A stretch of 64,000 nucleotides of DNA from Acidobacteriaceae bacterium. Its GTDB lineage: Bacteria; Acidobacteriota; Terriglobia; Terriglobales; Acidobacteriaceae. Location: assembly GCA_027449965.1 (NCBI GenBank), contig DAIDKP010000027.1, positions 1 to 64,000 of the forward strand, in the 5' to 3' direction. The notes under the pieces were generated by a model. That model was not told the DNA's origin. It worked only from the letters and a program-made list of their open reading frames with translations, and searched no databases. Shown one piece after another: positions 1 through 64,000 of the stretch (position 1 is its first letter; each line of letters opens with the position of its first letter). Both the position numbers and the translations under genes were made by a program.

Positions 1-141
1 GAGATGGTGATGCCGGGCGACAACATTCAGCTGGAGATCGAGTTGCAGACGCCGGTGGCGATGGAAAAGGGATTGCGTTTCGCGATTCGCGAAGGCGGAC
101 GCACGGTCGGCGCCGGCGCTATCTCCGAGATTCTGGCGTAA
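1..141 (+). CDS. tuf: Elongation factor Tu, C-terminal end (partial)
   Basis: The window opens inside the last 46 codons of EF-Tu, the GTPase that carries aminoacyl-tRNA to the ribosome. The frame from base 1 reads EMVMPGDN and ends in the conserved domain III tail GRTVGAG...SEILA before TAA. The gene continues to the left of the window. Its place directly before rpsJ matches the usual str-S10 junction, so rpsJ is probably read through from it. Confidence 0.96.
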
Positions 142-156
142 AAACGGCTTGCGAGG

Positions 157-183
157 GCCGGAGTGAGCAGTCAGCTCTCCGGC
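157..183 (+). promoter_or_regulatory. Hairpin in the tuf-rpsJ gap
   Basis: Inverted repeat: GCCGGA (157-162) pairs with TCCGGC (178-183), and inside it GAGC (165-168) pairs with GCTC (174-177), giving about 10 base pairs with a two-base bulge. It has no U-run, so it looks more like an mRNA processing or translation-control element than a terminator. It lies 15 bases before the rpsJ start. Confidence 0.5.
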
Positions 184-198
184 TCACGAGAAAGAAAG

Positions 199-522
199 AT
201 GAGTATGGTTGGACAGAGGATTCGCATTCGGTTAAAGGCATACGACTATCGTGTGCTTGATACATCGACGGGTGAGATTGTGGAGACGGCCAAGCGCACC
301 GGTGCTCAGGTTGCGGGTCCGATTCCGCTTCCCACTATCAAGAACAAGTACTGCGTGCTGCGTTCGCCCCATGTGGACAAAAAGTCCCGCGAGGCCTTCG
401 AGATCCGCACGCACAAACGGCTGATCGACATTCTGGAGCCGACGCAGCAGACGGTGGACGCGCTGATGAAGCTGGATCTGCCTGCCGGAGTGGATGTCGA
501 GATCAAGGCATTCGAGAAGTAG
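199..522 (+). CDS. rpsJ: 30S ribosomal protein S10
   Basis: S10 is a small-subunit head protein that also acts as NusE in antitermination. The 107-residue product starts [18 protein letters not shown] and has the family blocks [21 protein letters not shown] and THKRLIDI. The frame is open upstream to 163, but homology begins at the ATG at 199; a second ATG at 205 is equally possible. First gene of the S10 cluster here, 73 bases before rplC. Confidence 0.97.
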
Positions 523-560
523 GGTTTGGGGTAAGTCAAATGCGCGCAAGCGCCCGGCAG

Positions 561-577
561 TGCCCACGAATTGGGCA
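561..577 (+). promoter_or_regulatory. Short hairpin before rplC
   Basis: TGCCCA (561-566) pairs perfectly with TGGGCA (572-577) around a five-base loop. It ends a few bases before the purine-rich ribosome binding site GAGGAAAGGA of rplC (ATG at 596). It is one of several GGGC/GCCC hairpins in this cluster. Confidence 0.4.
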
Positions 578-595
578 TGATGAGGAAAGGAAACC

Positions 596-1324
596 ATGTC
601 AGTAACAGGAATTCTGGGCAAAAAGATCGGTATGACGCAGGTGTACGATGAAAAGGGTGATGTTCATCCAATCACCGTTCTTCAAGCTGGCCCGTGTGTG
701 ATTACGCAACTGAAGACGGCCGCCCGCGATGGATATGATGCGGCACAGATTGGACTTGTTGAATTCGTCAAGGCATCGAAGATGAACAAGCCCGAGACGG
801 GCCATCTAGCCAAGGCGGATGCGCCTCCTGTGCGCGAGATTCGCGAGGTTGCCCTGGAGGCGACGGTCGAAGGTGCTGAGCCGGTCAAGCCGGGCGACCA
901 CGTCTTGGTGGATATTTTTGCCGAAGAGAAGTTTGTCGATGTCATCGGTACATCGAAGGGGCGCGGTTTTGCCGGTGTGGTTCGTCGGCATGGTTTCGGC
1001 GGCGGTCCCAAGTCCCACGGTCACATGTTTCAGGTTCAGGGTTCGATCGGTGCTTCAAGTTTCCCCTCGCGCGTCTTTCCGGGGCAGCGCATGCCCGGTC
1101 ACTTCGGCGTGGATCGTGTGACGGTACGTAATCTGCGGATTCGCGGTCTGGATATTGAAGAGAATTTGATCATGGTTGAGGGTGCGGTTCCGGGACCTCG
1201 CGATGGTTATGTACTGATTTCAAAGGCTAAGGCTCCGCCGCGTGAGCGCCGTGGCTTTGCCGGTGCGGGTACAGTTGATCCGTTGAAGGCGTCGAAGAAG
1301 GCATCCTCTGGTAAGAAGAAGTAG
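596..1324 (+). CDS. rplC: 50S ribosomal protein L3
   Basis: L3 nucleates 23S rRNA assembly near the peptidyl transferase centre. The 242-residue product opens [17 protein letters not shown] and carries the long-loop region around [26 protein letters not shown] lies before the ATG. It is somewhat longer than the usual 205-220 residues because of a basic, Ala/Lys-rich C-terminal tail of roughly 30 residues. Followed by rplD after 102 bases. Confidence 0.98.
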
Positions 1325-1401
1325 CTTTCGTGCAGCCCCATAGCGGGTTCTCGAAAAGTTCCAAGTACTGGCAAAGATAAGTGTTCTGCAGAGTTTTGGA
1401 T

Positions 1402-1415
1402 GGGCGCTGACGCCC
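1402..1415 (+). promoter_or_regulatory. Short hairpin before rplD
   Basis: GGGCG (1402-1406) pairs with CGCCC (1411-1415) around the tetraloop CTGA. The rplD ribosome binding region GAAAGAAG follows at once, with the start at 1427. Confidence 0.4.
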
Positions 1416-1426
1416 GAAAGAAGACG

Positions 1427-2104
1427 ATGATGGCAAAAAGCGATGTGTTGAATTTGAATGGAGAGAAAGTTGGCGAGGTCGAGCTGGCAGAAGAGATATT
1501 TGCTGCAGACCAGATCAACGAAGCACTCCTGTGGGAAGCGGTGAAGCACTATCGCGCAGCTTCTCGCCAGGGTACCCACGCGACCAAGAACCGTAAGCTT
1601 GTGGCCGGCTCAGGTAAAAAGCTCTGGAAGCAGAAGGGCACCGGCCGTGCACGTATCGGGTCAGTGCGCTCGCCTCTTTGGCGTCATGGCGGCACGGTTC
1701 ACGGACCCCAGCCTCGCAGCTACGATTATGCATTTCCACGCCGGAAGCTTCTGGGTGCACTGCGTGCTGCGCTGGCCTCAAAGTTTGCCGACGGCAAGCT
1801 GACAATCGTTGATTCCCTGACTCTAGCCTCGGCCAAGACCAAGCTTTATCGTGTGGCGCTCGACAAGCTGGAAGCCCATCGTGCAACGCTGATCGTCGAA
1901 AGCGGCAAGGATCTGCGGGAAGAGCTGGTGCTGGGGGTTCGCAATCTGGACCGCGTCGAGCTTGTACTGAACAACGAGGTACATCCCTACGACCTCCTGC
2001 GTTGTGAGCGCGCAATTCTCTCTCGTGGCGCGCTGGAGCAGTTGACCGAGACACTGCAGAAGACAATTTCGCGTCGTCGTGCGACTCAGAAGGAGGTTGC
2101 GTAA
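1427..2104 (+). CDS. rplD: 50S ribosomal protein L4
   Basis: L4 is an early-assembly large-subunit protein lining the exit tunnel; in E. coli it also represses the S10 operon. The 225-residue product has the conserved tunnel loop KKLWKQKGTGRARIGSVRSP followed by WRHGGTVHGP. The start is the tandem ATGATG at 1427/1430 after GAAAGAAGACG; open frame upstream to 1400 lacks homology. Its TAA overlaps the rplW ATG by one base (TAATG), so the two are translationally coupled. Confidence 0.98.
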   Translation: MMAKSDVLNLNGEKVGEVELAEEIFAADQINEALLWEAVKHYRAASRQGTHATKNRKLVAGSGKKLWKQKGTGRARIGSVRSPLWRHGGTVHGPQPRSYDYAFPRRKLLGALRAALASKFADGKLTIVDSLTLASAKTKLYRVALDKLEAHRATLIVESGKDLREELVLGVRNLDRVELVLNNEVHPYDLLRCERAILSRGALEQLTETLQKTISRRRATQKEVA

Positions 2105-2397
2105 TGCCGACTTTGTATGAAGTGATTCGCCGACCTCTCATTACAGAAAAGGGTCTGCAATTGAAGGAAACCGAAGGTTCGCTGGTTTTTGACGTGGATC
2201 CTGCGGCTAGTAAGACAGAAGTCAAGCAGGCTATTGAAACGCTCTTCAAGGTAAAAGTTGCATCCGTGCGCACGGCCAATGTGCTGGGCAAGGAGCGCCG
2301 ACGCGGCAAGTTCTCCGGTTACAAGCCGGACTGGAAAAAGGCTTATGTTCGCCTGAAGAGCGGCGAAAAGATGCCGGAGTACGTTAGCAATTACTAA
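2104..2397 (+). CDS. rplW: 50S ribosomal protein L23
   Basis: L23 sits at the exit-tunnel mouth and docks SRP and trigger factor. The 97-residue product has the family start LYEVIRRPLITEKG and the block RRGKFSGYKPDWKKAYVRLK. It starts inside the rplD stop codon (TAATG), and is followed by a 96-base gap before rplB. Confidence 0.98.
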   Translation: MPTLYEVIRRPLITEKGLQLKETEGSLVFDVDPAASKTEVKQAIETLFKVKVASVRTANVLGKERRRGKFSGYKPDWKKAYVRLKSGEKMPEYVSNY

Positions 2398-2421
2398 GCG
2401 CTGGCGTGAGATGAGCAGACG

Positions 2422-2435
2422 CGGGCAAAGGCCCG
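2422..2435 (+). promoter_or_regulatory. Short hairpin in the rplW-rplB gap
   Basis: CGGGC (2422-2426) pairs with GCCCG (2431-2435) around the tetraloop AAAG. It is of the same design as the elements before rplD and rpsS but lies 59 bases from the rplB start. Confidence 0.35.
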
Positions 2436-2493
2436 AAGATTGAAGAAGGCTCCGGGGCGAAAGAGAAGCTCTCCGGAAGCAGGGAAACTGACG

Positions 2494-3318
2494 ATGGCTA
2501 TCAAAACATATCGACCGATTACGCCGACGCTTCGCTTCCAGACCTCGCAGGTCAACGACGACATCACGGCCACAAAGCCACTGAAGTCGCTGGTGGTAAC
2601 TCGGAAGCGTACGGGGGGTCGCCGCAACTCCGGTGACCTGACGATCCGGCACCACGGTGGCGGACACAAGCGGCAGCTGCGCCTGATTGACTTCAAGCGT
2701 GAGAAGTTTGGCGTTCCTGGCAAGGTGGCTACGATCGAGTACGACCCCAACCGCTCTTCGCGGATCGCTTTGATTCACTATCTGGATGGTGAAAAGCGTT
2801 ATATTCTTCAACCCATCGGCCTGAAAGTGGGACAGACGATCATGAGTGGCCCGGAGGCCGATATTCTGGTGGGCAATGCGTTGCCGCTCAAGAATATCCC
2901 CGCAGGCACAACGGTGCATAACATCGAGCTGCGACCGGGCAAAGGCGCGCAGATGGCGCGATCGGCAGGTGCTCAGGCTCAGCTTGTAGCCAAGGAAGAC
3001 GACTACGCATTGCTCAAACTGCCTTCAGGCGAGACGCGCAAGGTGTTGGTTGAGTGCATGGCGACGATTGGCCAGGTGGGCAATGCTGACCATGAGAATG
3101 TCTCGATTGGCAAGGCGGGACGGAATCGCTGGAAGGGCATTCGTCCAACGAACCGTGGTGTCTCGATGAACCCAGTGGATCACCCGCACGGCGGCGGCGA
3201 GGGTAAGACCTCGGGCGGTCGTCATCCGGTGACTCCGTGGGGTCAGCCGACGCGCGGATACAAGACGCGTAATAACAAGCGGACCGACAGTTTCATCGTG
3301 AACCGTCGCGGCCGCTAG
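2494..3318 (+). CDS. rplB: 50S ribosomal protein L2
   Basis: L2 binds 23S rRNA domain IV and is needed for subunit joining and peptidyl transfer. The 274-residue product (normal length) begins [15 protein letters not shown] and ends with the diagnostic [20 protein letters not shown] region that contains the conserved functional histidine. I chose the ATG at 2494 by homology; the open frame reaches back to 2440 without family similarity. Confidence 0.98.
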
Positions 3319-3363
3319 GACAAAGTTAAGCAGGGTGGCTGGATGTCGCCAAAGATTTGGAAT

Positions 3364-3380
3364 ACGGGCCAGAAGCCCGT
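3364..3380 (+). promoter_or_regulatory. Short hairpin before rpsS
   Basis: ACGGGC (3364-3369) pairs with GCCCGT (3375-3380) around CAGAA. AAAAGGATG, a ribosome binding candidate, follows immediately; rpsS starts at 3399. Confidence 0.4.
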
Positions 3381-3398
3381 CAAAAGGATGAACTGAAG

Positions 3399-3686
3399 AT
3401 GGCACGTTCGACAAAAAAAGGACCGTTTGTAGACTCCCACCTGATGGTGAAGGTGGATGCGATGAATGCAGCCAACGACAAGAAGGTATTGAAGACCTGG
3501 TCGCGGCGTTCGACGATCTTTCCGGAGTTTGTCGGACACACCATCGCCGTACACAACGGCAAGAAGTTTGTTCCCGTCTATGTGACCGAGAACATGGTGG
3601 GCCACAAGCTGGGCGAGTTTTCGCCGACGCGCACCTTCAAGGGACATACACAGAAGGCGGCCGAGTCGGGAGCCAAAGGACGCTGA
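3399..3686 (+). CDS. rpsS: 30S ribosomal protein S19
   Basis: S19 is a small-subunit head protein contacting S13 and the A-site tRNA. The 95-residue product opens [15 protein letters not shown] and contains [30 protein letters not shown]. The start at 3399 fits the family; sequence back to 3357 is open but unrelated. Confidence 0.98.
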
Positions 3687-3786
3687 TCGGGTTTCGCGCC
3701 TCACGCGAGCGCGGGAATCGTCGCAAAGTTGAAACCGGTGGTTGAAGCCGGGTGTAAGCAATGGCAGGTTGAGGAAAGGCAAGAAG

Positions 3787-4212
3787 ATGGCAGCAGAGAA
3801 GATACAGGCAGAGTTCCGCGCTGAGGCGCGCTTTCAGCGGATTTCACCGCAAAAGGCGCGTCTGGTCCTGAACCTGATCAAAGGGCTGGATGCGCAGCAG
3901 GCGCTCGATACCCTCTCGTTCACGCGCAAGAGGATTGCTCCGGTGGTGCGAAAGGTGCTCACCTCAGCCATTGACAACGCGCGCTATCTTTCCGATGATC
4001 GCGGTCTGGACCTGGATGTGGACCGTCTGTTTGTGAAGACAGCCATCGCAAACGAAGGTCCGCGCATGAAGCGGATTCGTCCTGCCCCAATGGGCCGCGC
4101 GTTTCATTATCAGCGTCGTTTGACGCACATCATTGTGACGGTTGCCGAGCGGGCTGCGGAGCAGCCGAAGCCGGCAAGCAAAGCAGCGAAAAAGGCCAAG
4201 ACGGCCGCTTAG
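3787..4212 (+). CDS. rplV: 50S ribosomal protein L22
   Basis: L22 lines the peptide exit tunnel. The 141-residue product carries RISPQKARLVLNLIKG near the N-terminus and the tunnel beta-hairpin GPRMKRIRPAPMGRAFHYQR. It exceeds the usual 110-120 residues through a Lys/Ala-rich C-terminal tail. The chosen ATG at 3787 follows GGAAAGGCAAGAAG. rpsC starts 27 bases after the stop. Confidence 0.97.
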   Translation: MAAEKIQAEFRAEARFQRISPQKARLVLNLIKGLDAQQALDTLSFTRKRIAPVVRKVLTSAIDNARYLSDDRGLDLDVDRLFVKTAIANEGPRMKRIRPAPMGRAFHYQRRLTHIIVTVAERAAEQPKPASKAAKKAKTAA

Positions 4213-4239
4213 GCCAGAAGAGGATTTGAGAGGCAGAGT

Positions 4240-4914
4240 ATGGGACAAAAAGTCCACCCTTACGGATTTCGATTGGGCGTTAACAAGCCCTGGCGCTCGC
4301 GCTGGTTCAGCGAGCGTGAGTATGCCAAGCTTCTGGTTGAAGATGTCAAGCTCAAGGCAGAACTGAAAGACAAACTCAAGGCAGCGGGTGTCAGTTCGGT
4401 AGAGATCGAGCGACCCGGCAACAAGTTGCGCTTCATCATTCGCACGGCGCGTCCGGGCATTGTAATCGGACGCAAAGGTGCCGAGATCGAGAAGCTGAAG
4501 TCGGAGCTGGGCAAGCGCACAAATCGTGATGTCTTTATCGATATCCTTGAGGTGAACAAGCCGGAACTGGATGCGCAGCTTGTCGCTGAGAATATCGCGT
4601 TGCAACTGGAGAAGCGTGTAAGCTTCCGTCGCGCGATGCGCAAGAGTGTCGATTCGGCGCTGCGCTTCGGTTGCAAGGGCATCAAGGTGCGCGTCTCGGG
4701 GCGCTTGAACGGCAATGAGATTGCGCGTTCGGAGTGGTATCTCCAGGGTCGTCTGCCGCTCCACACGTTGCGCGCGGATATTGATTATGGATTCGCCGAG
4801 GCTAGTACCACATACGGGATCATCGGCGTCAAAACCTGGATCTATCGCGGCGATATCTACGAGCAGAAGCGGCGTCAGGGAGCCGGAATCGGAGCCTCGG
4901 TCTTTGAGGGCTAG
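4240..4914 (+). CDS. rpsC: 30S ribosomal protein S3
   Basis: S3 forms part of the mRNA entry channel and its helicase site. The 224-residue product begins [16 protein letters not shown], has a KH domain with the GxxG-type core [13 protein letters not shown], and the C-terminal domain ending in [15 protein letters not shown]. Normal length and place after rplV. Confidence 0.98.
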
Positions 4915-4993
4915 CGGAGAAAGCTGGCGAATAAGCAGCCAAAGCGGGCTGTGGCAGGAATTCAGGCGCATAAGCGGGTAAGAGGAAATTACA

Positions 4994-5437
4994 ATGTTGA
5001 TGCCAAAGAAAGTGAAGTTTCGCAAGCAGCAGAAGGGCAAGATGCGCGGCAAGGCATGGCGCGGCTCTTCGCTGGCATTTGGCGAATATGGATTGAAGGT
5101 GATGGAGTGCGGTTACATCACCGACCGTCAGATTGAAGCCAGCCGTATCGCAATGACGCGCTTCATCAAGCGCGGCGGTAAAGTCTGGCTGCGCCTGTTC
5201 CCGGACAAGCCGGTGACCAAGAAGCCGGCTGAGGTCCGTATGGGATCTGGTAAAGGCGCGTTGGATCACTGGGCAGCGGTGGTGCGACCTGGCAAGATTC
5301 TCTTCGAGATGGAAGGCGTGACGCCGGAGATTGCGCAGGAAGCGATGCGTTTGGCAGCCAACAAGCTGCCGTTGAAGACCCGTTTCGTGCAGCGTCCGAC
5401 GGTCATCAAAGCCACGGTCGAAGAAGCAGCGGAGTAA
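4994..5437 (+). CDS. rplP: 50S ribosomal protein L16
   Basis: L16 helps position A-site tRNA on the large subunit. The 147-residue product starts [22 protein letters not shown] and has the [24 protein letters not shown] region typical of the family. It is slightly longer than the common 136-144 residues. AAGAGGAAA precedes the ATG at 4994; ATG at 5000 is an alternative. Confidence 0.97.
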
Positions 5438-5486
5438 CGAGGATTACGTTCCGGCGGAGGCTGCAGTCTTCGCCTGAGAAGAGGGC

Positions 5487-5768
5487 ATGATGGAATTGGC
5501 AAAGATTCGAAGCTGGAGCGATGAGGAGTTGAAGACTCAGGAGACCCAAGTCGCCGACCAGCTCTTCCGTATCCGCTTTCAAAGCAAGCTGGGGCAGAAC
5601 GACGGCGTCAAAAAGATCCGCGAGCTGCGCAAAGATATTGCGCGGATTCAGACGATCGCGCGGGAGCGCGCTTTGGGCATTCGAAGCTCGGAGGCAGTGG
5701 CGTCTGCGAAGTCGGCTCCTCGCGCCGGACGACGCGCCACGACGAGTACCAGGAAAGGTGCAAGGTAA
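5487..5768 (+). CDS. rpmC: 50S ribosomal protein L29, with basic C-terminal extension
   Basis: L29 sits beside L23 at the tunnel exit. Residues 1-65 match the family: the helical hairpin core with LKTQETQVADQLFRIRFQ and IRELRKDIARIQTIARER. The product has 93 residues, against 60-70 in most bacteria; the extra part is a Ser/Ala/Arg/Lys tail. Starts at tandem ATGATG (5487/5490) behind GAGAAGAGGG. Only 3 bases separate it from rpsQ. Confidence 0.96.
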   Translation: MMELAKIRSWSDEELKTQETQVADQLFRIRFQSKLGQNDGVKKIRELRKDIARIQTIARERALGIRSSEAVASAKSAPRAGRRATTSTRKGAR

Positions 5769-5771
5769 GAG

Positions 5772-6092
5772 ATGACCGCTACTACGGAAACAGCCGCGCA
5801 GGCACTCACTGGTGCTCGACGCAATGAGAAGGTCGGGCAGGTGGTTTCGACCAAGATGCAAAAGACGATCGTGGTCGAAGTGGAGATGCGTAAAGCGCAT
5901 CCCAAGTACAAGCGCATTGTGCGCAGTTCGCGCAAGTTCTACGCCCATGATGAGCAGAACTCGGCGCGTGTTGGCGACATGGTGCGTATCCGCGAGACCC
6001 GTCCGCTCAGCAAGTTGAAGCGCTGGTCTTTGGAAGAGATTGTTCGTCGCTCTTCGCTGAGTCAGGCTGAAGAGACCCACGCAAGCGAGTAA
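5772..6092 (+). CDS. rpsQ: 30S ribosomal protein S17
   Basis: S17 is an early 16S rRNA-binding protein with an OB fold. The 106-residue product has the conserved [19 protein letters not shown] and the [26 protein letters not shown] block. An N-terminal stretch of about 18 residues rich in Thr/Ala and a short C-terminal tail extend the usual core. Starts three bases after rpmC. Confidence 0.97.
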
Positions 6093-6135
6093 GCAGCAGA
6101 AGTGGCCAGAGTAATCCGGCCAGGGAGATGATTCG

Positions 6136-6507
6136 ATGGCAGTACAAATGAGAACAATGCTGTCCGTTGCCGATAACTCCGGCGCGCGAAAGCTTCAGGT
6201 GATTCTGCCGCTGGGCGGTGCTTCCGGTCGAAAGGCCAGTCTGGGTGACGTGGTGACGGCGGCGGTCAAGGAGTCTTCGCCGGATGGCACGGTCAAGAAA
6301 GGCAAGGTCGTCAAGGCTGTGATTGTGCGCACGCGCAAGGAATATCGTCGCAAGGATGGTACCTACATCCGATTTGATGAGAATGCCGCAGTGCTGATCA
6401 ACGAGGGTGGTGAGCCGGTGGGCACGCGCGTCTTTGGGCCGGTGGCCCGCGAGCTACGCGAGAAGAAGTTTCTGAAGATCGTCTCACTGGCGCCGGAAGT
6501 GATCTAA
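6136..6507 (+). CDS. rplN: 50S ribosomal protein L14
   Basis: L14 contacts the small subunit in bridge B8 and binds RsfS. The 123-residue product is of normal length, opens [20 protein letters not shown] and includes [23 protein letters not shown] and [27 protein letters not shown] precedes the ATG. An inverted repeat TGGCC/GGCCA (6103-6122) lies just before. Confidence 0.98.
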
Positions 6508-6570
6508 GCGCCTGAGAAGGGTGCTAATTGTTGGTGGCCTATGGCTGCCGGATGAAAAGAGAGTAAGCAA

Positions 6571-6897
6571 ATGGCAGGACTGAAGATTCATCGCAATGAC
6601 ACGGTCGAAGTGATTACCGGAGCCGACGCCGGCAAGCGTGGACGGGTGTTGCGCGTACTTCCGGAGAGCAACCGGGTGTTGGTCGAGCATGTACGCATGG
6701 TCAAGAAGACGGTCAGCTCAAAGACCGGACGCAATACGCAGGGCGGCATCGCCGAGCAGGAAGCGCCGTTGCAGATTTCCAACGTTGCGCTTGTTTGCCC
6801 CAACTGTGGGCCGGTGCGGGTGGGCTACAAGGTTGAGGGCGAAACCAAGACGCGCGTCTGCCGCAAGTGCGGCACAGCGTTGCCGTTCAAGAAGTAA
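6571..6897 (+). CDS. rplX: 50S ribosomal protein L24
   Basis: L24 is an assembly initiator of the large subunit. The 108-residue product shows the KOW motif early (NDTVEVITGADAGKRGRVLR) and a C-terminal zinc-ribbon-like pair CPNCG...CRKCG that is common in L24 of many phyla. Normal context after rplN (63-base gap) and before rplE (102-base gap). Confidence 0.97.
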   Translation: MAGLKIHRNDTVEVITGADAGKRGRVLRVLPESNRVLVEHVRMVKKTVSSKTGRNTQGGIAEQEAPLQISNVALVCPNCGPVRVGYKVEGETKTRVCRKCGTALPFKK

Positions 6898-6999
6898 CGT
6901 GGTGTTCCAGCCGGAGGCTTTGGAGAATCCGGCGCAGCAGACTTCCGAAACGGTAAACGGGCAAGCCCACTCCGAGGAGCGGAAGAAAGAGAGACGACG

Positions 7000-7548
7000 A
7001 TGGCAGCACGATTGAAAGAGAAGTACAGCAGCGAGATTCGCGCAGCGGTCCAGAAGGAACTGGGCCTGAGCAATGTGATGGCGGTTCCGCGCATCGAAAA
7101 GATCGTCCTGAATATGGGGCTGGGTGAAGCGACGCAGAACACCAAGCTACTGGATCCGCTGGTCGGCGATCTCGCCGCGATTGCCGGGCAGAAGCCGGTG
7201 GCGACCAAGGCCAAGAAGTCGATTGCCGCCTTCAAGGTACGCGCGGGCATGTCGATTGGCGCCATGGTGACGCTGCGCAACGATGCGATGTATGAGTTTC
7301 TCGATCGTTTGATCTCGCTGGCGTTGCCACGTGTACGCGATTTTCGCGGCGTCTCGACCAAGAGCTTTGATGGACGAGGCAACTACACACTCGGACTGCG
7401 CGACCAGTTGATCTTTCCCGAGATCGACTACTCCAAAGTGGAGAAGCTGAAGGGGATGAATATCACCATTGTGACGACGGCCTCGGACGACAACTCGGCG
7501 CGTGTGTTGCTGAAGCACTTTGGCATGCCCTTCCGGCAGGGCGCGTAA
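7000..7548 (+). CDS. rplE: 50S ribosomal protein L5
   Basis: L5 binds 5S rRNA and bridges to S13. The 182-residue product has [18 protein letters not shown], the central [19 protein letters not shown] and the C-terminal [20 protein letters not shown]. Starts after the purine-rich GGAAGAAAGAGAGACGACG. Standard length. Confidence 0.98.
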
Positions 7549-7578
7549 GCGAATTTTTTCAGAAGACGAAAGGCAAGT

Positions 7579-7764
7579 ATGGCAACCACAGCAAAACGAG
7601 TGAAAGACGCGCGCAAGCCCAAGTTTGCCTGCCGCAAACACAACCGATGCCAGCTTTGCGGACGCCCGCGAGCGTTTCTGCGCAAGTTCGGCATCTGCCG
7701 TCTGTGTTTCCGTAGTCTCGCGCACCGGGGCGAGATTCCCGGCGTTGTGAAGTCAAGCTGGTAA
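7579..7764 (+). CDS. rpsN: 30S ribosomal protein S14, zinc-binding type
   Basis: S14 is a small-subunit head protein. This is the short (61-residue) type Z form: two cysteine pairs, CQLC and CRLC, separated by FLRKFGI, expected to bind zinc, then [32 protein letters not shown] lies before the ATG. A 118-base gap follows before rpsH. Confidence 0.98.
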
Positions 7765-7784
7765 GCAATGGAATCTCCACGGAG

Positions 7785-7803
7785 AACGCGCTGCAATCGC
7801 GTT
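7785..7803 (+). promoter_or_regulatory. Hairpin in the rpsN-rpsH gap
   Basis: AACGCG (7785-7790) pairs with CGCGTT (7798-7803) around a seven-base loop, about 80 bases ahead of rpsH. No U-run follows, so terminator function is unlikely. Confidence 0.35.
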
Positions 7804-7882
7804 GCTTCGTGGACAAGGTAAGAAAGAGCATCTTCGCGGGTTCTCCAAAGTTAAGGAGCGAACGGGAGATGAAGGAGAAACG

Positions 7883-8281
7883 ATGAGTCTGACTGATCCG
7901 GTAGCCGATTTTCTGACGCGCATTCGTAATGCCATTCGGGCGCGTCAACAAAAGCTGGATGTACCCGCCTCCAAACTGAAGGCGGAGATCGCACGCATCC
8001 TCAAGGAAGAGGGTTACATCACCAGCTACAAGACCCAGGACGAGCAGGGCAAGAGCATCCTGCGCGTTTACCTGAAGTATGGTGCTGGCTCGCAAGCGGC
8101 GATTCGTGATTTGGCGCGAGTCTCGCGTCCAGGTTGCCGCGTATACATTGGCCGCGATGAGATCAAGCGCGTTCAGGGTGGACTGGGCATCTCGATCATG
8201 ACCACGCCCAAGGGCGTCATGACCGGTCGTCAGGCCCGTCGCGAAGGCGTAGGCGGCGAACTGCTCTGCGAAGTTTGGTAA
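7883..8281 (+). CDS. rpsH: 30S ribosomal protein S8
   Basis: S8 binds the central domain of 16S rRNA and represses the spc operon in E. coli. The 132-residue product begins MSLTDPVADFLTRIRNA and ends with the conserved GVMTGRQARREGVGGELLCEVW block. GAAGGAGAAACG precedes the ATG at 7883; the upstream open frame to 7802 has no S8 similarity. Confidence 0.98.
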   Translation: MSLTDPVADFLTRIRNAIRARQQKLDVPASKLKAEIARILKEEGYITSYKTQDEQGKSILRVYLKYGAGSQAAIRDLARVSRPGCRVYIGRDEIKRVQGGLGISIMTTPKGVMTGRQARREGVGGELLCEVW

Positions 8282-8374
8282 AGCCCTCGCGGCGCTGAAG
8301 TCTCGGCGCATGGAGGATTCGGCTGCAGTGGAACGCAATCTATGCGGGACTCGCAAGCCAGTTAAGGGAAAACG

Positions 8375-8914
8375 ATGTCGCGAATTGGAAAGAAACCGAT
8401 TGAACTGCCCAAAGGCGTGAAGTATACCATCGAGGGAAATACCGTACTGGTCGAAGGGCCCAAGGGCAAGTCTACGGCGCTGATTGCGCCTGGAGTGAGC
8501 CTGGCTACTGTCGATGGCACCATTCACGTCACGCGCGAGAATGACAAGGCCGCGGCTTTTCACGGTTTGACGCGCGCGCTGGTCTTCAACGCTGTGCATG
8601 GTGTTTCCGCAGGCTGGACCAAGGATCTGGATATTGTCGGAATTGGCTATCGTGCAGAGATGAAGGGGAAATCAACGGTGGTCTTTACACTGGGTTACTC
8701 GCACCCAATCGAGTTTCCGCTCCCGACTGGCATCGAGGTCACGATCGATCCCAAACAGACGCACCTGACCATCAGTGGCGTGGACCGGCAGAAGGTAGGC
8801 CAGGTGGCCGCAGACATGCGTTCGCTGCGCAAGCCCGATCCATACAAGAACAAGGGTGTGCGTTACACGGGCGAGAAGCTGAAGAAGAAGGCTGGCAAGT
8901 CCGGCTCCAAGTAA
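8375..8914 (+). CDS. rplF: 50S ribosomal protein L6
   Basis: L6 binds helix 97 near the factor-binding site. The 179-residue product starts [15 protein letters not shown] and ends with the diagnostic [18 protein letters not shown] followed by a Lys-rich tail. RBS AAGGGAAAACG precedes the ATG. Normal length. Confidence 0.98.
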
Positions 8915-8968
8915 CAGGACCATGATCCGGGCTACGCACTGCAACCTGTGGCCCGACCAACGACCGAA

Positions 8969-8989
8969 CGGAGCGGCAAGGCAGCTCCG
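8969..8989 (+). promoter_or_regulatory. Hairpin before rplR
   Basis: CGGAGC (8969-8974) pairs with GCTCCG (8984-8989) around a nine-base loop. It ends 19 bases before the rplR ATG at 9009, so it could hide or set the spacing of the ribosome binding region. Confidence 0.4.
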
Positions 8990-9008
8990 CCGATAGGACA
9001 GAAGAACC

Positions 9009-9365
9009 ATGATTGCAAAGATCGAACGCAATGCGATTCGTCGCCGAGTCCACTTCCGCATTCGCGAGAAGCTCTCTGGCACTGCCGAGCGCCCGCGGTT
9101 GAACGTCTACCGCTCGCTCAATCACATCTACGCTCAGTTGATCGACGACTCGCAGGGAGTCACGTTGGTCTCCAGTTCGTCGCTTGGCGCCAAGATGCCA
9201 ACCGGAGGCAACGTCGCGGCGGCGCGTGAGGTGGGTCGTCTGGTCGCCGAGCAGGCTCTGGCCAAGGGCATCCGCAAAGTGGTGTATGACCGGGGTGGTT
9301 ATTTGTATCACGGTCGCGTCAAGGCGCTGGCTGATGCAGCGCGCGAAGCTGGGCTGGAATTCTAA
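9009..9365 (+). CDS. rplR: 50S ribosomal protein L18
   Basis: L18 brings 5S rRNA to the large subunit. The 118-residue product has [18 protein letters not shown], a [13 protein letters not shown] helix and the C-terminal FDRGG-like motif [25 protein letters not shown]. Standard length; rpsE follows after 70 bases. Confidence 0.98.
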
Positions 9366-9435
9366 GCAGCGCAGGGCACAACGTTTCTCAGGGCAGGAGC
9401 GAGCCGTCAGGCCGCACGGAAGGACACAGAAAGCA

Positions 9436-9945
9436 ATGGCGATACTCTCGAAAAAACTGGATGCCAACCAGTACAATCTCAAGGATCAGGTGGTTGCCAT
9501 CAACCGCGTGACCAAGGTGGTCAAGGGCGGCAAAAACATGTCGTTTGCGGCCCTTGTCGTCGTCGGCGACGCCACGGCTGGAGTCGTTGGCTACGGCTCG
9601 GGCAAAGCGCGCGAAGTTCCGCAGGCTATCCGCAAAGGGATTGAGTCGGCGAAGAAGAACCTGGTTCGTATTCATCTTACGGAAACAACGATCCCGCATC
9701 AGGTGCTGGGTCGGTTTGGTTCCGGCCAGGTTTTGCTCAAGCCGGCTCCGGAAGGTACGGGCGTAATCGCAGGTGGCGCAGTGCGCGCGGTGATGACCTC
9801 GGCTGGTGTTCAGAACGTGCTGACCAAGAGCCTGGGCACTGCCAATCCGCATAACGTGATCAAAGCAACGTTTGATGCGCTGGTCCAGCTTCGCGATCGC
9901 CAGGAAGTGGCAGCGATGCGTGGGAAAAGCGTAGAGGAGCTGTAG
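9436..9945 (+). CDS. rpsE: 30S ribosomal protein S5
   Basis: S5 is a decoding-fidelity protein next to S4. The 169-residue product, from the ATG at 9436, contains [19 protein letters not shown], the [11 protein letters not shown] loop and the C-terminal [15 protein letters not shown] and [13 protein letters not shown] blocks. Frame upstream of 9436 is open as far as 9184 but overlaps rplR and is unrelated. rpmD starts three bases after its stop. Confidence 0.97.
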
Positions 9946-9948
9946 ACC

Positions 9949-10134
9949 ATGACAAGCAAAACACTGCGAATTCAGTATTACCGGTCGGCAATCTGCACGC
10001 CGGTCAAGCATAAGAAGATTGTGGTCGGACTGGGATTCACGCGCTTGAATCAGATCGTTGAGCGGGTGGACAATCCTTCCGTGCGCGGGATGGTCAATGC
10101 CGTTCCGCATCTGGTCCGCATCGTCGAGCAGTAG
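9949..10134 (+). CDS. rpmD: 50S ribosomal protein L30
   Basis: Small 61-residue protein of the bacterial L30 family: [30 protein letters not shown], then the [16 protein letters not shown] ending. Three bases after rpsE, so co-translated. A 125-base gap before rplO follows. Confidence 0.97.
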
Positions 10135-10259
10135 CTCGTCGAGCAGCGCTCTGCGGGGAAACCCAACGAGCTTACACTTCCTGTTTGCCGCCTCGGCAGC
10201 AGGCAAACACAACGCGAGTCGTCGGTGAAGTCGACCGTCGGCGCATGAGCGAGGACAAC

Positions 10260-10739
10260 ATGGCAAAGAATCTTTCCAATCTTCGGGCCCCGAAGAAAGC
10301 GAACATCGGGCGCAAGCGTGTCGGACGCGGTATGGGTTCCGGCATGGGCAAGACTTCAACCCGTGGCCACAAGGGTCAGGGATCGCGCTCCGGCTCCAGC
10401 CTGATGCGCGGCTTCGAAGGCGGCCAGATGCCTCTGCATCGACGTCTGCCCAAGCGCGGCTTCACCAACATCTTCCGCGTTGAATACACGGTTATCAATC
10501 TGAGCCGCATTCAGCAGGTAGCGACGGAGAAATCAGTCGCAACGATCACGCTTGAGGATTACCGAGCTCTAGGTCTGGCCAGCAGCCGCAAGGCGATGAT
10601 CAAGATCCTGGGCAACGGTGAGGTCACAAGCGCGATCACCATCACTGCTCACAAGTTTTCGAAGTCGGCGATCGAGAAGATTGAAAAAGCCGGTGGCAAG
10701 GCCATCATGCTCGAAACCGAAGCGAAAGCAGCCGAATAA
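10260..10739 (+). CDS. rplO: 50S ribosomal protein L15
   Basis: L15 is a late-assembly large-subunit protein. The 159-residue product from the ATG at 10260 has [20 protein letters not shown], then the glycine-rich [17 protein letters not shown] and the [18 protein letters not shown] block. The frame is open back to 10185 but unrelated. RBS GAGCGAGGACAAC. Confidence 0.98.
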
Positions 10740-10838
10740 GCAGTTTCATGCGGGACAGAGTTGGCCATGGCGCGATACCATGGCCACAGTTCTTAGTTGA
10801 AGAAATGGCCGTCAGGCCGCGGAGTTCAGGTTCCAACC

Positions 10839-12224
10839 ATGCTGGAAAAATTCCTCAATATCTTCCGCGTTCCCGATCTGCGCAAGCGGGTCTTTTTCAC
10901 GATGGGCCTGCTGGCCATCTACCGGCTGGGAGCGCAGTTTCCCACGCCGGGCGTGAATAGCAAGCTGCTGGATCAGTTCTTCCGCAGCCAGGGCGGATCG
11001 GCGCTGGGACTGCTCGATATGTTCTCCGGCGGCAATCTGCGGCGGTTTACGATCTTCGCACTGGGCATCATGCCATATATCACGGCTTCAATCATCTTTC
11101 AGTTGCTGACGGTGGTCTATGAGCCGCTCGCGCGGCTGCAAAAAGAGGGAGAGCTGGGACGACGCAAGATTACCCAGTGGACGCGCTACACGACAGTGGT
11201 GCTGGCGGCGTTTCAGTCGATTGCGATTGCCTTCGGGCTGACCAGTCAGGGGATGGTGCTCATCTCTGGACCTTCATTCATTCTTCTGACGATCCTGACG
11301 CTCACCACCGGCTCGGCCTTCATCATGTGGCTGGGTGAGCAGATCACAGAGCGCGGCATCGGCAACGGGATGAGCCTGCTGATCTTCGCCGGCATTGTCG
11401 TCGGTCTTCCGCGTGGCATCGCCGACCTGGTGGACAAGGTGAGGACAGACGCCTGGGGCGGATTTACCGGCTTTGCCATGCTGCTGCTGCTGGCTGCGAT
11501 GGCGGGTTTGGTGGCCTTTATTGTCTATGTGGAAAGCGCAGAGCGTAGAATTCCCGTGCAGTCGGCTCGGCGCATTGTGGGCCGACGCATGATGGGCGGT
11601 CTCAGTTCGCATCTTCCGCTGAAGGTCAACTCTGGCGGCGTCATGCCGGTTATCTTTGCCAGCTCCATTCTCTCTGTTCCGCTGCTCTTCAGCCAGGTCA
11701 GCTTCGTGCAGTCCAGTAAGTGGCTTTCGGGTGTGGTGGCCAATCTGCAACCGGGTGAGCCGTGGTATGAGCTGCTCTATATGGTGGCGATTGTCTTCTT
11801 CGCCTACTTCTACATCTCGATTGTCTTCCGCCCGGATGATATCGCCGACAACATGCGCAAATCCGGATCGTTTATCCCCGGAATTCGCCCCGGTCGCAGA
11901 ACATCGGATTACATCAACGATATCCTGACCCGCATCACTCTGGTCGGTGCGATATATCTGATCCTGATTTCGCTGGTGCCAACATTCCTGATCTCCGGCT
12001 TTCACCTCAACCATCTCTGGCTGGTGGGCAATTTCTTTGAGCGTCTTCCCGCTTGGGTAACCAACGGCCTCCATATGAACTTCTACTTCGGTGGAACTTC
12101 ACTGCTGATCGTGGTGGGCGTGGCGATGGATACGGCGAACCAGATCGAGTCTCAGCTCATCATGCGACATTACGATGGTTTCAGCGCTCGGTCGGGCCGT
12201 GTGCGGGGCAGGAAGACCTGGTAA
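10839..12224 (+). CDS. secY: Protein translocase subunit SecY
   Basis: SecY is the channel of the Sec translocon in the inner membrane. The 461-residue product (family 420-480) begins MLEKFLNIFRVPDLRKR, then shows about ten hydrophobic helices; the plug region and the basic cytoplasmic loops (ERRIPVQSARRIVGRRMMGG, IRPGRRTSDYI) are present. The ATG at 10839 fits the family; the upstream open frame does not. Its TAA overlaps the adk ATG (TAATG). A GGCC-GTCA-GGCC element lies at 10807-10818. Confidence 0.98.
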   Translation: MLEKFLNIFRVPDLRKRVFFTMGLLAIYRLGAQFPTPGVNSKLLDQFFRSQGGSALGLLDMFSGGNLRRFTIFALGIMPYITASIIFQLLTVVYEPLARLQKEGELGRRKITQWTRYTTVVLAAFQSIAIAFGLTSQGMVLISGPSFILLTILTLTTGSAFIMWLGEQITERGIGNGMSLLIFAGIVVGLPRGIADLVDKVRTDAWGGFTGFAMLLLLAAMAGLVAFIVYVESAERRIPVQSARRIVGRRMMGGLSSHLPLKVNSGGVMPVIFASSILSVPLLFSQVSFVQSSKWLSGVVANLQPGEPWYELLYMVAIVFFAYFYISIVFRPDDIADNMRKSGSFIPGIRPGRRTSDYINDILTRITLVGAIYLILISLVPTFLISGFHLNHLWLVGNFFERLPAWVTNGLHMNFYFGGTSLLIVVGVAMDTANQIESQLIMRHYDGFSARSGRVRGRKTW

Positions 12225-12985
12225 TGTCGGGCGTAACTACCAATTCGCCACAACCGGGCATCTCGGAGAGTTCTGCAGCTGCTTCTGGATCAGCTTCGCG
12301 CTTGGGTCATGCCTTGACACCGGGCCCAATCCTGCTGCTGGGCGCTCCGGGCGTCGGCAAAGGTACACAGGCCAAGGAGTTGATGCGGCTTTGGAATATT
12401 CCGCAGATCTCCACTGGCGACCTGCTGCGGGCCAATGTGGCTGAAGGTACCGATCTTGGCTCCGCCGCCCAAGAGATCATGAAGTGTGGCAATCTGGTTC
12501 CCGATGACATTGTGAATCAGATGGTTGCGGTTCGGCTCACCGCTCCGGATACCCGCGAAGGCTTTATTCTGGATGGATTTCCCCGTACCTTGCCTCAGGC
12601 TGACTGGCTCGATGCAGAGCTATCCAGACGCCCGGGCGCTCTGCCGATCATTGCGGTCAGTCTGCAAGTGGACTATAATCAGTTATTGCGCCGGATCACC
12701 GGACGCCGTAACTGCCCAGTCTGCCAGCGAATTTACAATGTGTATCTCCAGCCGCCGAAGCGAGAAGGCCATTGTGATGTGGATGGCTCAGAGTTGGTGC
12801 AGCGGGCTGACGATACTGAGTTGTGTTTTCAGGGGCGAATCGGGAATTACCAGGCGCTGACGGCCCCGGTGATTGACCATTACCGCTCACTTGGTCGCTT
12901 TGCCGAGGTGGGCGGGGAGCAGGAAGTTGCAGCCGTAGCTGCGGAAATTGTTGGTGTTGTAGAGCGGTTACGCGGTCACGCCTGA
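12224..12985 (+). CDS. adk: Adenylate kinase, zinc-LID type, with N-terminal extension
   Basis: Adenylate kinase converts ATP plus AMP to two ADP. The P-loop GAPGVGKGTQAKE, the AMP-binding STGDLLRANV and DGFPRTLPQAD are clear. The LID carries CPVC and a later C-x2-D, the zinc-binding variant. The coupled ATG at 12224 gives 253 residues and puts a Ser/Ala-rich stretch of about 33 residues before the P-loop strand; most homologues start right at that strand. A TTG at 12314 would give a normal start. Secretion-translocon/adk coupling is the usual order. Confidence 0.96.
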   Translation: MSGVTTNSPQPGISESSAAASGSASRLGHALTPGPILLLGAPGVGKGTQAKELMRLWNIPQISTGDLLRANVAEGTDLGSAAQEIMKCGNLVPDDIVNQMVAVRLTAPDTREGFILDGFPRTLPQADWLDAELSRRPGALPIIAVSLQVDYNQLLRRITGRRNCPVCQRIYNVYLQPPKREGHCDVDGSELVQRADDTELCFQGRIGNYQALTAPVIDHYRSLGRFAEVGGEQEVAAVAAEIVGVVERLRGHA

Positions 12986-13097
12986 GGCGCGCACTGTAGC
13001 CGGAAAAGTCTCAGTAGGGGCAGCCAGTGGGCGGCCATTTGTTTGTGTCGGGGCGCAAGAGCAGCATAAGGATCTAACGGGACGGAAGCAGGCATAC

Positions 13098-13850
13098 TTG
13101 GCAGTGATTCTCAAGTCGGCACGGGAGATTGAGCAGATGCGTCGCGCGGGTAGCGTGGTGCGTCAGGTGCTTAATGTCGTTCGCGACGCGGTGCGGCCCG
13201 GTGCAACGACGCAGGATCTGGAGATTGCGGCAGAGCGGAAGCTGGCTGAGCTTGGCGCCAAGCCCGCCTTTAAGGGCTACCACGGCTATCCATGTGTTTT
13301 GTGTACCTCGGTGAACCATGAGGTAGTGCACGGGATTCCGTCGAAGACGCGGGTGTTGCGTGAAGGGGATATTGTTTCGATCGATTGCGGCGCGATTGTC
13401 GATGGGTTTTATGGCGATGCGGCAATTACTGTTCCGGTGGGCAGCCTTATCGACGACAAGACGCGAAAGCTGCTGGAAGCGACGGAGTCGTCTCTCGCCG
13501 CGGCGATCCAGACTGTGCGGCCGGGGGCAACACTGGGCGATATTGGCGCGGCAGTGCAGGAAGTGGTGGAAGCGCAGGGGTTCTCCGTGGTGCGGGATTT
13601 TGTCGGTCATGGGATTGGCACACGGATGCACGAGGATCCGCAGGTGCCCAACTATGGTGAACGCGGGCGCGGTATGAAGCTGCGCGAGGGCATGGTGCTG
13701 GCGATTGAGCCAATGGTGAACGCGGGCACGGCGGCGGTGGAAGTGTTGAAAGATGGTTGGACGGCGGTCACGTGCGACGGTAGTATGAGCGCTCATTTTG
13801 AGCATACGGTCGCGGTCACAGCCGATGGAGCAATGATTTTAACCCTTTAA
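13098..13850 (+). CDS. map: Methionine aminopeptidase, type I (TTG start)
   Basis: Removes the initiator methionine from new proteins. The 250-residue product has the pita-bread fold signatures: HGIPSKTRVLREGDIVSIDCG, the metal-binding Asp pair (DCGAIVDGFYGDAA), VGHGIGTRMHEDPQVPNYG (His), AIEPMVNAG (Glu) and SAHFEHTVAVT (Glu). The start is TTG at 13098 after GACGGAAGCAGG; GTG at 13104 is an alternative. No ATG is available near the family N-terminus. Confidence 0.96.
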   Translation: MAVILKSAREIEQMRRAGSVVRQVLNVVRDAVRPGATTQDLEIAAERKLAELGAKPAFKGYHGYPCVLCTSVNHEVVHGIPSKTRVLREGDIVSIDCGAIVDGFYGDAAITVPVGSLIDDKTRKLLEATESSLAAAIQTVRPGATLGDIGAAVQEVVEAQGFSVVRDFVGHGIGTRMHEDPQVPNYGERGRGMKLREGMVLAIEPMVNAGTAAVEVLKDGWTAVTCDGSMSAHFEHTVAVTADGAMILTL

Positions 13851-13915
13851 GCGCCAGCGACTGCGTTGGCAATTCACCATCCGAAGCGGGTTGCTTTGGG
13901 GAAGCGGAATAAGGT

Positions 13916-14134
13916 TTGTCGAAGGAAGATGCAATTGAAGTGATGGCGGTGGTGCTTGAGACTCTGCCCAACGCCATGTTTAAGGTGAAGCTGGAAAACG
14001 AGCATCAGGTTCTGGCGCACGTCTCAGGGCGAATGCGCAAGAATTTCATTCGTATTTTGCCCGGTGATCGAGTCGCGGTCGAACTGAGTCCCTACGATCT
14101 CAATCGTGGACGCATCGTCTATCGTTACCGGTAA
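13916..14134 (+). CDS. infA: Translation initiation factor IF-1 (TTG start)
   Basis: IF-1 binds the 30S A site during initiation. The 72-residue OB-fold product reads (M)[18 protein letters not shown], then [36 protein letters not shown]. Homology begins exactly at the TTG at 13916; there is no ATG or GTG at the family N-terminus. The candidate ribosome binding site (GGAATAAGG) is close to the start, so expression may be deliberately weak. Confidence 0.96.
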
Positions 14135-14184
14135 CCATCAGGCAAGTCTGCGAGCAGTCGGCGCGGTCAAAGAAGAGGATAATC

Positions 14185-14298
14185 ATGAAGGTACGGGCAT
14201 CCGTCAAGAAGATTTGCGACAAGTGCAAGGTGATTCACCGCCGCGGTGTGGTGCGGGTCATCTGCGAAAACGCAAAGCACAAGCAGCGTCAGGGCTAG
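14185..14298 (+). CDS. rpmJ: 50S ribosomal protein L36
   Basis: Very short gene: 37 residues beginning [20 protein letters not shown] and ending KHKQRQG. It is the zinc-binding form with CxxC (CDKC), a further Cys in VICEN and a His. RBS AGAAGAGGATAATC precedes ATG 14185. It lies between infA and rpsM as in most bacteria. Confidence 0.97.
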
Positions 14299-14466
14299 AT
14301 CTCTGGCCATTGCGGAATCCTTCCGGTCCGGACGTGTTCATGTCCAGTGGGCCAGGGGCGAGTTAGCCGAAGTCAAGGCTTGCGAAGAACCCCGAAGGAC
14401 GATCCGCCTAACCCGTGCGAGTCGGCGTGAGGCCGAAGGCACACAACCCAAGCGCAAAGGAACCCC

Positions 14467-14847
14467 ATGGCACGTATTGCTGGCGTCGATCTGCCCCGTC
14501 AAAAGCAGGCTCGGATCGCGCTTACTTACATCTACGGCATTGGTAACTCTCGTGCGCTCAGGATTCTGGAGAAGGCGAACGTGGATACCTTCAAGAAAAT
14601 TCAGGATCTGGGCGAGGACGAGCTGAACCGCATCCGTCAGGTTATCGAAGATGAGGGCAACATCGAAGGCGATCTCCGCAAGGATGTCGCCATGCACATC
14701 AAGCGCCTGATGGACATTCAAAGCTATCGCGGAACGCGCCATAAGCGCTCGCTGCCGGTCAACGGCCAGCGTACCCGCACCAACGCTCGCACCCGCAAAG
14801 GCCCGCGCAAGGGCACCGTCGCGGGCAAGAAGAAAGCGACCAAGTAA
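14467..14847 (+). CDS. rpsM: 30S ribosomal protein S13
   Basis: S13 contacts the P-site tRNA and large-subunit L5. The 126-residue product starts [26 protein letters not shown] and ends in [42 protein letters not shown] 168-base gap with several inverted repeats (for example TCGGC/GCCGA at 14422-14436) precedes it. Stop overlaps the rpsK start (TAATG). Confidence 0.98.
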
Positions 14848-15266
14848 TGGCGAAACAGCAGCAGAACGCAGCCGGGAAAGCCGGCAAGAACAAGAAGTTC
14901 CGCAAGCGTGAGCGAAAGAATGTGCCTCTCGGTCTTGTGCACATACAGGCCACGTTCAACAACACTATTGTGACCATCACCGACCCGATGGGCAACACCA
15001 TCAGCTGGAAGAGCGCGGGTTCGCTCGGCTTCCGCGGCTCTCGCAAGGGAACTCCGTTTGCTGCGCAGCAGGCCGCCCAGAACGCTGCCAACGCAGCGCG
15101 CGATCACGGTCTGCGCTCAGTCGACGTTCGTGTTTCCGGGCCTGGTTCCGGTCGTGAGTCGGCGATTCGCGCCCTGGCCGCAGCCGGCATCGATGTGCGT
15201 TCCATCCGGGACGTTACCCCGATTCCGCACAACGGTTGCCGCCCGCCCAAGCGTCGCCGCGTCTGA
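14847..15266 (+). CDS. rpsK: 30S ribosomal protein S11
   Basis: S11 lines the platform near the mRNA exit. The 139-residue product has a Lys-rich N-terminus, then [21 protein letters not shown], the [30 protein letters not shown] block and the ending [14 protein letters not shown]. Slightly longer than 127-130 because of the N-terminus. Coupled to rpsM by TAATG overlap. Confidence 0.98.
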
Positions 15267-15281
15267 TCACGTCAACCTTTG

Positions 15282-15317
15282 CCGCGCTCGCTAGGTTTCA
15301 TGTAGCGGCGAGCGCGG
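15282..15317 (+). promoter_or_regulatory. GC-rich hairpin in the 184-base rpsK-rpsD gap
   Basis: CCGCGCTCGC (15282-15291) is the exact reverse complement of GCGAGCGCGG (15308-15317), with a 16-base loop. It starts 16 bases after the rpsK stop. There is no U-run. It may mark an RNA-processing site or part of a leader controlling rpsD; S4 binding to its own mRNA is known in other bacteria, but nothing here proves it. Confidence 0.5.
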
Positions 15318-15450
15318 TCAAACGTCCTGATGGGCATTCACCGCTCAAAGGGAGCACAAATCACCGCCCTCAGGGGCTTTGGGCCGGGATGAAACTGCTG
15401 CGTCAAGGCGCACAGCGTAAACCGGCCGACACCCGAAGTCAGGAGAAAAA

Positions 15451-16080
15451 ATGGCTCGTTACACCGGTCCCGTCTGTCGTCTTTGCCGTCGTGAAGGCAC
15501 GAAGCTCTTCCTTAAGGGAACCAAATGCCTCAGCGATCGCTGTCCACTTGAAAAGCGTAACTTTGCTCCCGGTCAGCATGGCCAGAGCCGCAAGGCCAAG
15601 GTTGTCGGCTACGGTCTGCAACTGCGCGAAAAGCAGAAGGCCAAGCGCATCTACTTCACACTCGAAACTCAGTTCCGCGCCTACTATGAAAAGGCCAACC
15701 GCGCCACCGGGGTCACCGGCGACCTGCTCATCCAGCAGTTGGAGCGCCGTCTGGACAATGTGGCTTTCCGTCTGGGGTTTGCCATCAGCCGCCGTCAGGC
15801 GCGCCAGATCGTGCGTCACGGTCATGTTGAGGTCAACGGTCGCAAGGTAAACATCCCTTCGTTCCAGGTTTCCGTCGGGGACACAGTGGCCATCCGCGAG
15901 AGCGGTCGCAAGCTGGTTGTGGTGGAAGCTGCGCGCGATTACGCCGCTTCCAACCCGGTGCCGTCGTGGCTTCAGCCGGATTTTGCCAATCTCTCCGGCA
16001 AGGTACTTTCGTTGCCCCGTCGCGACGAGGTCAATCTCCCGGTCAACGAGCAGCTCATCGTCGAGTTGTATTCGAAATAA
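15451..16080 (+). CDS. rpsD: 30S ribosomal protein S4
   Basis: S4 nucleates 16S assembly and affects fidelity. The 209-residue product starts [23 protein letters not shown] and keeps the N-terminal zinc cysteines (CRLC and two later Cys). The S4 RNA-binding domain follows: [39 protein letters not shown]. Strong RBS AGGAGAAAAA. Located before rpoA as in the alpha operon. Confidence 0.98.
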
Positions 16081-16234
16081 GATCAGGCCGGAGCTGGCTC
16101 CGTCCGAACATTGTTTTGCAGCAGCCGGGGCGCTTGCAGCCTGAGTGCCCCGATCATTTCAACCGAAGGAGAACTTGTGCGGCCGTCGCAAAATGCATCG
16201 CGACGCAACTGCCGTGCGGGAAAAGAGAAAGCGT

Positions 16235-17329
16235 ATGTTGTGGAGAGGATTTCAGAAACCGAAGCGTCTTGCCGTTGAATCGGAGACGCTTACTGAGAAG
16301 TTTGGCAAGTTCAGTGCGCAGCCTTTTGAGCGCGGCTTCGGCACCACGATCGGCAATGCTTTGCGGCGCACACTGCTCAGCTCGATTGAGGGCGCTGCGG
16401 TCACCGCCGTTCGCATCGAGGATGTACTGCACGAGTTCCAGTCCATCACCGGTGTCGTCGAAGACGCGACCGATATCATCCTGAATCTGAAGCAGGTCCC
16501 ATTCAAGCTCAACGGCGAAGGCCCCAAGGCGCTATATCTCCGCGCCGATCAGCCCGGCGTTGTGACCTCGGGCATGATCGAGGCCGACGGCGACGTCGAA
16601 ATTCTCGACAAGGATGTCTATATCGCGACTGTCTCCGAAGGTGGCCGTCTGGACATGGAGATGCGGCTGAAGCGTGGCCGTGGCTACGTCTCTGCGGACA
16701 AGAACTACGACGCCGATCTCGGCATTGGTTTCATCCCGGTGGATTCCGTTCACTCGCCCGTGCGTCGTGTGAACTACCTCGTCGAGGCTGCACGCCTCGG
16801 TCAGATCACCGACTACGACAAGCTCACTCTGGAAATCTGGACCAACGGCGCCGTTGCTCCTGCTGATGCACTCGGTCTGGCGGCCAAGCTGCTCAAGGAT
16901 CACATGAGCATCTTCATCAATTTCGAGGAAGATATGGACGCTGATGGTCACGGCGATGGCAGCGGATTGCAGTTGCGCAATGAAAATCTCAACCGGTCCG
17001 TCGAGGAGCTTGAGCTTTCTGTGCGCAGCTACAACTGCCTCAAGAATGCCAACATCCAGACCATCGCGGAACTAATCCAGAAAACTGAAGCCGAGATGCT
17101 CAAGACCAAGAACTTTGGTCGGAAGAGCCTGAACGAGATCAAGGAAATTCTGGCTCAGATGGGCCTTTCGCTCGGCATGAAGATCGACGAGCAGGGCAAT
17201 GCTGTTCCAGGGCCGACCAGCATCCTGCCTGCGGCAGCGCTGGCGGCGGGCTTTGGCCGCTTCGACGACGAGGATGATCTGCTGGACTCTGTGGACCTGC
17301 AATTGAACACGGAGACGGAGAACTTCTAA
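16235..17329 (+). CDS. rpoA: RNA polymerase alpha subunit
   Basis: Alpha dimerises to start RNA polymerase assembly; its C-terminal domain binds UP elements and activators. The 364-residue product begins [15 protein letters not shown]; the N-terminal domain contains [27 protein letters not shown] and [15 protein letters not shown]; the C-terminal domain has [21 protein letters not shown] and [15 protein letters not shown]. After it comes a long tail, Ala-rich then acidic (DDEDD). The ATG at 16235 fits the family; GTG at 16145 and ATG at 16193 would add unsupported residues. Confidence 0.97.
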
Positions 17330-17339
17330 CTGGGGTTAC

Positions 17340-17369
17340 GGTGGCTGCCGGAGGATTCCGGCAGCCACC
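17340..17369 (+). promoter_or_regulatory. Perfect 12-bp hairpin between rpoA and rplQ
   Basis: GGTGGCTGCCGG (17340-17351) pairs with CCGGCAGCCACC (17358-17369) around AGGATT. It is one of the strongest structures in the supercluster, 11 bases after the rpoA stop. The sequence after it is AAATGGG, not a U-run, so it more likely marks RNA processing or stabilises the rpoA 3' end than stops transcription. Confidence 0.6.
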
Positions 17370-17434
17370 AAATGGGTTCGGATGTGAGCCTGCTGTGAGC
17401 CACGTCCACGATATTTGCGAAAGAGAGCAACACT

Positions 17435-17911
17435 ATGCGCCATCGGAATTCAGGATTCAAACTGGGACGCAACACCAGCCATCGTCGCGCGCTGCTGCGC
17501 AACCTGGTGACCTCGGTCATCATCGAGGATCGCGTTGAAACCACCGTCGCCAAGGCCAAGGCTGTGCGGCCGCTGGTGGAAAAAATGATTACACTTGGCA
17601 AGAAGGGCGATCTGCATTCACGCCGTCAGGCGCTTGCCTTTCTTACCACAGACGAGTCGGTGACGCGTCTGTTTGAGACGGTCGCGCCGCGCTACGGCGA
17701 TCGTCAGGGGGGCTATCTGCGCATCGTCAAGGCTGGATTCCAGAAGGGCGATGGCGCGGAAAAGGCGTTCATTGAACTGCTGGGAGCCGAAAAGCAGCTC
17801 GACGAAAAGCGACAGAAGAGCGCTGATCGCAAGGCGAAGAAACGCGCTGAGCTGGAAGCGGAGATGGAAAAGCAAAAAGGCGAGAGCGGCGGCGAAGACG
17901 CCGCAGCATAA
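17435..17911 (+). CDS. rplQ: 50S ribosomal protein L17
   Basis: L17 is the last gene of the alpha operon. The 158-residue product starts [24 protein letters not shown] and has [21 protein letters not shown] and [13 protein letters not shown] highly charged, probably helical tail (Lys/Glu/Asp/Ala) lengthens it beyond the usual 115-130 residues. A strong terminator follows 145 bases downstream. Confidence 0.98.
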
Positions 17912-18056
17912 GCTGCCTCTATTACGGGCTGCTTCAACGGAAACCCTGACTTGTGTGGCTATCTTTTCAGCAAGCGCCACATCTGTTGTTGCTTGTTGGA
18001 GCCATGCAGAGCGTAAATGCTTTGTGTGCCCACCCGGTATTCTTTCCGCAAGGACA

Positions 18057-18092
18057 GCGAAAGGCCCTGCATCACGATGCAGGGCCTTTCGC
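18057..18092 (+). terminator. Strong, probably two-way terminator after rplQ
   Basis: A perfect 16-bp stem: 18057-18072 (GCGAAAGGCCCTGCAT) pairs with 18077-18092 around CACG. It lies between rplQ (plus strand) and the convergent unknown gene ending at 18137, so it can serve both. The tail is U-poor, but the stem is long and GC-rich. Confidence 0.85.
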
Positions 18093-18136
18093 TCATCCAT
18101 TGCTTTTCCGGCTTTTGACCTGCATCCGTGCCGGTC

Positions 18137-18520
18137 TCAGGCAAAGGGTGATAGCGGCAGGATCGGTACGCCGCCCGCTTTGGAGGCTTCTTTGATCACA
18201 GTGTTCAGATGTTCCAGCACCTCTTCGGTGCTCATGGTATACATCTCGCGGCTGGGGTCGGCGCCATCCTCCAGGATCGACATCAGATAATGTCCAGCTG
18301 TCTGGGCAGCCAGCGCATCTGTAATCACTTTGCCGGTTCGCCGCTTCTGCTCTACCCAGGCATTGCAGGGCATGGCGATCCACATCGGCTTGCCGTTGAC
18401 GTCGAAGCGAATGTCGATTGCGTCGGCGTGGCGCGTAGCGATGGCGACGATGTTGGCTTTCCAGCGGCAGCGCAGTTCCGCTCCGCTCCAGCGATCCGTT
18501 ACGGTGAAGTCCTCATACAT
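18137..18520 (-). CDS. Hypothetical protein, 127 residues
   Basis: I do not recognise this protein. It is a soluble, cysteine-poor protein with an N-terminal beta-rich part (YEDFTVTDRWSGAELRCRWKANIVAIATRHAD) and a helical C-terminus (MSTEEVLEHLNTVIKEASKAGG). No signal peptide or membrane segment. It is convergent with rplQ and divergent from the small gene at 18650. Codon use resembles the neighbours, so it is probably a real gene. Ribosome binding site is weak (GGTGAT). Confidence 0.7.
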   Translation of the reverse strand: MYEDFTVTDRWSGAELRCRWKANIVAIATRHADAIDIRFDVNGKPMWIAMPCNAWVEQKRRTGKVITDALAAQTAGHYLMSILEDGADPSREMYTMSTEEVLEHLNTVIKEASKAGGVPILPLSPFA

Positions 18521-18649
18521 ATCACCAGCCTACCTGTTTGCCGGGAGGTGCGGCAAGCGCTTCCGCCAGAAGAAGTCAGGAAGCTGAGGAAGAAGTGGAA
18601 TGCTCAACTTTTCCCGAACTCTTCCGATGTATTCAGCGGAGGCAGTTTC

Positions 18650-18862
18650 ATGCAGATTTCCGTTGAGGTCTCTTCCCCCGTGCAGCTTGAAGCCGAGCAG
18701 CGTGGCATTCCTGTGCAAGTATTTGTTCAGCAACTCATCGAACTTGCATTGGCTTCGCTGAACCGTTCCACAAATATCACACAAGACGTTCTTTTCGATG
18801 CCATGGATCGTATTCGCGCGCTGCGCAACTCCGATACTGTCACCCCTGCACATCTCGACTGA
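18650..18862 (+). CDS. Small unknown protein, 70 residues, antitoxin-like in style
   Basis: Starts with ATG at 18650 behind a good ribosome binding site (GCGGAGGCAGTTTC). The product, MQISVEVSSPVQLEAEQRG at its start, has a short beta strand followed by two amphipathic helices (VFVQQLIELALASLN and QDVLFDAMDRIRALR). This resembles the layout of small antitoxins such as UPF0175/VapB-like proteins, but that is only an impression and no toxin gene is next to it. Its 3' end overlaps the convergent patatin gene by 23 bases. Confidence 0.55.
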   Translation: MQISVEVSSPVQLEAEQRGIPVQVFVQQLIELALASLNRSTNITQDVLFDAMDRIRALRNSDTVTPAHLD

Positions 18863-20570
18863 ACTCCCAGTTCAGTAGCACGCCAAGTGCCAGATCGGCT
18901 CCCCACTGCGCTGGATATCGTTCAACCGGGTTTGTCAGCTCGTGCGTAAGAATCTGATTGATTCGCTTCGTCAACCCTTCCTTCAGTGCCTGCAGGTCAT
19001 TGCGGTTGATCTGGTTCAGGCGTAGTCCATCGAGCGAGTGATCAATCTGAGTCGGCACCGGGCTGTAGTGAATTGGCCCCAGTTGTGGTCGACCACTTGT
19101 GCTGCTGCCGGCGTTCAGTTGTTCAATCAGCTTCTGTGCCTGCTCTCGACCGCATTCATAATCATGTCGTCGATACTGCTCGTCAAAGAAGCCGACAAAT
19201 GCCGCAATCCCTGCTCCGGCCAGCTTGCCGGGGTCAACGACCACTCCATATATCTCCATGTAATCGAGCTCGCTGAGGCCAGCCGATTTTTCCAGCAGGT
19301 GAATCCCGGAGAGCAGTGTTTGCCCGGCCACGGTTTGTGCGCCGCCCACCTGTGCTAACTCCTCAGCGAACTGACGGCCGAGCCGGTCTTTGGTCTGAGC
19401 GCGGGATTCGTCGCCGGGAACCGTTTGATACAGCAGATCAAGCAGGGTTTCATGGCTAGCCTGTCGGCTGGCAAGCTGGTCCGGCGCAATCGCTCCCGAA
19501 GCGATGGCGTTGGCAAGCTGCTGCGCCTGTGTATCGAGTTGCTGAACGCGCGTATTGATGGCGTCAGCCTCGACCCAGTCCTGGAACATCGCCTGCCCCA
19601 TATAGACCGATCCGATGCGGCCCAACACGCGAACCATGTTCACGTTGTTTTCGTTCAGCGAGGGGTCGCACTGGTCGCTCATCGGATTCGGTGAGATGAA
19701 CAGATAGAAGCGATTTTCGGAGTGCTGGTGGCCGTCTGCATCGTCCATGAGCTGCTTGGCCATGCCCAGCGGCTGATTCTGAAGAATGCCGCCGTCGGAG
19801 TAGTTGAACTGGCGGCTGCCCTCGGTCCATCCAAGTGGTTTGTTGGCCGCGTAATCGGCGACGCTGCGCGTCAGGTTCTTTGTACGGAAAGCCACGGGGA
19901 AGGCTCCGCTGGCAACGGCTGCCGACGCGACATCTTGCCACGTGTCTAGTGAGCGGTCGCTGCGTGAGAGCAGCCGCCGAATCGAGTCTTCAAATCGCGT
20001 GTACAGGAACTCGCCTCCGCTAATCATTGGCAGTCCGTAGTTAACGCCGGTCAGGTTGGTCAATGCCATCCCCAGGCGAATCTCGCCAGATTGCGGATGG
20101 ACGGCGAGGTGAGGGCCGTGATCGGTGATCTCGCCTGCCGTGACATCGGTCAGCAGTTTTTCCCGTGCGATGGTCTCAATCAACTGCGAAGAAAGCAACG
20201 AAAGCAATGCAGGATCTCCGCCTTCGGCAATCGGAGCGTCGGTCGTATCCAGCAGTCCGGCCAGCGTGATGCGTTGGACCCACGTCTCATAAAGAGGGTT
20301 ATTCCAGGGCGCAGGATCTCCCAGCGCATCCACAAACGAGGGACCGTCGAAGAGCAGCTTCTGAGCCAGGATCGTCGCAGTCATTCCTCCTGCCGAGGCA
20401 CCCGTAAGCACATCCAGATAGATGGGTTGTCCATCCTGTTCCTGCTCCACCTTCAGGTTATGCTGGCGGATGGCTTCCAGCAGTTCATAGAGCGCACCAG
20501 CTTCGTAACTGCCGAGCGATACCGCTCCGGCAATCGTGATGGCGAGTCGTTTGGGGGAACCAATAGGCAT
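18840..20570 (-). CDS. Patatin-like phospholipase family protein
   Basis: Patatin domains are Ser-Asp lipid acyl hydrolases. In the 576-residue product the nucleophile motif G-A-S59-A-G and the catalytic YSD259GG are present, with an N-terminal glycine-rich loop AGAVSLGSYEAGAL in place of the common GGGxRG. The long part after residue 300 is not assigned. The start is the ATG at 20570 with a fine ribosome binding site (AAGGAGGAG); the frame is open upstream to 20798 but that part overlaps the trpF end and looks non-coding. Likely cytoplasmic: no signal peptide seen. Lipid substrate unknown. Confidence 0.88.
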   Translation of the reverse strand: MPIGSPKRLAITIAGAVSLGSYEAGALYELLEAIRQHNLKVEQEQDGQPIYLDVLTGASAGGMTATILAQKLLFDGPSFVDALGDPAPWNNPLYETWVQRITLAGLLDTTDAPIAEGGDPALLSLLSSQLIETIAREKLLTDVTAGEITDHGPHLAVHPQSGEIRLGMALTNLTGVNYGLPMISGGEFLYTRFEDSIRRLLSRSDRSLDTWQDVASAAVASGAFPVAFRTKNLTRSVADYAANKPLGWTEGSRQFNYSDGGILQNQPLGMAKQLMDDADGHQHSENRFYLFISPNPMSDQCDPSLNENNVNMVRVLGRIGSVYMGQAMFQDWVEADAINTRVQQLDTQAQQLANAIASGAIAPDQLASRQASHETLLDLLYQTVPGDESRAQTKDRLGRQFAEELAQVGGAQTVAGQTLLSGIHLLEKSAGLSELDYMEIYGVVVDPGKLAGAGIAAFVGFFDEQYRRHDYECGREQAQKLIEQLNAGSSTSGRPQLGPIHYSPVPTQIDHSLDGLRLNQINRNDLQALKEGLTKRINQILTHELTNPVERYPAQWGADLALGVLLNWEFSRDVQG

Positions 20571-20686
20571 GGAGCAATCTCCTCCTTCGTTTGCCCTTGA
20601 AGTGCAAAAAGGAACAGACTCTCGGGCTGCCGTCCACTGTATCGCAAAGTTGCAGAATTGGATGCAGCCGATTCTGCGCCGATGAC

Positions 20687-21412
20687 TTAGTGCGGGCTGG
20701 CGGAGGCCAGCCGGGCCAGCCGAATAAACTCCCGGACGCGCCCGCGATCCTTGATTCCGGGCCGAGATTCCACGCCGCTGGACACATCCACGCCCCATGG
20801 ATTCAGCATGTTGACGGCTTCTTTTACGTTCTCCGGCCTTAAGCCCCCGGCGGCAATGAGCCGCAGTTCCTGATGGCTTGCAAAGATCGTCCTGGCGGCA
20901 CTCTGCCAGTCAAAGGGAACGCCGGTTCCACCAACGATTTGACCCACTCGTGTATCGATCAGCGCAGCGTCGCTCAAGCCATCCTGAGCAATTGCTTCAA
21001 GCTGTGCATCCGCCTGAAGGTCGAAGTGAACAACCTGCACGATGCGCAGATCGACGCCAAAGCGCGCTCGCAGAAACTTCGCAGTAGCTGCAGATTTCGT
21101 TGCAGATTCCGGATTTTCCGCGGCAGCCAGGGCAGACTCCGCCTGGATTGCGTCAGTGCCGCCGTGCAACTGGACTCCGGTCAATGCGCACTGGTCCACG
21201 ATGCGGGCAATCTCATCTGCCGATAAATCGACGAAGACGCCAATCGACTCGATGCGGCCATCGAGCAGCGGAGTAATAGCTGCCACGGTCCTTGGGTCTG
21301 CCCGGCGCGGGCTGGGAGCAAAGACAAAGCCGACGGCGTCCGCACCGGCTTCAGCGGCGGCTAATGCGTCTTCCGCGCGTGTGTTGCCACAGATTTTGAT
21401 CCACAGGCTCAT
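20687..21412 (-). CDS. trpF: Phosphoribosylanthranilate isomerase
   Basis: Third step of tryptophan synthesis: isomerises phosphoribosylanthranilate to CdRP. The 241-residue TIM barrel has the catalytic-Cys motif KICGNTR at the N-terminus, VGFVFAPSPRR, GVFVDL, VQLHGG, then the late DTRVGQIVGGTGVPFDW with the catalytic Asp and the phosphate-loop AAGGLRPENV. It overlaps trpC by four bases (ATGA), so the two are coupled. Slightly longer than the usual 200-215 residues owing to an insert in the middle. Confidence 0.95.
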   Translation of the reverse strand: MSLWIKICGNTRAEDALAAAEAGADAVGFVFAPSPRRADPRTVAAITPLLDGRIESIGVFVDLSADEIARIVDQCALTGVQLHGGTDAIQAESALAAAENPESATKSAATAKFLRARFGVDLRIVQVVHFDLQADAQLEAIAQDGLSDAALIDTRVGQIVGGTGVPFDWQSAARTIFASHQELRLIAAGGLRPENVKEAVNMLNPWGVDVSSGVESRPGIKDRGRVREFIRLARLASASPH

Positions 21413-22257
21413 GGCCGGGCAGATTCCGTCTCGGTCAGCAGTGTGGCCAGAGCAGTGCCGGGGTCCTCGGCGCGCATCAGGCTCTCGCCAATCAGAAAGG
21501 CATCGAAGCCAGCCTGACGAAGCAGGCGAATTTCAGCGCCGCGCGCGATACCGCTCTCTGCCACGCGCACCACGCTTGAAGGAATGCGCTCAACCAGCTC
21601 CAGCGAAGTCTCCAGCCGAACCTCAAAGCTGCGCAGGTCGCGGTTATTCACCCCAATCGCATCGGGTAGCTCGGCCATCGCAAGCACGCGCTCCAGTTCT
21701 GCTTCGTCGTGGACTTCGGCGAGCACGTCCAGCCCGGCAGAGTGCGCCGTTCGCGCCAACTCCAGCATTGACTCGTCGTCGAGTGCGGCGGCAATCAGCA
21801 GAATGGCGTCAGCGGCGTGCGCCCGTGCCTCGAGGATTTGGTAATCGTCGATCATGAAGTCCTTGCGCAGGCAGGGCAGTGCGGTGGTGGCTGAGGCAAT
21901 CTCCAAATTCCGCAGACTGCCCTGAAAATACGGCTCATCAGTCAGCACAGAGAGCGCGGCAGCGCCGCCGGCAGCATAGCGATCGGCCAGCCATGCCACA
22001 TCGAAATCCTCTCGAATCAACCCCTTGGAAGGCGAAGCCTTCTTGATCTCTGCGATGATCGCCGGACCGTTTTCGGCCCTGTGGCGCAAAGCCCGTGCCC
22101 AGCCTCGCGGCGTGTGACCGGCGGCCTGCTGTTCCAACTCAGCCAGGGCCACGGTCGCCTGAGCACGGCTGATCTGCTGCCGCGTAGAGGCCAGAATTCG
22201 TCCCAGATGAGTGGTTTCGCCCGTGCTGCTCCGCATTTCGCTGAGTGTTTTCGCCAT
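21409..22257 (-). CDS. trpC: Indole-3-glycerol-phosphate synthase
   Basis: Converts CdRP to indole-glycerol phosphate, directly after TrpF. The 282-residue product has the catalytic IAEIKKASPSKG, FQGS, LRKDF, AEVHDE, GVNNRDL, VAESGI and FLIGESLM motifs of the family in order. It is first of a trpC-trpF pair; no other trp genes lie in the window. Its likely -10 box lies only seven bases before the ATG, hinting at a leaderless message. Confidence 0.96.
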   Translation of the reverse strand: MAKTLSEMRSSTGETTHLGRILASTRQQISRAQATVALAELEQQAAGHTPRGWARALRHRAENGPAIIAEIKKASPSKGLIREDFDVAWLADRYAAGGAAALSVLTDEPYFQGSLRNLEIASATTALPCLRKDFMIDDYQILEARAHAADAILLIAAALDDESMLELARTAHSAGLDVLAEVHDEAELERVLAMAELPDAIGVNNRDLRSFEVRLETSLELVERIPSSVVRVAESGIARGAEIRLLRQAGFDAFLIGESLMRAEDPGTALATLLTETESARP

Positions 22258-22264
22258 CCTGACC

Positions 22265-22292
22265 AGTATAGCGGGAGATCAATCGAAGCCAA
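22265..22292 (-). promoter_or_regulatory. Putative trpC promoter (near-leaderless)
   Basis: On the minus strand, TATACT (plus coordinates 22265-22270) matches the -10 consensus at five of six positions; a weaker TTGGCT lies 16 bases upstream (22287-22292). The hexamer ends seven bases before the trpC ATG, so transcription should start at or beside the start codon. Confidence 0.45.
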
Positions 22293-22296
22293 GAGA

Positions 22297-22325
22297 TTGA
22301 CCGCAATCCCTTTTTCCAATAGCAT
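22297..22325 (+). promoter_or_regulatory. Putative sigma-70 promoter of rpsT
   Basis: TTGACC (22297-22302), a 17-base spacer and TAGCAT (22320-22325) form a good vegetative promoter facing rpsT. It abuts, back to back, the trpC promoter. The implied rpsT leader is about 160 bases and contains hairpins ACCGT/ACGGT (22421-22434) and TGCCC/GGGCA (22455-22469). Confidence 0.55.
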
Positions 22326-22490
22326 GAAGATGCGAAGTTGTGCGCCATTCGCCGTCTCATCGGAGCCTCTGCGAGAGCAGGCACCCAAGACAGCAGAGGT
22401 CCGCAGTTCAGCCACCGCTTACCGTTGAAACGGTTCGGGGCATCGCACAGAATCTGCCCGTGCAGGGCACCCAAGGATGATCCGCAGACT

Positions 22491-22760
22491 ATGGCAAATC
22501 ATGTTTCTTCGTTGAAGCGCGCACGTCAGACCGTAACACGTACCGAAGTCAATCGCGCCAACCGTTCACGCGTCCGCTCCGCTCTTCGCGCTATGCGCGA
22601 AGCATTGGTCAAGGGCGAGTCCGCAGCGGCGCAGGCTCAATTTCGCCTGACCGCTTCCGCTTTGGACAAGGCAGTGCAGAAGGGTGTTCTGCACAAGAAT
22701 ACCGCTTCACGCTACAAGAGCCGCTTGAATGCGCGCATCAAGGCTCTGGTCGCCGCGTAA
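22491..22760 (+). CDS. rpsT: 30S ribosomal protein S20
   Basis: S20 binds the 5' domain of 16S rRNA. The 89-residue, Lys/Arg/Ala-rich helical product starts [21 protein letters not shown] and ends [23 protein letters not shown], the standard family layout. The frame is open to 22338, but homology starts at ATG 22491. Monocistronic: own promoter upstream and a hairpin terminator at 22832. Confidence 0.97.
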
Positions 22761-22831
22761 GCGAGCATTCCGGAGCTCGATCCAATACACCGGAGCGCTC
22801 AAGACGTACATCCCATCCTGAGAAAGTACAG

Positions 22832-22857
22832 CAAGCCAGCGCGTAATCGCTGGCTTG
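22832..22857 (+). terminator. Rho-independent terminator of rpsT
   Basis: CAAGCCAGCG (22832-22841) pairs exactly with CGCTGGCTTG (22848-22857) around CGTAAT; TTCTCGTTTG follows. It lies between rpsT and the convergent otsB. Confidence 0.8.
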
Positions 22858-22885
22858 TTCTCGTTTGTGTCGCAGAGTGGCCGCG

Positions 22886-23680
22886 TCACCAGGGGCATGT
22901 GGCGGCGATCCACGCATCCAGAAACAGCAGTAACTCCTGTGGAGGGCGCAGCCAGATCGAAGCCGCCGTGGCCCGATACTCGGTGCGCACCAGTACAGCA
23001 AGTCCATTCGAGCCGATGTTGAGAAAAGCGTCTTCATCGGTAGCGTCATCACCCAGATAGGCTACTTGCGCATCGCCTGGCAACGATTCCCGAATGGCTC
23101 TGACCGAATCTCCCTTGTGCGGGCGGGTCACGCGCAGTTCCAGCCCTCCATCAAAAGGCAACAGGCGCAGCGAGGTGCCTGCCAGCAGCGGCGTCCAGAG
23201 CCGCACGGCGAGCGCTCGCATCTGCTCGGCTGCATGACTGGGCTGTTCTCGCCAGTGCAGGGCCAGGCCGCCAGCTTTTTCTTCGAGCGCCCCGATCATA
23301 CCCAGGTCTTCAAGCCTATAGCGCGCCGCGCGCAGCGCAGCCACGTCGACCTCATCCAGTGGCATCCGCTCCAATTCTCCCTCAGCGGTGCGCAACTCCA
23401 GACCATGCGCGCCGCGGATTTCGATTCCTGACAACGGCTGCAACAGCATCGCAACCTCCGTCGCGGGACGTCCGGAGATCATTGTGATCCCGCTTGTGAG
23501 AGCCTGTTGAATGCGACCCAGACGCTCGGTCACGCCTTCGTAAGGACGTGCCTCCATGCGCTGTTGCTGAAACGGAGCCAGGGTGCCGTCGTAGTCCAGC
23601 AGCAATCGAGAGTGAGCAGCTGAAGCAAGGTCGGCGAAGAACTCGCGAAGTCTCTGCGTTTGCTGAGTTCGCTCAGGCAT
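22886..23680 (-). CDS. otsB: Trehalose-6-phosphate phosphatase
   Basis: HAD-family phosphatase that makes trehalose from trehalose-6-phosphate. The 264-residue product has motif I LLLDYDGTLAP (nucleophile Asp and acid Asp), motif II ISGRP, the cap region and the Mg-binding YLGDDATDEDAF motif. Its start lies 8 bases inside the end of otsA, so the synthase and phosphatase are translationally coupled. Trehalose protects against osmotic and desiccation stress. Confidence 0.95.
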   Translation of the reverse strand: MPERTQQTQRLREFFADLASAAHSRLLLDYDGTLAPFQQQRMEARPYEGVTERLGRIQQALTSGITMISGRPATEVAMLLQPLSGIEIRGAHGLELRTAEGELERMPLDEVDVAALRAARYRLEDLGMIGALEEKAGGLALHWREQPSHAAEQMRALAVRLWTPLLAGTSLRLLPFDGGLELRVTRPHKGDSVRAIRESLPGDAQVAYLGDDATDEDAFLNIGSNGLAVLVRTEYRATAASIWLRPPQELLLFLDAWIAATCPW

Positions 23681-25988
23681 GGATCACCGTGCTTTCTGTA
23701 GCTTCATGTCTCTCGGTACCGTTGACATCTGCATCGACCCAGGCATCTTCCAGCCGCAGGTCGCAGAGTTCACTCAACAGTTTGCTGGCCCACCAATAAA
23801 TGTTGTGGTCGCTGACCCACTGGCGCATTCGCCTCATGCGATCCGTAGCCTCCGCGCTATCCATGGCGAGTGCCCGAGCAATTGCTTCACCCGTGGCGGC
23901 AATGTCATACGGATTCACGATCAAGGCATCGCGCAGCTCACGAACGGCACCTGTGAACCGACTCAGAATCAGCACCCCGCGCTCATCCCGCCGCGAGGCA
24001 ATGAACTCTTTCGCCACAAGATTCATGCCGTCGTGCAGCGAGGTGACCATACAGATTTGCGCTGCGCGGTAGTAGCGTTGCAGCTCTTTGTGATCTTGTT
24101 GCTGCTGGATAAGCAGAATCGGTCGCCAGTTTCCGCGGCGGAATCGCGTATTGATGCGCTCAGCCTCTACCTCGATTTCGCGTTGCAACTCGGCGTAGCG
24201 CGGAATGGTGGAGCGCGTCGGCGCGCCGATCTGCATCAGCGTGAACTCACCCTGATGCTGCGGATGCTGCTCCAGCAAGCTTTCCACGGCTTGAAAGCGC
24301 TCCAGAATGCCCTTGGTGTAGTCCATGCGGTCCACCCCTATGGCCACCACGCTGGCTTCAAAATTCCACTGCTGGCAAATCTCGCGCAGATGATCTTCAC
24401 CGCGTTTGTCCGCTGCGGCATATTCTTCGGGCGGCAGATCAACGCTGATGGGAATGGGACGAATGATCGACCAATGATCGTTGCGCTTGACTGAGAAATG
24501 CTCCCAATCGACACGCGCCTCCAGCGCTCGGTCGACTGTGTCCAGAAAATTGTTGCAATGCGCCTGAACGTGGAAGCCAATCAGGTCTGCGCCCAGGAGT
24601 CCATGCACCAGTTCGCGCTGCCACGGACAGATGCCGAACGACTCTGGATTGGGCCAGGGAATATGCCAGAAAATCGCCACACGGGCATGGGGAATGCGCT
24701 CCTTGAGCAGGCGCGGCAGCAGCGCAAAGTGATAGTCCTGAATGAGCACGACCGGATGTGCATCGTCGCCAATCTCTTCGACCAGCGCGTCGGCAAATTT
24801 TCTGTTGACTCGCTCATACTGCTCCCAGTCACAGACGCGAAACGTGGGCCGCGTGTGGGCGATGTGGCAGAGCGGCCAGAGTCCTTCGTTGGCAAATCCG
24901 TAGTAGTAGCCTTGCTCCTCTTGTTCGCTCAGCCAGACGCGGCGCAGGGTGTAACGCGGCTCCTGTGGTGGCGCAGGAAGTCGGCCGTGGGAGTCTGCCG
25001 TCTCGTGGTCCGCACTCCCACTGCCATGCGCTACCCACGTTCCGTCACACGCGCACAGAATCGGCTCCAAGGCCGTCACCAGTCCGCTGGCTGGCACCTG
25101 AACGGTGATGCCCTGCGGCGTGTGGTTGTGAATGTACGGCTCGCGGTTGGACACCACGTAGAGATGGCTGTCGGCGAGCTTGGTGCGCACATGATCGGCC
25201 AGTCGTTGCGCGGTCCAGATCTGCGCTCGTATGTTGCGCAGGCGTGCTTCCGCCGCAGCTGCGGCACGCGCCTCATACACGCTCTCAATCAGCGGAGCCA
25301 CTTCGCTTGTGAGCGGCGCAAGAAAGTCGAGTGTCTCCATCGGCGGCCCTGTGACCTTGCCGTCACCCATGCGCAACGCGCGCATCCACTCCGCTGCCCG
25401 CGTGATGGGGCGCGTCAGCGTCCAGCGCACAATCATAATCGTGATCGCGGCGATGATGAGCACCTGGAATCCAAAGTGAGCGAGCGCCAGCGCCCACACT
25501 CGCAGAGTGGCATTGCGAATGTAACCCGTGTCATAGACGACGACCAGCGCGCCGGCTGGTTTCTGGTCTGCTGTGCGCAGCGGCGTCACCAGTACGTAGA
25601 CGCGACGCAATCGCATCCGGGTATAGAGGCCAATGGTGTGATTTTCTCTCACGGACGCAAGTGCTTGCTCCGGCATCTTTCGCAGGAGTGGAGCGATGGC
25701 CCGTGGCATCGCCAGTGCCACTCCGTTGCTGTCCAGCACAGAGATGCCCAGCAGCTGTCCTCGATTGCTGAACTGTTCGCCGAGGCGCGCAATGGAATTG
25801 CGATCTCCGGTATTCAGCATGAATTGTGCGCTGCGGGCCAGCCCGTCGGCCAGAGTGTCGGCCTTGCGCTCCAGGTCGGCATAGAGACTCAGCTTCTCTT
25901 GCCGGACTTCGTACCAGGAAGAGATTGTGGAAACAATCGTGATGCCCACTACCAAAGCGACAATCAATCGCAATCCAATGTTCTTCAT
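23673..25988 (-). CDS. otsA: Membrane-anchored trehalose-6-phosphate synthase with sensor-like and HAMP-like N-terminus
   Basis: The 771-residue product joins a receptor-like front to a GT20 synthase. Residues 5-24 form a membrane helix, about 25-163 a probable periplasmic domain (QLLGISVLDSNGVALA, as in single-Cache-type sensors), 164-188 a second membrane helix, and 189-245 a HAMP-like segment beginning TRPITRAAEWMRAL. GT20 starts near 276 (LYVVSNREPY) and keeps IQDYHFALLPRLL, FWHIPWPNPE, VDRMDYTKGI and SLHDGMNLVAKE. The usual OtsA has about 460-500 residues. Start: ATG at 25988 after TTGAGGAGAACG; open frame to 26099 is not needed. It should make trehalose-6-phosphate from UDP-glucose at the inner membrane, perhaps under control of an outside signal. 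Confidence 0.92.
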   Translation of the reverse strand: MKNIGLRLIVALVVGITIVSTISSWYEVRQEKLSLYADLERKADTLADGLARSAQFMLNTGDRNSIARLGEQFSNRGQLLGISVLDSNGVALAMPRAIAPLLRKMPEQALASVRENHTIGLYTRMRLRRVYVLVTPLRTADQKPAGALVVVYDTGYIRNATLRVWALALAHFGFQVLIIAAITIMIVRWTLTRPITRAAEWMRALRMGDGKVTGPPMETLDFLAPLTSEVAPLIESVYEARAAAAAEARLRNIRAQIWTAQRLADHVRTKLADSHLYVVSNREPYIHNHTPQGITVQVPASGLVTALEPILCACDGTWVAHGSGSADHETADSHGRLPAPPQEPRYTLRRVWLSEQEEQGYYYGFANEGLWPLCHIAHTRPTFRVCDWEQYERVNRKFADALVEEIGDDAHPVVLIQDYHFALLPRLLKERIPHARVAIFWHIPWPNPESFGICPWQRELVHGLLGADLIGFHVQAHCNNFLDTVDRALEARVDWEHFSVKRNDHWSIIRPIPISVDLPPEEYAAADKRGEDHLREICQQWNFEASVVAIGVDRMDYTKGILERFQAVESLLEQHPQHQGEFTLMQIGAPTRSTIPRYAELQREIEVEAERINTRFRRGNWRPILLIQQQQDHKELQRYYRAAQICMVTSLHDGMNLVAKEFIASRRDERGVLILSRFTGAVRELRDALIVNPYDIAATGEAIARALAMDSAEATDRMRRMRQWVSDHNIYWWASKLLSELCDLRLEDAWVDADVNGTERHEATESTVIHA

Positions 25989-26291
25989 CGTTCTCCTCAA
26001 GCGCCGGAGGCATCTTTGTCCGAATTGGCGACAGATGGCTCGGTCCGACGGATTCGCAATGCAGGCTCGGCAATTGCGCCGTACCGCATCAACCAGCATT
26101 GCGAAGATGGATTTTCCCTGGAAGATTTCCGCAGTTTCCGGATCTGCCTGGCAACGAAAAAGTACAGTGAATGGAGCTTGTTAGCAGTTTCTCAAAGATC
26201 AATTTGATCAATTTCCAAAAATAATTGTCCGTGCTCAACTCCGTCTCACAACGGACATGCCTGAATGCTCGTCGATCAGCGATGCGTCAAT
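25989..26291. other. 303-base gap before otsA, probable control region
   Basis: No convincing gene lies here. It contains an AT-rich stretch and the odd palindrome GATCAATTTGATC (26197-26209), followed by a second overlapping TTGATCAA, which could be an operator for otsA-otsB transcribed leftward. No clear sigma-70 promoter can be fixed by eye. No small precursor-peptide gene for the adjacent radical SAM protein could be supported. Confidence 0.4.
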
Positions 26292-27365
26292 CTACGAGTC
26301 CGCATTGCGGATGGAAACCAGCTCCGGAACAGTGCCAGCATGATGGCTGTTGCTGCCCGGCGAAATCACGTTGCTTTGCGGTCCGCGCCAGTGATCAATG
26401 TAGCTAATTTGATGCACGCAACTGATGGTGCAGTTGGGCGAGCACGACTTGGCCGTGCGATATTCGCGCTTCACATCCTGATGCGTGTAGCTGGCCAGCG
26501 GCACCCCTGGAAATCCGCGCTGTTGTGAGCAGTAATGCACCAGCCCGTTTTCACAGATATATAGATAGCGCGAACCGGCTCGGCAGCGCCAGTCGTTCGG
26601 TTTCCCTAAGGCAATCGCTTCCTGAAAATGGTTGAAGCGCGAGTAGTTCCGCTTCTTCATGCCGCGCATCTCAAAGTAAACCTTGGCTTCGTTTTCCTTG
26701 AGCGGTTTCAGTTGTCCGCTGCCGTCGTGGATGATGCCGATGGTAGACGTAAATCCAAGCCCTAGCGCGCGCTTCCCGATCACCAGTGCATCGTTCGGCT
26801 CACGAATGCCGCCGCCGACCACCGAGTTGATGTTCACGTGGAACTCCGCATATTCAGCCAGCATCTCGAGCTTCTTGTCGAGTACTTTCAGGCTTTTCTT
26901 GGACACTTCATCCGGCTCGATGTTGTCGATCGAAATCTGCATGTGGTCCAGTCCTGCCCGATTCAGTCGCTCAATCCGTTCGGCGTTGAGCAGATAGCCG
27001 TTGGTAATCATGCCCGCTAGTGCGCCCACTTTGCGAATGCGACGGATCACTTCGTCCAGTTCCGGATGCGTGAGCGGCTCGCCGCCGGAGATCGTGATGA
27101 TGCTTGTCCTCAGACGTCCCAGGTGATCGATTCGGCGCAGCATCTCGTCCAGTGGAACAGGCTCGGAAACCTTGTCGTACTCGTTGCAATATGCGCAGGA
27201 GAGATTGCAGAAACGCATGGGCACAATCTGCGCCATCACCGGATGGCCGGTCGAAGCCAGCGCCCTGCCCACGATCGCCAGTTCTCTCAGCTTGCGAAGC
27301 GCAGCCAATGTTTTGCCGCGTACTGTCTGTCTGCGTACATTTCCCACCCTTTTATTGAAACACAT
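26292..27365 (-). CDS. Radical SAM / SPASM-like protein of unknown function
   Basis: Radical SAM enzymes use a 4Fe-4S cluster to cleave S-adenosylmethionine. The 357-residue product (from ATG 27365; a TTG at 27371 is an alternative) carries the cluster motif C53-NLS-C57-AY-C60, the SAM-contact ISGGEPL, and GMITNGYLL. The C-terminal third has further cysteines (WRCRAG, YICENG, HYCSQQ, CSPNCTISC), as in SPASM-type extra cluster domains. An N-terminal basic helix precedes the barrel. Substrate is not evident. It follows the PDZ gene in the same direction. Confidence 0.88.
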   Translation of the reverse strand: MCFNKRVGNVRRQTVRGKTLAALRKLRELAIVGRALASTGHPVMAQIVPMRFCNLSCAYCNEYDKVSEPVPLDEMLRRIDHLGRLRTSIITISGGEPLTHPELDEVIRRIRKVGALAGMITNGYLLNAERIERLNRAGLDHMQISIDNIEPDEVSKKSLKVLDKKLEMLAEYAEFHVNINSVVGGGIREPNDALVIGKRALGLGFTSTIGIIHDGSGQLKPLKENEAKVYFEMRGMKKRNYSRFNHFQEAIALGKPNDWRCRAGSRYLYICENGLVHYCSQQRGFPGVPLASYTHQDVKREYRTAKSCSPNCTISCVHQISYIDHWRGPQSNVISPGSNSHHAGTVPELVSIRNADS

Positions 27366-27437
27366 CCGCAACCGAAGGGTCCAAGCGTCCCATGCTGGCT
27401 CCTTTTTCCTGCACCGCCGCTACGGGATGGACGTACT

Positions 27438-28277
27438 TCAGTGTCGCCGGGGATTCAGTTGCAGCCACAGCGTCTGTCGCGTGCGGTCGCGCTGGATGGA
27501 GACGGGAACCACTTTGCCATTGCTTGCGCGAAGGAGTCGCTCCCAATCGCTTGTGGTCGCCACTGTCTCCGCGCCTACGGCAAGAATGACGTCATGCGCC
27601 TGCAATCCGGCCTGCGCGGCTGCGCTGTGCCGCGCCACGCTTTTCACAATCACTCCATTGTCCACGCCCAGGTAATCCTGCATCTCCGGAGTCATCCGCT
27701 CCACCAGCGCCCCCACATGAAAGCTGCTGCCCAATCCCCAGAAGTGAAAACCGCCTGCCATGGACGGGGCCACATCGCCGCCGGAGAGAAATCCCTGCGC
27801 ACCCGGGGGTAGGTTGTTTTGCTCAATCTCCTGCTGCGCCTCCTGCTCCACTTTGCGCCGGTCGGCCATCTGCACTGTGATCGTCTGCATCAGACCTTCG
27901 TGATTTACGCTGAGCCGCAGCTTCTTCCCCGGCCCTAGCCGATGCAGCAACTGTCGAAACTGTTCTGCATTCTCAATCGAAGCGCCGTTCGCGGCAACAA
28001 TCACATCATGCACGTGCAGCCCAGCCTTGCCCGCTGGTGCATCGTGATCCAGAATCGTGATCTCTGCGCCAGACTTGCTGTTCAGGTGAAGTGACTGTGT
28101 GCGGCTTTGTGTCAGGTCCGCGACGTCCACACCCAGGTAGCCCTGCGAAGGTCCGTGATGCAGCAGGTGCATCGGGCTGATCCACTTGCTGGCTTGCGCT
28201 CGCGCCGCGACCTGTCCTTGCGGGACGAAGGCCGCAGCCATACCAAGCACCACGACTAATCTCCTGAAGATTTTCAC
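27438..28277 (-). CDS. Secreted protein with two PDZ domains
   Basis: The 279-residue product has a signal peptide (KIFRRLVVVLGMAAAF...ARAQA) and two PDZ domains without a protease domain: residues about 45-125 (YLGVDVADLTQ, then GKAGLHVHDVIVAANGASIEN) and about 190-275 (YLGVDNGVIVKSV, AAQAGLQAHDVILAVGAETV). PDZ domains bind C-terminal tails of misfolded or partner proteins. The GTG at 28277 has GGAGAG four bases ahead and directly gives the signal peptide; the open frame to 28298 does not improve it. Neighbour of an anti-sigma/sigma pair, suggesting a role in envelope surveillance. Confidence 0.82.
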   Translation of the reverse strand: MKIFRRLVVVLGMAAAFVPQGQVAARAQASKWISPMHLLHHGPSQGYLGVDVADLTQSRTQSLHLNSKSGAEITILDHDAPAGKAGLHVHDVIVAANGASIENAEQFRQLLHRLGPGKKLRLSVNHEGLMQTITVQMADRRKVEQEAQQEIEQNNLPPGAQGFLSGGDVAPSMAGGFHFWGLGSSFHVGALVERMTPEMQDYLGVDNGVIVKSVARHSAAAQAGLQAHDVILAVGAETVATTSDWERLLRASNGKVVPVSIQRDRTRQTLWLQLNPRRH

Positions 28278-28443
28278 TGGCTCTCCAAAGCAATGCATAC
28301 AAGCTCTCCCAATCTCTTTTTTCTACTGCGCCGCTGGCTGTTGCGCCGCAGCTCTGGGATTCATTATTTTTTCCGTTCTGGCTGTCTTTGTTTCGCCAGT
28401 TTGTGATTGACGTTCTCTGCTTTGCTGTGAAAATGCAGATAGT

Positions 28444-29457
28444 TCACTGAATTTCCGATACGCGCTCCAGCATCAGCCGAGAAGCATTGCGCACGTGCGA
28501 ATCCTGATCCTGCTCAGCTACGGTGGACAGCACCTGACGCACGCTGGTGTCAGCGTCAACCGGAGTCAGCATCGAGATCGCGCGAGCACGAATCTGCGCA
28601 TCTGGATCGTTCATCAGTGCCTCCAGCAGCGCGTCACGCACCTGCACATCTTCGCCAACATAGGGCTGCAATCCCTCCAGCGCCTTCTGCCTGACCTGCG
28701 CGCTGCGATCGTAGCGCAGAGCAATCATCAGTGCATCGCGCAAGCTGCCACCGGCCGTCTCCGGCCCTGCGCACTCTTTGCCGTTGCTGCAAGCTGCAGC
28801 CAGCAGCGCGATGGAGTGGTCGCGCACCATCGGATTTGGCGCTTCCTGTGAGGCGTACATCAGCAGATCCCGTATCTCCGGATCATGGAGCGTTCCCTGC
28901 ACATGGCGCTGCTCTAGGGTGCTGTAGTGAATTTCGATCACTCCCGAGTGGGGAACCTCGGCAATCTGTGCCACATTGGCTACGCTTGGCTGCACAGTCC
29001 CGTTCTGCACATTCATGGCGCTTGACGTGGGTTCGGCTGTGGTTTCCTGCGCGGTCTGTTGCATTGCGGCATTTGCCGCCCGACGCTGGGCCACCTGATA
29101 GCCCACCAGCGTGCCCGCACCGATGCCGGTGATCAGCAAAATGCCAGCAGCCAGAGGAGCCGCTGCCATCCCTGCCGCACTGCGCGTCAACCACTCCGCC
29201 ACGCGATCGTACCATCGCTTCGGCGGCAGGCTGTCCAGCGCCTCTTCCAGCCGTATGCGCGAGCGAGCCACCAGATTAGCGTCAGGCTCTTCGACAGGCA
29301 GTGCTGCCGCCAGTGTCTTCAGTGCAAGCAGCTGCTCCAGCTCTTCGGTACAGGCTGCGCATCCCTGCAAATGCTGTTGCAGTTGATGCATTTTGTCATC
29401 GGCTAACTCGCCATAAGCCGCCAGTATCATTGTCGTCTGTGTTTCGTTGCAAGTCAT
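28444..29457 (-). CDS. Membrane zinc-finger anti-sigma factor with HEAT-like repeats
   Basis: The 337-residue product begins with a ZAS-type zinc motif: C3, then H29-x3-C33-x2-C36 (HLQGCAACTEEL), the signature of anti-sigma factors that hold ECF sigmas. A membrane helix lies around residues 95-120 (APLAAGILLITGIGAGTLVGY). The outer part contains repeated helical units such as DPEIRDLLMYASQEAPNP, SAQVRQKALEGLQPYV and DAQIRARAISMLTPV, which look like HEAT repeats. Directly downstream of the sigma gene (92 bases). Probably the cognate anti-sigma. Confidence 0.85.
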   Translation of the reverse strand: MTCNETQTTMILAAYGELADDKMHQLQQHLQGCAACTEELEQLLALKTLAAALPVEEPDANLVARSRIRLEEALDSLPPKRWYDRVAEWLTRSAAGMAAAPLAAGILLITGIGAGTLVGYQVAQRRAANAAMQQTAQETTAEPTSSAMNVQNGTVQPSVANVAQIAEVPHSGVIEIHYSTLEQRHVQGTLHDPEIRDLLMYASQEAPNPMVRDHSIALLAAACSNGKECAGPETAGGSLRDALMIALRYDRSAQVRQKALEGLQPYVGEDVQVRDALLEALMNDPDAQIRARAISMLTPVDADTSVRQVLSTVAEQDQDSHVRNASRLMLERVSEIQ

Positions 29458-29549
29458 CGTCCACGTCCTGTCTGCCTCAAAGTTTTTCTGATTCTTCTCG
29501 TCGCCTCGATCTTGTGTGCCGGGCGATCCCTCTTTGTCTTGCTTCTGCT

Positions 29550-30302
29550 TCAGCGGATTCCTGCCAGCTTGCTGCGCAGTTTTTTCGTTGCACGAAAAAG
29601 CGTATTCTTTGCTGTTTCCTCAGTGGTATTCAACATCTCGCCAATCGTTCGCAGTCGCAAGCCCTGGTAATGTTTCAGCTCAAAGACCGTGCGCTCGCGC
29701 GGCGTGAGTGTCTCCAAAGCCTCGCGAATCCGCTCGCCCAGCACTTTGCGATTCAACTCTCGCTCTGGATTGGAAAACGAACGATCATCCGAGATCGACG
29801 CCATCAGGTCCATTTCATCGCCGCGGTGATCCGTAATCACCGTTGAATCCTCGCGTCGAGTCTTTCTGCGGCGCAACTGGTCCAGGCAGAGATTGGTCAC
29901 AATCCGGTAAATCCAGGTGTAAAACGAGCACTCGAATCGAAAGTTTCCAAGGTAGCGATAGGCTTTCAGAAAAGCTTCCTGATAAATATCCTCGGCGTCC
30001 TGCTCGCTGCCCGTCAGGTGCAGGGCCAGACGCAGAACCTGATGCTCATATTGACGTACCAGCGCGTCAAATGCCGTCCGCGAACCAGCCTGCGCCTCGC
30101 GGATCAGTTCCATCTCCGAGGTTCGCGCTCGCAGCGCGTCTTGCTCGGCTTCCGGCGTCTTGCCGCTGATGCCGCGAATCCTGGCCAGCTCACTTTTTCC
30201 GCCGCTGAGCTTGATCTCCATCGCTTGAGTGGATTGTACGCCCGGCTGCCTGGGCCATGTCGTCAACACACTTGCGTCGAGTGGAAACGCTTCACTTGCC
30301 AT
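29550..30302 (-). CDS. ECF-family RNA polymerase sigma factor
   Basis: Sigma factor of the RpoE/ECF group. The 250-residue product from ATG 30302 has an N-terminal extension of about 60 residues, then region 2 (AFDALVRQYEHQVLRLALHL, DAEDIYQEAFLKAYRYLGNFRFECSFYTWIYRIVTNLCLDQLRRRK) and region 4 (EALETLTPRERTVFELKHYQGLRLRTIGEMLNTTEETAKNTLFRATKKLRSKL) with a helix-turn-helix. AAGGAG lies upstream. A TTG at 30344 is an alternative start. Paired with the anti-sigma gene downstream; divergent from the RNase H gene. Confidence 0.92.
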   Translation of the reverse strand: MASEAFPLDASVLTTWPRQPGVQSTQAMEIKLSGGKSELARIRGISGKTPEAEQDALRARTSEMELIREAQAGSRTAFDALVRQYEHQVLRLALHLTGSEQDAEDIYQEAFLKAYRYLGNFRFECSFYTWIYRIVTNLCLDQLRRRKTRREDSTVITDHRGDEMDLMASISDDRSFSNPERELNRKVLGERIREALETLTPRERTVFELKHYQGLRLRTIGEMLNTTEETAKNTLFRATKKLRSKLAGIR

Positions 30303-30411
30303 GTCGTGGAGGACTCCTTTGCGAGCGTTTGGATCGCTCTTCAATGGACGTTACGTATTGTCGTTGGTGAGCATTTTTCGTGCGCTGCGTCACCCGATAC
30401 ACTGGACTTCT

Positions 30412-31047
30412 ATGCCGGATTCCACGCCAGCCCATCTCACACCGCAACCCTCCGCCGAAACTCTGGTCATCGCCCACTGCGACGGAGGCTCGCGCGGCAA
30501 CCCCGGCCCTGCTGGATTTGGCGCTGTTCTGGAAGATCGCAGTGGACGCATCCTGGCGCGGCTCAGCGAATTTCTGGGCAAGCGCACCAACAATTACGCC
30601 GAATACTCCGCCCTGCTTGCCGTGCTGGCCTGGACGATTGAAAACGGTTATCGCCGCCTCCGTGTGGTCGCCGACTCCGAACTCATGGTCCGCCAGATGC
30701 AGGGCCGCTACAAAGTCAACAGCCCCGATCTGCGCCCGCTCTGGGAAGAGGCTCGCCGCCGCACCAGCCAGCTTGACTTCTTTGAAATACAACACACCCT
30801 GCGCGGCGGCAACAAGCTCGCCGATCAGCTCGCCAACGAAGCCATGGACCGAGGCATGGGCCGCAATCCACAGCCAGCACAGCCCCGCAGCATGGACCGC
30901 CGTCCAGAGCCGATGCAAACCCCGAACGCTGCCCGCAGTCAAACTCCTGAACCTGCTTCCGCCGTTGGATTTGTCAAAAACGGCGTCGTCCACTTCGTGG
31001 AGGGATCGTTACCCGAGGGCGTCTTCGTCCGCATCATCCGCCAGTAG
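30412..31047 (+). CDS. RNase H-type protein with C-terminal extension
   Basis: RNase HI cleaves RNA in RNA-DNA hybrids. In the 211-residue product the four catalytic acids are present: D24 (CDGGSRGNPGPAGFG), E64 (NYAEYSALLAVL), D88 (VVADSELMVRQM) and D138 (NKLADQLANEAMD). This is the RnhA subgroup without the basic protrusion. Residues 150-211 add a Pro/Arg-rich linker and a short end domain (VGFVKNGVVHFVEGSLPEGVFVRII) of unknown role. Start ATG 30412 by homology. Confidence 0.92.
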   Translation: MPDSTPAHLTPQPSAETLVIAHCDGGSRGNPGPAGFGAVLEDRSGRILARLSEFLGKRTNNYAEYSALLAVLAWTIENGYRRLRVVADSELMVRQMQGRYKVNSPDLRPLWEEARRRTSQLDFFEIQHTLRGGNKLADQLANEAMDRGMGRNPQPAQPRSMDRRPEPMQTPNAARSQTPEPASAVGFVKNGVVHFVEGSLPEGVFVRIIRQ

Positions 31048-31056
31048 CCCGCATTG

Positions 31057-32895
31057 TCAGGCGTTCGTCGCCGCGTCGAGATATGTCCGGTACGGCTCAT
31101 CTGCAATGGCAAAAAACGGCTTCAGCCGCACCAGTCCATCGGACGATTCCATCGCCCAGTCGTGCTTGCCCGTACGACGAGCCGTCAGCATCTGTTTGCG
31201 CGTCACGGCGGGCGTGTCATGCGTCAGCGGAAACAACACAAGCGGTCCGCGCATAAGCGCCAGTGTATTGGACCCCGGCTCAATCTGCACCACTCGCATG
31301 GGTAATGGAATCGTCAACTCCACCGAATCGCCTCCGCGCCATTTCCTGTGAATCGTTGCAAATCCGCCTTCGGCGCTCAGTGTCACCGGCAAGCCATTGA
31401 CGCGTGCGCTCATCGCTTCCCCGCCGCAGGTTGTCCACTGCGGTCCGCGCAAACGCAGCGCAAATTCGCTCGCAGAGCTACCGCTCAAACGCAGCGTCAC
31501 CTGCTCATCCAGCGGATAGTCACCGCTTTGCGAAAGCGTCCACTGCGCGCCGTCGCCGCTTATCCACCGCAGCTCCGACGGCAGATACAGATTCACATAC
31601 ACGCCATCGGTGCCGCGCAGATACGCCGCAATCCGATAATCCGCCGCCACCTGCGGCAGCGTCCCGGAGCAGCACGGCCAGGCATCTGGGAAATAAAACT
31701 TCCCGCCTGCGTTGCTGTAGTCGGAGTAGTAGAACGCGCGTCCACCCGGCTCCAGCGCCTTCGCACCCAGCACCGTATTCCAGATCACCTGCTCCATGCT
31801 GTCGCCATAGCTGCCGTTGCCCGTCACGCGCATCAGATATCGGGTAATTTTCATGTGTGCGTAGCTGCCGCAGGGCGTCTCAAAGCTGTGGCGCGTCTTG
31901 GTCAGACTGGCTTTCAGCGCGCCCGTCCCCGGCTCCACAAAGCTTTCGTCCGGTCCCCAGCCGCCGGTGGCAAAGCTCTGCGCGCGAATCATCGCAAAAC
32001 CATTCTGCGCAGCGCGAAGATGCTTTGTGCTGCCCGCGCTCAAATACGCCTGCATCGCAGAACTCAGCGAGTTGCAGAAGCTGTAAGCATGGTGCCCGGC
32101 CAGCACATTTCGTCCCTCGGCCAGCGGATCGAACCACGTCCGATCCAGCAGATACCGCCCCGCCATCTCGCGATACCGCGCGCCCGCTCCGCGCTTCGCC
32201 GCAAGATACAGATTCTCTGGCAGCGTATACGGCTCGTCCCAGGTGTAGTCGTCGGTTGTCTTGTCACCAATCGAAGCGCGCCACCGTCGCTGCACCTCGT
32301 CGCGATCAAGCGCCATCGGCTCCATATGTGGCTGTGCTGCGTCCGTCGTTTTGTCCAGCAGCGCAAACGCGTTCTGGATTCCCGCAAACTCATGCGCGTC
32401 AATCATGCCGATCACAAGCTTGTCGTAGTCGTAAGCAGGGAAGCGGAAGTTGGTAAAAAACTTGCCGTTGATTGCCTCTCCATAGAGATTCAGCAACTTC
32501 TGGACACGTGCTCGTTTCAACGGATTACGGTCCACCGCATAGCCCCGCGACAACGCCGAAATCCACTGGCCAAAGGCATGGCCTGGAGCAAATCCGCCTG
32601 CGTCATACCAGCCGCCCAGCCGTGGTCCCGGCGCAGCCAGGCCGCCGCGCACACGAAACGGTGCCAACAGAGCATCCTCATTCAACCCCATCAGCACAGC
32701 TTGCGTCTCAGTAAACTGGCTTTGAAAGCGTCCCGGCATCAGCGTCACGGCGCCGTAGCCAAACTCTTCCAGCGGCTTGGGCAAAGGCTCTTCGCTGGGG
32801 GCCTGTGCGGCGGCCATTCCATGCAGCCATCTGTCTCCAAGCGCAGCTCCACAGGCCACCGCACTCATCTTCAACACTTCGCGTCGGGTCGTCAT
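31057..32895 (-). CDS. Tat-exported GH127 (DUF1680) glycoside hydrolase, probable beta-L-arabinofuranosidase
   Basis: GH127 enzymes release beta-L-arabinofuranose using a cysteine nucleophile held on zinc. The 612-residue product opens with a twin-arginine-type signal (TTRREVLKMSAVACGAALG). It has the family order: an alpha-barrel (GGWYDAGGFAPGHAFGQWISAL), the Glu/Cys element SFETPCGSYAHMK and the pair of cysteines PDAWPCCSGTLPQ, corresponding to the Zn-binding Glu plus three Cys. C-terminal beta-sandwich domains follow (LMRGPLVLFPLTHD). It stands alone without sugar transport genes. Substrate is inferred from the family only. Confidence 0.85.
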   Translation of the reverse strand: MTTRREVLKMSAVACGAALGDRWLHGMAAAQAPSEEPLPKPLEEFGYGAVTLMPGRFQSQFTETQAVLMGLNEDALLAPFRVRGGLAAPGPRLGGWYDAGGFAPGHAFGQWISALSRGYAVDRNPLKRARVQKLLNLYGEAINGKFFTNFRFPAYDYDKLVIGMIDAHEFAGIQNAFALLDKTTDAAQPHMEPMALDRDEVQRRWRASIGDKTTDDYTWDEPYTLPENLYLAAKRGAGARYREMAGRYLLDRTWFDPLAEGRNVLAGHHAYSFCNSLSSAMQAYLSAGSTKHLRAAQNGFAMIRAQSFATGGWGPDESFVEPGTGALKASLTKTRHSFETPCGSYAHMKITRYLMRVTGNGSYGDSMEQVIWNTVLGAKALEPGGRAFYYSDYSNAGGKFYFPDAWPCCSGTLPQVAADYRIAAYLRGTDGVYVNLYLPSELRWISGDGAQWTLSQSGDYPLDEQVTLRLSGSSASEFALRLRGPQWTTCGGEAMSARVNGLPVTLSAEGGFATIHRKWRGGDSVELTIPLPMRVVQIEPGSNTLALMRGPLVLFPLTHDTPAVTRKQMLTARRTGKHDWAMESSDGLVRLKPFFAIADEPYRTYLDAATNA

Positions 32896-32975
32896 CGCGA
32901 TCTTCTCCCGCCAACATCCTACTCCGGCAGCGCCGCTCCGTCACCCACGGTTCGCAGTCTTCAGTCAGGCTTTTC

Positions 32976-33455
32976 TCAAGCCAGCGCCGCCTTCACCGCC
33001 TCGCTCACCACGCGACCCTCCGCCCGCAGCCCACCGGCGGCCAGCCTCGCCTGCACGGCCTTCATCACCGCGCCCATCTCCCGCTGTCCCGGCTTCGCGC
33101 CGCCTGCCGCCGCCACCTCGTCCACAGCCGCCACCACCAGCGCCCGCAGCTCGTCCTCGCCCACAGCCTTCGGCAGAAACTCCTCAATCACCCCGATCTC
33201 CACCGCTTCCTTCGCCGCCAGCTCCGGCCGTCCGCCCTTCGTAAACTGCTCCACCGAATCCCGCCGCTGCTTGATCATCCCGGCCAGCACCTGCTGCGCC
33301 TCAGCCTCCGTCACCGGCTCGGCGCTTTTGGCCCGCTTCTCAATAGCCTTGTTCTTGATCGCCGCCGACACCATCCGCAACGTCGTCGTCCGCTCCCCAT
33401 CCCGCGCCTTCATCGCCACAATCGTCGCCTGCTTCACCGCTTCCTCAATCGTCAC
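32976..33455 (-). CDS. GatB/YqeY-domain protein
   Basis: Stand-alone GatB/YqeY-like protein; the domain is the tRNA-binding tail module of the amidotransferase GatB. The 159-residue product is almost all helical: MKARDGERTTTLRMVSAAIKNKAIEK, then FLPKAVGEDELRALV and GQREMGAVMKAVQARL. Starts with GTG at 33455. Actual role of free YqeY proteins is unclear. Confidence 0.9.
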   Translation of the reverse strand: MTIEEAVKQATIVAMKARDGERTTTLRMVSAAIKNKAIEKRAKSAEPVTEAEAQQVLAGMIKQRRDSVEQFTKGGRPELAAKEAVEIGVIEEFLPKAVGEDELRALVVAAVDEVAAAGGAKPGQREMGAVMKAVQARLAAGGLRAEGRVVSEAVKAALA

Positions 33456-33714
33456 CGTCCAACCCTCCCCATCCTCTGCAAACTCATTCTAAGCGACGCC
33501 CATCTTCCCCGCGCGCCCACCTAAACTCAAAGCAGCATTCGCGCAGCATGAATGCAAGGAGCCTGACGACGAGATCAGTGTTTCTCAGGACAAATGATCC
33601 AAAGGTACACAAGCCCAGTTCAATGAATGCATTGGCCTGAAGTCGTCAGTCGAAGCTCGCCAGCGGATTATTTCCCATATGCCGACTTATCGGGACCTTT
33701 TATAGGATGTACCC
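33456..33714. other. Gap preceding the unknown gene at 33715
   Basis: A 259-base non-coding stretch where composition shifts from C-rich to more AT-balanced. It has the hairpin GCATTC/GAATGC (33535-33555). GTCGTCAGT at 33642-33650 recurs at 34606-34614, flanking the next gene; a nine-base match may be chance. AGGAT stands before the ATG at 33715. Confidence 0.35.
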
Positions 33715-34563
33715 ATGAGCCGGAACGTACCAATTTTGTCTACAACCGATGCGCAGGTCGTCGATACTATGCGCGCAGAGATCGAGAAGTCTGAATCAGC
33801 CGGACCACGACGTGCATTTGAAAAGCTTTTGTTGGCGGCGCTCTGCAGCATTCCCTGGGTGGGCATCCTTGTCAGCGCGGCGAAAGACATCAAATCGGAC
33901 GATGATGCGGACCGTCAGAATTACCTCCTAAAGCTGTGGGTTGAGCAGCATCAACGGAAGCTCATGGAGCTTGGACAAATGTTCCAGGAAGTCCAGTCTC
34001 GTTTCGAAAACTTTGGAGAAGAGATCAATGAGCGCATCGAGAGCGATGCGTACTTAGCATTAGTGCGAAAAGCCTTCCGTGCTTGGGATCAATCAGACAC
34101 TCAAGAGAAACGCCGGATGCTGGGCAATATTGTTATCAACGCTGGAAGTACCCGCGTGTGCACCGACGATGTAATTCGCTTATTCATCGACTGGACGGAA
34201 CTCTACAACGAGGTTCACTTCGCCGTGATCCAAGAAATCTTCCACAATCCGGGATCCACTCGCTTCGAAATTTGGTCCGTGATATATGGTGAGTTGCCCC
34301 GAGAAGACTCCGAACAGGCGGACCTCTTCAAATTTCTCGTCAGGGATCTAAGCACCGGTGGGGTAATCCGACAGGAAAGAGACGTAAACAGCCTTGGGCA
34401 GTTTGTAAGGAAAAAGCCAATCAGGAAACGCGGCACTCCGACAACTTTGGAATCAGCCTTTGAAGACTCAAAACCTTATGTGCTCACTCAGTTGGGTCGA
34501 AGCTTCGTCCACTACACGATGAATGAGACCGTCACGAGGCTTTCTGATGAGAACGAGGGATGA
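33715..34563 (+). CDS. Unknown 282-residue protein, probably horizontally acquired
   Basis: I cannot name this family, although its look suggests a conserved one. Residues about 38-60 are hydrophobic (LLLAALCSIPWVGILVSAAKDIK), followed by an amphipathic helical region (KLWVEQHQRKLMELGQMFQEVQSRFENFGEEINERIES), then EKRRMLGNIVINAG and a winged-helix-like C-terminal half (HFAVIQEIFHNPGSTRFEIW...DLFKFLVRDLSTGGVIRQ). Start ATG 33715 with AGGATGTACCC. Codon use is clearly less GC-biased than neighbours on both sides. It stands alone. A membrane-acting or DNA-linked defence role would be a guess. Confidence 0.8.
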   Translation: MSRNVPILSTTDAQVVDTMRAEIEKSESAGPRRAFEKLLLAALCSIPWVGILVSAAKDIKSDDDADRQNYLLKLWVEQHQRKLMELGQMFQEVQSRFENFGEEINERIESDAYLALVRKAFRAWDQSDTQEKRRMLGNIVINAGSTRVCTDDVIRLFIDWTELYNEVHFAVIQEIFHNPGSTRFEIWSVIYGELPREDSEQADLFKFLVRDLSTGGVIRQERDVNSLGQFVRKKPIRKRGTPTTLESAFEDSKPYVLTQLGRSFVHYTMNETVTRLSDENEG

Positions 34564-34770
34564 TGTGCAGAGCCACAGCGGTGATAAGTGACGATAAACG
34601 CCCCTGTCGTCAGTAGCGCGGTCAGTTGGTGCATTATCGCCAAGTCACTCATCGAGGCTGGACAAGTTCCGATAAATTGGGTCGCCGCGTGTCAGAAGCC
34701 GGAACTTCCCCTGCCGACAATCTCCAAACCGCCCACATATCCCCGCGAACCGCTAAAAATCTCCATCCAA

Positions 34771-34799
34771 TTCACATTTATCACATTCCTGTGTATTCT
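34771..34799 (+). promoter_or_regulatory. Putative sigma-70 promoter of the serine genes
   Basis: TTCACA (34771-34776), a 17-base spacer and TATTCT (34794-34799) form a good vegetative promoter about 53 bases ahead of the aminotransferase GTG at 34853. The region is otherwise AT-rich compared with the genes it would drive. Confidence 0.55.
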
Positions 34800-34852
34800 G
34801 TGATTACACCGCCAGCCTCACCGGCGCACCCACCTCGAATGGAGATGCCCTC

Positions 34853-36079
34853 GTGTTCCGCAAAACCCGCCTTTACACCCCCGGTCCCACGCCGCTCCTG
34901 CCAGCCGCCCAGTTCGCCATGGCCTCCGCCGACATACACCACCGCACCGCCGAGTTCCGCGCCCTTTACAGCAAAGTCCTCGCCCAGTTGAAGCAGTTCG
35001 TCGGCACCGAAAACGATGTCATCGTCCTTTCCAGCTCCGGCACCGGTGCCATGGAGGCCGCCGTCAGCAACCTCACCTCGCCCGGCGACCGCGTCCTCGT
35101 CCTCACCGCCGGCAAATTCGGCGAGCGCTGGACCTCGCTCGCCAAGGCCTTCGGCTGCCAGGTCGATCTCGTCTCCGCGCCCTACGGCCAGACCTTCGAT
35201 ACCGCCCAAATCCGCGCCGCGCTCCAGCCCGACACCCGCGCCGTCTTCGTACAGGCCACCGAAACCTCCACCGCCGTCCGCCACTGCATCCAGTCCATCG
35301 CGGAAACCCTCCGCGCCGCCGCGCCCGACGCCCTGCTCGTCGTCGACGCGATCACCGGCCTCGGGACGACGCACTTCGACGTGGACGCCTGGGGCATCGA
35401 CGTGCTCATCGGCGGCTCGCAGAAGGCCGTCATGATCCCGCCCGGCCTAGCTTACCTGAGCGTCAGCCAGCGCGCCTGGGCCGCCATGGAGACCAGCAAA
35501 AATCCGCGTTACTACTTCGACCTGCGCAAGGAGCGCAAGGTCGCGCCGAAGGGCGAAAGCGCCTACACGCCCGCCGTCGCGCTCATCGCCGGTCTCGGTG
35601 CGGCGCTGGACTACATCGCCGGCCAGGCAGGCGGCGATCTGGTCGCCGGACGCAAGCTGCTCATTGAAAACGCCGAAAGCTGCGCCGCCATGACCCGCGC
35701 CGGACTCACCGCGCTCGGCTTCACGCTCTTCGCGCCGGAAGCACCTGCCGCCGCCGCCACAGCCGTCGCCGTTCCCGACGGCATGGACTCCGGAGCCGTC
35801 GTCAAAGCCCTCAAATCCCGCTTCGGCGCCGTCATCGCCAACGGCCAGGGCGAGATGCAGGGCAAGCTCTTCCGCATCGCCCATCTCGGCTTCTTCGACT
35901 ACATGGACACCATCGCCCTGCTCGGCGCGCTTGAGTTCATTGCCCGCGACACGCTCGGCCTTCCCGTCGAATTCGGCTCCGCCGTCGCCGCCGCCCAGCG
36001 GGTCTTCGCCGCTCGCAAGCCCGACGAATCCGCCAGCGCAGCCTGCCTCTGCGGACGCGCCAACTGCGCCCGAAGCTGA
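34853..36079 (+). CDS. Class V aminotransferase, likely for serine synthesis, with Cys-rich tail
   Basis: PLP enzyme of the alanine-glyoxylate/serine-pyruvate aminotransferase group. The 408-residue product begins FRKTRLYTPGPTPLLP, has SSSGTGAMEAAV, the VVDAITGLGTTHFDVD motif, the PLP lysine in IGGSQKAVMIPPGL, and IAHLGFFDYMD near the end. The last 16 residues carry a CLCGRANC cluster not usual in the family. GTG start with GGAG upstream. Standing before serA, it may supply phosphoserine aminotransferase activity in place of SerC, as inferred for similar pairs in other bacteria. Confidence 0.88.
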   Translation: MFRKTRLYTPGPTPLLPAAQFAMASADIHHRTAEFRALYSKVLAQLKQFVGTENDVIVLSSSGTGAMEAAVSNLTSPGDRVLVLTAGKFGERWTSLAKAFGCQVDLVSAPYGQTFDTAQIRAALQPDTRAVFVQATETSTAVRHCIQSIAETLRAAAPDALLVVDAITGLGTTHFDVDAWGIDVLIGGSQKAVMIPPGLAYLSVSQRAWAAMETSKNPRYYFDLRKERKVAPKGESAYTPAVALIAGLGAALDYIAGQAGGDLVAGRKLLIENAESCAAMTRAGLTALGFTLFAPEAPAAAATAVAVPDGMDSGAVVKALKSRFGAVIANGQGEMQGKLFRIAHLGFFDYMDTIALLGALEFIARDTLGLPVEFGSAVAAAQRVFAARKPDESASAACLCGRANCARS

Positions 36080-36098
36080 TCCCTCCAACGAATCGCAG

Positions 36099-36115
36099 GG
36101 GAGGGAAATCCTCCC
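36099..36115 (+). promoter_or_regulatory. Short hairpin between the aminotransferase and the HTH-SerA frame
   Basis: GGGAGG (36099-36104) pairs with CCTCCC (36110-36115) around GAAAT. It lies 30 bases before the ATG at 36145. Function unknown; a CCCTCC copy upstream (36081-36086) could compete for the same arm. Confidence 0.35.
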
Positions 36116-36144
36116 TTCGCGGAAACCGTGCCCCGGAGAAATCC

Positions 36145-37971
36145 ATGCCCGAACTCACCTTCGCTGAAAAGCTCATCCTCGCCCGTCGTCAGCTCGGCCT
36201 TTACCAGTACCAGATGGCCGAAAAGCTCGGCGTACATCCCAACTCCATCTGGAAATACGAGCGCAGCGAGGGTCGTCCGCAACCCTCCGTCGTCCGCCTC
36301 TTTGAGCTTTTCTGCGAACAGAACCAGATCCGCTTCGACGCTTACACCGCCGACACCGCGAAAGGAACTCCCATGAAGATCGTCCTCGCTGAAAAACTCT
36401 CCCCCGCCACGCTCGCCGTCCTCGCCGAGGAGCCGGACTGGAACATCCTCACGCCAGATCAGGTCGCCGCGCTCGACGGTGGTCTGCCCGCGGCTCTCGC
36501 AGATGCCGACGCGCTCATCGTCCGCTCCGCCGTACAGGCCGACGACGCCCTGCTCAGCCACGCCCCGCGCCTGCGCGTCATCGGTCGCGCCGGTGTCGGC
36601 GTGGACAACATTGACACTGACGCCGCCACCCGTCGCGGCATCGTCGTCATGAACACCCCCGGTGCCAACGCCGTCGCCGTCGCCGAGCTCACCCTCGCCA
36701 TGATGATCGCGCTCGCCCGCAAGCTCGCCATCGCCAACGCCTCGCTCCACGCCGGCAAATGGGAGAAGAAATCCCTGCAAGGCACCGAGCTGCGCGGCAA
36801 AACTCTCGCCATCCTCGGCCTCGGTCGCATCGGCCTCGAGGTCGCCCGTCGCGCCCGCGCCTTCGGCATGGAACTCGTCGGCCACGATCCCTTCGTCTCG
36901 CCCGCCGTCGCCCGCGAAACCGGCATCCGCCTCGTCACCCTTGAAGAACTCTTCCAGGCAGCCGACTACCTCACGCTACACGTCGGCCTCACGCCGCAAA
37001 CTCAGGGCATCATCAACCCGCGCACCCTCGCCACCATGAAAAAAGGCGTGCGCATCCTCAACTGTGCGCGCGGCGAACTTATCGAAGAAGCTGCGCTCGC
37101 CGACGCGCTCACCTCCGGCCACGTCGCCGGTGCCGCGCTCGATGTCTTCGCCTCGGAGCCGCTCAAAGACTCGCCATTCTTCGCCATGCCCAACGTCCTG
37201 CTCACGCCTCACATCGCCGGTTCCACCGACGAAGCGCAGGAGGCCGTCGGCATTCAGATCGCCCGCCAGGTCCGCGATTATCTTCGCCTCGGCGTCGTCC
37301 AGAACGCCGTCAACGTCACCTCGCTCACCCACGAGGAGTACGTCCAGCTCGCGCCCTTCATCGAACTCGCCGACCGTCTCGGCCAATTCCTCTCTCAGGC
37401 CGCCACGCGCAGCATCGAGAGCATCGAACTCACCTACTCCGGCCTGCTCGCCGAGAGCAAAACCGAACTGCTCCGCAACGCCGCCATCGCCGGCCTGCTC
37501 ACCGGCTCGGAAAACGTCAACCGCATCAACGCCGCCGCCCTCGCCGCCGAGCGCGGCATACGCCTCCACGAGGAGCAGCAATCCTCCGCACGCGGAGCCG
37601 ACGCGCTCCGCATCACCATCCGCGACGCACACGGCTCCAGCACCGTCGTCGGCACCGTCCTCCACGGTGAGCAAACGCGACTCATCGAACTCGACGGCCT
37701 CGACCTCGAATCCCCGCTCGAAGGCACTCTGCTCGTCTGCCGCAACCGCGACGTGCCCGGCGTCATCGGCAACATCGGCACCGTCCTCGGCCACCAGGGC
37801 GTCAACATCGCCAACTTCGCCCTCGGTCGCGAGCACCGCGCGTCCGGCGCGGGCGCACCCGTCAAAGCGCTCTCCGTCGTACAGATCGATGAACCCGTCG
37901 CCCCCACTCTGCTCGACGAACTGGCCAAAGTCCCCAACCTGCTCGAAGCCCGCCTCGTCCGACTGAGTTAG
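36145..37971 (+). CDS. serA: XRE helix-turn-helix domain in one frame with D-3-phosphoglycerate dehydrogenase (SerA)
   Basis: SerA oxidises 3-phosphoglycerate in the first step of serine synthesis. From ATG 36373 the 532-residue part is a full long-form SerA: substrate domain, NAD-binding LGLGRIGLEVA (G149-x-G-x2-G154), active-site NCARGELIEE, SEPL and LTPHIAGST, an intervening domain and a C-terminal ACT domain (RNRDVPGVIGNIGTVLGHQGVNIANF). Without any stop, the frame continues upstream to ATG 36145 (RBS CCGGAGAAATCC), adding 76 residues with an XRE HTH (LGLYQYQMAEKLGVHPNSIWKYE). A good internal site (AAAGGAACTCCC) precedes 36373. So either a fusion protein of 608 residues, a normal SerA, or both may be made. 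Confidence 0.93.
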   Translation: MPELTFAEKLILARRQLGLYQYQMAEKLGVHPNSIWKYERSEGRPQPSVVRLFELFCEQNQIRFDAYTADTAKGTPMKIVLAEKLSPATLAVLAEEPDWNILTPDQVAALDGGLPAALADADALIVRSAVQADDALLSHAPRLRVIGRAGVGVDNIDTDAATRRGIVVMNTPGANAVAVAELTLAMMIALARKLAIANASLHAGKWEKKSLQGTELRGKTLAILGLGRIGLEVARRARAFGMELVGHDPFVSPAVARETGIRLVTLEELFQAADYLTLHVGLTPQTQGIINPRTLATMKKGVRILNCARGELIEEAALADALTSGHVAGAALDVFASEPLKDSPFFAMPNVLLTPHIAGSTDEAQEAVGIQIARQVRDYLRLGVVQNAVNVTSLTHEEYVQLAPFIELADRLGQFLSQAATRSIESIELTYSGLLAESKTELLRNAAIAGLLTGSENVNRINAAALAAERGIRLHEEQQSSARGADALRITIRDAHGSSTVVGTVLHGEQTRLIELDGLDLESPLEGTLLVCRNRDVPGVIGNIGTVLGHQGVNIANFALGREHRASGAGAPVKALSVVQIDEPVAPTLLDELAKVPNLLEARLVRLS

Positions 37972-38010
37972 CTCTCGCTCGGCCAAACCAACCGACCACC
38001 AGCAACAGAA

Positions 38011-38039
38011 CAGCCGCCGGAGTCCTCGCCCGGCGGCTG
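38011..38039 (+). terminator. Terminator after serA
   Basis: CAGCCGCCGG (38011-38020) pairs perfectly with CCGGCGGCTG (38030-38039) across nine bases; CTTCGTTTTCC follows on the plus strand. It separates serA from the convergent phosphohexomutase gene. Confidence 0.75.
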
Positions 38040-38068
38040 CTTCGTTTTCCAGCTTCTGTCCGCGTGTC

Positions 38069-39517
38069 TCACCCGCGCAGCGCAAACTCCCGCCCAGCCT
38101 CCAGCAGCTTCTCCACCGACTCCCGCGAGCAGCTTTCGCAGTAGACGCGCATCAGCGGCTCGGTCCCGCTCGCCCGCAGCAGCAGCCACGTTTCCGCTGC
38201 GCGCGGCTTCGCTGCCGCCTCCGGATTGCGCAGGAAAAACTTCACCCCGTCCATCGTCTCCACGCGCTCAATCTCCATGCCCGCAAACGCAGCCTCGCCC
38301 GCACGCAGCGCGCGCGCCCGCTCCACTGCGCTCCGCTTCACTTCCTCGCTCAGATGCAGATCGATCCGCCCATACTGGTGCTCGCCATACTCGGCCTGCA
38401 ACTCGCTCACCAGCTCGCCCAGCGTCTTGCCTTCCTCGGCCATCACATTCGCCAGCAACAGCGCATTCAGAATTCCATCCCGCTCCGGCAAGTGCCGCTG
38501 AAATCCAATCCCACCCGACTCCTCGCCGCCCATCACAATCTCACCCGCCAGCATGTAGTCCACCACATACTTGAACCCGATCCCATGCTCATGCAGCCTG
38601 CGTCCATGCCGCTCGCAGATCCGATCCAGCATCTTCGTCGTATTGAACGCACGCGTCACATCGCCCGCCCATCCTCGCCGTTTCAGAACCCACTCCAGCA
38701 GCACGCTGTAAATCTTGTGCGGGTCCACAAAATTCCCATGCTCATCCGTCGCGCCAATCCTGTCCGCGTCCCCATCCGTACACAATCCCGCATCGCACCC
38801 GTGCTCGACCACCGCCTCGCCCAGCGCGCGAATATGCGGCTCGATAGGCTCCGGATGCACGCCTCCAAACAGCGGATCCACATCGCCGCGAATCTGAACA
38901 TACTCCACTCCAATGCGATCAAAAATCCCCGCAATCAGCCGCCGCCCCGCGCCATGCATCGAGTCAATCGCAAACCGCCGCCCGCAGCGCGCAATCGCGT
39001 CCAGATCGACAAATTTCTCGACAGCCCGCATATACGGCGCAATGAAATCCACGCGCTCGATTTGTCCCGCCTGCGCCGCTCGCGCGACCGGCTCGCCCAG
39101 CCGCGCTTCAATCGCGCGTATGATCTCCGGACTCCCCGACCCGCCGTACCATGCCTTATATTTCATCCCGTTCCACTGGCACGGATTGTGCGACGACGTA
39201 ATCATCACTCCGCCCGCAGCGCCGCGATCCCTCACCGCCATCGACAGCGCCGGCGTCGGCGTCACTGCGTCAGCGAGTGCCACGGCAATCCCCGCCGCGC
39301 TCAGCTCCTCGGCGCACGCCAGCGCAAACTGCGCCGACAGAAATCGCGAATCATACGCAACGCAAACCCCGCGTCCCGCCTGCTCGCGCGGGTCGTCACT
39401 CGCCAGCAGATACGCCGCAATCGCACGCGCCGCCACGCGAACATTGGCAAACGTAAAATCCTCGGCCATCACGCCGCGCCAGCCATCCGTGCCAAACCGT
39501 ATCGTCGCCTGTTCCAT
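38069..39517 (-). CDS. Phosphoglucomutase/phosphomannomutase family protein
   Basis: Alpha-D-phosphohexomutase, interconverting 1- and 6-phosphates of glucose or mannose. The 482-residue product has all four loops: phosphoserine S109 in TSSHNP, metal loop CTDGDADR, sugar loop GGEESGG and phosphate loop RASGTEP. It follows galU after 42 bases on the same strand, so together they probably turn glucose-6-phosphate into UDP-glucose, the donor used by OtsA and cell-surface sugars. Precise sugar specificity not decided. Confidence 0.93.
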   Translation of the reverse strand: MEQATIRFGTDGWRGVMAEDFTFANVRVAARAIAAYLLASDDPREQAGRGVCVAYDSRFLSAQFALACAEELSAAGIAVALADAVTPTPALSMAVRDRGAAGGVMITSSHNPCQWNGMKYKAWYGGSGSPEIIRAIEARLGEPVARAAQAGQIERVDFIAPYMRAVEKFVDLDAIARCGRRFAIDSMHGAGRRLIAGIFDRIGVEYVQIRGDVDPLFGGVHPEPIEPHIRALGEAVVEHGCDAGLCTDGDADRIGATDEHGNFVDPHKIYSVLLEWVLKRRGWAGDVTRAFNTTKMLDRICERHGRRLHEHGIGFKYVVDYMLAGEIVMGGEESGGIGFQRHLPERDGILNALLLANVMAEEGKTLGELVSELQAEYGEHQYGRIDLHLSEEVKRSAVERARALRAGEAAFAGMEIERVETMDGVKFFLRNPEAAAKPRAAETWLLLRASGTEPLMRVYCESCSRESVEKLLEAGREFALRG

Positions 39518-39559
39518 CCTCAGCCTGTCCTTGTGCTCTTCGTGTTTCTCTTCGCCAGT

Positions 39560-40435
39560 TCAGATCGGCAGATTCCGCAGATACGCGCGAAACCGCTCGC
39601 CAAACTCCTCGCGCTTCAGCGCAAACTCCACCGTCGCCTGCAACATTCCAAACTTGTCGCCCGCGTCGAATCGCCTGCCCTCGAACGTGTACCCATACAC
39701 TTTTTCCGTCGCCAGCAGCGCCAGAATTCCATCCGTCAGCTGCAATTCGCCGCCAGCGCCAAATCCCGTTCGCTCCAGCGTCTCGAAAATTCCCGGCGTC
39801 AGAATGTACCGCCCGATAATCGCCTGCTTCGACGGCGCTTCTTCAAACTTCGGCTTCTCCACCATCCCCGTGCAATCGTAGAGCCGCTCATTCGTCGCGT
39901 CCTGCGCGCCCGCCAACACGCCATACGCGCTGATCGACGGCCCTTCAATCGTCATCGTCGCCAACACCGACGCCTGCCGCTCGTTATACACGTCCATCAT
40001 CTGCGCAATGCACGGTCGCGGCGCATCAATCACATCATCCGGCAGGATCACCGCAAACGGCTCATCGCCCACCAGTTGCTTCGCACACAGCACCGCATGA
40101 CCCAGACCCATCGGCTCCTTCTGCCTCACGTAGCTCACGCGCGCCAACGACGAAACCTTGCGCGAAATCTCCAGCAACTCGCGCTTGCCCTTGCGCTCCA
40201 GCGTCGCGTCCAGCTCGAAGCTCACGTCAAAGTGATCCTCCATCGCGCCCTTCCCGCGACCCGTCACAAAGATGACATGCTCAATCCCCGACGCAACCGC
40301 CTCTTCCACGCCGTACTGGATGATCGGCTTGTCCACCAGCGCCAGCATCTCCTTGGGAATCACCTTCGTCGCCGGCAGAAATCGCGTGCCCAGTCCGCCT
40401 GCCGGAAACACCGCCGTTCTCACTCGCTTGCTCAT
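39560..40435 (-). CDS. galU: UTP-glucose-1-phosphate uridylyltransferase
   Basis: Makes UDP-glucose from UTP and glucose-1-phosphate. The 291-residue product begins RVRTAVFPAGGLGTRFLPATKVIPKEMLALVDKPIIQYGVEEA, the classic GalU nucleotide-binding start, and has EPFAVILPDDVID and GMVEKPKFEEAPS. Good RBS (AAGGAGAGCAG). Forms an operon with the phosphohexomutase gene. Confidence 0.96.
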   Translation of the reverse strand: MSKRVRTAVFPAGGLGTRFLPATKVIPKEMLALVDKPIIQYGVEEAVASGIEHVIFVTGRGKGAMEDHFDVSFELDATLERKGKRELLEISRKVSSLARVSYVRQKEPMGLGHAVLCAKQLVGDEPFAVILPDDVIDAPRPCIAQMMDVYNERQASVLATMTIEGPSISAYGVLAGAQDATNERLYDCTGMVEKPKFEEAPSKQAIIGRYILTPGIFETLERTGFGAGGELQLTDGILALLATEKVYGYTFEGRRFDAGDKFGMLQATVEFALKREEFGERFRAYLRNLPI

Positions 40436-40474
40436 CGTCTGCTCTCCTTTTTCTTCGCGCTCGTTCTCGTCTCA

Positions 40475-40512
40475 GCAACGTCGTGCCCGCAACGTCATCT
40501 CTGCAACGTCGT
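40475..40512. repeat. Three 10-base direct repeats at exact 14-base spacing
   Basis: GCAACGTCGT (40475-40484), GCAACGTCAT (40489-40498) and GCAACGTCGT (40503-40512) sit in the short galU-DUF885 gap; the last touches the DUF885 stop codon. The four-base linkers differ, so the repeat looks partly decayed or selected at the decamer only. Possible protein-binding array or simple slippage product. Confidence 0.6.
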
Positions 40513-42305
40513 CACAGCGTCGGCGAATCATCCCCCAGCATCGCCTCGCGGACGATCTTTATCGGCGGAAATCCCTGCGCCAGAAACGCGTCGTGAAACT
40601 TCTCTAGTGAAAACGCTGCGCCTTCCTTTTTCATCAGGTCGCTGCGCAGCTTCAGAATCTCCAGCTTGCCCAGCGTGTAGTAGAGATACGTCCCATCCGC
40701 CGTCCCGCGCTTCGTCTCCACCACCGCCGTCTCGTGCGACTGGTAGCCCTCGTGCTCAAAGAACGCCATCGCCTGGTCCATCGTCATCGACCCGGTATGC
40801 ATCTCGATCCCCACCACAAATCGCGCATCGCGCAGCAGCGCATCCTGCAACTGTCCCAGCCGCAGCAGCTTCGCCTCGCGCTCCGTCTTCGCGCCCTCGC
40901 CCGGCTGTCCATAGCCCTCGTCCAGCATCATCTGCTCGCAATAGTGCGCCCAGCCTTCTGCGTTCGACGACGCGCCCAGCAGCTTCCTCACGCGGCTCGG
41001 AGCCTTCGGCACCCATAGGAACTGCACATAGTGGCCCGGATATGCCTCATGCACCGCCGTGCTCACCACCGTGCCCACGTTGAACGAATGCATATAGCTC
41101 TCCACCTGCGCCGGCGTCATGCTCTTGTCCGGCAGCGTCACGTTGAAATACGCCTCCGTCGCATGCGTCTCAAACGGTCCCGGCGTATCCATCGAGGCAA
41201 ACGTCGTCGCCCGCATGAATGGCGGCGTCTCCTCCACAATCGGCCTCACCTCCGATGGAATCGTCACAATGTGCCGCGACTGGATAAACCCGATCAGCCC
41301 GCTGAAGGTATCGCGAAAACTCTGCAACAACTGGTCCGGCGCCGGATGGTCCGCGCCCAGCTCTTCCAGCACGGCGCGCGCGTCCTTCGTCGGCTCCACT
41401 TCCTTCGCCAGCGCGTTGAACGCCGCCTGATTCTTCTTCAAATCCGCCCTGCCAATCGCCAGCAACCGCGGCAGCGGAATATCCACCATCTCGTCATACG
41501 CGAGCTTCCGCCGAAACGTCTCCGCGCCCCAGCGAAAATCCCCATTCGACCGCGGCAGCAAATCCGTCTTCAGCCACTGCTCATACTGCTCCAGCGCCGC
41601 AATCAGCGCCGCATTCGACTGTGCAAACTCCGCGCGCACCGTCGCGTCCTGTGCGCCCGCGAACGCCGCCGGCACATCGTGCTCAAAAAAGCTGACAATC
41701 CCCGGCAACTGCTCAATCGCAATCTCCGTATACACACGCGGCGCATCCGTCAGGTTCACGCGCGCCTGTCCCAGCAGCGCCAGCGACTGCTTCTCGCGCT
41801 CCACCACCGAGCGCAGCCGCTCATCGGGCGAAGCAAAATTCCGCTCCATCAGCGAGAAAACGCCATTCGAAATCGTGCTCGAATACGCATCCGCATCCTT
41901 CTGCCACGGACGAATCGTCTCCAGCGTCAGCAGCCGCGACGCAATGCTCGCCAGCACCAGCTCGCGATCCGCGCGCGTCGGCTGGTCCAGCCCCGCTGGC
42001 GCAATCGCCGTCACCTGCTGCTTCGCCCGGTGCAGCGCCGCAATCTCCGCCGCGCGATTAGCCGCGGAAAAATCCTCCAGCTTCACGTCGTACTGGTGAT
42101 AACCGGCCAGCGTACCGTTCGTCGGCTGAAAGGGAAAATACACCTCGTCGAAATACGCATCGGAGGCGCGCAGGAACGTCTGCTTCGCCTGTTCGCTCTG
42201 CGCCTGCCTATTCTGCGCCATCGCCACTCCCGTCATCATCACGCCTGTCATGATCAAGCCCGCCACACACCCGGCCAATATCCGTCGTTTCAATTCCAGC
42301 CTCAT
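40512..42305 (-). CDS. Exported DUF885-family protein, probable zinc peptidase
   Basis: The 597-residue product has a signal peptide (CVAGLIMTGVMMTGVAMAQ) and the DUF885 core: TAVHEAYPGHYVQF (an HExxxGH-like zinc-binding pattern) followed by SSNAEGWAHYCEQMMLDEGYG with a further Glu. The family is predicted metallopeptidase-like; substrates are mostly unknown. Lies downstream of mfd (36 bases) on the same strand and before galU. Confidence 0.88.
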   Translation of the reverse strand: MRLELKRRILAGCVAGLIMTGVMMTGVAMAQNRQAQSEQAKQTFLRASDAYFDEVYFPFQPTNGTLAGYHQYDVKLEDFSAANRAAEIAALHRAKQQVTAIAPAGLDQPTRADRELVLASIASRLLTLETIRPWQKDADAYSSTISNGVFSLMERNFASPDERLRSVVEREKQSLALLGQARVNLTDAPRVYTEIAIEQLPGIVSFFEHDVPAAFAGAQDATVRAEFAQSNAALIAALEQYEQWLKTDLLPRSNGDFRWGAETFRRKLAYDEMVDIPLPRLLAIGRADLKKNQAAFNALAKEVEPTKDARAVLEELGADHPAPDQLLQSFRDTFSGLIGFIQSRHIVTIPSEVRPIVEETPPFMRATTFASMDTPGPFETHATEAYFNVTLPDKSMTPAQVESYMHSFNVGTVVSTAVHEAYPGHYVQFLWVPKAPSRVRKLLGASSNAEGWAHYCEQMMLDEGYGQPGEGAKTEREAKLLRLGQLQDALLRDARFVVGIEMHTGSMTMDQAMAFFEHEGYQSHETAVVETKRGTADGTYLYYTLGKLEILKLRSDLMKKEGAAFSLEKFHDAFLAQGFPPIKIVREAMLGDDSPTL

Positions 42306-42341
42306 CTCGCGTCCTCAGCTTCACTCATCATTGTCCGCTGT

Positions 42342-45300
42342 TCAAGCCGTCACAGCTTCCGCGCGAATGCTCTCCAGCAGCGCGCGCGCCTCGTTCATCA
42401 CGCCGCCGACATCGCCCGTTGCCAGCGGATACTTCAAGACTCCCTGCGGTGTAAACTGCGCGCCGCGTCGCGCCCTGCGTCCAACCTCGTGCATCAGACG
42501 CTCGGCGTCCACCGTCGCATGCTCGGTGAATCGCAAATGCAGAAAATCCCGCTTGCGATCCATCTGCGCCACGCCCATCTGCTCGCACAGTACGCGCAGA
42601 CTCGCCGCCTCCAGCAGCGCTGCGGCATGCGCGGGCAGCGGCCCATATCGATCCACCATCTCCGCGCGAATCTCCTCAACATCCTTCGCGCTCCCCGCTC
42701 CGGCAATCTTCTTGTAGAGCCGCAGCCGCTGATTCTCCTCGCTCACATACTCCTCGTCGATGCGCAGCGCAATCCCCAGGCTGAGTTGCGTCGTCGCGCG
42801 CGTCTGTTCCTGCTCGCCCTTCAGTTTTTTCACGGCGTCTTCCAGCATCGACGTATACAACTCAAATCCAACCGCCTCGATATGTCCGCTCTGCTCGCCG
42901 CCCAGCAGATTTCCCGCACCGCGCAGCTCCAGGTCCAGCGCCGCAATCTTGAATCCCGCGCCCAGGTCGCTGAATTCCTTCAGCGCCGCCAGCCGCCTGC
43001 GCGCAATCTCCGTCAGCTCGCGCTCCGGCGGAATCATCAAATACGCATACGCGCGCCTGTTCGACCGTCCCACCCGCCCGCGCAGTTGATACAGCTCGCT
43101 CAGCCCGTGCCTGTCCGCGCGATTGATCAGAATCGTATTCGCCAGCGGTATATCCAGCCCATTCTCAATAATCGAAGTCGCCACCAGCACATCAAACTCG
43201 TGCCGCATAAACGCCAGCATCACCCGTTCCAGATCGCTCTCGCCCATCTGCCCATGCGCCACCACCACGCGCGCCGCCGGCACCAGCTCCTGAATCAGCA
43301 TCCCGATCTCGTAAATGCTCTCCACGCGATTATGCACAAAATACACCTGCCCGCCGCGCTCCAGCTCCAGCTCCACCGCCGACCGCACCAGCTTCTCGTC
43401 AAACTTCGCCACCACCGTCTGGATCGCCATCCTGTCTTTCGGCGGCGTCTCAATCACACTCATGTCCCGCAGCCCCACCAGCGACATATGCAGCGTACGC
43501 GGAATCGGCGTCGCGCTCATCGCCAGCACATCAATCGCGCGCCGCATCTCCTTCAGCCGCTCCTTGTGCTTCACGCCAAACCGCTGCTCCTCGTCCACAA
43601 TCAGCAGCCCCAGGTCCTGAAACTGAATATCCTTGGACAACAGCCGATGCGTGCCGATCAGGATGTCCACCTTGCCCGTCGAAACCCGCTCCAGCACTGC
43701 CTTCTGCTCCTTCGGCGTGCGAAACCGCGAGATCATCTCCACCGTAATCGGAAACTGCGCAAACCGCTTCTTGAACGTCTCAAAATGCTGGAAGCAGAGA
43801 ATCGTTGTCGGCGTCAGCACGGCCACCTGCTTGCCGTCCTGCACGGCCTTGAACGCAGCGCGCATCGCCACCTCGGTTTTGCCATAGCCCACGTCGCCGC
43901 ACAGCAGCCGATCCATCGGTCGCTCTGACTCCATGTCGCGCTTGATATCCTCAATCGCGTTCAACTGGTCGTCGGTCTCCGTGTAATCAAACGCCTCCTC
44001 GAACTCGCGCTGAAACTCATTGTCCGCGCTGAAGACATGGCCCCTTGCAGCGTGCCGCTCCGCATAGAGCTTCAGCAGGTCGTCGGCCATGTCGGCCATC
44101 GCCTTCTTCACCCGCGCCTTCGTCTTCGCCCACTGCTGCGAACCCAGTTTGTTCAGCTCCGGAGCGGGTCCGGCGTCGGTCGAGCGATATTTCTGGATCA
44201 GGTCCAGTCGCGTCAGCGGCACATAGAGTCGCGCCTGCTCGGCAAACTCCAGCACCATGAACTCCACACGCATCCCGTCCTGCTCAATCTCCTTCAGTCC
44301 CTGATACCGCGCGATCCCGTGCTCCACATGCACCACATAATCGCCCACCGTCAGGTCGCGAAAATCCGAAACAAACGCCGCCGTCTTCGACTTCCTCGGC
44401 TCCATCCGCGCCTGCACGTCCATCTCGTCGCTGATGTCGTTGGCCCCGAAGATCGTCAGCCGCGTCTCGCCCACATGCACACCCGCTGCAAGCTGCGCCC
44501 GCACAATCACCGGCACGCGCAGATCGCCCGCCAGGTGGCTCGTTTCGTCATACAGCGTCTCGCTGCCCGCGTGCGGATTCCGGCTCCCGATCCGATACGG
44601 AATCTCGTACTCGCGCAACATCGTCGCCACGCGTTCCACCTCGCCCTGGTGTGGCACAGCGATTACGGTTCGTTGATGCTGGTCCATCAGGCCGCGCACC
44701 TGTTCAATAAAGGCAGGTATCGAACCATGAAATCGTAGGGTAGGACGCGTGGAGAACTCGACTTCACCCAACGTCGTATCCGCATCCAGAATATCCACAG
44801 CCCCCAGTTGATCCAGATCCAGTCCGGGATGTGAGCCAAGAATCCCTTGCAGAATCTCCGGGCGGATATAAATATCCTCAGGGCGAATCAGCGCACCCAT
44901 TCCGGACCGCTCATGCCGCTGCTCTACCTTATTCCACCAGCGCTCGATCTGGTTGCGCACCATCGCAGGCTCTTCGACAAACAACGTGCAGCGCGGCAAC
45001 AGACGCGTTAGATACGTTTCTGCTCCATCAATCGGGGCAAAAAACTCCCAGCCAGGAAAAATCGTCGCGCCCTGCAGCTCCAGCGCATCGGCTAACTCGG
45101 CGTCGTCGCCACCGGCCACGCGCTCACGGCTCAGCCGCGCATGTACCGCCGCCAACATCTTTTCTGTTGCCGGAGTCTCCGTCAGCGGCAGCAGCAACAC
45201 CTCATCCAACTGGCTTGCCGAACGCTGTGTCTCCGGATCAAAAGTTCGCAGCGACTCAATCTCGTCGCCAAAAAAATCGACGCGCACGGGCCGTTCCGAC

Positions 45301-45893
45301 TCCGGCGAATAGACATCCAGAATTCCCCCTCGGCGCGCAAACTGTCCTGGCATCTCCACCAGGTCCACACGTTCATAGCCTACGCTTGCCAGATGATCGG
45401 TTACCAACTCGATGTCCATCTCTTCGCCACGTTCAAGACGCAGCGCCAGATTGGCATAATACGTACGCTCAAACAGTCGCAACGCCAGCGCTTCCACTGG
45501 AGCAATCAGCAGCGTTACCGCGCCGCTCACAAACTTCCATAGCACCGCCGCTCGCTGCTCTTGAATATCCGGATGCGGCGACATATTCTCAAACGGCAGC
45601 ACGTCATGGGCAGGCAATCGCGCCAGGCTTTTCACGTCCACAGCGCCCGTCAACTCGCAACCCGCGCGCAGCACCGTCTCCAGCGCCTCGGCGGCTTTGT
45701 TGTCGGGGACCACGAGGATCACAGGCATCTTTGCCGCACGCGCAAGCAGCGGCACCATCAGTGCGCGCGCCGTGGACGTCAACCCGCTGACCCGCCTTCG
45801 GCCAATTCCGCGCTCCAAATGCCGACGCACTCGCTCGAAGCCGTCCGTCTGCTCCAGTTCGGCAAAAATGTCACGAACAAATGGCAGGATCAT
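42342..45893 (-). CDS. mfd: Transcription-repair coupling factor
   Basis: Mfd removes RNA polymerase stalled at DNA damage and recruits UvrA. The 1183-residue product (typical 1150-1180) has the UvrB-like front (LPAHDVLPFENMSPHPDIQEQR), the polymerase-interacting domain (DLTVGDYVVHVEHGIARYQGL), helicase motifs (GDVGYGKTEVAMRAAF; DEEQRFGVKHKERLK; MSATPIPRTLHMSL; FVHNRVESI; ATSIIENGLDIPLANT; RGRVGRSNRRAYAYL) and the C-terminal regulatory domain. Codon use changes sharply near 44,650 within the gene. Confidence 0.97.
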   Translation of the reverse strand: MILPFVRDIFAELEQTDGFERVRRHLERGIGRRRVSGLTSTARALMVPLLARAAKMPVILVVPDNKAAEALETVLRAGCELTGAVDVKSLARLPAHDVLPFENMSPHPDIQEQRAAVLWKFVSGAVTLLIAPVEALALRLFERTYYANLALRLERGEEMDIELVTDHLASVGYERVDLVEMPGQFARRGGILDVYSPESERPVRVDFFGDEIESLRTFDPETQRSASQLDEVLLLPLTETPATEKMLAAVHARLSRERVAGGDDAELADALELQGATIFPGWEFFAPIDGAETYLTRLLPRCTLFVEEPAMVRNQIERWWNKVEQRHERSGMGALIRPEDIYIRPEILQGILGSHPGLDLDQLGAVDILDADTTLGEVEFSTRPTLRFHGSIPAFIEQVRGLMDQHQRTVIAVPHQGEVERVATMLREYEIPYRIGSRNPHAGSETLYDETSHLAGDLRVPVIVRAQLAAGVHVGETRLTIFGANDISDEMDVQARMEPRKSKTAAFVSDFRDLTVGDYVVHVEHGIARYQGLKEIEQDGMRVEFMVLEFAEQARLYVPLTRLDLIQKYRSTDAGPAPELNKLGSQQWAKTKARVKKAMADMADDLLKLYAERHAARGHVFSADNEFQREFEEAFDYTETDDQLNAIEDIKRDMESERPMDRLLCGDVGYGKTEVAMRAAFKAVQDGKQVAVLTPTTILCFQHFETFKKRFAQFPITVEMISRFRTPKEQKAVLERVSTGKVDILIGTHRLLSKDIQFQDLGLLIVDEEQRFGVKHKERLKEMRRAIDVLAMSATPIPRTLHMSLVGLRDMSVIETPPKDRMAIQTVVAKFDEKLVRSAVELELERGGQVYFVHNRVESIYEIGMLIQELVPAARVVVAHGQMGESDLERVMLAFMRHEFDVLVATSIIENGLDIPLANTILINRADRHGLSELYQLRGRVGRSNRRAYAYLMIPPERELTEIARRRLAALKEFSDLGAGFKIAALDLELRGAGNLLGGEQSGHIEAVGFELYTSMLEDAVKKLKGEQEQTRATTQLSLGIALRIDEEYVSEENQRLRLYKKIAGAGSAKDVEEIRAEMVDRYGPLPAHAAALLEAASLRVLCEQMGVAQMDRKRDFLHLRFTEHATVDAERLMHEVGRRARRGAQFTPQGVLKYPLATGDVGGVMNEARALLESIRAEAVTA

Positions 45894-46010
45894 TGCATTC
45901 AGTCTACCAGCGCCTCACATGACAATCTGTCACTTCGCCGCGCACGCCTCTTCAATTTCCTACTGCCAATCGCGTAGAGTAAGAGGGCGGTTGCTCTCTC
46001 AGGAGTCTCA

Positions 46011-47045
46011 ATGATAGCCCTCGTCAAAAAGCAAGCCTCACCCGGTCTCTGGATCGAGGAAATTCCCGAGCCGTCCTACGGCATCAACGATGTCCTCATT
46101 CGCGTTCACTACGCCGGCATATGCGGCACAGACGTGCACATTTATAGGTGGGACGAGTGGGCGCAGACGACCATTCCTGTTCCCATGGCCATCGGTCACG
46201 AATTTGTCGGTGAAATTGTTGCGGTCGGCTCGAACGTCAATGATTTTCATCCCGGCGATATCGTCAGCGGAGAAGGTCACGTCGTGTGTGGACGCTGTCG
46301 CAACTGCATGGCGGGCCGACGTCATCTCTGCGCCAACACTCAGGGCGTTGGCGTCAATCGCCCCGGAGCATTTGCCCAATACATCGCGCTTCCGATGGCC
46401 AATCTCTGGCGTCATCATGGCAGTATCGATCCTCAGGTCGCCGCCATCTTCGATCCCTTCGGCAACGCTGTCCATACTGCTCTTTCCTTTCCCGTTCTCG
46501 GGGAAGACGTGCTCATCACTGGTGCCGGGCCTATCGGGATCATGGCTATTCCAGTCGTACGCCACGCTGGCGCACGGCACGTCGTCATCACAGACATGAA
46601 TCCGTATCGACTCGAACTGGCCCGAAAAATGGGTGCAACTCTGGCTGTCAATCCAACGGAAACTTCACTTGCTGACGTTCAACGTCAGCTTGGCATGGCC
46701 GAGGGCTTTGATGTCGGTCTCGAAATGTCCGGCAATCCAGCAGCTCTGGCTCAGATGATCGACAATCTTTGCCACGGCGGCAAGGTTGCCATCCTCGGCA
46801 TCCCCTCCAGAGAAATGCCCATGGACTGGCGCAAAGTTATCTTCAACATGATCACGATCAAGGGCATCTATGGGCGCGAGATGTATGACACATGGTACAA
46901 AATGTCCGTCATGATTGAATCCGGTGTCGATATCTCGCCCGTCATCACGCATCGCTTTGACTTCGCCGATTTCGAGCAGGGCTTCGCCGCCATGATCTCC
47001 GGCAACACTGGCAAAGTCGTCCTCGATCTAACGCGACTCGGATAA
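46011..47045 (+). CDS. tdh: L-threonine 3-dehydrogenase
   Basis: NAD-dependent zinc dehydrogenase oxidising threonine to 2-amino-3-oxobutyrate. The 344-residue product has the catalytic zinc site [15 protein letters not shown] and GHEFVGEI, the structural zinc cysteines CGRCRNC...HLC, and the NAD-binding [28 protein letters not shown]. Directly followed (9 bases) by kbl, the next enzyme in threonine breakdown to glycine and acetyl-CoA. Confidence 0.96.
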
Positions 47046-47054
47046 GGACCCATC

Positions 47055-48236
47055 ATGTACGGAAAATTTCAGCAGCATGTCGAAGAAAAACTCGCAGCGA
47101 TCGAAACCGACGGCCTCACCAAGCGCGAGCGCTTGATTGTCGGTCCGCAGCAGCCTCGCGTTGCCGTCACTTCCGGCCAGGTACTGAATCTCTGCGCCAA
47201 CAATTACCTCGGCCTCGCCAACCACCCCGCCATCCTCGACGCCGCTCACTCCGCGCTCGACCGCTGGGGATTCGGCATGGCCAGCGTCCGCTTCATCTGC
47301 GGCACCCAATCCCTTCACCGCACCCTCGAACAGCGCCTCAGCGAATTTCTCTCCACCGACGACACCATCCTCTACAGCTCCTGCTTCGACGCCAACGGCG
47401 GCCTCTTTGAAACCCTCCTCGACGCCGAAGACGCCATTATCTCCGACGAACTCAACCACGCCAGCATCATCGACGGCATCCGCCTCAGCAAAGCCGCTCG
47501 CTTCCGCTATCGCAACGGCGACATGGCCGACCTCGAAGCCCAGCTCCAGCAGTCGGCCTCCGCGCGCCATCGCCTCATCGTCACCGACGGCGTCTTCTCC
47601 ATGGACGGCTTCGTCGCCAAACTCGACCGCATCTGCGACATCGCCGAAAAACACAGCGCCCTTGTCATGGTCGATGACTCCCACGCCGTCGGCTTCTTCG
47701 GTACCGGCGGCCGCGGCACACCCGCTCTCTTCGCCGTTGAATCCCGCATCGACATCCTCACCGGCACCCTCGGCAAAGCCCTCGGCGGAGCCAGCGGCGG
47801 CTACACCAGCGGTCGCCAGGCCATCATCGACCTCCTGCGCCAGCGTTCACGCCCCTACCTGTTCTCCAACTCCGTCGCCCCGCCCATCGCCGCCGCCACG
47901 CTCCAGGCCCTCGACCTCGTCAGCCAGTCCGCCTCGCTGCTCGACACCCTGCGCGAAAACACCCAATTCTTCCGCCAGTCGCTCACCGCCGCCGGATTCA
48001 CCCTCCAGCCCGGCGACCACCCCATCGTCCCCGTCATGTTCGGAGACGCCGTGATCGCATCGCGTGTTGCTGAACGAATGCTGACCAAAGGTGTTTACGT
48101 TGTCGCTTTCAGTTATCCGGTTGTGCCGCTTGGCAAGGCACGTATTCGCACGCAGATTTCCGCTGCACACACCCGCGCCGATCTCGAATTTGCCTTGCGC
48201 TGCTTTCAGGAAGTGAAAGCCGAGCTGGCTATCTGA
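47055..48236 (+). CDS. kbl: Glycine C-acetyltransferase (2-amino-3-ketobutyrate CoA ligase)
   Basis: Cleaves 2-amino-3-oxobutyrate with CoA to glycine and acetyl-CoA. The 393-residue PLP enzyme of the alpha-oxoamine synthase family has [55 protein letters not shown] and the lysine motif [16 protein letters not shown]. The middle (about 47,200-48,055) is written in very C-rich codons, while the last 180 bases are not, suggesting a mosaic gene. Confidence 0.96.
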
Positions 48237-48251
48237 ACCCGCTCGGCTTTG
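48217..48251 (+). terminator. Terminator overlapping the end of kbl
   Basis: AAAGCCGAGC (48217-48226, still coding) pairs exactly with GCTCGGCTTT (48242-48251, after the stop). The TGA at 48234-48236 is in the 15-base loop. GGTTGTTTCATTT follows. Convergent M20 peptidase gene ends at 48285. Confidence 0.65.
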
Positions 48252-48284
48252 GTTGTTTCATTTGGCTCTGATGTAGTCGTTGAA

Positions 48285-49730
48285 TTACTCATTCCCCACG
48301 GCTTTGGCAAAGCCGTACATGAACTCCAGTGCCTTCGTGTACGAGTCAATGGGCAGCCGCTCATCCTGTCCGTGCATCCGCTCGTCGCCGCGTTCCAGTG
48401 CAATCCCGGAAAATCCGTAACAGGGAATTCCCGCTTTAGCAAAGTAGATGCTGTCGGAAGCTCCGTCTTCCATGATGGGCGTCACCAGCGTTCCTGGCCA
48501 TATCGCCTGCACCATTGCATCCAGCGGCTTGAAGACCTCAGGCATCGGTGGCGGGGGCGTCATTGCCTGCCGATCCGGAGCCGTATCCGAAACCACCCCG
48601 GCATCGGAGACGTATTTCACTGTCAGCTTCGGATCGTCGAACAGCGCGATCAACTGCTGGCGAATCTGTTCCGGCGAGTGCCCCGGAAAAATCCTGCAAT
48701 TCACATTCGCCTGCGCCGTCTGCGGCAGGGCGTTGTTCGCGTGCCCGCCGGCCAGGCGCGTGGCCACACAGGTCGTGCGGAAGTTCGAGTTGAAGTCCGG
48801 CGACATCGCCGAGAGCCGCGCAGCAGCCGCCATATCCGGCGGCGTCTTCAGGATCGCGCGCATATCGTCAGCCACCTGTCCCTGCTCCTCTTTCGCCATC
48901 GCCGAGAAGTACTCCCGCGTCACGCTGTTCAGCTCAAACGGAAACGAATAGCTGGCCAGCTTGTCCAGCGCCGCCATCAGCTCATAGATCGCATTGTCCG
49001 GACGGGGCAGGGAACTGTGTCCGCCGCGATTGTAGGCCGTCACCTGAAAATCCGAATAGACCTTTTCCGTCGCCTCCACATCGGCCACAACTGGCTTGCC
49101 GTTCTGCAGCTCCACGCCGCCCGAGTCGGGATTGATCACAAACGCCGCGTCCACCAGCTTTCGCTCGTTCTCCACCAGCCAGCTCGCGCCATTCGACTTT
49201 CCACCCTCTTCATCGGCGGTGAGCGCCAGCATCAGTCCGCGCTTCGGCCTGTATCCCTCGCGATGCAGCCGCAGAAACGTGGCCACCACCGTCGCGTCCG
49301 AATCCTTCATATCCTGCGTCCCGCGCCCGTAGTAGTAGCCATCCTGCTGCACAAACTGAAACGGGTCGGTATGCCAGTCCGAGCGCAGAGCCTCCACCAC
49401 ATCCACATGGCAGAGAAACAGCACCGGCTTCTCGCTCGCGTCCGTTCCCGGATAGCTCACCACCAGATTCATCTTCCGCGCATTCGGCCCGATCAGATGC
49501 ACATCCGAAGCTGGAAATCCCGCATCCAGAAAGCGCTTTTCCATCGCCTGGGTCGCCGTCGTCACATTGCCCTGCGGCGTATCCGTTGTGTTGATCTCAA
49601 TCAGTTGTTTGAAGATCGCGCGTGCCTCAGCCAGATCATTGTCCGGTACCGGCGTCGCCGTCTGTGCCGTAGCCAAGGTGCCCATCAGAAAACAAGAAAC
49701 CAGAAGTGGCATGATTTGTCGCTTGAACAT
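48285..49730 (-). CDS. Exported M20-family zinc metallopeptidase
   Basis: The 481-residue product (ATG 49730) has a signal peptide (PLLVSCFLMGTLATAQ) and the M20 metal motifs: LFLCHVDVVE (His, Asp), GRGTQDMKDSDAT (bridging Asp), ALTADEEGGKSNGA (catalytic Glu), NPDSGG and the late CYGFSGIAL...RMHGQDERL with His. The dimerisation domain lies in the middle (NRGGHSSLPRPDNAIYE). Likely carboxypeptidase or dipeptidase in the periplasm. The frame is open much further upstream but overlaps glpD and is not homologous. Confidence 0.9.
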   Translation of the reverse strand: MFKRQIMPLLVSCFLMGTLATAQTATPVPDNDLAEARAIFKQLIEINTTDTPQGNVTTATQAMEKRFLDAGFPASDVHLIGPNARKMNLVVSYPGTDASEKPVLFLCHVDVVEALRSDWHTDPFQFVQQDGYYYGRGTQDMKDSDATVVATFLRLHREGYRPKRGLMLALTADEEGGKSNGASWLVENERKLVDAAFVINPDSGGVELQNGKPVVADVEATEKVYSDFQVTAYNRGGHSSLPRPDNAIYELMAALDKLASYSFPFELNSVTREYFSAMAKEEQGQVADDMRAILKTPPDMAAAARLSAMSPDFNSNFRTTCVATRLAGGHANNALPQTAQANVNCRIFPGHSPEQIRQQLIALFDDPKLTVKYVSDAGVVSDTAPDRQAMTPPPPMPEVFKPLDAMVQAIWPGTLVTPIMEDGASDSIYFAKAGIPCYGFSGIALERGDERMHGQDERLPIDSYTKALEFMYGFAKAVGNE

Positions 49731-49788
49731 GTTCGCGATGATAAGCTGCCGACGCGACGGATGCAACGTGCCAGCGAAAAATTGCACT

Positions 49789-51336
49789 TCACTGCATGTA
49801 AAATTCACCGGCCAATTGCTTGAAGGCTCGCTCCTGCTCGATGACCCAGTTGGAGTCCTTCCCGAGTTCTGTTGCCAGCAACGTAGCCACACTGCCAGCG
49901 CAAGCAGTTGCAGCGCGGGCATCCAGCAGCAGCGCTCGCATTCGCCGTGCAAGCACATCTTCCACCGTTCGCGCCATCTCCTCGCGCGCGGCATAGATGA
50001 CTTCAGCCGCGGTGAAAGGCAGCCGTGAATCCAGCAGCGCACCCCACTCCGGATGCTCCTGCTGCAACTGCTCAATCGCTGCCGCATCCGATCCATAACG
50101 CGCCAGCGCCTCATCGACCACACCCGTTGTCGCTGCGCCACGCAGCGGAATGGATTCTGTTGCGCAGGGTCGCTTTTCGAGCAGTCCCTGACGCGCGGCA
50201 AAGTCCAGCGTATCCGCAGCCATCCTTCGATAAGTAGTCCACTTGCCCCCGGCGATGGTAATCAATCCGCTGGCTGAAGCCGCCAGATGATGCTCGCGCG
50301 AAAGTTTTGCCGTCGATGCCGCCTCGCCCGTCACCAGCGGGCGCAGTCCGGAGAAGACGCTCAGAATATCCGAGTCCGTGATCGGCTTTGCCAGATACGG
50401 AGTAATCGTTTCCATCAGAAACGCAATCTCCTCCGCACTGTGTCCGGGTTCCATCGTCGCGTTTCCGGCTGGAATATCGGTCGTTCCAATCACGCATTTT
50501 CCCATCCAAGGAATCGCGAAGATCAGTCGCCCATCGCGTGTCTTTGGAATCATCAGCGCACTGTTTCCGCCTAGCATCCTGGCCGAAACCACAATATGTG
50601 TCCCACGGCTTGTCTTGAGAAGTGGTTTGCTTTGCGCATCGTCCATCCGCCGCACCGCATCCAGGAAAATTCCGGCGGCATTCACCACCACGCCTGCGGA
50701 AATTTTCATTCGCTGTCCACTCTCCACATCTTCCAGCGTCGCTCCGCACACGCGACCATTTTTCTGCACCAATCCCGTACATCGAACGTAGTTCATCACC
50801 ACTGCGCCATGATCTTCCGCCGTTCGTGCCAGCGCTAGAGCAAAGCGCGCATCGTCAAACTGGCCGTCGAAGTACTGCACGCTGCCTTTCAGCCCATTCG
50901 GATTGATTCCCGGCACTGCCTCTGCCGTCTTCCGCGCGCTCAACAGATGCGTCGCGCCGAGGGAGGAGCTACCTGAAAGCACATCGTAGATCTTCAGCCC
51001 CGTGCCATAGAACGGCAAATCCATCCACCGATAAGCAGGTGTCACAAATCCCAGTCTATGCACGAGGTGTGGCGCATTCTGCAGCATCACGTGGCGCTCG
51101 CGCAGCGCCTCATACACCAGATGAATCTGCCCATTGGCCAGATAGCGCACACCTCCATGCACCAGTTTTGTCGCCCGGCTTGATGTTGCCTGCGCAAAAT
51201 CCCCAGCCTCCACGAGCACCGTGCGGAATCCGCGCGTCACCGCGTCCACGGCGATTCCAAGCCCCGTTGCGCCGCCCCCAATCACCAGCACTTCACAGCC
51301 ATTTTGTAAACGATCCCATTTTTCCGAGCGTTCCAT
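49789..51336 (-). CDS. glpD: Glycerol-3-phosphate dehydrogenase (FAD, respiratory)
   Basis: Oxidises glycerol-3-phosphate to dihydroxyacetone phosphate at the membrane. The 515-residue product has the FAD motif [17 protein letters not shown], the [15 protein letters not shown] signature, [27 protein letters not shown] and the second FAD-binding part [18 protein letters not shown] 51336 follows GGCGGAGGCAGGG; a GTG at 51351 is an alternative. Divergent from glpK-glpF across a 162-base control region. Confidence 0.95.
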
Positions 51337-51390
51337 CCCTGCCTCCGCCACTCACACTGCCCCATCTGTGCTTACATTGCCCTTCAGCAT

Positions 51391-51418
51391 ACGTTGCCAT
51401 TGAACTTCGCTTCAACGT
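51391..51418. promoter_or_regulatory. Inverted repeat in the glpD/glpK control region
   Basis: ACGTTG (51391-51396) mirrors CAACGT (51413-51418), and nested TTGAA/TTCAA arms lie inside. Position between divergent glycerol genes makes it a candidate operator; no regulator gene lies in the window. Confidence 0.35.
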
Positions 51419-51439
51419 GGTCGCACCTCTGCGCCCCGC

Positions 51440-51469
51440 TTGCCAGTGCCCCCTCTGGCATCGTAGATT
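51440..51469 (+). promoter_or_regulatory. Putative glpK promoter
   Basis: TTGCCA (51440-51445), an 18-base spacer and TAGATT (51464-51469) stand 30 bases before the glpK ATG. This is a fair but not perfect sigma-70 match. Confidence 0.4.
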
Positions 51470-51498
51470 GCACAAGAATCCTCGGAGACAACGTTTCC

Positions 51499-53037
51499 AT
51501 GCCTCAACCTGCTTACATCGGAGCACTCGACCAGGGCACCACTAGCACTCGCTTTCTCATCCTTGACCGTGCCGGCCACATCATCGCGAGCGCGCAGCAG
51601 GAGCATGAGCAAATCTATCCGCAGCCAGGATGGGTCGAGCACAATCCGATGGAGATACTCCAGCGCACTCACGCTGTCATCGACCAGGCATTCGCCCACA
51701 GTCAGCTTCCCGTCCACGCCGTCGCTGCCGTCGGCATCACTAATCAGCGCGAAACCACCGTCGTCTGGAACCGTCACACTGGCGCGCCCATCGCCAACGC
51801 CATCGTATGGCAGGATACGCGCACCGCTGAGGCTGTCGCGCGTTATGCGGCCACCGAAGGTCAGGATCGGCTTCGTGCAAAGACTGGTCTGCCACTCAGC
51901 ACCTACTTCAGTGCGCTCAAACTGCAATGGTTGCTCCAACACGTTTCCGGTGCCCAGGCTGCAGCCGAGCGCGGCGATCTACTCTTCGGCAACATCGATT
52001 CCTTTCTGCTCTGGCATCTCACCGGAGGGCCAGCCACCGGCATTCACGCAACCGACGTCACCAACGCCAGCCGCACTCAGTTGATGCACCTGCACACGCT
52101 CGATTGGGACTCCGACCTGCTTGCGCTTTTCGGCATTCCGCGAGCGATCCTGCCGGAGATCCGTTCCAGCAGCGAAGTCTACGGCACCTTTGCCACCACC
52201 GCGCTCAAGGGAGTACCCATTGCAGGCATCCTCGGCGACCAGCAGGCTGCGCTCGTCGGCCAGACATGCTTCCACCCCGGCGAAGCCAAAAACACCTACG
52301 GCACCGGCTGTTTCCTGCTGATGAACACGGGAGAGGCTCGCGTCTCTCGTCACGGCCTGCTCACCACCCTCGCCTATCGTTTCGGCAGGCAGCCCGCCTG
52401 CTACGCGCTTGAGGGCAGCATCGCGATCACCGGCGCTCTGGTGCAGTGGATGCGCGACAACCTCGGCATCGTCGAGCGCAGCGACCAGATTGAATCACTT
52501 GCTGCTTCTGTCCCGGACAATGGCGGCGTCTACTTCGTGCCCGCGTTTTCCGGCCTTTATGCTCCTTATTGGAAGGACTCCGCGCGCGGTGTCATCGCTG
52601 GCCTCACGCGCTTCACCACCAAAGCGCATCTGGCCCGTGCTGTTCTCGAGGCAACCGCTTTTCAGACGCGCGACGTCCTCATCGCCATGGAGCAGGACGC
52701 AGGCTCAGCTCTGCCGCAATTACGCACCGACGGAGGCATGACCGGCAATGATCTCCTCATGCAGTTTCAGGCAGACATCCTGCAGCGCGAGGTGCTGCGT
52801 CCTGCCATGCGCGAAACCACGGCGCTCGGAGCGGCCTACGCCGCTGGTCTTGCCACCGGCTTTTACTCTGGACTCGACGAACTGAGGGCCAACAGCAGCA
52901 TCGAAAAAATCTGGACCCCCACCATGTCTCCAGCCCGGCGAGATGAACTCTGCCGCCACTGGAAAAAAGCCGTCGAGCGGTCCTTCGATTGGCTCGACGA
53001 TCCGCCGCAAGACCGCGTCACTGCTCCGCAATCCTGA
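51499..53037 (+). CDS. glpK: Glycerol kinase
   Basis: Phosphorylates glycerol with ATP. The 512-residue product has the FGGY-family order: [83 protein letters not shown] and [17 protein letters not shown]. The ATG at 51499 fits family starts; the open frame to 51394 does not. Nine bases separate it from glpF. Confidence 0.96.
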
Positions 53038-53046
53038 AAGGTTCCC

Positions 53047-53772
53047 ATGATCGCGCACACCCCTGTTTTGGGCGAATTTCTTGGTACCACTGTCCTGGTA
53101 TTCATGGGCGATGGAGTCAATGCCGGCGTCCTGCTGCGCGGCTCCAAGGCTGAAAACTCCGGCTGGATAGTCATTGCTTCCGGCTGGGCGTTTGCCGTTT
53201 TTTGCGGCGTTCTCACGGCCATCGCATTTGGTTCTCCGGCTGCCCATCTCAACCCCGCGATCACTATCGCCGCCGCCATCCAAACCGGAGATTTCGCTTC
53301 CGCCGCCTCGTTTCTCGCCGCGCAGATGGCCGGTGGTTTCGTCGGCGCCGCGCTGGTCTGGCTTTTTTATTTCCCTCACTGGCGCGTTACGTCTGACCCC
53401 GCTGCCAAACTCGCTATCTTCTGCACCGCGCCCGCCATCCGCAGTCCGTTCTGGAACTTCCTGGCTGAAGCACTTGCCACCGCAATCCTGTTGCTCACCA
53501 CGCATGCGCTGGGATCTCGCATCTTCAGCGGCGCTACGCCTTCGCTTGCGCCTTTTCTCGTCGGCGTCATCGTCTGGAGCATCGGACTCTCACTTGGCGG
53601 CGTCACCGGATATGCCATCAACCCCGCGCGCGACCTCAGCCCGCGTATCGCCCACGCCCTGCTGCCCATCGCTGGCAAAGGTCGCTCTGACTGGAGCTAC
53701 GCCCCCATCCCCGTCTTCGGTCCGTTGCTCGGCGCCGTCGTCACAGGAATCTTTCTGCGTATTGTCGGCTGA
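53047..53772 (+). CDS. glpF: Glycerol facilitator (MIP/aquaporin family)
   Basis: Passive glycerol channel in the inner membrane. The 241-residue product has six hydrophobic segments and both NPA motifs: AAHLNPAITIA and GYAINPARDLSPR, the Asp after the second NPAR being typical of glycerol-conducting members. Co-transcribed with glpK; together they trap glycerol, which GlpD then oxidises. Confidence 0.94.
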   Translation: MIAHTPVLGEFLGTTVLVFMGDGVNAGVLLRGSKAENSGWIVIASGWAFAVFCGVLTAIAFGSPAAHLNPAITIAAAIQTGDFASAASFLAAQMAGGFVGAALVWLFYFPHWRVTSDPAAKLAIFCTAPAIRSPFWNFLAEALATAILLLTTHALGSRIFSGATPSLAPFLVGVIVWSIGLSLGGVTGYAINPARDLSPRIAHALLPIAGKGRSDWSYAPIPVFGPLLGAVVTGIFLRIVG

Positions 53773-53815
53773 GTCGCGACTGCGGTGATCGTCCCACGGG
53801 TGCAGTCAGCTGCTT

Positions 53816-54973
53816 TTATAGCGCCCGCGCGCACGCCATTGCGGATGACCATGCCCATTGGAAGTTGAATCCACCCAGGTGGCCGGTCACATCCACTACT
53901 TCTCCAATAAAAAACAGTCCGGGCGCAGCGCGCGCCTCCATCGTTCGTGAATTCAGCGCACGCGTATCCACGCCACCCACAGTCACCTCGGCCTTTTCAA
54001 AGCCTTCCGTGCCGTCCGGCTCCAGTCGCCATTTGTGCAACCGTTCTTCCACTTCGGCCAATGCAGCATTCGTCCATCGCTTCGGCTGCAAATGTATCGC
54101 AAGAAACTCCGCCAGTCGTTGCGGCATAACCCTTCGCAGCGCCTCCCGCAGTGCGTTCGCATCTCGCCTCGGCAGCGCGCTCAACACTGCTTGGCCCGGC
54201 GCAAAATCCACGTACAGCACCGTCTCCGGCTGCCAATACGAAGAGGCCTGCAACACAGCCGGTCCGCTCATCCCTCGATGCGTCACCAGCAACTTCTCTG
54301 GAAATCGCACACTGCTGCCTTCAACCCACGCCGTCACCGCCGCAGAAACTCCCGCCAGATTCGCCCACCGGGCATCAGCCAGCGTCAATGGAACCAGCCC
54401 TGGATGCGGTGCGATCACAGGCAAGCCAAATTGCCGCGCCACATCGTAGCCCCATCCGGTCGCACCCAGTTTCGCAATCGACAATCCCCCGGTCGCTACC
54501 ACCAGCGCAGCTGCCTCAAACACACCCTCGGAGCACTCCACGCGAAATTCGCCACTACGCTCCACGCGCGCATTTTTTGCGCGCAGCACTGTCTGCACAT
54601 TGCCGCGTGCGCACTCCTCCTGCAGCATCGTCACAATTGCACGCGCCGAACCATTGCAGAAGAGCTGCCCCAGCGTCTTTTCGTGAAACGCGATGCCGTG
54701 TCGCTTCACCAGTTCCACAAAGTGTTGCTGCGTATACTGCGCCAGAGCCGACTTCGCAAAGTGAGGATTCTGCGACAGGAATCGATCCGGGGCGCAATGT
54801 AAATTTGTAAAGTTGCAACGCCCCCCGCCCGAGATCAGAATCTTGCGCCCGACCTGCTCGCCGTGCTCCAGCAGCACCACTTTCCGGCCGCGCTGACCGG
54901 CCATCGCCGCGCACATCATTCCTGCGGCGCCCGCGCCAACTACCACTGCATCCACGCGCTGCGCCTCAGCCAT
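53816..54973 (-). CDS. HI0933/YhiN-family FAD-dependent oxidoreductase
   Basis: The 385-residue flavoprotein has the Rossmann dinucleotide motif AVVVGAGAAGMMCA, the family signature ISGGGRCNFTN, a middle domain and the final FAD segment FIGEVVDVTGHLGGFNFQWAWSSA. Physiological substrate is not established for most members. ATG 54973 lies within the end of cca (8-base overlap), pointing to translational coupling; a GTG at 54988 is an alternative. Confidence 0.92.
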   Translation of the reverse strand: MAEAQRVDAVVVGAGAAGMMCAAMAGQRGRKVVLLEHGEQVGRKILISGGGRCNFTNLHCAPDRFLSQNPHFAKSALAQYTQQHFVELVKRHGIAFHEKTLGQLFCNGSARAIVTMLQEECARGNVQTVLRAKNARVERSGEFRVECSEGVFEAAALVVATGGLSIAKLGATGWGYDVARQFGLPVIAPHPGLVPLTLADARWANLAGVSAAVTAWVEGSSVRFPEKLLVTHRGMSGPAVLQASSYWQPETVLYVDFAPGQAVLSALPRRDANALREALRRVMPQRLAEFLAIHLQPKRWTNAALAEVEERLHKWRLEPDGTEGFEKAEVTVGGVDTRALNSRTMEARAAPGLFFIGEVVDVTGHLGGFNFQWAWSSAMACARAL

Positions 54974-56348
54974 CCGTTTCACCTGCACTCATCTGCGCCT
55001 GCGCCAACTTCAGTGCCATTTTCAGTGCTGCCTCGCGCGTCGTCACGGCTCTTTCCAGTTGTGCATCCTCAACCGTTTGCAACACCTTGGAAAATCCTGG
55101 TCCTGCTCTAAATCCAGCCGCAATTAGATCGCGTCCCGTCACCAGCCGCTTCGGATGAATCGCTACCTCCGGCGTCGTCTCCCACCGCTGCTTCGCATAT
55201 TTCCAGTTGCCCAGGTTTCCGTGCGACGCCAGGCAATCCATCCGGTGCAGAGCCAGATGCTCGGCAAAGCTCTCCAGGCGAAAGAATCGCTTCAGCGTCG
55301 ATTCCTTCATCCGCATCACATCGCCAAAGCGCATGTGATGCGCTACCAGCGTCGCAATCTGCTCACTGTCATCCCGGGAAAAACGCAGCCGTCGAGTAAT
55401 CTCCTCGGACATGCGCACGCCCACTTCCACGTGTCCGTCAAACCGAATCCGTTCCGGTGCTCGTCGAAAGGTCGTCGGCTTCCCTACATCATGCAGCAGC
55501 GCTCCCCAGGCAAGTGTGCTGCTACATCCTGTCTCCAGTTGCTCCATCAGGCGCAGTGTATGTTCCCACACATCGCCCTCTGGATGAAACTCCGCTGGCT
55601 GTTCCACGCCGCGCATCCGCGCCACTTCCGGCAGCACCACCGCCAGCATCTCCGTCTCTTCCAGCATCTCCAGCGCGCGTCGCGACGATCCTTCGGTCAA
55701 CATCCGTGTCAGCTCGTCACGGACCCGCTCGCGGCTTACCTGACCCAGCGCCGAAGCCATCGCCCGCATCGGCGACCAAGTCTGTTTTTCAATCTCAAAT
55801 CGCAGTCGCGCTGCAAATCGCACTCCTCGCAGCAATCGCAGGTGATCCTCGGCAAATCGCTGCTCGGCGCAGCCAATTGCCCGCACAACTCCCGCGTCCA
55901 GATCGTCCAGTCCACCCACAAAATCCAGCACAGCCTCGCGCAAATTTCCTTGCGCACGAACCGGATCCAGAAACAGCCCATTGATGGTGAAGTCACGCCG
56001 CGCGGCATCCTCCGCCGCGCTTGTCGTGTACCGCACCGCGTCCGGCCTGCGCCCGTCCGAATAGCTTCCATCGCTGCGAAACGTCGCAACCTCGGTCACC
56101 ACTCGCTCGCCACCTGGCGCAGTCTCCACCAACACCACGCCAAAGTGTGCGCCCACACCATAACTCTGCGGAAACATCTCCATCACGCGCGTCGGCTCGG
56201 CCGCCGTCGCCACATCATAATCCTTGGGGCTGCCGCCAAGCGCCAGATCACGCACACAACCGCCCGCGAGCAATGCTTCGTAGCCTGCCTGTCTCAGCCG
56301 TCGCGCAATCTCCACTGCGGCTCGCGCCGCTGCTGTCTCTGGAAGCAT
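54966..56348 (-). CDS. cca: CCA tRNA nucleotidyltransferase / poly(A) polymerase family
   Basis: Class II nucleotidyltransferase that adds or repairs the tRNA 3' CCA end. The 460-residue product has AGGCVRDLALGGSPKDYDVAT (GG motif and two catalytic Asp), RRDFTINGLFLDP, EDHLRLLRGVRFAARL, and an HD-type domain (ALLHDVGKPTTF). Family membership alone cannot fully separate CCA enzyme from poly(A) polymerase. Divergent from tsaD across 71 bases: both serve tRNA maturation. Confidence 0.93.
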   Translation of the reverse strand: MLPETAAARAAVEIARRLRQAGYEALLAGGCVRDLALGGSPKDYDVATAAEPTRVMEMFPQSYGVGAHFGVVLVETAPGGERVVTEVATFRSDGSYSDGRRPDAVRYTTSAAEDAARRDFTINGLFLDPVRAQGNLREAVLDFVGGLDDLDAGVVRAIGCAEQRFAEDHLRLLRGVRFAARLRFEIEKQTWSPMRAMASALGQVSRERVRDELTRMLTEGSSRRALEMLEETEMLAVVLPEVARMRGVEQPAEFHPEGDVWEHTLRLMEQLETGCSSTLAWGALLHDVGKPTTFRRAPERIRFDGHVEVGVRMSEEITRRLRFSRDDSEQIATLVAHHMRFGDVMRMKESTLKRFFRLESFAEHLALHRMDCLASHGNLGNWKYAKQRWETTPEVAIHPKRLVTGRDLIAAGFRAGPGFSKVLQTVEDAQLERAVTTREAALKMALKLAQAQMSAGETDG

Positions 56349-56419
56349 ATCTTCAGCCTACGCGAGCCTGCTCGCTCCACTCAAAATCCCTTCGGTCTTC
56401 CAGGAGTCAGTAAACTGGA

Positions 56420-57646
56420 ATGATGGCGATCTCCACTCCCTCGCGCGGCCTCATCCTCGGTATCGAAAGCTCCTGCGACGAAACCGCAGCCGCCGTCGTT
56501 GCGCGTGGCGAGCAAACGCTCTCTTCGGTCGTTGCCAGCCAGATCGCTACCCACGCCGCATGGGGCGGAGTTGTTCCCGAGCTTGCCAGTCGCGAACATC
56601 TTCGCAACATCGCTCCGATCGTCCACGCCGCGATCCAACAAGCCAGACTCGCCTTCGACGACCTCGACGCCATCGCCGTCACCAGCGGTCCCGGACTCGC
56701 CGGTGCGCTGCTCGTCGGCATCAGTTACGCCAAAGCGCTTGCCTTTGCATTGGATAAGCCGTTCATCGCCGTCAATCATCTCGAAGGCCATATCCACGCC
56801 GTATTGCTGGAGCATCAGCAACACTCCGCCCAACTGCTCCCCATGCCCGCTCTTGCGCTGGTCGTCTCCGGCGGCCACACCCATCTCTTTCTGGCTGAGC
56901 CTCCACTTGATACTCACGCGGAGGCTCAGCCCGCATGGAAATACAAGCTCCTCGGACGCACTCTCGACGACGCCGCTGGCGAGGCCTTCGACAAGGTAGC
57001 CAAACTACTTGGTCTTGGCTATCCCGGCGGCCCGTGGATCGATCGCCTTGCCCCATTTGGCAACCCGCGTGCGGTTACCTTTCCGCTCACGCGCATCAAA
57101 TCCAAACCTCATCTGGTCGGCAAAACTCCACGTACCAAAGGCGCGCTCACTTCGCCGGTCGCCGCTCTTGATCCACGGTTCCTTTTCAGTTTTTCCGGCC
57201 TGAAGACCGCCGTACTGCGACACGTGGAAGATCTCGGCCTGCGCTCTGCCGCCATCGCTCGCGAAGAGGCCTTGCGCGCTCTCGACGCAGTAGGACAAAA
57301 GCTTTCGCTTGAGGATATCCGCATCCTTTGCGATCAGCCTACACTCGACCTCATCGCCAGCTTTCAGGCCGCTGTCGTCGACAATCTGCTCCATCGCGCT
57401 TTCGATGCCGCAGAGTCCGTTAACGCGCAATCTCTTCTGGTTACAGGCGGAGTCGCAGCAAACTCCGAGCTGCGTCGTCGCTTCACCGACGAGGCGGATC
57501 GTCGTGGCCTGCCCATCGCGTTTCCTTCTCTCGCGCTCGCCACCGATAACGCTGCCATGATCGCCGCCGCAGCGTGGCCGCGCCTGATCGCCGGTCAACT
57601 TGCGCCGCTCAATCTCGAAGCCGATCCGCGCCTGGTCCTTGCCTGA
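56420..57646 (+). CDS. tsaD: tRNA N6-adenosine threonylcarbamoyltransferase
   Basis: Transfers threonylcarbamoyl to A37 of ANN-decoding tRNAs. The 408-residue product has ILGIESSCDETAAAVV, the metal-binding HLEGHIHAVLLEH, LVVSGGHTHLF, LGRTLDDAAGEAFDKVAKLLGLGYPGGP and VTGGVAANSELRRR with the late DNAAMIA. Longer than the usual 335-350 residues, with inserts in the middle. Starts at tandem ATGATG (56420/56423; the codons differ by one residue). Confidence 0.96.
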   Translation: MMAISTPSRGLILGIESSCDETAAAVVARGEQTLSSVVASQIATHAAWGGVVPELASREHLRNIAPIVHAAIQQARLAFDDLDAIAVTSGPGLAGALLVGISYAKALAFALDKPFIAVNHLEGHIHAVLLEHQQHSAQLLPMPALALVVSGGHTHLFLAEPPLDTHAEAQPAWKYKLLGRTLDDAAGEAFDKVAKLLGLGYPGGPWIDRLAPFGNPRAVTFPLTRIKSKPHLVGKTPRTKGALTSPVAALDPRFLFSFSGLKTAVLRHVEDLGLRSAAIAREEALRALDAVGQKLSLEDIRILCDQPTLDLIASFQAAVVDNLLHRAFDAAESVNAQSLLVTGGVAANSELRRRFTDEADRRGLPIAFPSLALATDNAAMIAAAAWPRLIAGQLAPLNLEADPRLVLA

Positions 57647-57737
57647 TCTCTTCTCGTGCCTTGCTGTGCTTCACCGGACTCTTGCCTGAGCCGCAATCTC
57701 ACTCACGACGCCGTGCCAGCTTCGGCTTTGTCTTTCG

Positions 57738-59222
57738 CTACGGCATCATCTCCAGCGCCGCCATCGTTCCCACCCCGTTCCACAGATTCTGCAATCGCAG
57801 GTTCTCGTTTGCTGTGTGCTGATTATCGTCAAAGTTGGCAATCGGTACGGTAATCGTGCGCGTCGCTGCCGCTCGCTCCATCGCACCCAGCGGTACGCTG
57901 CCGCCCATCGTCGGCAGCAGCACAACCTGGCCTCGCGCCGCCTTCACTGCCGCAATCACCTCCTGCGCCATTGGTAGGTTCATCGGCGTCCGCACCGCGT
58001 TATAACTGTTCTCATTGCGCGCCACCCAAGCCACTCGCGCATGCTCAGTTCGCTCCGCCTGGGTCGGCTCGTGATCCGTCACAAAATACCCTTGCGACGT
58101 AATGTAATCCACCACTCTCTGCTGTTGGGTGCGCCAGTCCTCGCCCACCACCAGCCGCAGGTCCAGGTCGGCCACCGCCATTGCTGGAATCACATTCGTA
58201 GCTCGCGCTCCCACCTGCGCCGCTGCCATGCCGTTGATGTTCAGCGAGGGCAGATTCAGCAGATTCAGCAAGTGTTTTCCGCCACCATCCGTCCGTCCCA
58301 GCCAGAACTTCCGCCGCAGCATTGCCTCGTTATCCGGAGCCTCGGCAAGAGCCTGCTTTTCCAGCGCCGACAACGGCGCAATGCCGTCATAGAAATGTGG
58401 AATCAGGACATGCCCATCGGCGTCTTCCATCCCGGCCAGCAACTGCGCCAGCATCATCGCCGGATTCGGTGCCCAGTTGCCATAGTGCCCGCTGTGTAGC
58501 CCGTGCTGTGGGCCATAGACCGTGATCTCCAGCCCCGTATCGCCGCGCGCACCAAAGACCACCGTCTGCTCTCCGCTCTGGTCCACTGGCCCATCGCAGA
58601 TCAGCCAAAGATCGCCATGCACCTGCTCGCGATGCTCCATCAGAATCTGTTCCAGATGCGGTGATCCTGCTTCTTCCTCACCCTCCCAAACAAAGCGCAG
58701 ATTAGCCTTTGGTTCCATTCCTGTCGCGCGCAGTGCATCAAGCGCCGTCAACTGCGCAAAGATCGCCGCCTTATCATCTCCCGCTGAACGTGCATACACA
58801 CGCTCTTCGCCATCCACACGCTTGAGCGTTGGTTGAAACGGTGGCGTCGTCCATTCCGACGGCGTCACCGGCTGCCCATCATAATGCGCATAGAAGACGA
58901 TCGTGTGCGTCGCGCCCGGCCTGTGAATCTCGCCATAGACAACGGACGGTGCCCCCGGAATACTCAGAAGCTGGGCGCTTGCCCCGCGAGCCTTCAGCGC
59001 TGCCAGCAGATACTGCGCATTCGCCCGCAATCCTGCCGGATCGGCAGCCACATTCGGTATCGAAAGCAATCGTTCAAATCCGCTTGTTAACTCTGACCGA
59101 TGCGCAGCCACATACTCAGCCGCAGCATTCGCCAGTGGATTTGTCGATCGCGTCTGTGCGCCAGCACTGCGCACCCGGATAAGGAAACTCAAAGAGAGAA
59201 TTAATAAAACTCGCAAACGCAT
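57738..59222 (-). CDS. Exported M20-family dipeptidase
   Basis: The 494-residue product has a signal peptide (LLILSLSFLIRVRSAGAQ) and M20 motifs IVFYAHYDGQPV, YARSAGDDKAAIF, FVWEGEEEAGSPHLEQ, then GLHSGHYGNWAPNP in the dimerisation region and NFDDNQHTANENLRL at the end, as in the carnosinase/peptidase V-like group. Second M20 enzyme of the window, differing clearly from that at 48285. Upstream gene of the same strand is the CarboxypepD_reg-type gene (29-base gap). Confidence 0.92.
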   Translation of the reverse strand: MRLRVLLILSLSFLIRVRSAGAQTRSTNPLANAAAEYVAAHRSELTSGFERLLSIPNVAADPAGLRANAQYLLAALKARGASAQLLSIPGAPSVVYGEIHRPGATHTIVFYAHYDGQPVTPSEWTTPPFQPTLKRVDGEERVYARSAGDDKAAIFAQLTALDALRATGMEPKANLRFVWEGEEEAGSPHLEQILMEHREQVHGDLWLICDGPVDQSGEQTVVFGARGDTGLEITVYGPQHGLHSGHYGNWAPNPAMMLAQLLAGMEDADGHVLIPHFYDGIAPLSALEKQALAEAPDNEAMLRRKFWLGRTDGGGKHLLNLLNLPSLNINGMAAAQVGARATNVIPAMAVADLDLRLVVGEDWRTQQQRVVDYITSQGYFVTDHEPTQAERTEHARVAWVARNENSYNAVRTPMNLPMAQEVIAAVKAARGQVVLLPTMGGSVPLGAMERAAATRTITVPIANFDDNQHTANENLRLQNLWNGVGTMAALEMMP

Positions 59223-59251
59223 GAGCGCTACTATAGCAGCCTGCTCAAAAG

Positions 59252-60409
59252 CTATGGCGTATCCGTCTGCGCGTGCGCATGAGGCGTCAGCCTGCGCACC
59301 AGAAACTCCTGAAAGATATTGCTTGCCCCGCTCGCGCCAATCCCTATGCCCAGATTCTCAAACGTCAACGAAGCTCCATGACGATTCACTGCCGGGTAAT
59401 ACGCATTCGAGATGCCCGCAGCCGCCAGGCTGCCCAGCAGGCCAGAGTAATTGAACTGCCAGTGCCCATTGTCGCCGCGGCAGATCACCGCGTTTGCCAG
59501 CGCATACAGGATTCGGTGTCGAGTTGTCCCCGTTCCCAGCACCAGATAGCGCGGATCCTGATGAAACATTGCCGGAAACACTGCCCCGCCCAGGAACGTG
59601 CCCATCACGTTGTCGCCAAAGTCTGCGCCATAGCGATCTCCATAACCCACCGCGCCCTGCCCATATCCGCTGAACGCATTCGTCGCCTGCTGAATGCCCG
59701 CCACTGCGCCTGTGCCGATAAAGTTAAACGGATCGATGATCGACTTCCACGCCAGGTCATACTTCTCCCGCTTTGTCAGCGGCGGTGCATTCCTGTCATA
59801 GACCACATAGAAATTTGGAATCACGCCAAAGACGCGCTGGTGCTCCTCGGCATGGACTTCCTGCGTCGCAATCTCCCGCTCATCGCCGTTCACCATTACC
59901 TGCGTCGTTACGTCTTCCATGCCCAGCACAATGCCGGGCAGAGCCAGCGGCTCGCCCGCAGCCAACGTCACTGACTGGTGCGCGGTGCGGAAGCCGGGTG
60001 CCGTCACCGTCAGCGTATAGCGGCCGGCAGGCACTGCGGCAAAGAGAAAGCTGCCCATTGAATCCGTTGTCGCCATGCGCTTCAGCGGCTCCAGCATCAC
60101 CGTTGCGCCCTCATAGACGGCGTCGTCGCTTCCCATCACCACGCCGGTAATCGACCCGGTCTCGGTTGCCGGCACCGTCACTGCCAAACCAGCCACTCCC
60201 GGAGCCTGCATGGTCATTGCCGGAGTATCTGCGCTCGCTGCCGACGCAGCCGCCGTTACGGCTGCGCTCGCCACGCCGCTCATCGTCGCCAGCAGCGCCA
60301 GCGCCACCCACCATCCCTGCCGCTTGCCCACGGCACATCGTTCCGCAGTCATGCGGCTCCGTCTTCTGCACGCCATCCGGCGGCTCCTGCGTTTCTGTTC
60401 CTGCTTCAT
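59252..60409 (-). CDS. Envelope protein with CarboxypepD_reg-like domain
   Basis: The 385-residue product has a hydrophobic export signal after a basic N-terminus (GWWVALALLATMSGVASAA), then a CarboxypepD_reg-like beta sandwich (TGSITGVVMGSDDAVYEGATVMLEPL, GSFLFAAVPAGRYTLTVTAPGF), a linker, and a glycine/aromatic-rich C-terminal half (IDPFNFIGTGAVAGIQQ, GYGQGAVGYGDRYGADFGDN) that looks like an outer-membrane-associated domain. Exact role unknown; proteins of this kind are frequent in Acidobacteria. Confidence 0.8.
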   Translation of the reverse strand: MKQEQKRRSRRMACRRRSRMTAERCAVGKRQGWWVALALLATMSGVASAAVTAAASAASADTPAMTMQAPGVAGLAVTVPATETGSITGVVMGSDDAVYEGATVMLEPLKRMATTDSMGSFLFAAVPAGRYTLTVTAPGFRTAHQSVTLAAGEPLALPGIVLGMEDVTTQVMVNGDEREIATQEVHAEEHQRVFGVIPNFYVVYDRNAPPLTKREKYDLAWKSIIDPFNFIGTGAVAGIQQATNAFSGYGQGAVGYGDRYGADFGDNVMGTFLGGAVFPAMFHQDPRYLVLGTGTTRHRILYALANAVICRGDNGHWQFNYSGLLGSLAAAGISNAYYPAVNRHGASLTFENLGIGIGASGASNIFQEFLVRRLTPHAHAQTDTP

Positions 60410-60555
60410 GGTAGACGTTGAAACCGGCGTTTAGGATGGCTGGCTGCGACCCAGTTCGGCTCGGCAATCCAAAATGGCTCCGGTTCGCGCTGCTACAATC
60501 AGATCTGACGTTCAGTGCCACGCACCCTCTTCACGGTTGCGCGCCCCGGATATGC

Positions 60556-62034
60556 ATGACCTTACGGCTCTTCAATACCCTCAGCGGACAACTGGACGAT
60601 GTGCTTCCTGCAGACGGAGCCGTGCTGCGCATGTATGCCTGCGGCCCAACCGTCTATGACTACGGCCACATCGGCAACTTTCGCACTTTCCTCCAGGTTG
60701 ACCTGCTGCGCCGCGCCCTTCAGCTTTTTGGCGTACCTGTTCGCCACGTCATGAACATCACCGACGTCGACGACAAGATCATCCGCAACGCCGCCGCTGC
60801 CGGTCTCTCGATCGCCGAATACACACCAAAATTCGAGCAGGCATTCCTCGACGATCTAGACAGCCTTGCCGTTCAGCGTCCTGAAGTTCTCACCCGGGCT
60901 ACCCAGCATATTCCCCAGATGGTCCATCTCGTCGAGCGTCTGGCCGCCAAAGAAGCCGCTTATCGCACCGATGACGGCAACTGGTACTTCCGGCTCCGCG
61001 CATTCCCCGACTACGGCAAGCTCAGCAAAAAAGATCTTGAAGGCATGACCGACGGCGCGCGTGTCGATGTCGATGAGTACGAGCGAGACTCGGCTCGCGA
61101 TTTTGCCTTGTGGAAGTCCACCAGATCCGGCGAAACGGGATGGGAAACTGCCATCGGACGCGGACGTCCTGGCTGGCATCTCGAGTGTTCCGCCATGGCC
61201 ATGGAGTATCTGGGCGAAAGCTTCGACCTCCACGCAGGCGGTGAAGACCTCATGTTTCCGCACCACGAAAACGAGATCGCTCAAAGCGAGTCCGCCACAG
61301 GAAAAACCTTTGCCCGCCATTGGTTTCACGTTCGCTTTCTGCTCGTAAACGGACGCAAAATGTCCAAGTCTGAAGGGAATTTCTTCACCCTCCGCGACCT
61401 GCTGCTTCGCGGCTACAAGGCCTCATCCATTCGTCTTGCGCTGCTCTCCGTGCCCTATCGCCATCAGCTCAACTTCACCTTCGACGGACTCATTGAGGCC
61501 ACCAGCGCCATCGATCGCCTGCGCACCTTTGCCGCGCGACTTCGTGCTGCTTTGCTCGAGCCTGGTTCCACCGCCAAGGGTCTCGACACTGCCACCCGCG
61601 CCCGTCAGGAGTTTCTCGCTGCCCTCGCCAACGATCTAAACACCGCCGAAGCACGCGCGCCCATCTTCGAGCTTGTTCGCCAGGGCAACATCGCCCTTGA
61701 TGCAGGACTGCTCCGCTCCGATGATCGAGACGCTATGCTGCGCACCCTGGACGCCTTCGATTCCGTCTTTGCCGTCATCGCAGATCACGACGCCGCACCC
61801 ACTCGCGCAGCGGTGGAATGGGCGCGCACCAATGGCAGGCTCGACGAAGTTGCTCCAGAGTTGCTCGCCGCCTCCACTCTCACCGATGCCGAGATCGATG
61901 CGCGCGTCGAAGAGCGGAATCTCGCTCGCCGTCAGCGCAACTTTCGTCGTGCCGATCAAATTCGCGACGAACTCGCCAACCTTGGCATCCTGCTCGAAGA
62001 CAGCCGCGACGGTATCCGCTGGAAGCGAAAATAA
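60556..62034 (+). CDS. cysS: Cysteinyl-tRNA synthetase
   Basis: Charges tRNA-Cys. The 492-residue class I synthetase has the zinc cysteine in RMYACGPTVYDYGHIGN (with the HIGH variant), NITDVDDKI, GWHLECSAMAM, GGEDLMFPHHENEIAQSE and the KMSKS loop in NGRKMSKSEGNFF. The ATG at 60556 matches the family; the open frame goes back to 60418. RBS is weak. It follows a divergent promoter region shared with the gene at 59252. Confidence 0.96.
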   Translation: MTLRLFNTLSGQLDDVLPADGAVLRMYACGPTVYDYGHIGNFRTFLQVDLLRRALQLFGVPVRHVMNITDVDDKIIRNAAAAGLSIAEYTPKFEQAFLDDLDSLAVQRPEVLTRATQHIPQMVHLVERLAAKEAAYRTDDGNWYFRLRAFPDYGKLSKKDLEGMTDGARVDVDEYERDSARDFALWKSTRSGETGWETAIGRGRPGWHLECSAMAMEYLGESFDLHAGGEDLMFPHHENEIAQSESATGKTFARHWFHVRFLLVNGRKMSKSEGNFFTLRDLLLRGYKASSIRLALLSVPYRHQLNFTFDGLIEATSAIDRLRTFAARLRAALLEPGSTAKGLDTATRARQEFLAALANDLNTAEARAPIFELVRQGNIALDAGLLRSDDRDAMLRTLDAFDSVFAVIADHDAAPTRAAVEWARTNGRLDEVAPELLAASTLTDAEIDARVEERNLARRQRNFRRADQIRDELANLGILLEDSRDGIRWKRK

Positions 62035-62087
62035 TCCTCACCCAGATTTTTCTCGCATTCTCGCATTCTGCGTGATACGAATCAGAA

Positions 62088-63752
62088 ATGTTCCTCCTGC
62101 CTCGATCGCTTCGCGCTGCCGTTGCGCTGCTGATGCCTGTTTGCTGGCTCATCGCGGCCTCAGCTCATATCTCTGCTCAGGCCCCGAATCGGATTCCGAC
62201 CAGCTTTCATGCCGTCGGGGCAACCATCGCCCAGACGCAGGTCGCCATTCTCTCCGGTCGCACCACCTGTCGCGCTGTTGTCCAGGCTTATCTCGACCGT
62301 ATTCGCGCCTACGATCAGACCGTGCCGACTCTCCCCGGTCAGACCCTCGCCCCAGACCAGCGCTTTCCCCTCAACTCCATCATCATCGTCAACCCCAACG
62401 CGCTCGCTCAGGCCGATGCCTGTGACCGTCAGGTGCGCCGCACACACACACTGCCACCGCTCGGCGGCATCGCCGTCCTAGTCAAGGACAACTACGACAC
62501 CGCCGGCATGCAGACCACCGGAGGATCGCTCGCGCTGAAAGGCTTCATCCCCGCTACGGACGCAACGATGGTCGCTCGCCTGCGCGCCGCCGGAGCTATT
62601 CTCCTTGCCAAGACCAACATGGCCGAGTGGGCTTTCAGTGCCTACCTCACGGCCAGTTCCATCGCTGGCATCACCCGCAATCCCTACGATCTCAGCCGCG
62701 TTCCTGCCGGGTCCAGCGGTGGTACCGCCGCTGCTGTTGCCGCCAGCCTTGGCGAGTCCGGACTCGGCACCGACACCGGCAACTCCATCCGCGGACCCTC
62801 CAGCCACAACGATCTCGTCGGTATCCGTCCCACCATCGGACTGACAAGCCGCTCAGGAATCATTCCACTCTTCGCGCACAACGATGTCGGCGGTCCCATC
62901 GCTCGGTCTGTCGCCGACGCCGCGCGACTGCTCACTGTCCTTGCCGGGCCTGACCCGACCGATCCCGATCTCGCCGCCGCTTCCGCCGCTTATCCTCATT
63001 CATGGGGCGTCGACTATACGCGCTCGCTGCGTCGCCATGCCCTGCGCGGCGCTCGCATCGGCGTCTTCCGCCAATACTTCGCCACGCCGCGAACCGATCC
63101 TGAAGTTCGCTCCGTAATGGAGCGCGCCATCGCTACCCTGCGCGCCGAAGGAGCAACGATCGTCGATCCATTCACGTTACCCGACTATGCCAGGCTCGTG
63201 CCCAATCTCTGGTGCGGGGATTTCGAAGGTGACCTCAATCACTATCTCGACCTGCACCCCAACGCACCCTACCACTCTCTGCGCCAGATCGTCTCTTCCG
63301 GCCTCTATCTGCCTTACATCGACGACGAGATCAAGGCATCCATCGCGCCACCGGCTAAAGATGACCGCCGCACACCCTGTCCCGATGTCTACCACGACCC
63401 GGCGAAGATTCTTTTCCGTAACGCTCTGCTCGCCGCCATGCAAGCCAATCGCCTCGACGCCATCGTCTACCCCACCTGGAGCGATCCGCCCCGCAAAGTT
63501 GGCGACATGACCTCGCCAGCCGGCGACAACAGCCAGGTACTCAGCCCTCAGACTGGTTTTCCTGCCATCACCGTGCCCATGGGATTCACGCACGGCAACC
63601 TGCCCGCAGGCATGACCATCCTCGGTCCAGCCTTCAGCGAATCCATACTCATCGGCTACGCCTACGACTTCGAGCAATCCACTCACGCCCGGCTCGACCC
63701 CGCGCTGTATCCTGAGCTTCCTGCCCATTCCCCCCAAAACCGCCATCCCTGA
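62088..63752 (+). CDS. Exported amidase-signature hydrolase
   Basis: The 554-residue product begins with a signal peptide ([27 protein letters not shown]). The amidase-signature catalytic triad is visible: Lys in [13 protein letters not shown], the cis-Ser in [15 protein letters not shown] and the nucleophile Ser in [13 protein letters not shown]. An Asn replaces the common Gly in GTDTGGS. Probably acts on amides outside the cytoplasm. The next gene starts nine bases after its stop. Confidence 0.92.
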
Positions 63753-63760
63753 GGAAACCA

Positions 63761-64000
63761 ATGCGCTCCATCTCCGTTCTGATCGCCTGTTTTGGCTCTC
63801 TGCTTGCTGTCGCTGCGCCCGCACCCACCCCAGCGCCTGAGCCGGTTCAGCACGTTTTCATCCTTCACAACTTCCGCACCGAAAGCGGCATCGTTCTACC
63901 TGAGGCAAAAATTGTCTACGGTACCTACGGCCATCTCAACGCCGCCGGTGACAACGCCTACCTGCTCCCGTCGCACTACATGGCCAACATGCACGGCTAC
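63761..64000 (+). CDS. MetX-like alpha/beta hydrolase, exported (partial)
   Basis: Only the first 80 codons lie in the window. The product begins with a signal peptide (SISVLIACFGSLLAVAAP) and then has FILHNFRTESGIVLPEAKIVYGTYGHLN, resembling the start of homoserine O-acetyltransferase-like alpha/beta hydrolases; a signal peptide argues against a methionine role. RBS GAGGAAACC. Active-site residues lie beyond the window. Confidence 0.75.
   Translation, partial: MRSISVLIACFGSLLAVAAPAPTPAPEPVQHVFILHNFRTESGIVLPEAKIVYGTYGHLNAAGDNAYLLPSHYMANMHGY

Follow-up and report, generated by a model that had tools for sequence, protein, structure and literature searches.

The gene at 36145–37971 (+) of the window, the 64,000-nucleotide stretch of Acidobacteriaceae DNA analysed here, encodes phosphoglycerate dehydrogenase (SerA) joined to an N-terminal helix-turn-helix (HTH) domain, and comparison with related genomes suggests, with a probability of about 0.8, that this protein acts in serine synthesis as a 'trigger enzyme', an enzyme-repressor with a single target, made from two translation starts, whose long form represses its own operon. 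In the mechanism we propose, the two starts would yield HTH-SerA as the long form and free SerA enzyme as the short one, and long subunits assembled in the SerA oligomer would bind an operator of four half-sites upstream of the operon. Binding would cover the promoter shared by an aminotransferase gene and the fusion gene and shut off their transcription. Long and short subunits would mix, the mixing would set the strength of repression, and the ACT domain of SerA would couple DNA binding to serine. That the enzyme controls its own gene in some way appears very probable from the distribution of fusion and operator.

The HTH-SerA fusion, its origin and its conservation

Translation of 36145–37971 gives 608 residues without a stop, in agreement with the sequence-only reading, which had proposed an open frame from ATG 36145 to the end of SerA; the frame is also open for 70 codons upstream of 36145. 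Residues 1–67 (36145–36345, +) contain an XRE-type HTH domain with its recognition helix at approximately residues 31–40. The Pfam HTH_3 match to residues 13–52 (28.8 bits, cut-off 23) is that expected of an XRE protein and bears out the earlier assignment of the 76 additional residues to such a domain. A variable linker (residues 68–76, 36346–36372, +) leads to SerA, a type I phosphoglycerate dehydrogenase (residues 77–608, 36373–37971, +), with which the predicted short form begins. The Pfam domains 2-Hacid_dh, 2-Hacid_dh_C, PGDH_inter and ACT all fall within residues 77–608, giving the complete set of the type I enzyme (substrate, NAD, intervening and ACT domains), and the NCBIfam phosphoglycerate dehydrogenase model TIGR01327 matches residues 78–607 with 563 bits (cut-off 454). 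The C-terminal ACT domain that had been read from the sequence lies at residues 529–597 (37729–37935, +; 31 bits, Pfam cut-off 27). One chain, as in known trigger enzymes, combines a complete metabolic enzyme with a DNA-binding domain.

The same architecture, sought in relatives as the sequence-only reading had proposed, is present in 58 distinct loci, counting that of the window, which come from three related genera of the Acidobacteriaceae. These were collapsed from 85 fusion loci and comprise 13 from the window's genus, one (L090) from genus g3 and 44 placed with genus g9 by tree or handle. None of the 58 carries a stop or frameshift between HTH and SerA, the kind of disruption that had been named as evidence against the fusion. 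Among a set of 61 genomes, the fusion occurs wherever SerA was found in the window's genus (13 of 15 genomes; G007 and G010 gave no SerA match) and in the single g9 genome of the set, while g3 shows a fragment at a contig end. Across 200 genomes of the order, some HTH match was seen in 40; it is strong in 33 (at least 91 bits, in open frames of at least 606 codons; 7 from the window's genus and 26 from g9) and the 7 further genomes have weak matches only. A phylum-wide search of 396 genomes for the origin of the HTH gave 5 matching genomes at E 1e-6, all in the two genera already known to carry it. Contig-level relatives (the best 80 of 276) include the isolate Occallatibacter savannae (L074), whose SerA groups with g9 on the tree. 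SerA without the HTH is found in loci of Silvibacterium, Granulicella, Edaphobacter, Terriglobus and others.

A SerA tree of 95 rows places all 43 fusion rows in a single clade (SH-aLRT 100), whose one other member is row L099; its sequence starts 8 bases upstream of the SerA start and is too short there to show an HTH, and it was labelled non-fusion on the tree and left out of the comparison of ACT residues. Where a row of the clade lacks a full HTH (L098, L099 and the fragment of G016), a contig end truncates it. Both fusion and operator are missing from L016, the nearest outgroup row, and by the branching of these sequences the fusion has a single origin. An assembly artefact was considered and rejected because many assemblies carry the fusion, including the one-contig assemblies G132 and G146 and that of the isolate O. 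savannae.

Comparison of the aligned sequences indicates that the HTH is under purifying selection and is as conserved as the enzyme. Residues such as H31, N33, S34, Y38, E39, G43, R51, C57 and F64 are invariant in all 58 loci, while the linker differs among loci in both length and sequence. Median dN/dS for the HTH is 0.067 in the window's genus and 0.084 in the Occallatibacter-type genus, against 0.106 and 0.110 for SerA, values that are rough because synonymous sites are near saturation (mean pS 0.54–0.63); pairs that could not be used for the HTH were excluded (13 of 78 and 42 of 946), and L090, from the third genus, belongs to neither group. Constraint on the HTH is matched by that on the first 67 residues of SerA in the larger genus (dN/dS 0.084 and 0.087, respectively). 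Loss of HTH conservation had been named beforehand as grounds for doubting the fusion; what is observed is a nearly invariant core and a dN/dS not above that of SerA.

Two predicted translation starts

The HTH start is preceded by a Shine-Dalgarno sequence, GGAG, at 36135–36138 (+), and is ATG at the 36145 codon in 55 of the 58 distinct loci, the other three (two ATG, one GTG) beginning one codon later; both this Shine-Dalgarno sequence and the reading frame of the HTH are conserved across fusion loci. The internal start, Met77 (ATG 36373), is ATG in all 58. The good internal ribosome binding site that the sequence-only reading had noted before 36373 is indeed present as AAAGGA at 36361–36366 (+), and it is conserved, being kept at the synonymous level. 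A Lys-Gly pair stands at a fixed distance before Met77, within an otherwise drifting linker. The codon of Gly74 is GGA or GGG in 52 of 56 cases, compared with 694 of 3000 for Gly over the remainder of SerA, and the same bias holds within exact Lys-Gly pairs (GGA or GGG in 46 of 50 before Met77, 6 of 95 elsewhere in SerA). Seven rows have no Lys before Gly74, and six of them use another all-purine codon there.

This pattern is also seen in the predicted pairing with the anti-Shine-Dalgarno sequence, for which the mean at the internal start is -7.51 kcal/mol versus -5.67 kcal/mol under synonymous resampling, with 48 of 58 rows ranking in the top 25% of their own resampled sets. The corresponding values are -2.12 kcal/mol at 385 other internal Met codons, -5.91 kcal/mol at the HTH start and -5.87 kcal/mol at the starts of 34 non-fusion SerA genes, a few of which are out of register. 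A score based on match length showed no real difference (4.29 versus 4.17 under synonymous resampling), since most Lys-Gly codon pairs yield AAGG anyway. Taken together, the Gly-codon bias and the pairing energy suggest that the internal start is maintained by selection on the RNA. Very probably, one gene yields both the long HTH-SerA and the short SerA, and the strength of the internal site indicates that the short form is probably plentiful.

By eye, the spacers between aminotransferase and HTH in seven loci (L094, L095, L117, L010, L039, L048 and L085) contain runs of repeats of about 7 bp, with CTAGAAG-like or GTGAACT-like units and inverted copies upstream. The last unit often contains the Shine-Dalgarno sequence of the HTH start, so that synthesis of the long form could be restricted by a hairpin. 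Lengths of this spacer were obtained for 57 loci, where two values (-1833 and -23) are artefacts of the stop search.

The serine-synthesis operon and its putative operator

The fusion gene is preceded by a class V aminotransferase gene (34853–36079, +), the first gene of the operon, from which it is separated by 65 bases, and no terminator-like site was found between the two. The aminotransferase, on its presumed substrate, is probably the phosphoserine aminotransferase step, and the operon would then probably comprise the first two steps of serine synthesis. SerB is encoded elsewhere in the window's genome (216 bits; assembly completeness 94.85%). No second SerA was found in this genome, the sole other match at E 0.001 being a 38% identical stretch over query residues 209–381. 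No protein of the genome exceeds the cut-off of the SerC model TIGR01364, and the sole match, at 28.9 bits, is the operon aminotransferase itself; this does not prove that SerC is absent, because the model exceeds its cut-off in only 4 of 14 control genomes. The nearest NCBIfam model to the aminotransferase is BhcA-like, below cut-off, and the protein encoded beside SerA may replace SerC. Between 34500 and 38100 there is no Rfam match at E 0.1 that would point to regulation by RNA. Upstream, an ORF that encodes 282 residues and matches no Pfam family (33715–34563, +) lies between a YqeY gene (32976–33455, -) and the operon; in some relatives YqeY-like sequence apparently adjoins the operator directly, as judged by eye.

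The putative operator is a 30-bp inverted repeat with four half-sites, CACA-N5-CACA-N4-TGTG-N5-TGTG, at 34773–34802 (+), upstream of the aminotransferase. Inside it is a sigma-70-like promoter, TTCACA-17-TATTCT (34771–34799, +), both hexamers and the spacer of which are overlain by the repeat; across 34560–38100 this is the one promoter-like site found, against 0.2 expected. The region 34,770–34,850, guessed earlier from the sequence as the target of the long form, therefore holds a conserved palindrome that tracks the fusion. The region is available for 51 distinct fusion loci, 40 of which match all 16 fixed bases and 10 of which miss one; in the 51st, L039, the motif is cut by the end of the locus. 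Non-fusion relatives have a different sequence at this position, with the motif in 0 of 30 promoters (5 mismatches at best), and 1020 shuffled promoters reached 3 mismatches at best, once. Conservation is 98.75% in the half-site columns, 73% in the spacers and 38% in the flanks, with a spacing that is fixed in all 50 complete motifs, although part of this conservation is that of the promoter.

A scan of 300 genomes of the family, allowing one mismatch and fixing TA after the third half-site, found the pattern in 35 genomes, at one place each and in three of 79 genera (13 of 15, 2 of 3 and 20 of 20 genomes, respectively); the reversed pattern was found in none of the 300. The fusion is present in each of these 35 genomes, in G016 as a fragment cut off by a contig end. 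The three genomes of the same genera without the operator (G007, G010 and G268) gave no SerA match at E 1e-40, and the other 262 operator-free genomes belong to other genera, in part of which the HTH was searched for. All 30 operator loci that were fetched lie just upstream of the aminotransferase, and the remaining five places are, by their coordinates, 1.2–1.5 kb upstream of the HTH. When up to two mismatches were allowed in 10 genomes, each had one perfect place, none had a place with exactly one mismatch, and 11 others with two mismatches were spread over 7 of the 10; these were treated as chance and not as further targets. Since the genomes are related, the co-occurrence of fusion and operator amounts to one gain of both, not many. 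Genome comparison thus points to a conserved site on the promoter of the enzyme's own pathway, as in trigger enzymes.

A palindrome upstream of its own transcription unit also suits an XRE protein, and passages of PMC12565409 describe such proteins as often autoregulatory on palindromes. The spacing of the half-sites is unusual, with adjacent ones 8–9 bp apart, which is under one helical turn. Half-sites 1 and 3, and likewise 2 and 4, are however each 13 bp apart, within the 12–14 bp given for predicted XRE complexes in part of that source (PMC12565409), so that two interleaved dimer sites are one possible reading. The half-sites occur in the order TCACA ... TGTGA, the reverse of a CRP-type site, and CRP was rejected as the owner of the palindrome. 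The CRP-type site is TGTGA-N6-TCACA.

Proposed repression by HTH-SerA and comparison with known systems

We infer that the operator is bound by HTH-SerA, that this binding is repressive and that long and short subunits mix; the position of the operator over the sole promoter-like site fits repression. Enzymes of the SerA family form tetramers, according to passages of PMC6300728, and the presence of four half-sites suggests that as many as four HTHs could reach the site on a single tetramer. A more detailed version, which we consider possible but less likely than not, is that the four HTHs of a tetramer occupy the four half-sites, that the ratio of long to short subunits from the two starts tunes the number of HTHs per tetramer, and that serine at the ACT interface switches activity and repression together. 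If true, such an enzyme-repressor of serine synthesis would contain its own dosage dial.

Coupling of DNA binding to serine through the ACT domain is the least certain part of the mechanism, with roughly even odds. In the M. tuberculosis enzyme, serine is bound at the ACT interface by Tyr461, Asp463 and Asn481, as described in part of PMC6300728. The counterparts of Asp463 and Asn481 (Asp536 and Asn554) are kept in all 43 fusion rows, and that of Tyr461 is Asn534 in 42 of 43. Two of the three contacts are kept, and the residues are alike whether or not SerA carries the HTH, which makes serine a reasonable guess for the signal and no more than that. Beside the ACT effector loop, Cys532 (37738–37740) is present in 43 of 43 fusion rows, and its place is taken by Ile, Leu or Met in 47 of 51 rows without the fusion.

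Other explanations may account for parts of these observations. The long form might bind the operator yet activate transcription, or act as a plain homeostat that answers to no small molecule; the co-occurrence of fusion and operator does not tell activation from repression, and SerA with the HTH has the same ACT contact residues as SerA without it. We nevertheless consider this unlikely, as the only promoter-like site is overlain in both of its hexamers and in its spacer. A position of this kind is a usual one for a repressor site.

Repression by HTH-SerA itself has also to be weighed against an unlinked regulator, gained in the same ancestor, that binds the palindrome while the HTH of SerA does something else. 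Only co-occurrence and position tie the HTH to the site, a pattern that any co-inherited protein would give, and L093 has a perfect operator despite replacement of Lys37 by Asn. This explanation is very improbable given a single site per genome, on the very operon that encodes the HTH, the frequent autoregulation of XRE proteins on palindromes (passages of PMC12565409) and the lack of both fusion and operator in the nearest outgroup, L016. It is hardly credible that the HTH binds no DNA, or that the long form is hardly made and only the short SerA matters: pairing is stronger at the internal start than at the HTH start (-7.5 versus -5.9 kcal/mol), so that the short form may prevail, but the HTH core is nearly invariant while the linker drifts, its dN/dS is not above that of SerA, and the operator has been retained together with the HTH.

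As an enzyme, HTH-SerA resembles the type I phosphoglycerate dehydrogenase of M. tuberculosis (1YGY/3DC2), to which it aligns over query residues 79–573 with the same four domains; it differs from it in the 76 additional N-terminal residues with the HTH and in the change of Tyr461 to Asn534. CtBP chains are among the matches of the SerA sequence search. The CtBP co-repressors belong to the same dehydrogenase superfamily and act in transcriptional repression; they occur in animals and are not known to have a DNA-binding domain themselves.

The nearest solved HTH by sequence is that of the MqsA antitoxin (3FMY, 2KZ8 and 3GN5; E 0.0007). In the MqsA chain 2KZ8 (131 residues), positions 97 and 101 are the ones to which N33 and K37 of the fusion align, and Asn97 and Arg101 of MqsA are important for DNA binding according to a passage of PMC5422877. 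N33 is found in 58 of 58 fusion loci and K37 in 57, the exception being L093, which has Asn at this one of the two matched contact positions and retains its perfect operator. MqsA and HTH-SerA share the HTH part alone. An MqsA-type antitoxin was rejected, as the PF15731 match covers only positions 72–120 of 131, below cut-off, and the HTH has as neighbours an aminotransferase and SerA, not a toxin gene.

Few enzymes directly control their own genes. A search of the open-access literature found no published HTH-SerA fusion and no SerA regulator of serine synthesis, which is weak evidence that none has been published. The fusion offers a natural comparison between close relatives, some of which have the HTH and the operator around the same enzyme while others lack them. 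This provides a system for testing how an allosteric enzyme turned into a transcription regulator and how an internal translation start splits the labour between enzyme and regulator, and it bears on the control of serine synthesis in a common, little-studied soil phylum.

The class of trigger enzymes is known (PutA, BirA and NadR); what is new here is the putative operator at the HTH-SerA operon. The trigger enzymes of E. coli named in passages of PMC8249747 are BirA, NadR, PepA, PutA and PyrH, and PutA is described there as binding only the putA–putP spacer, its own promoter region. HTH-SerA would be like these five in being a metabolic enzyme that also regulates transcription of its own pathway. 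It differs from them in acting at the entry step of serine synthesis, in its XRE-type HTH and four-half-site operator, and in a second start that predicts an HTH-free form of the same enzyme.
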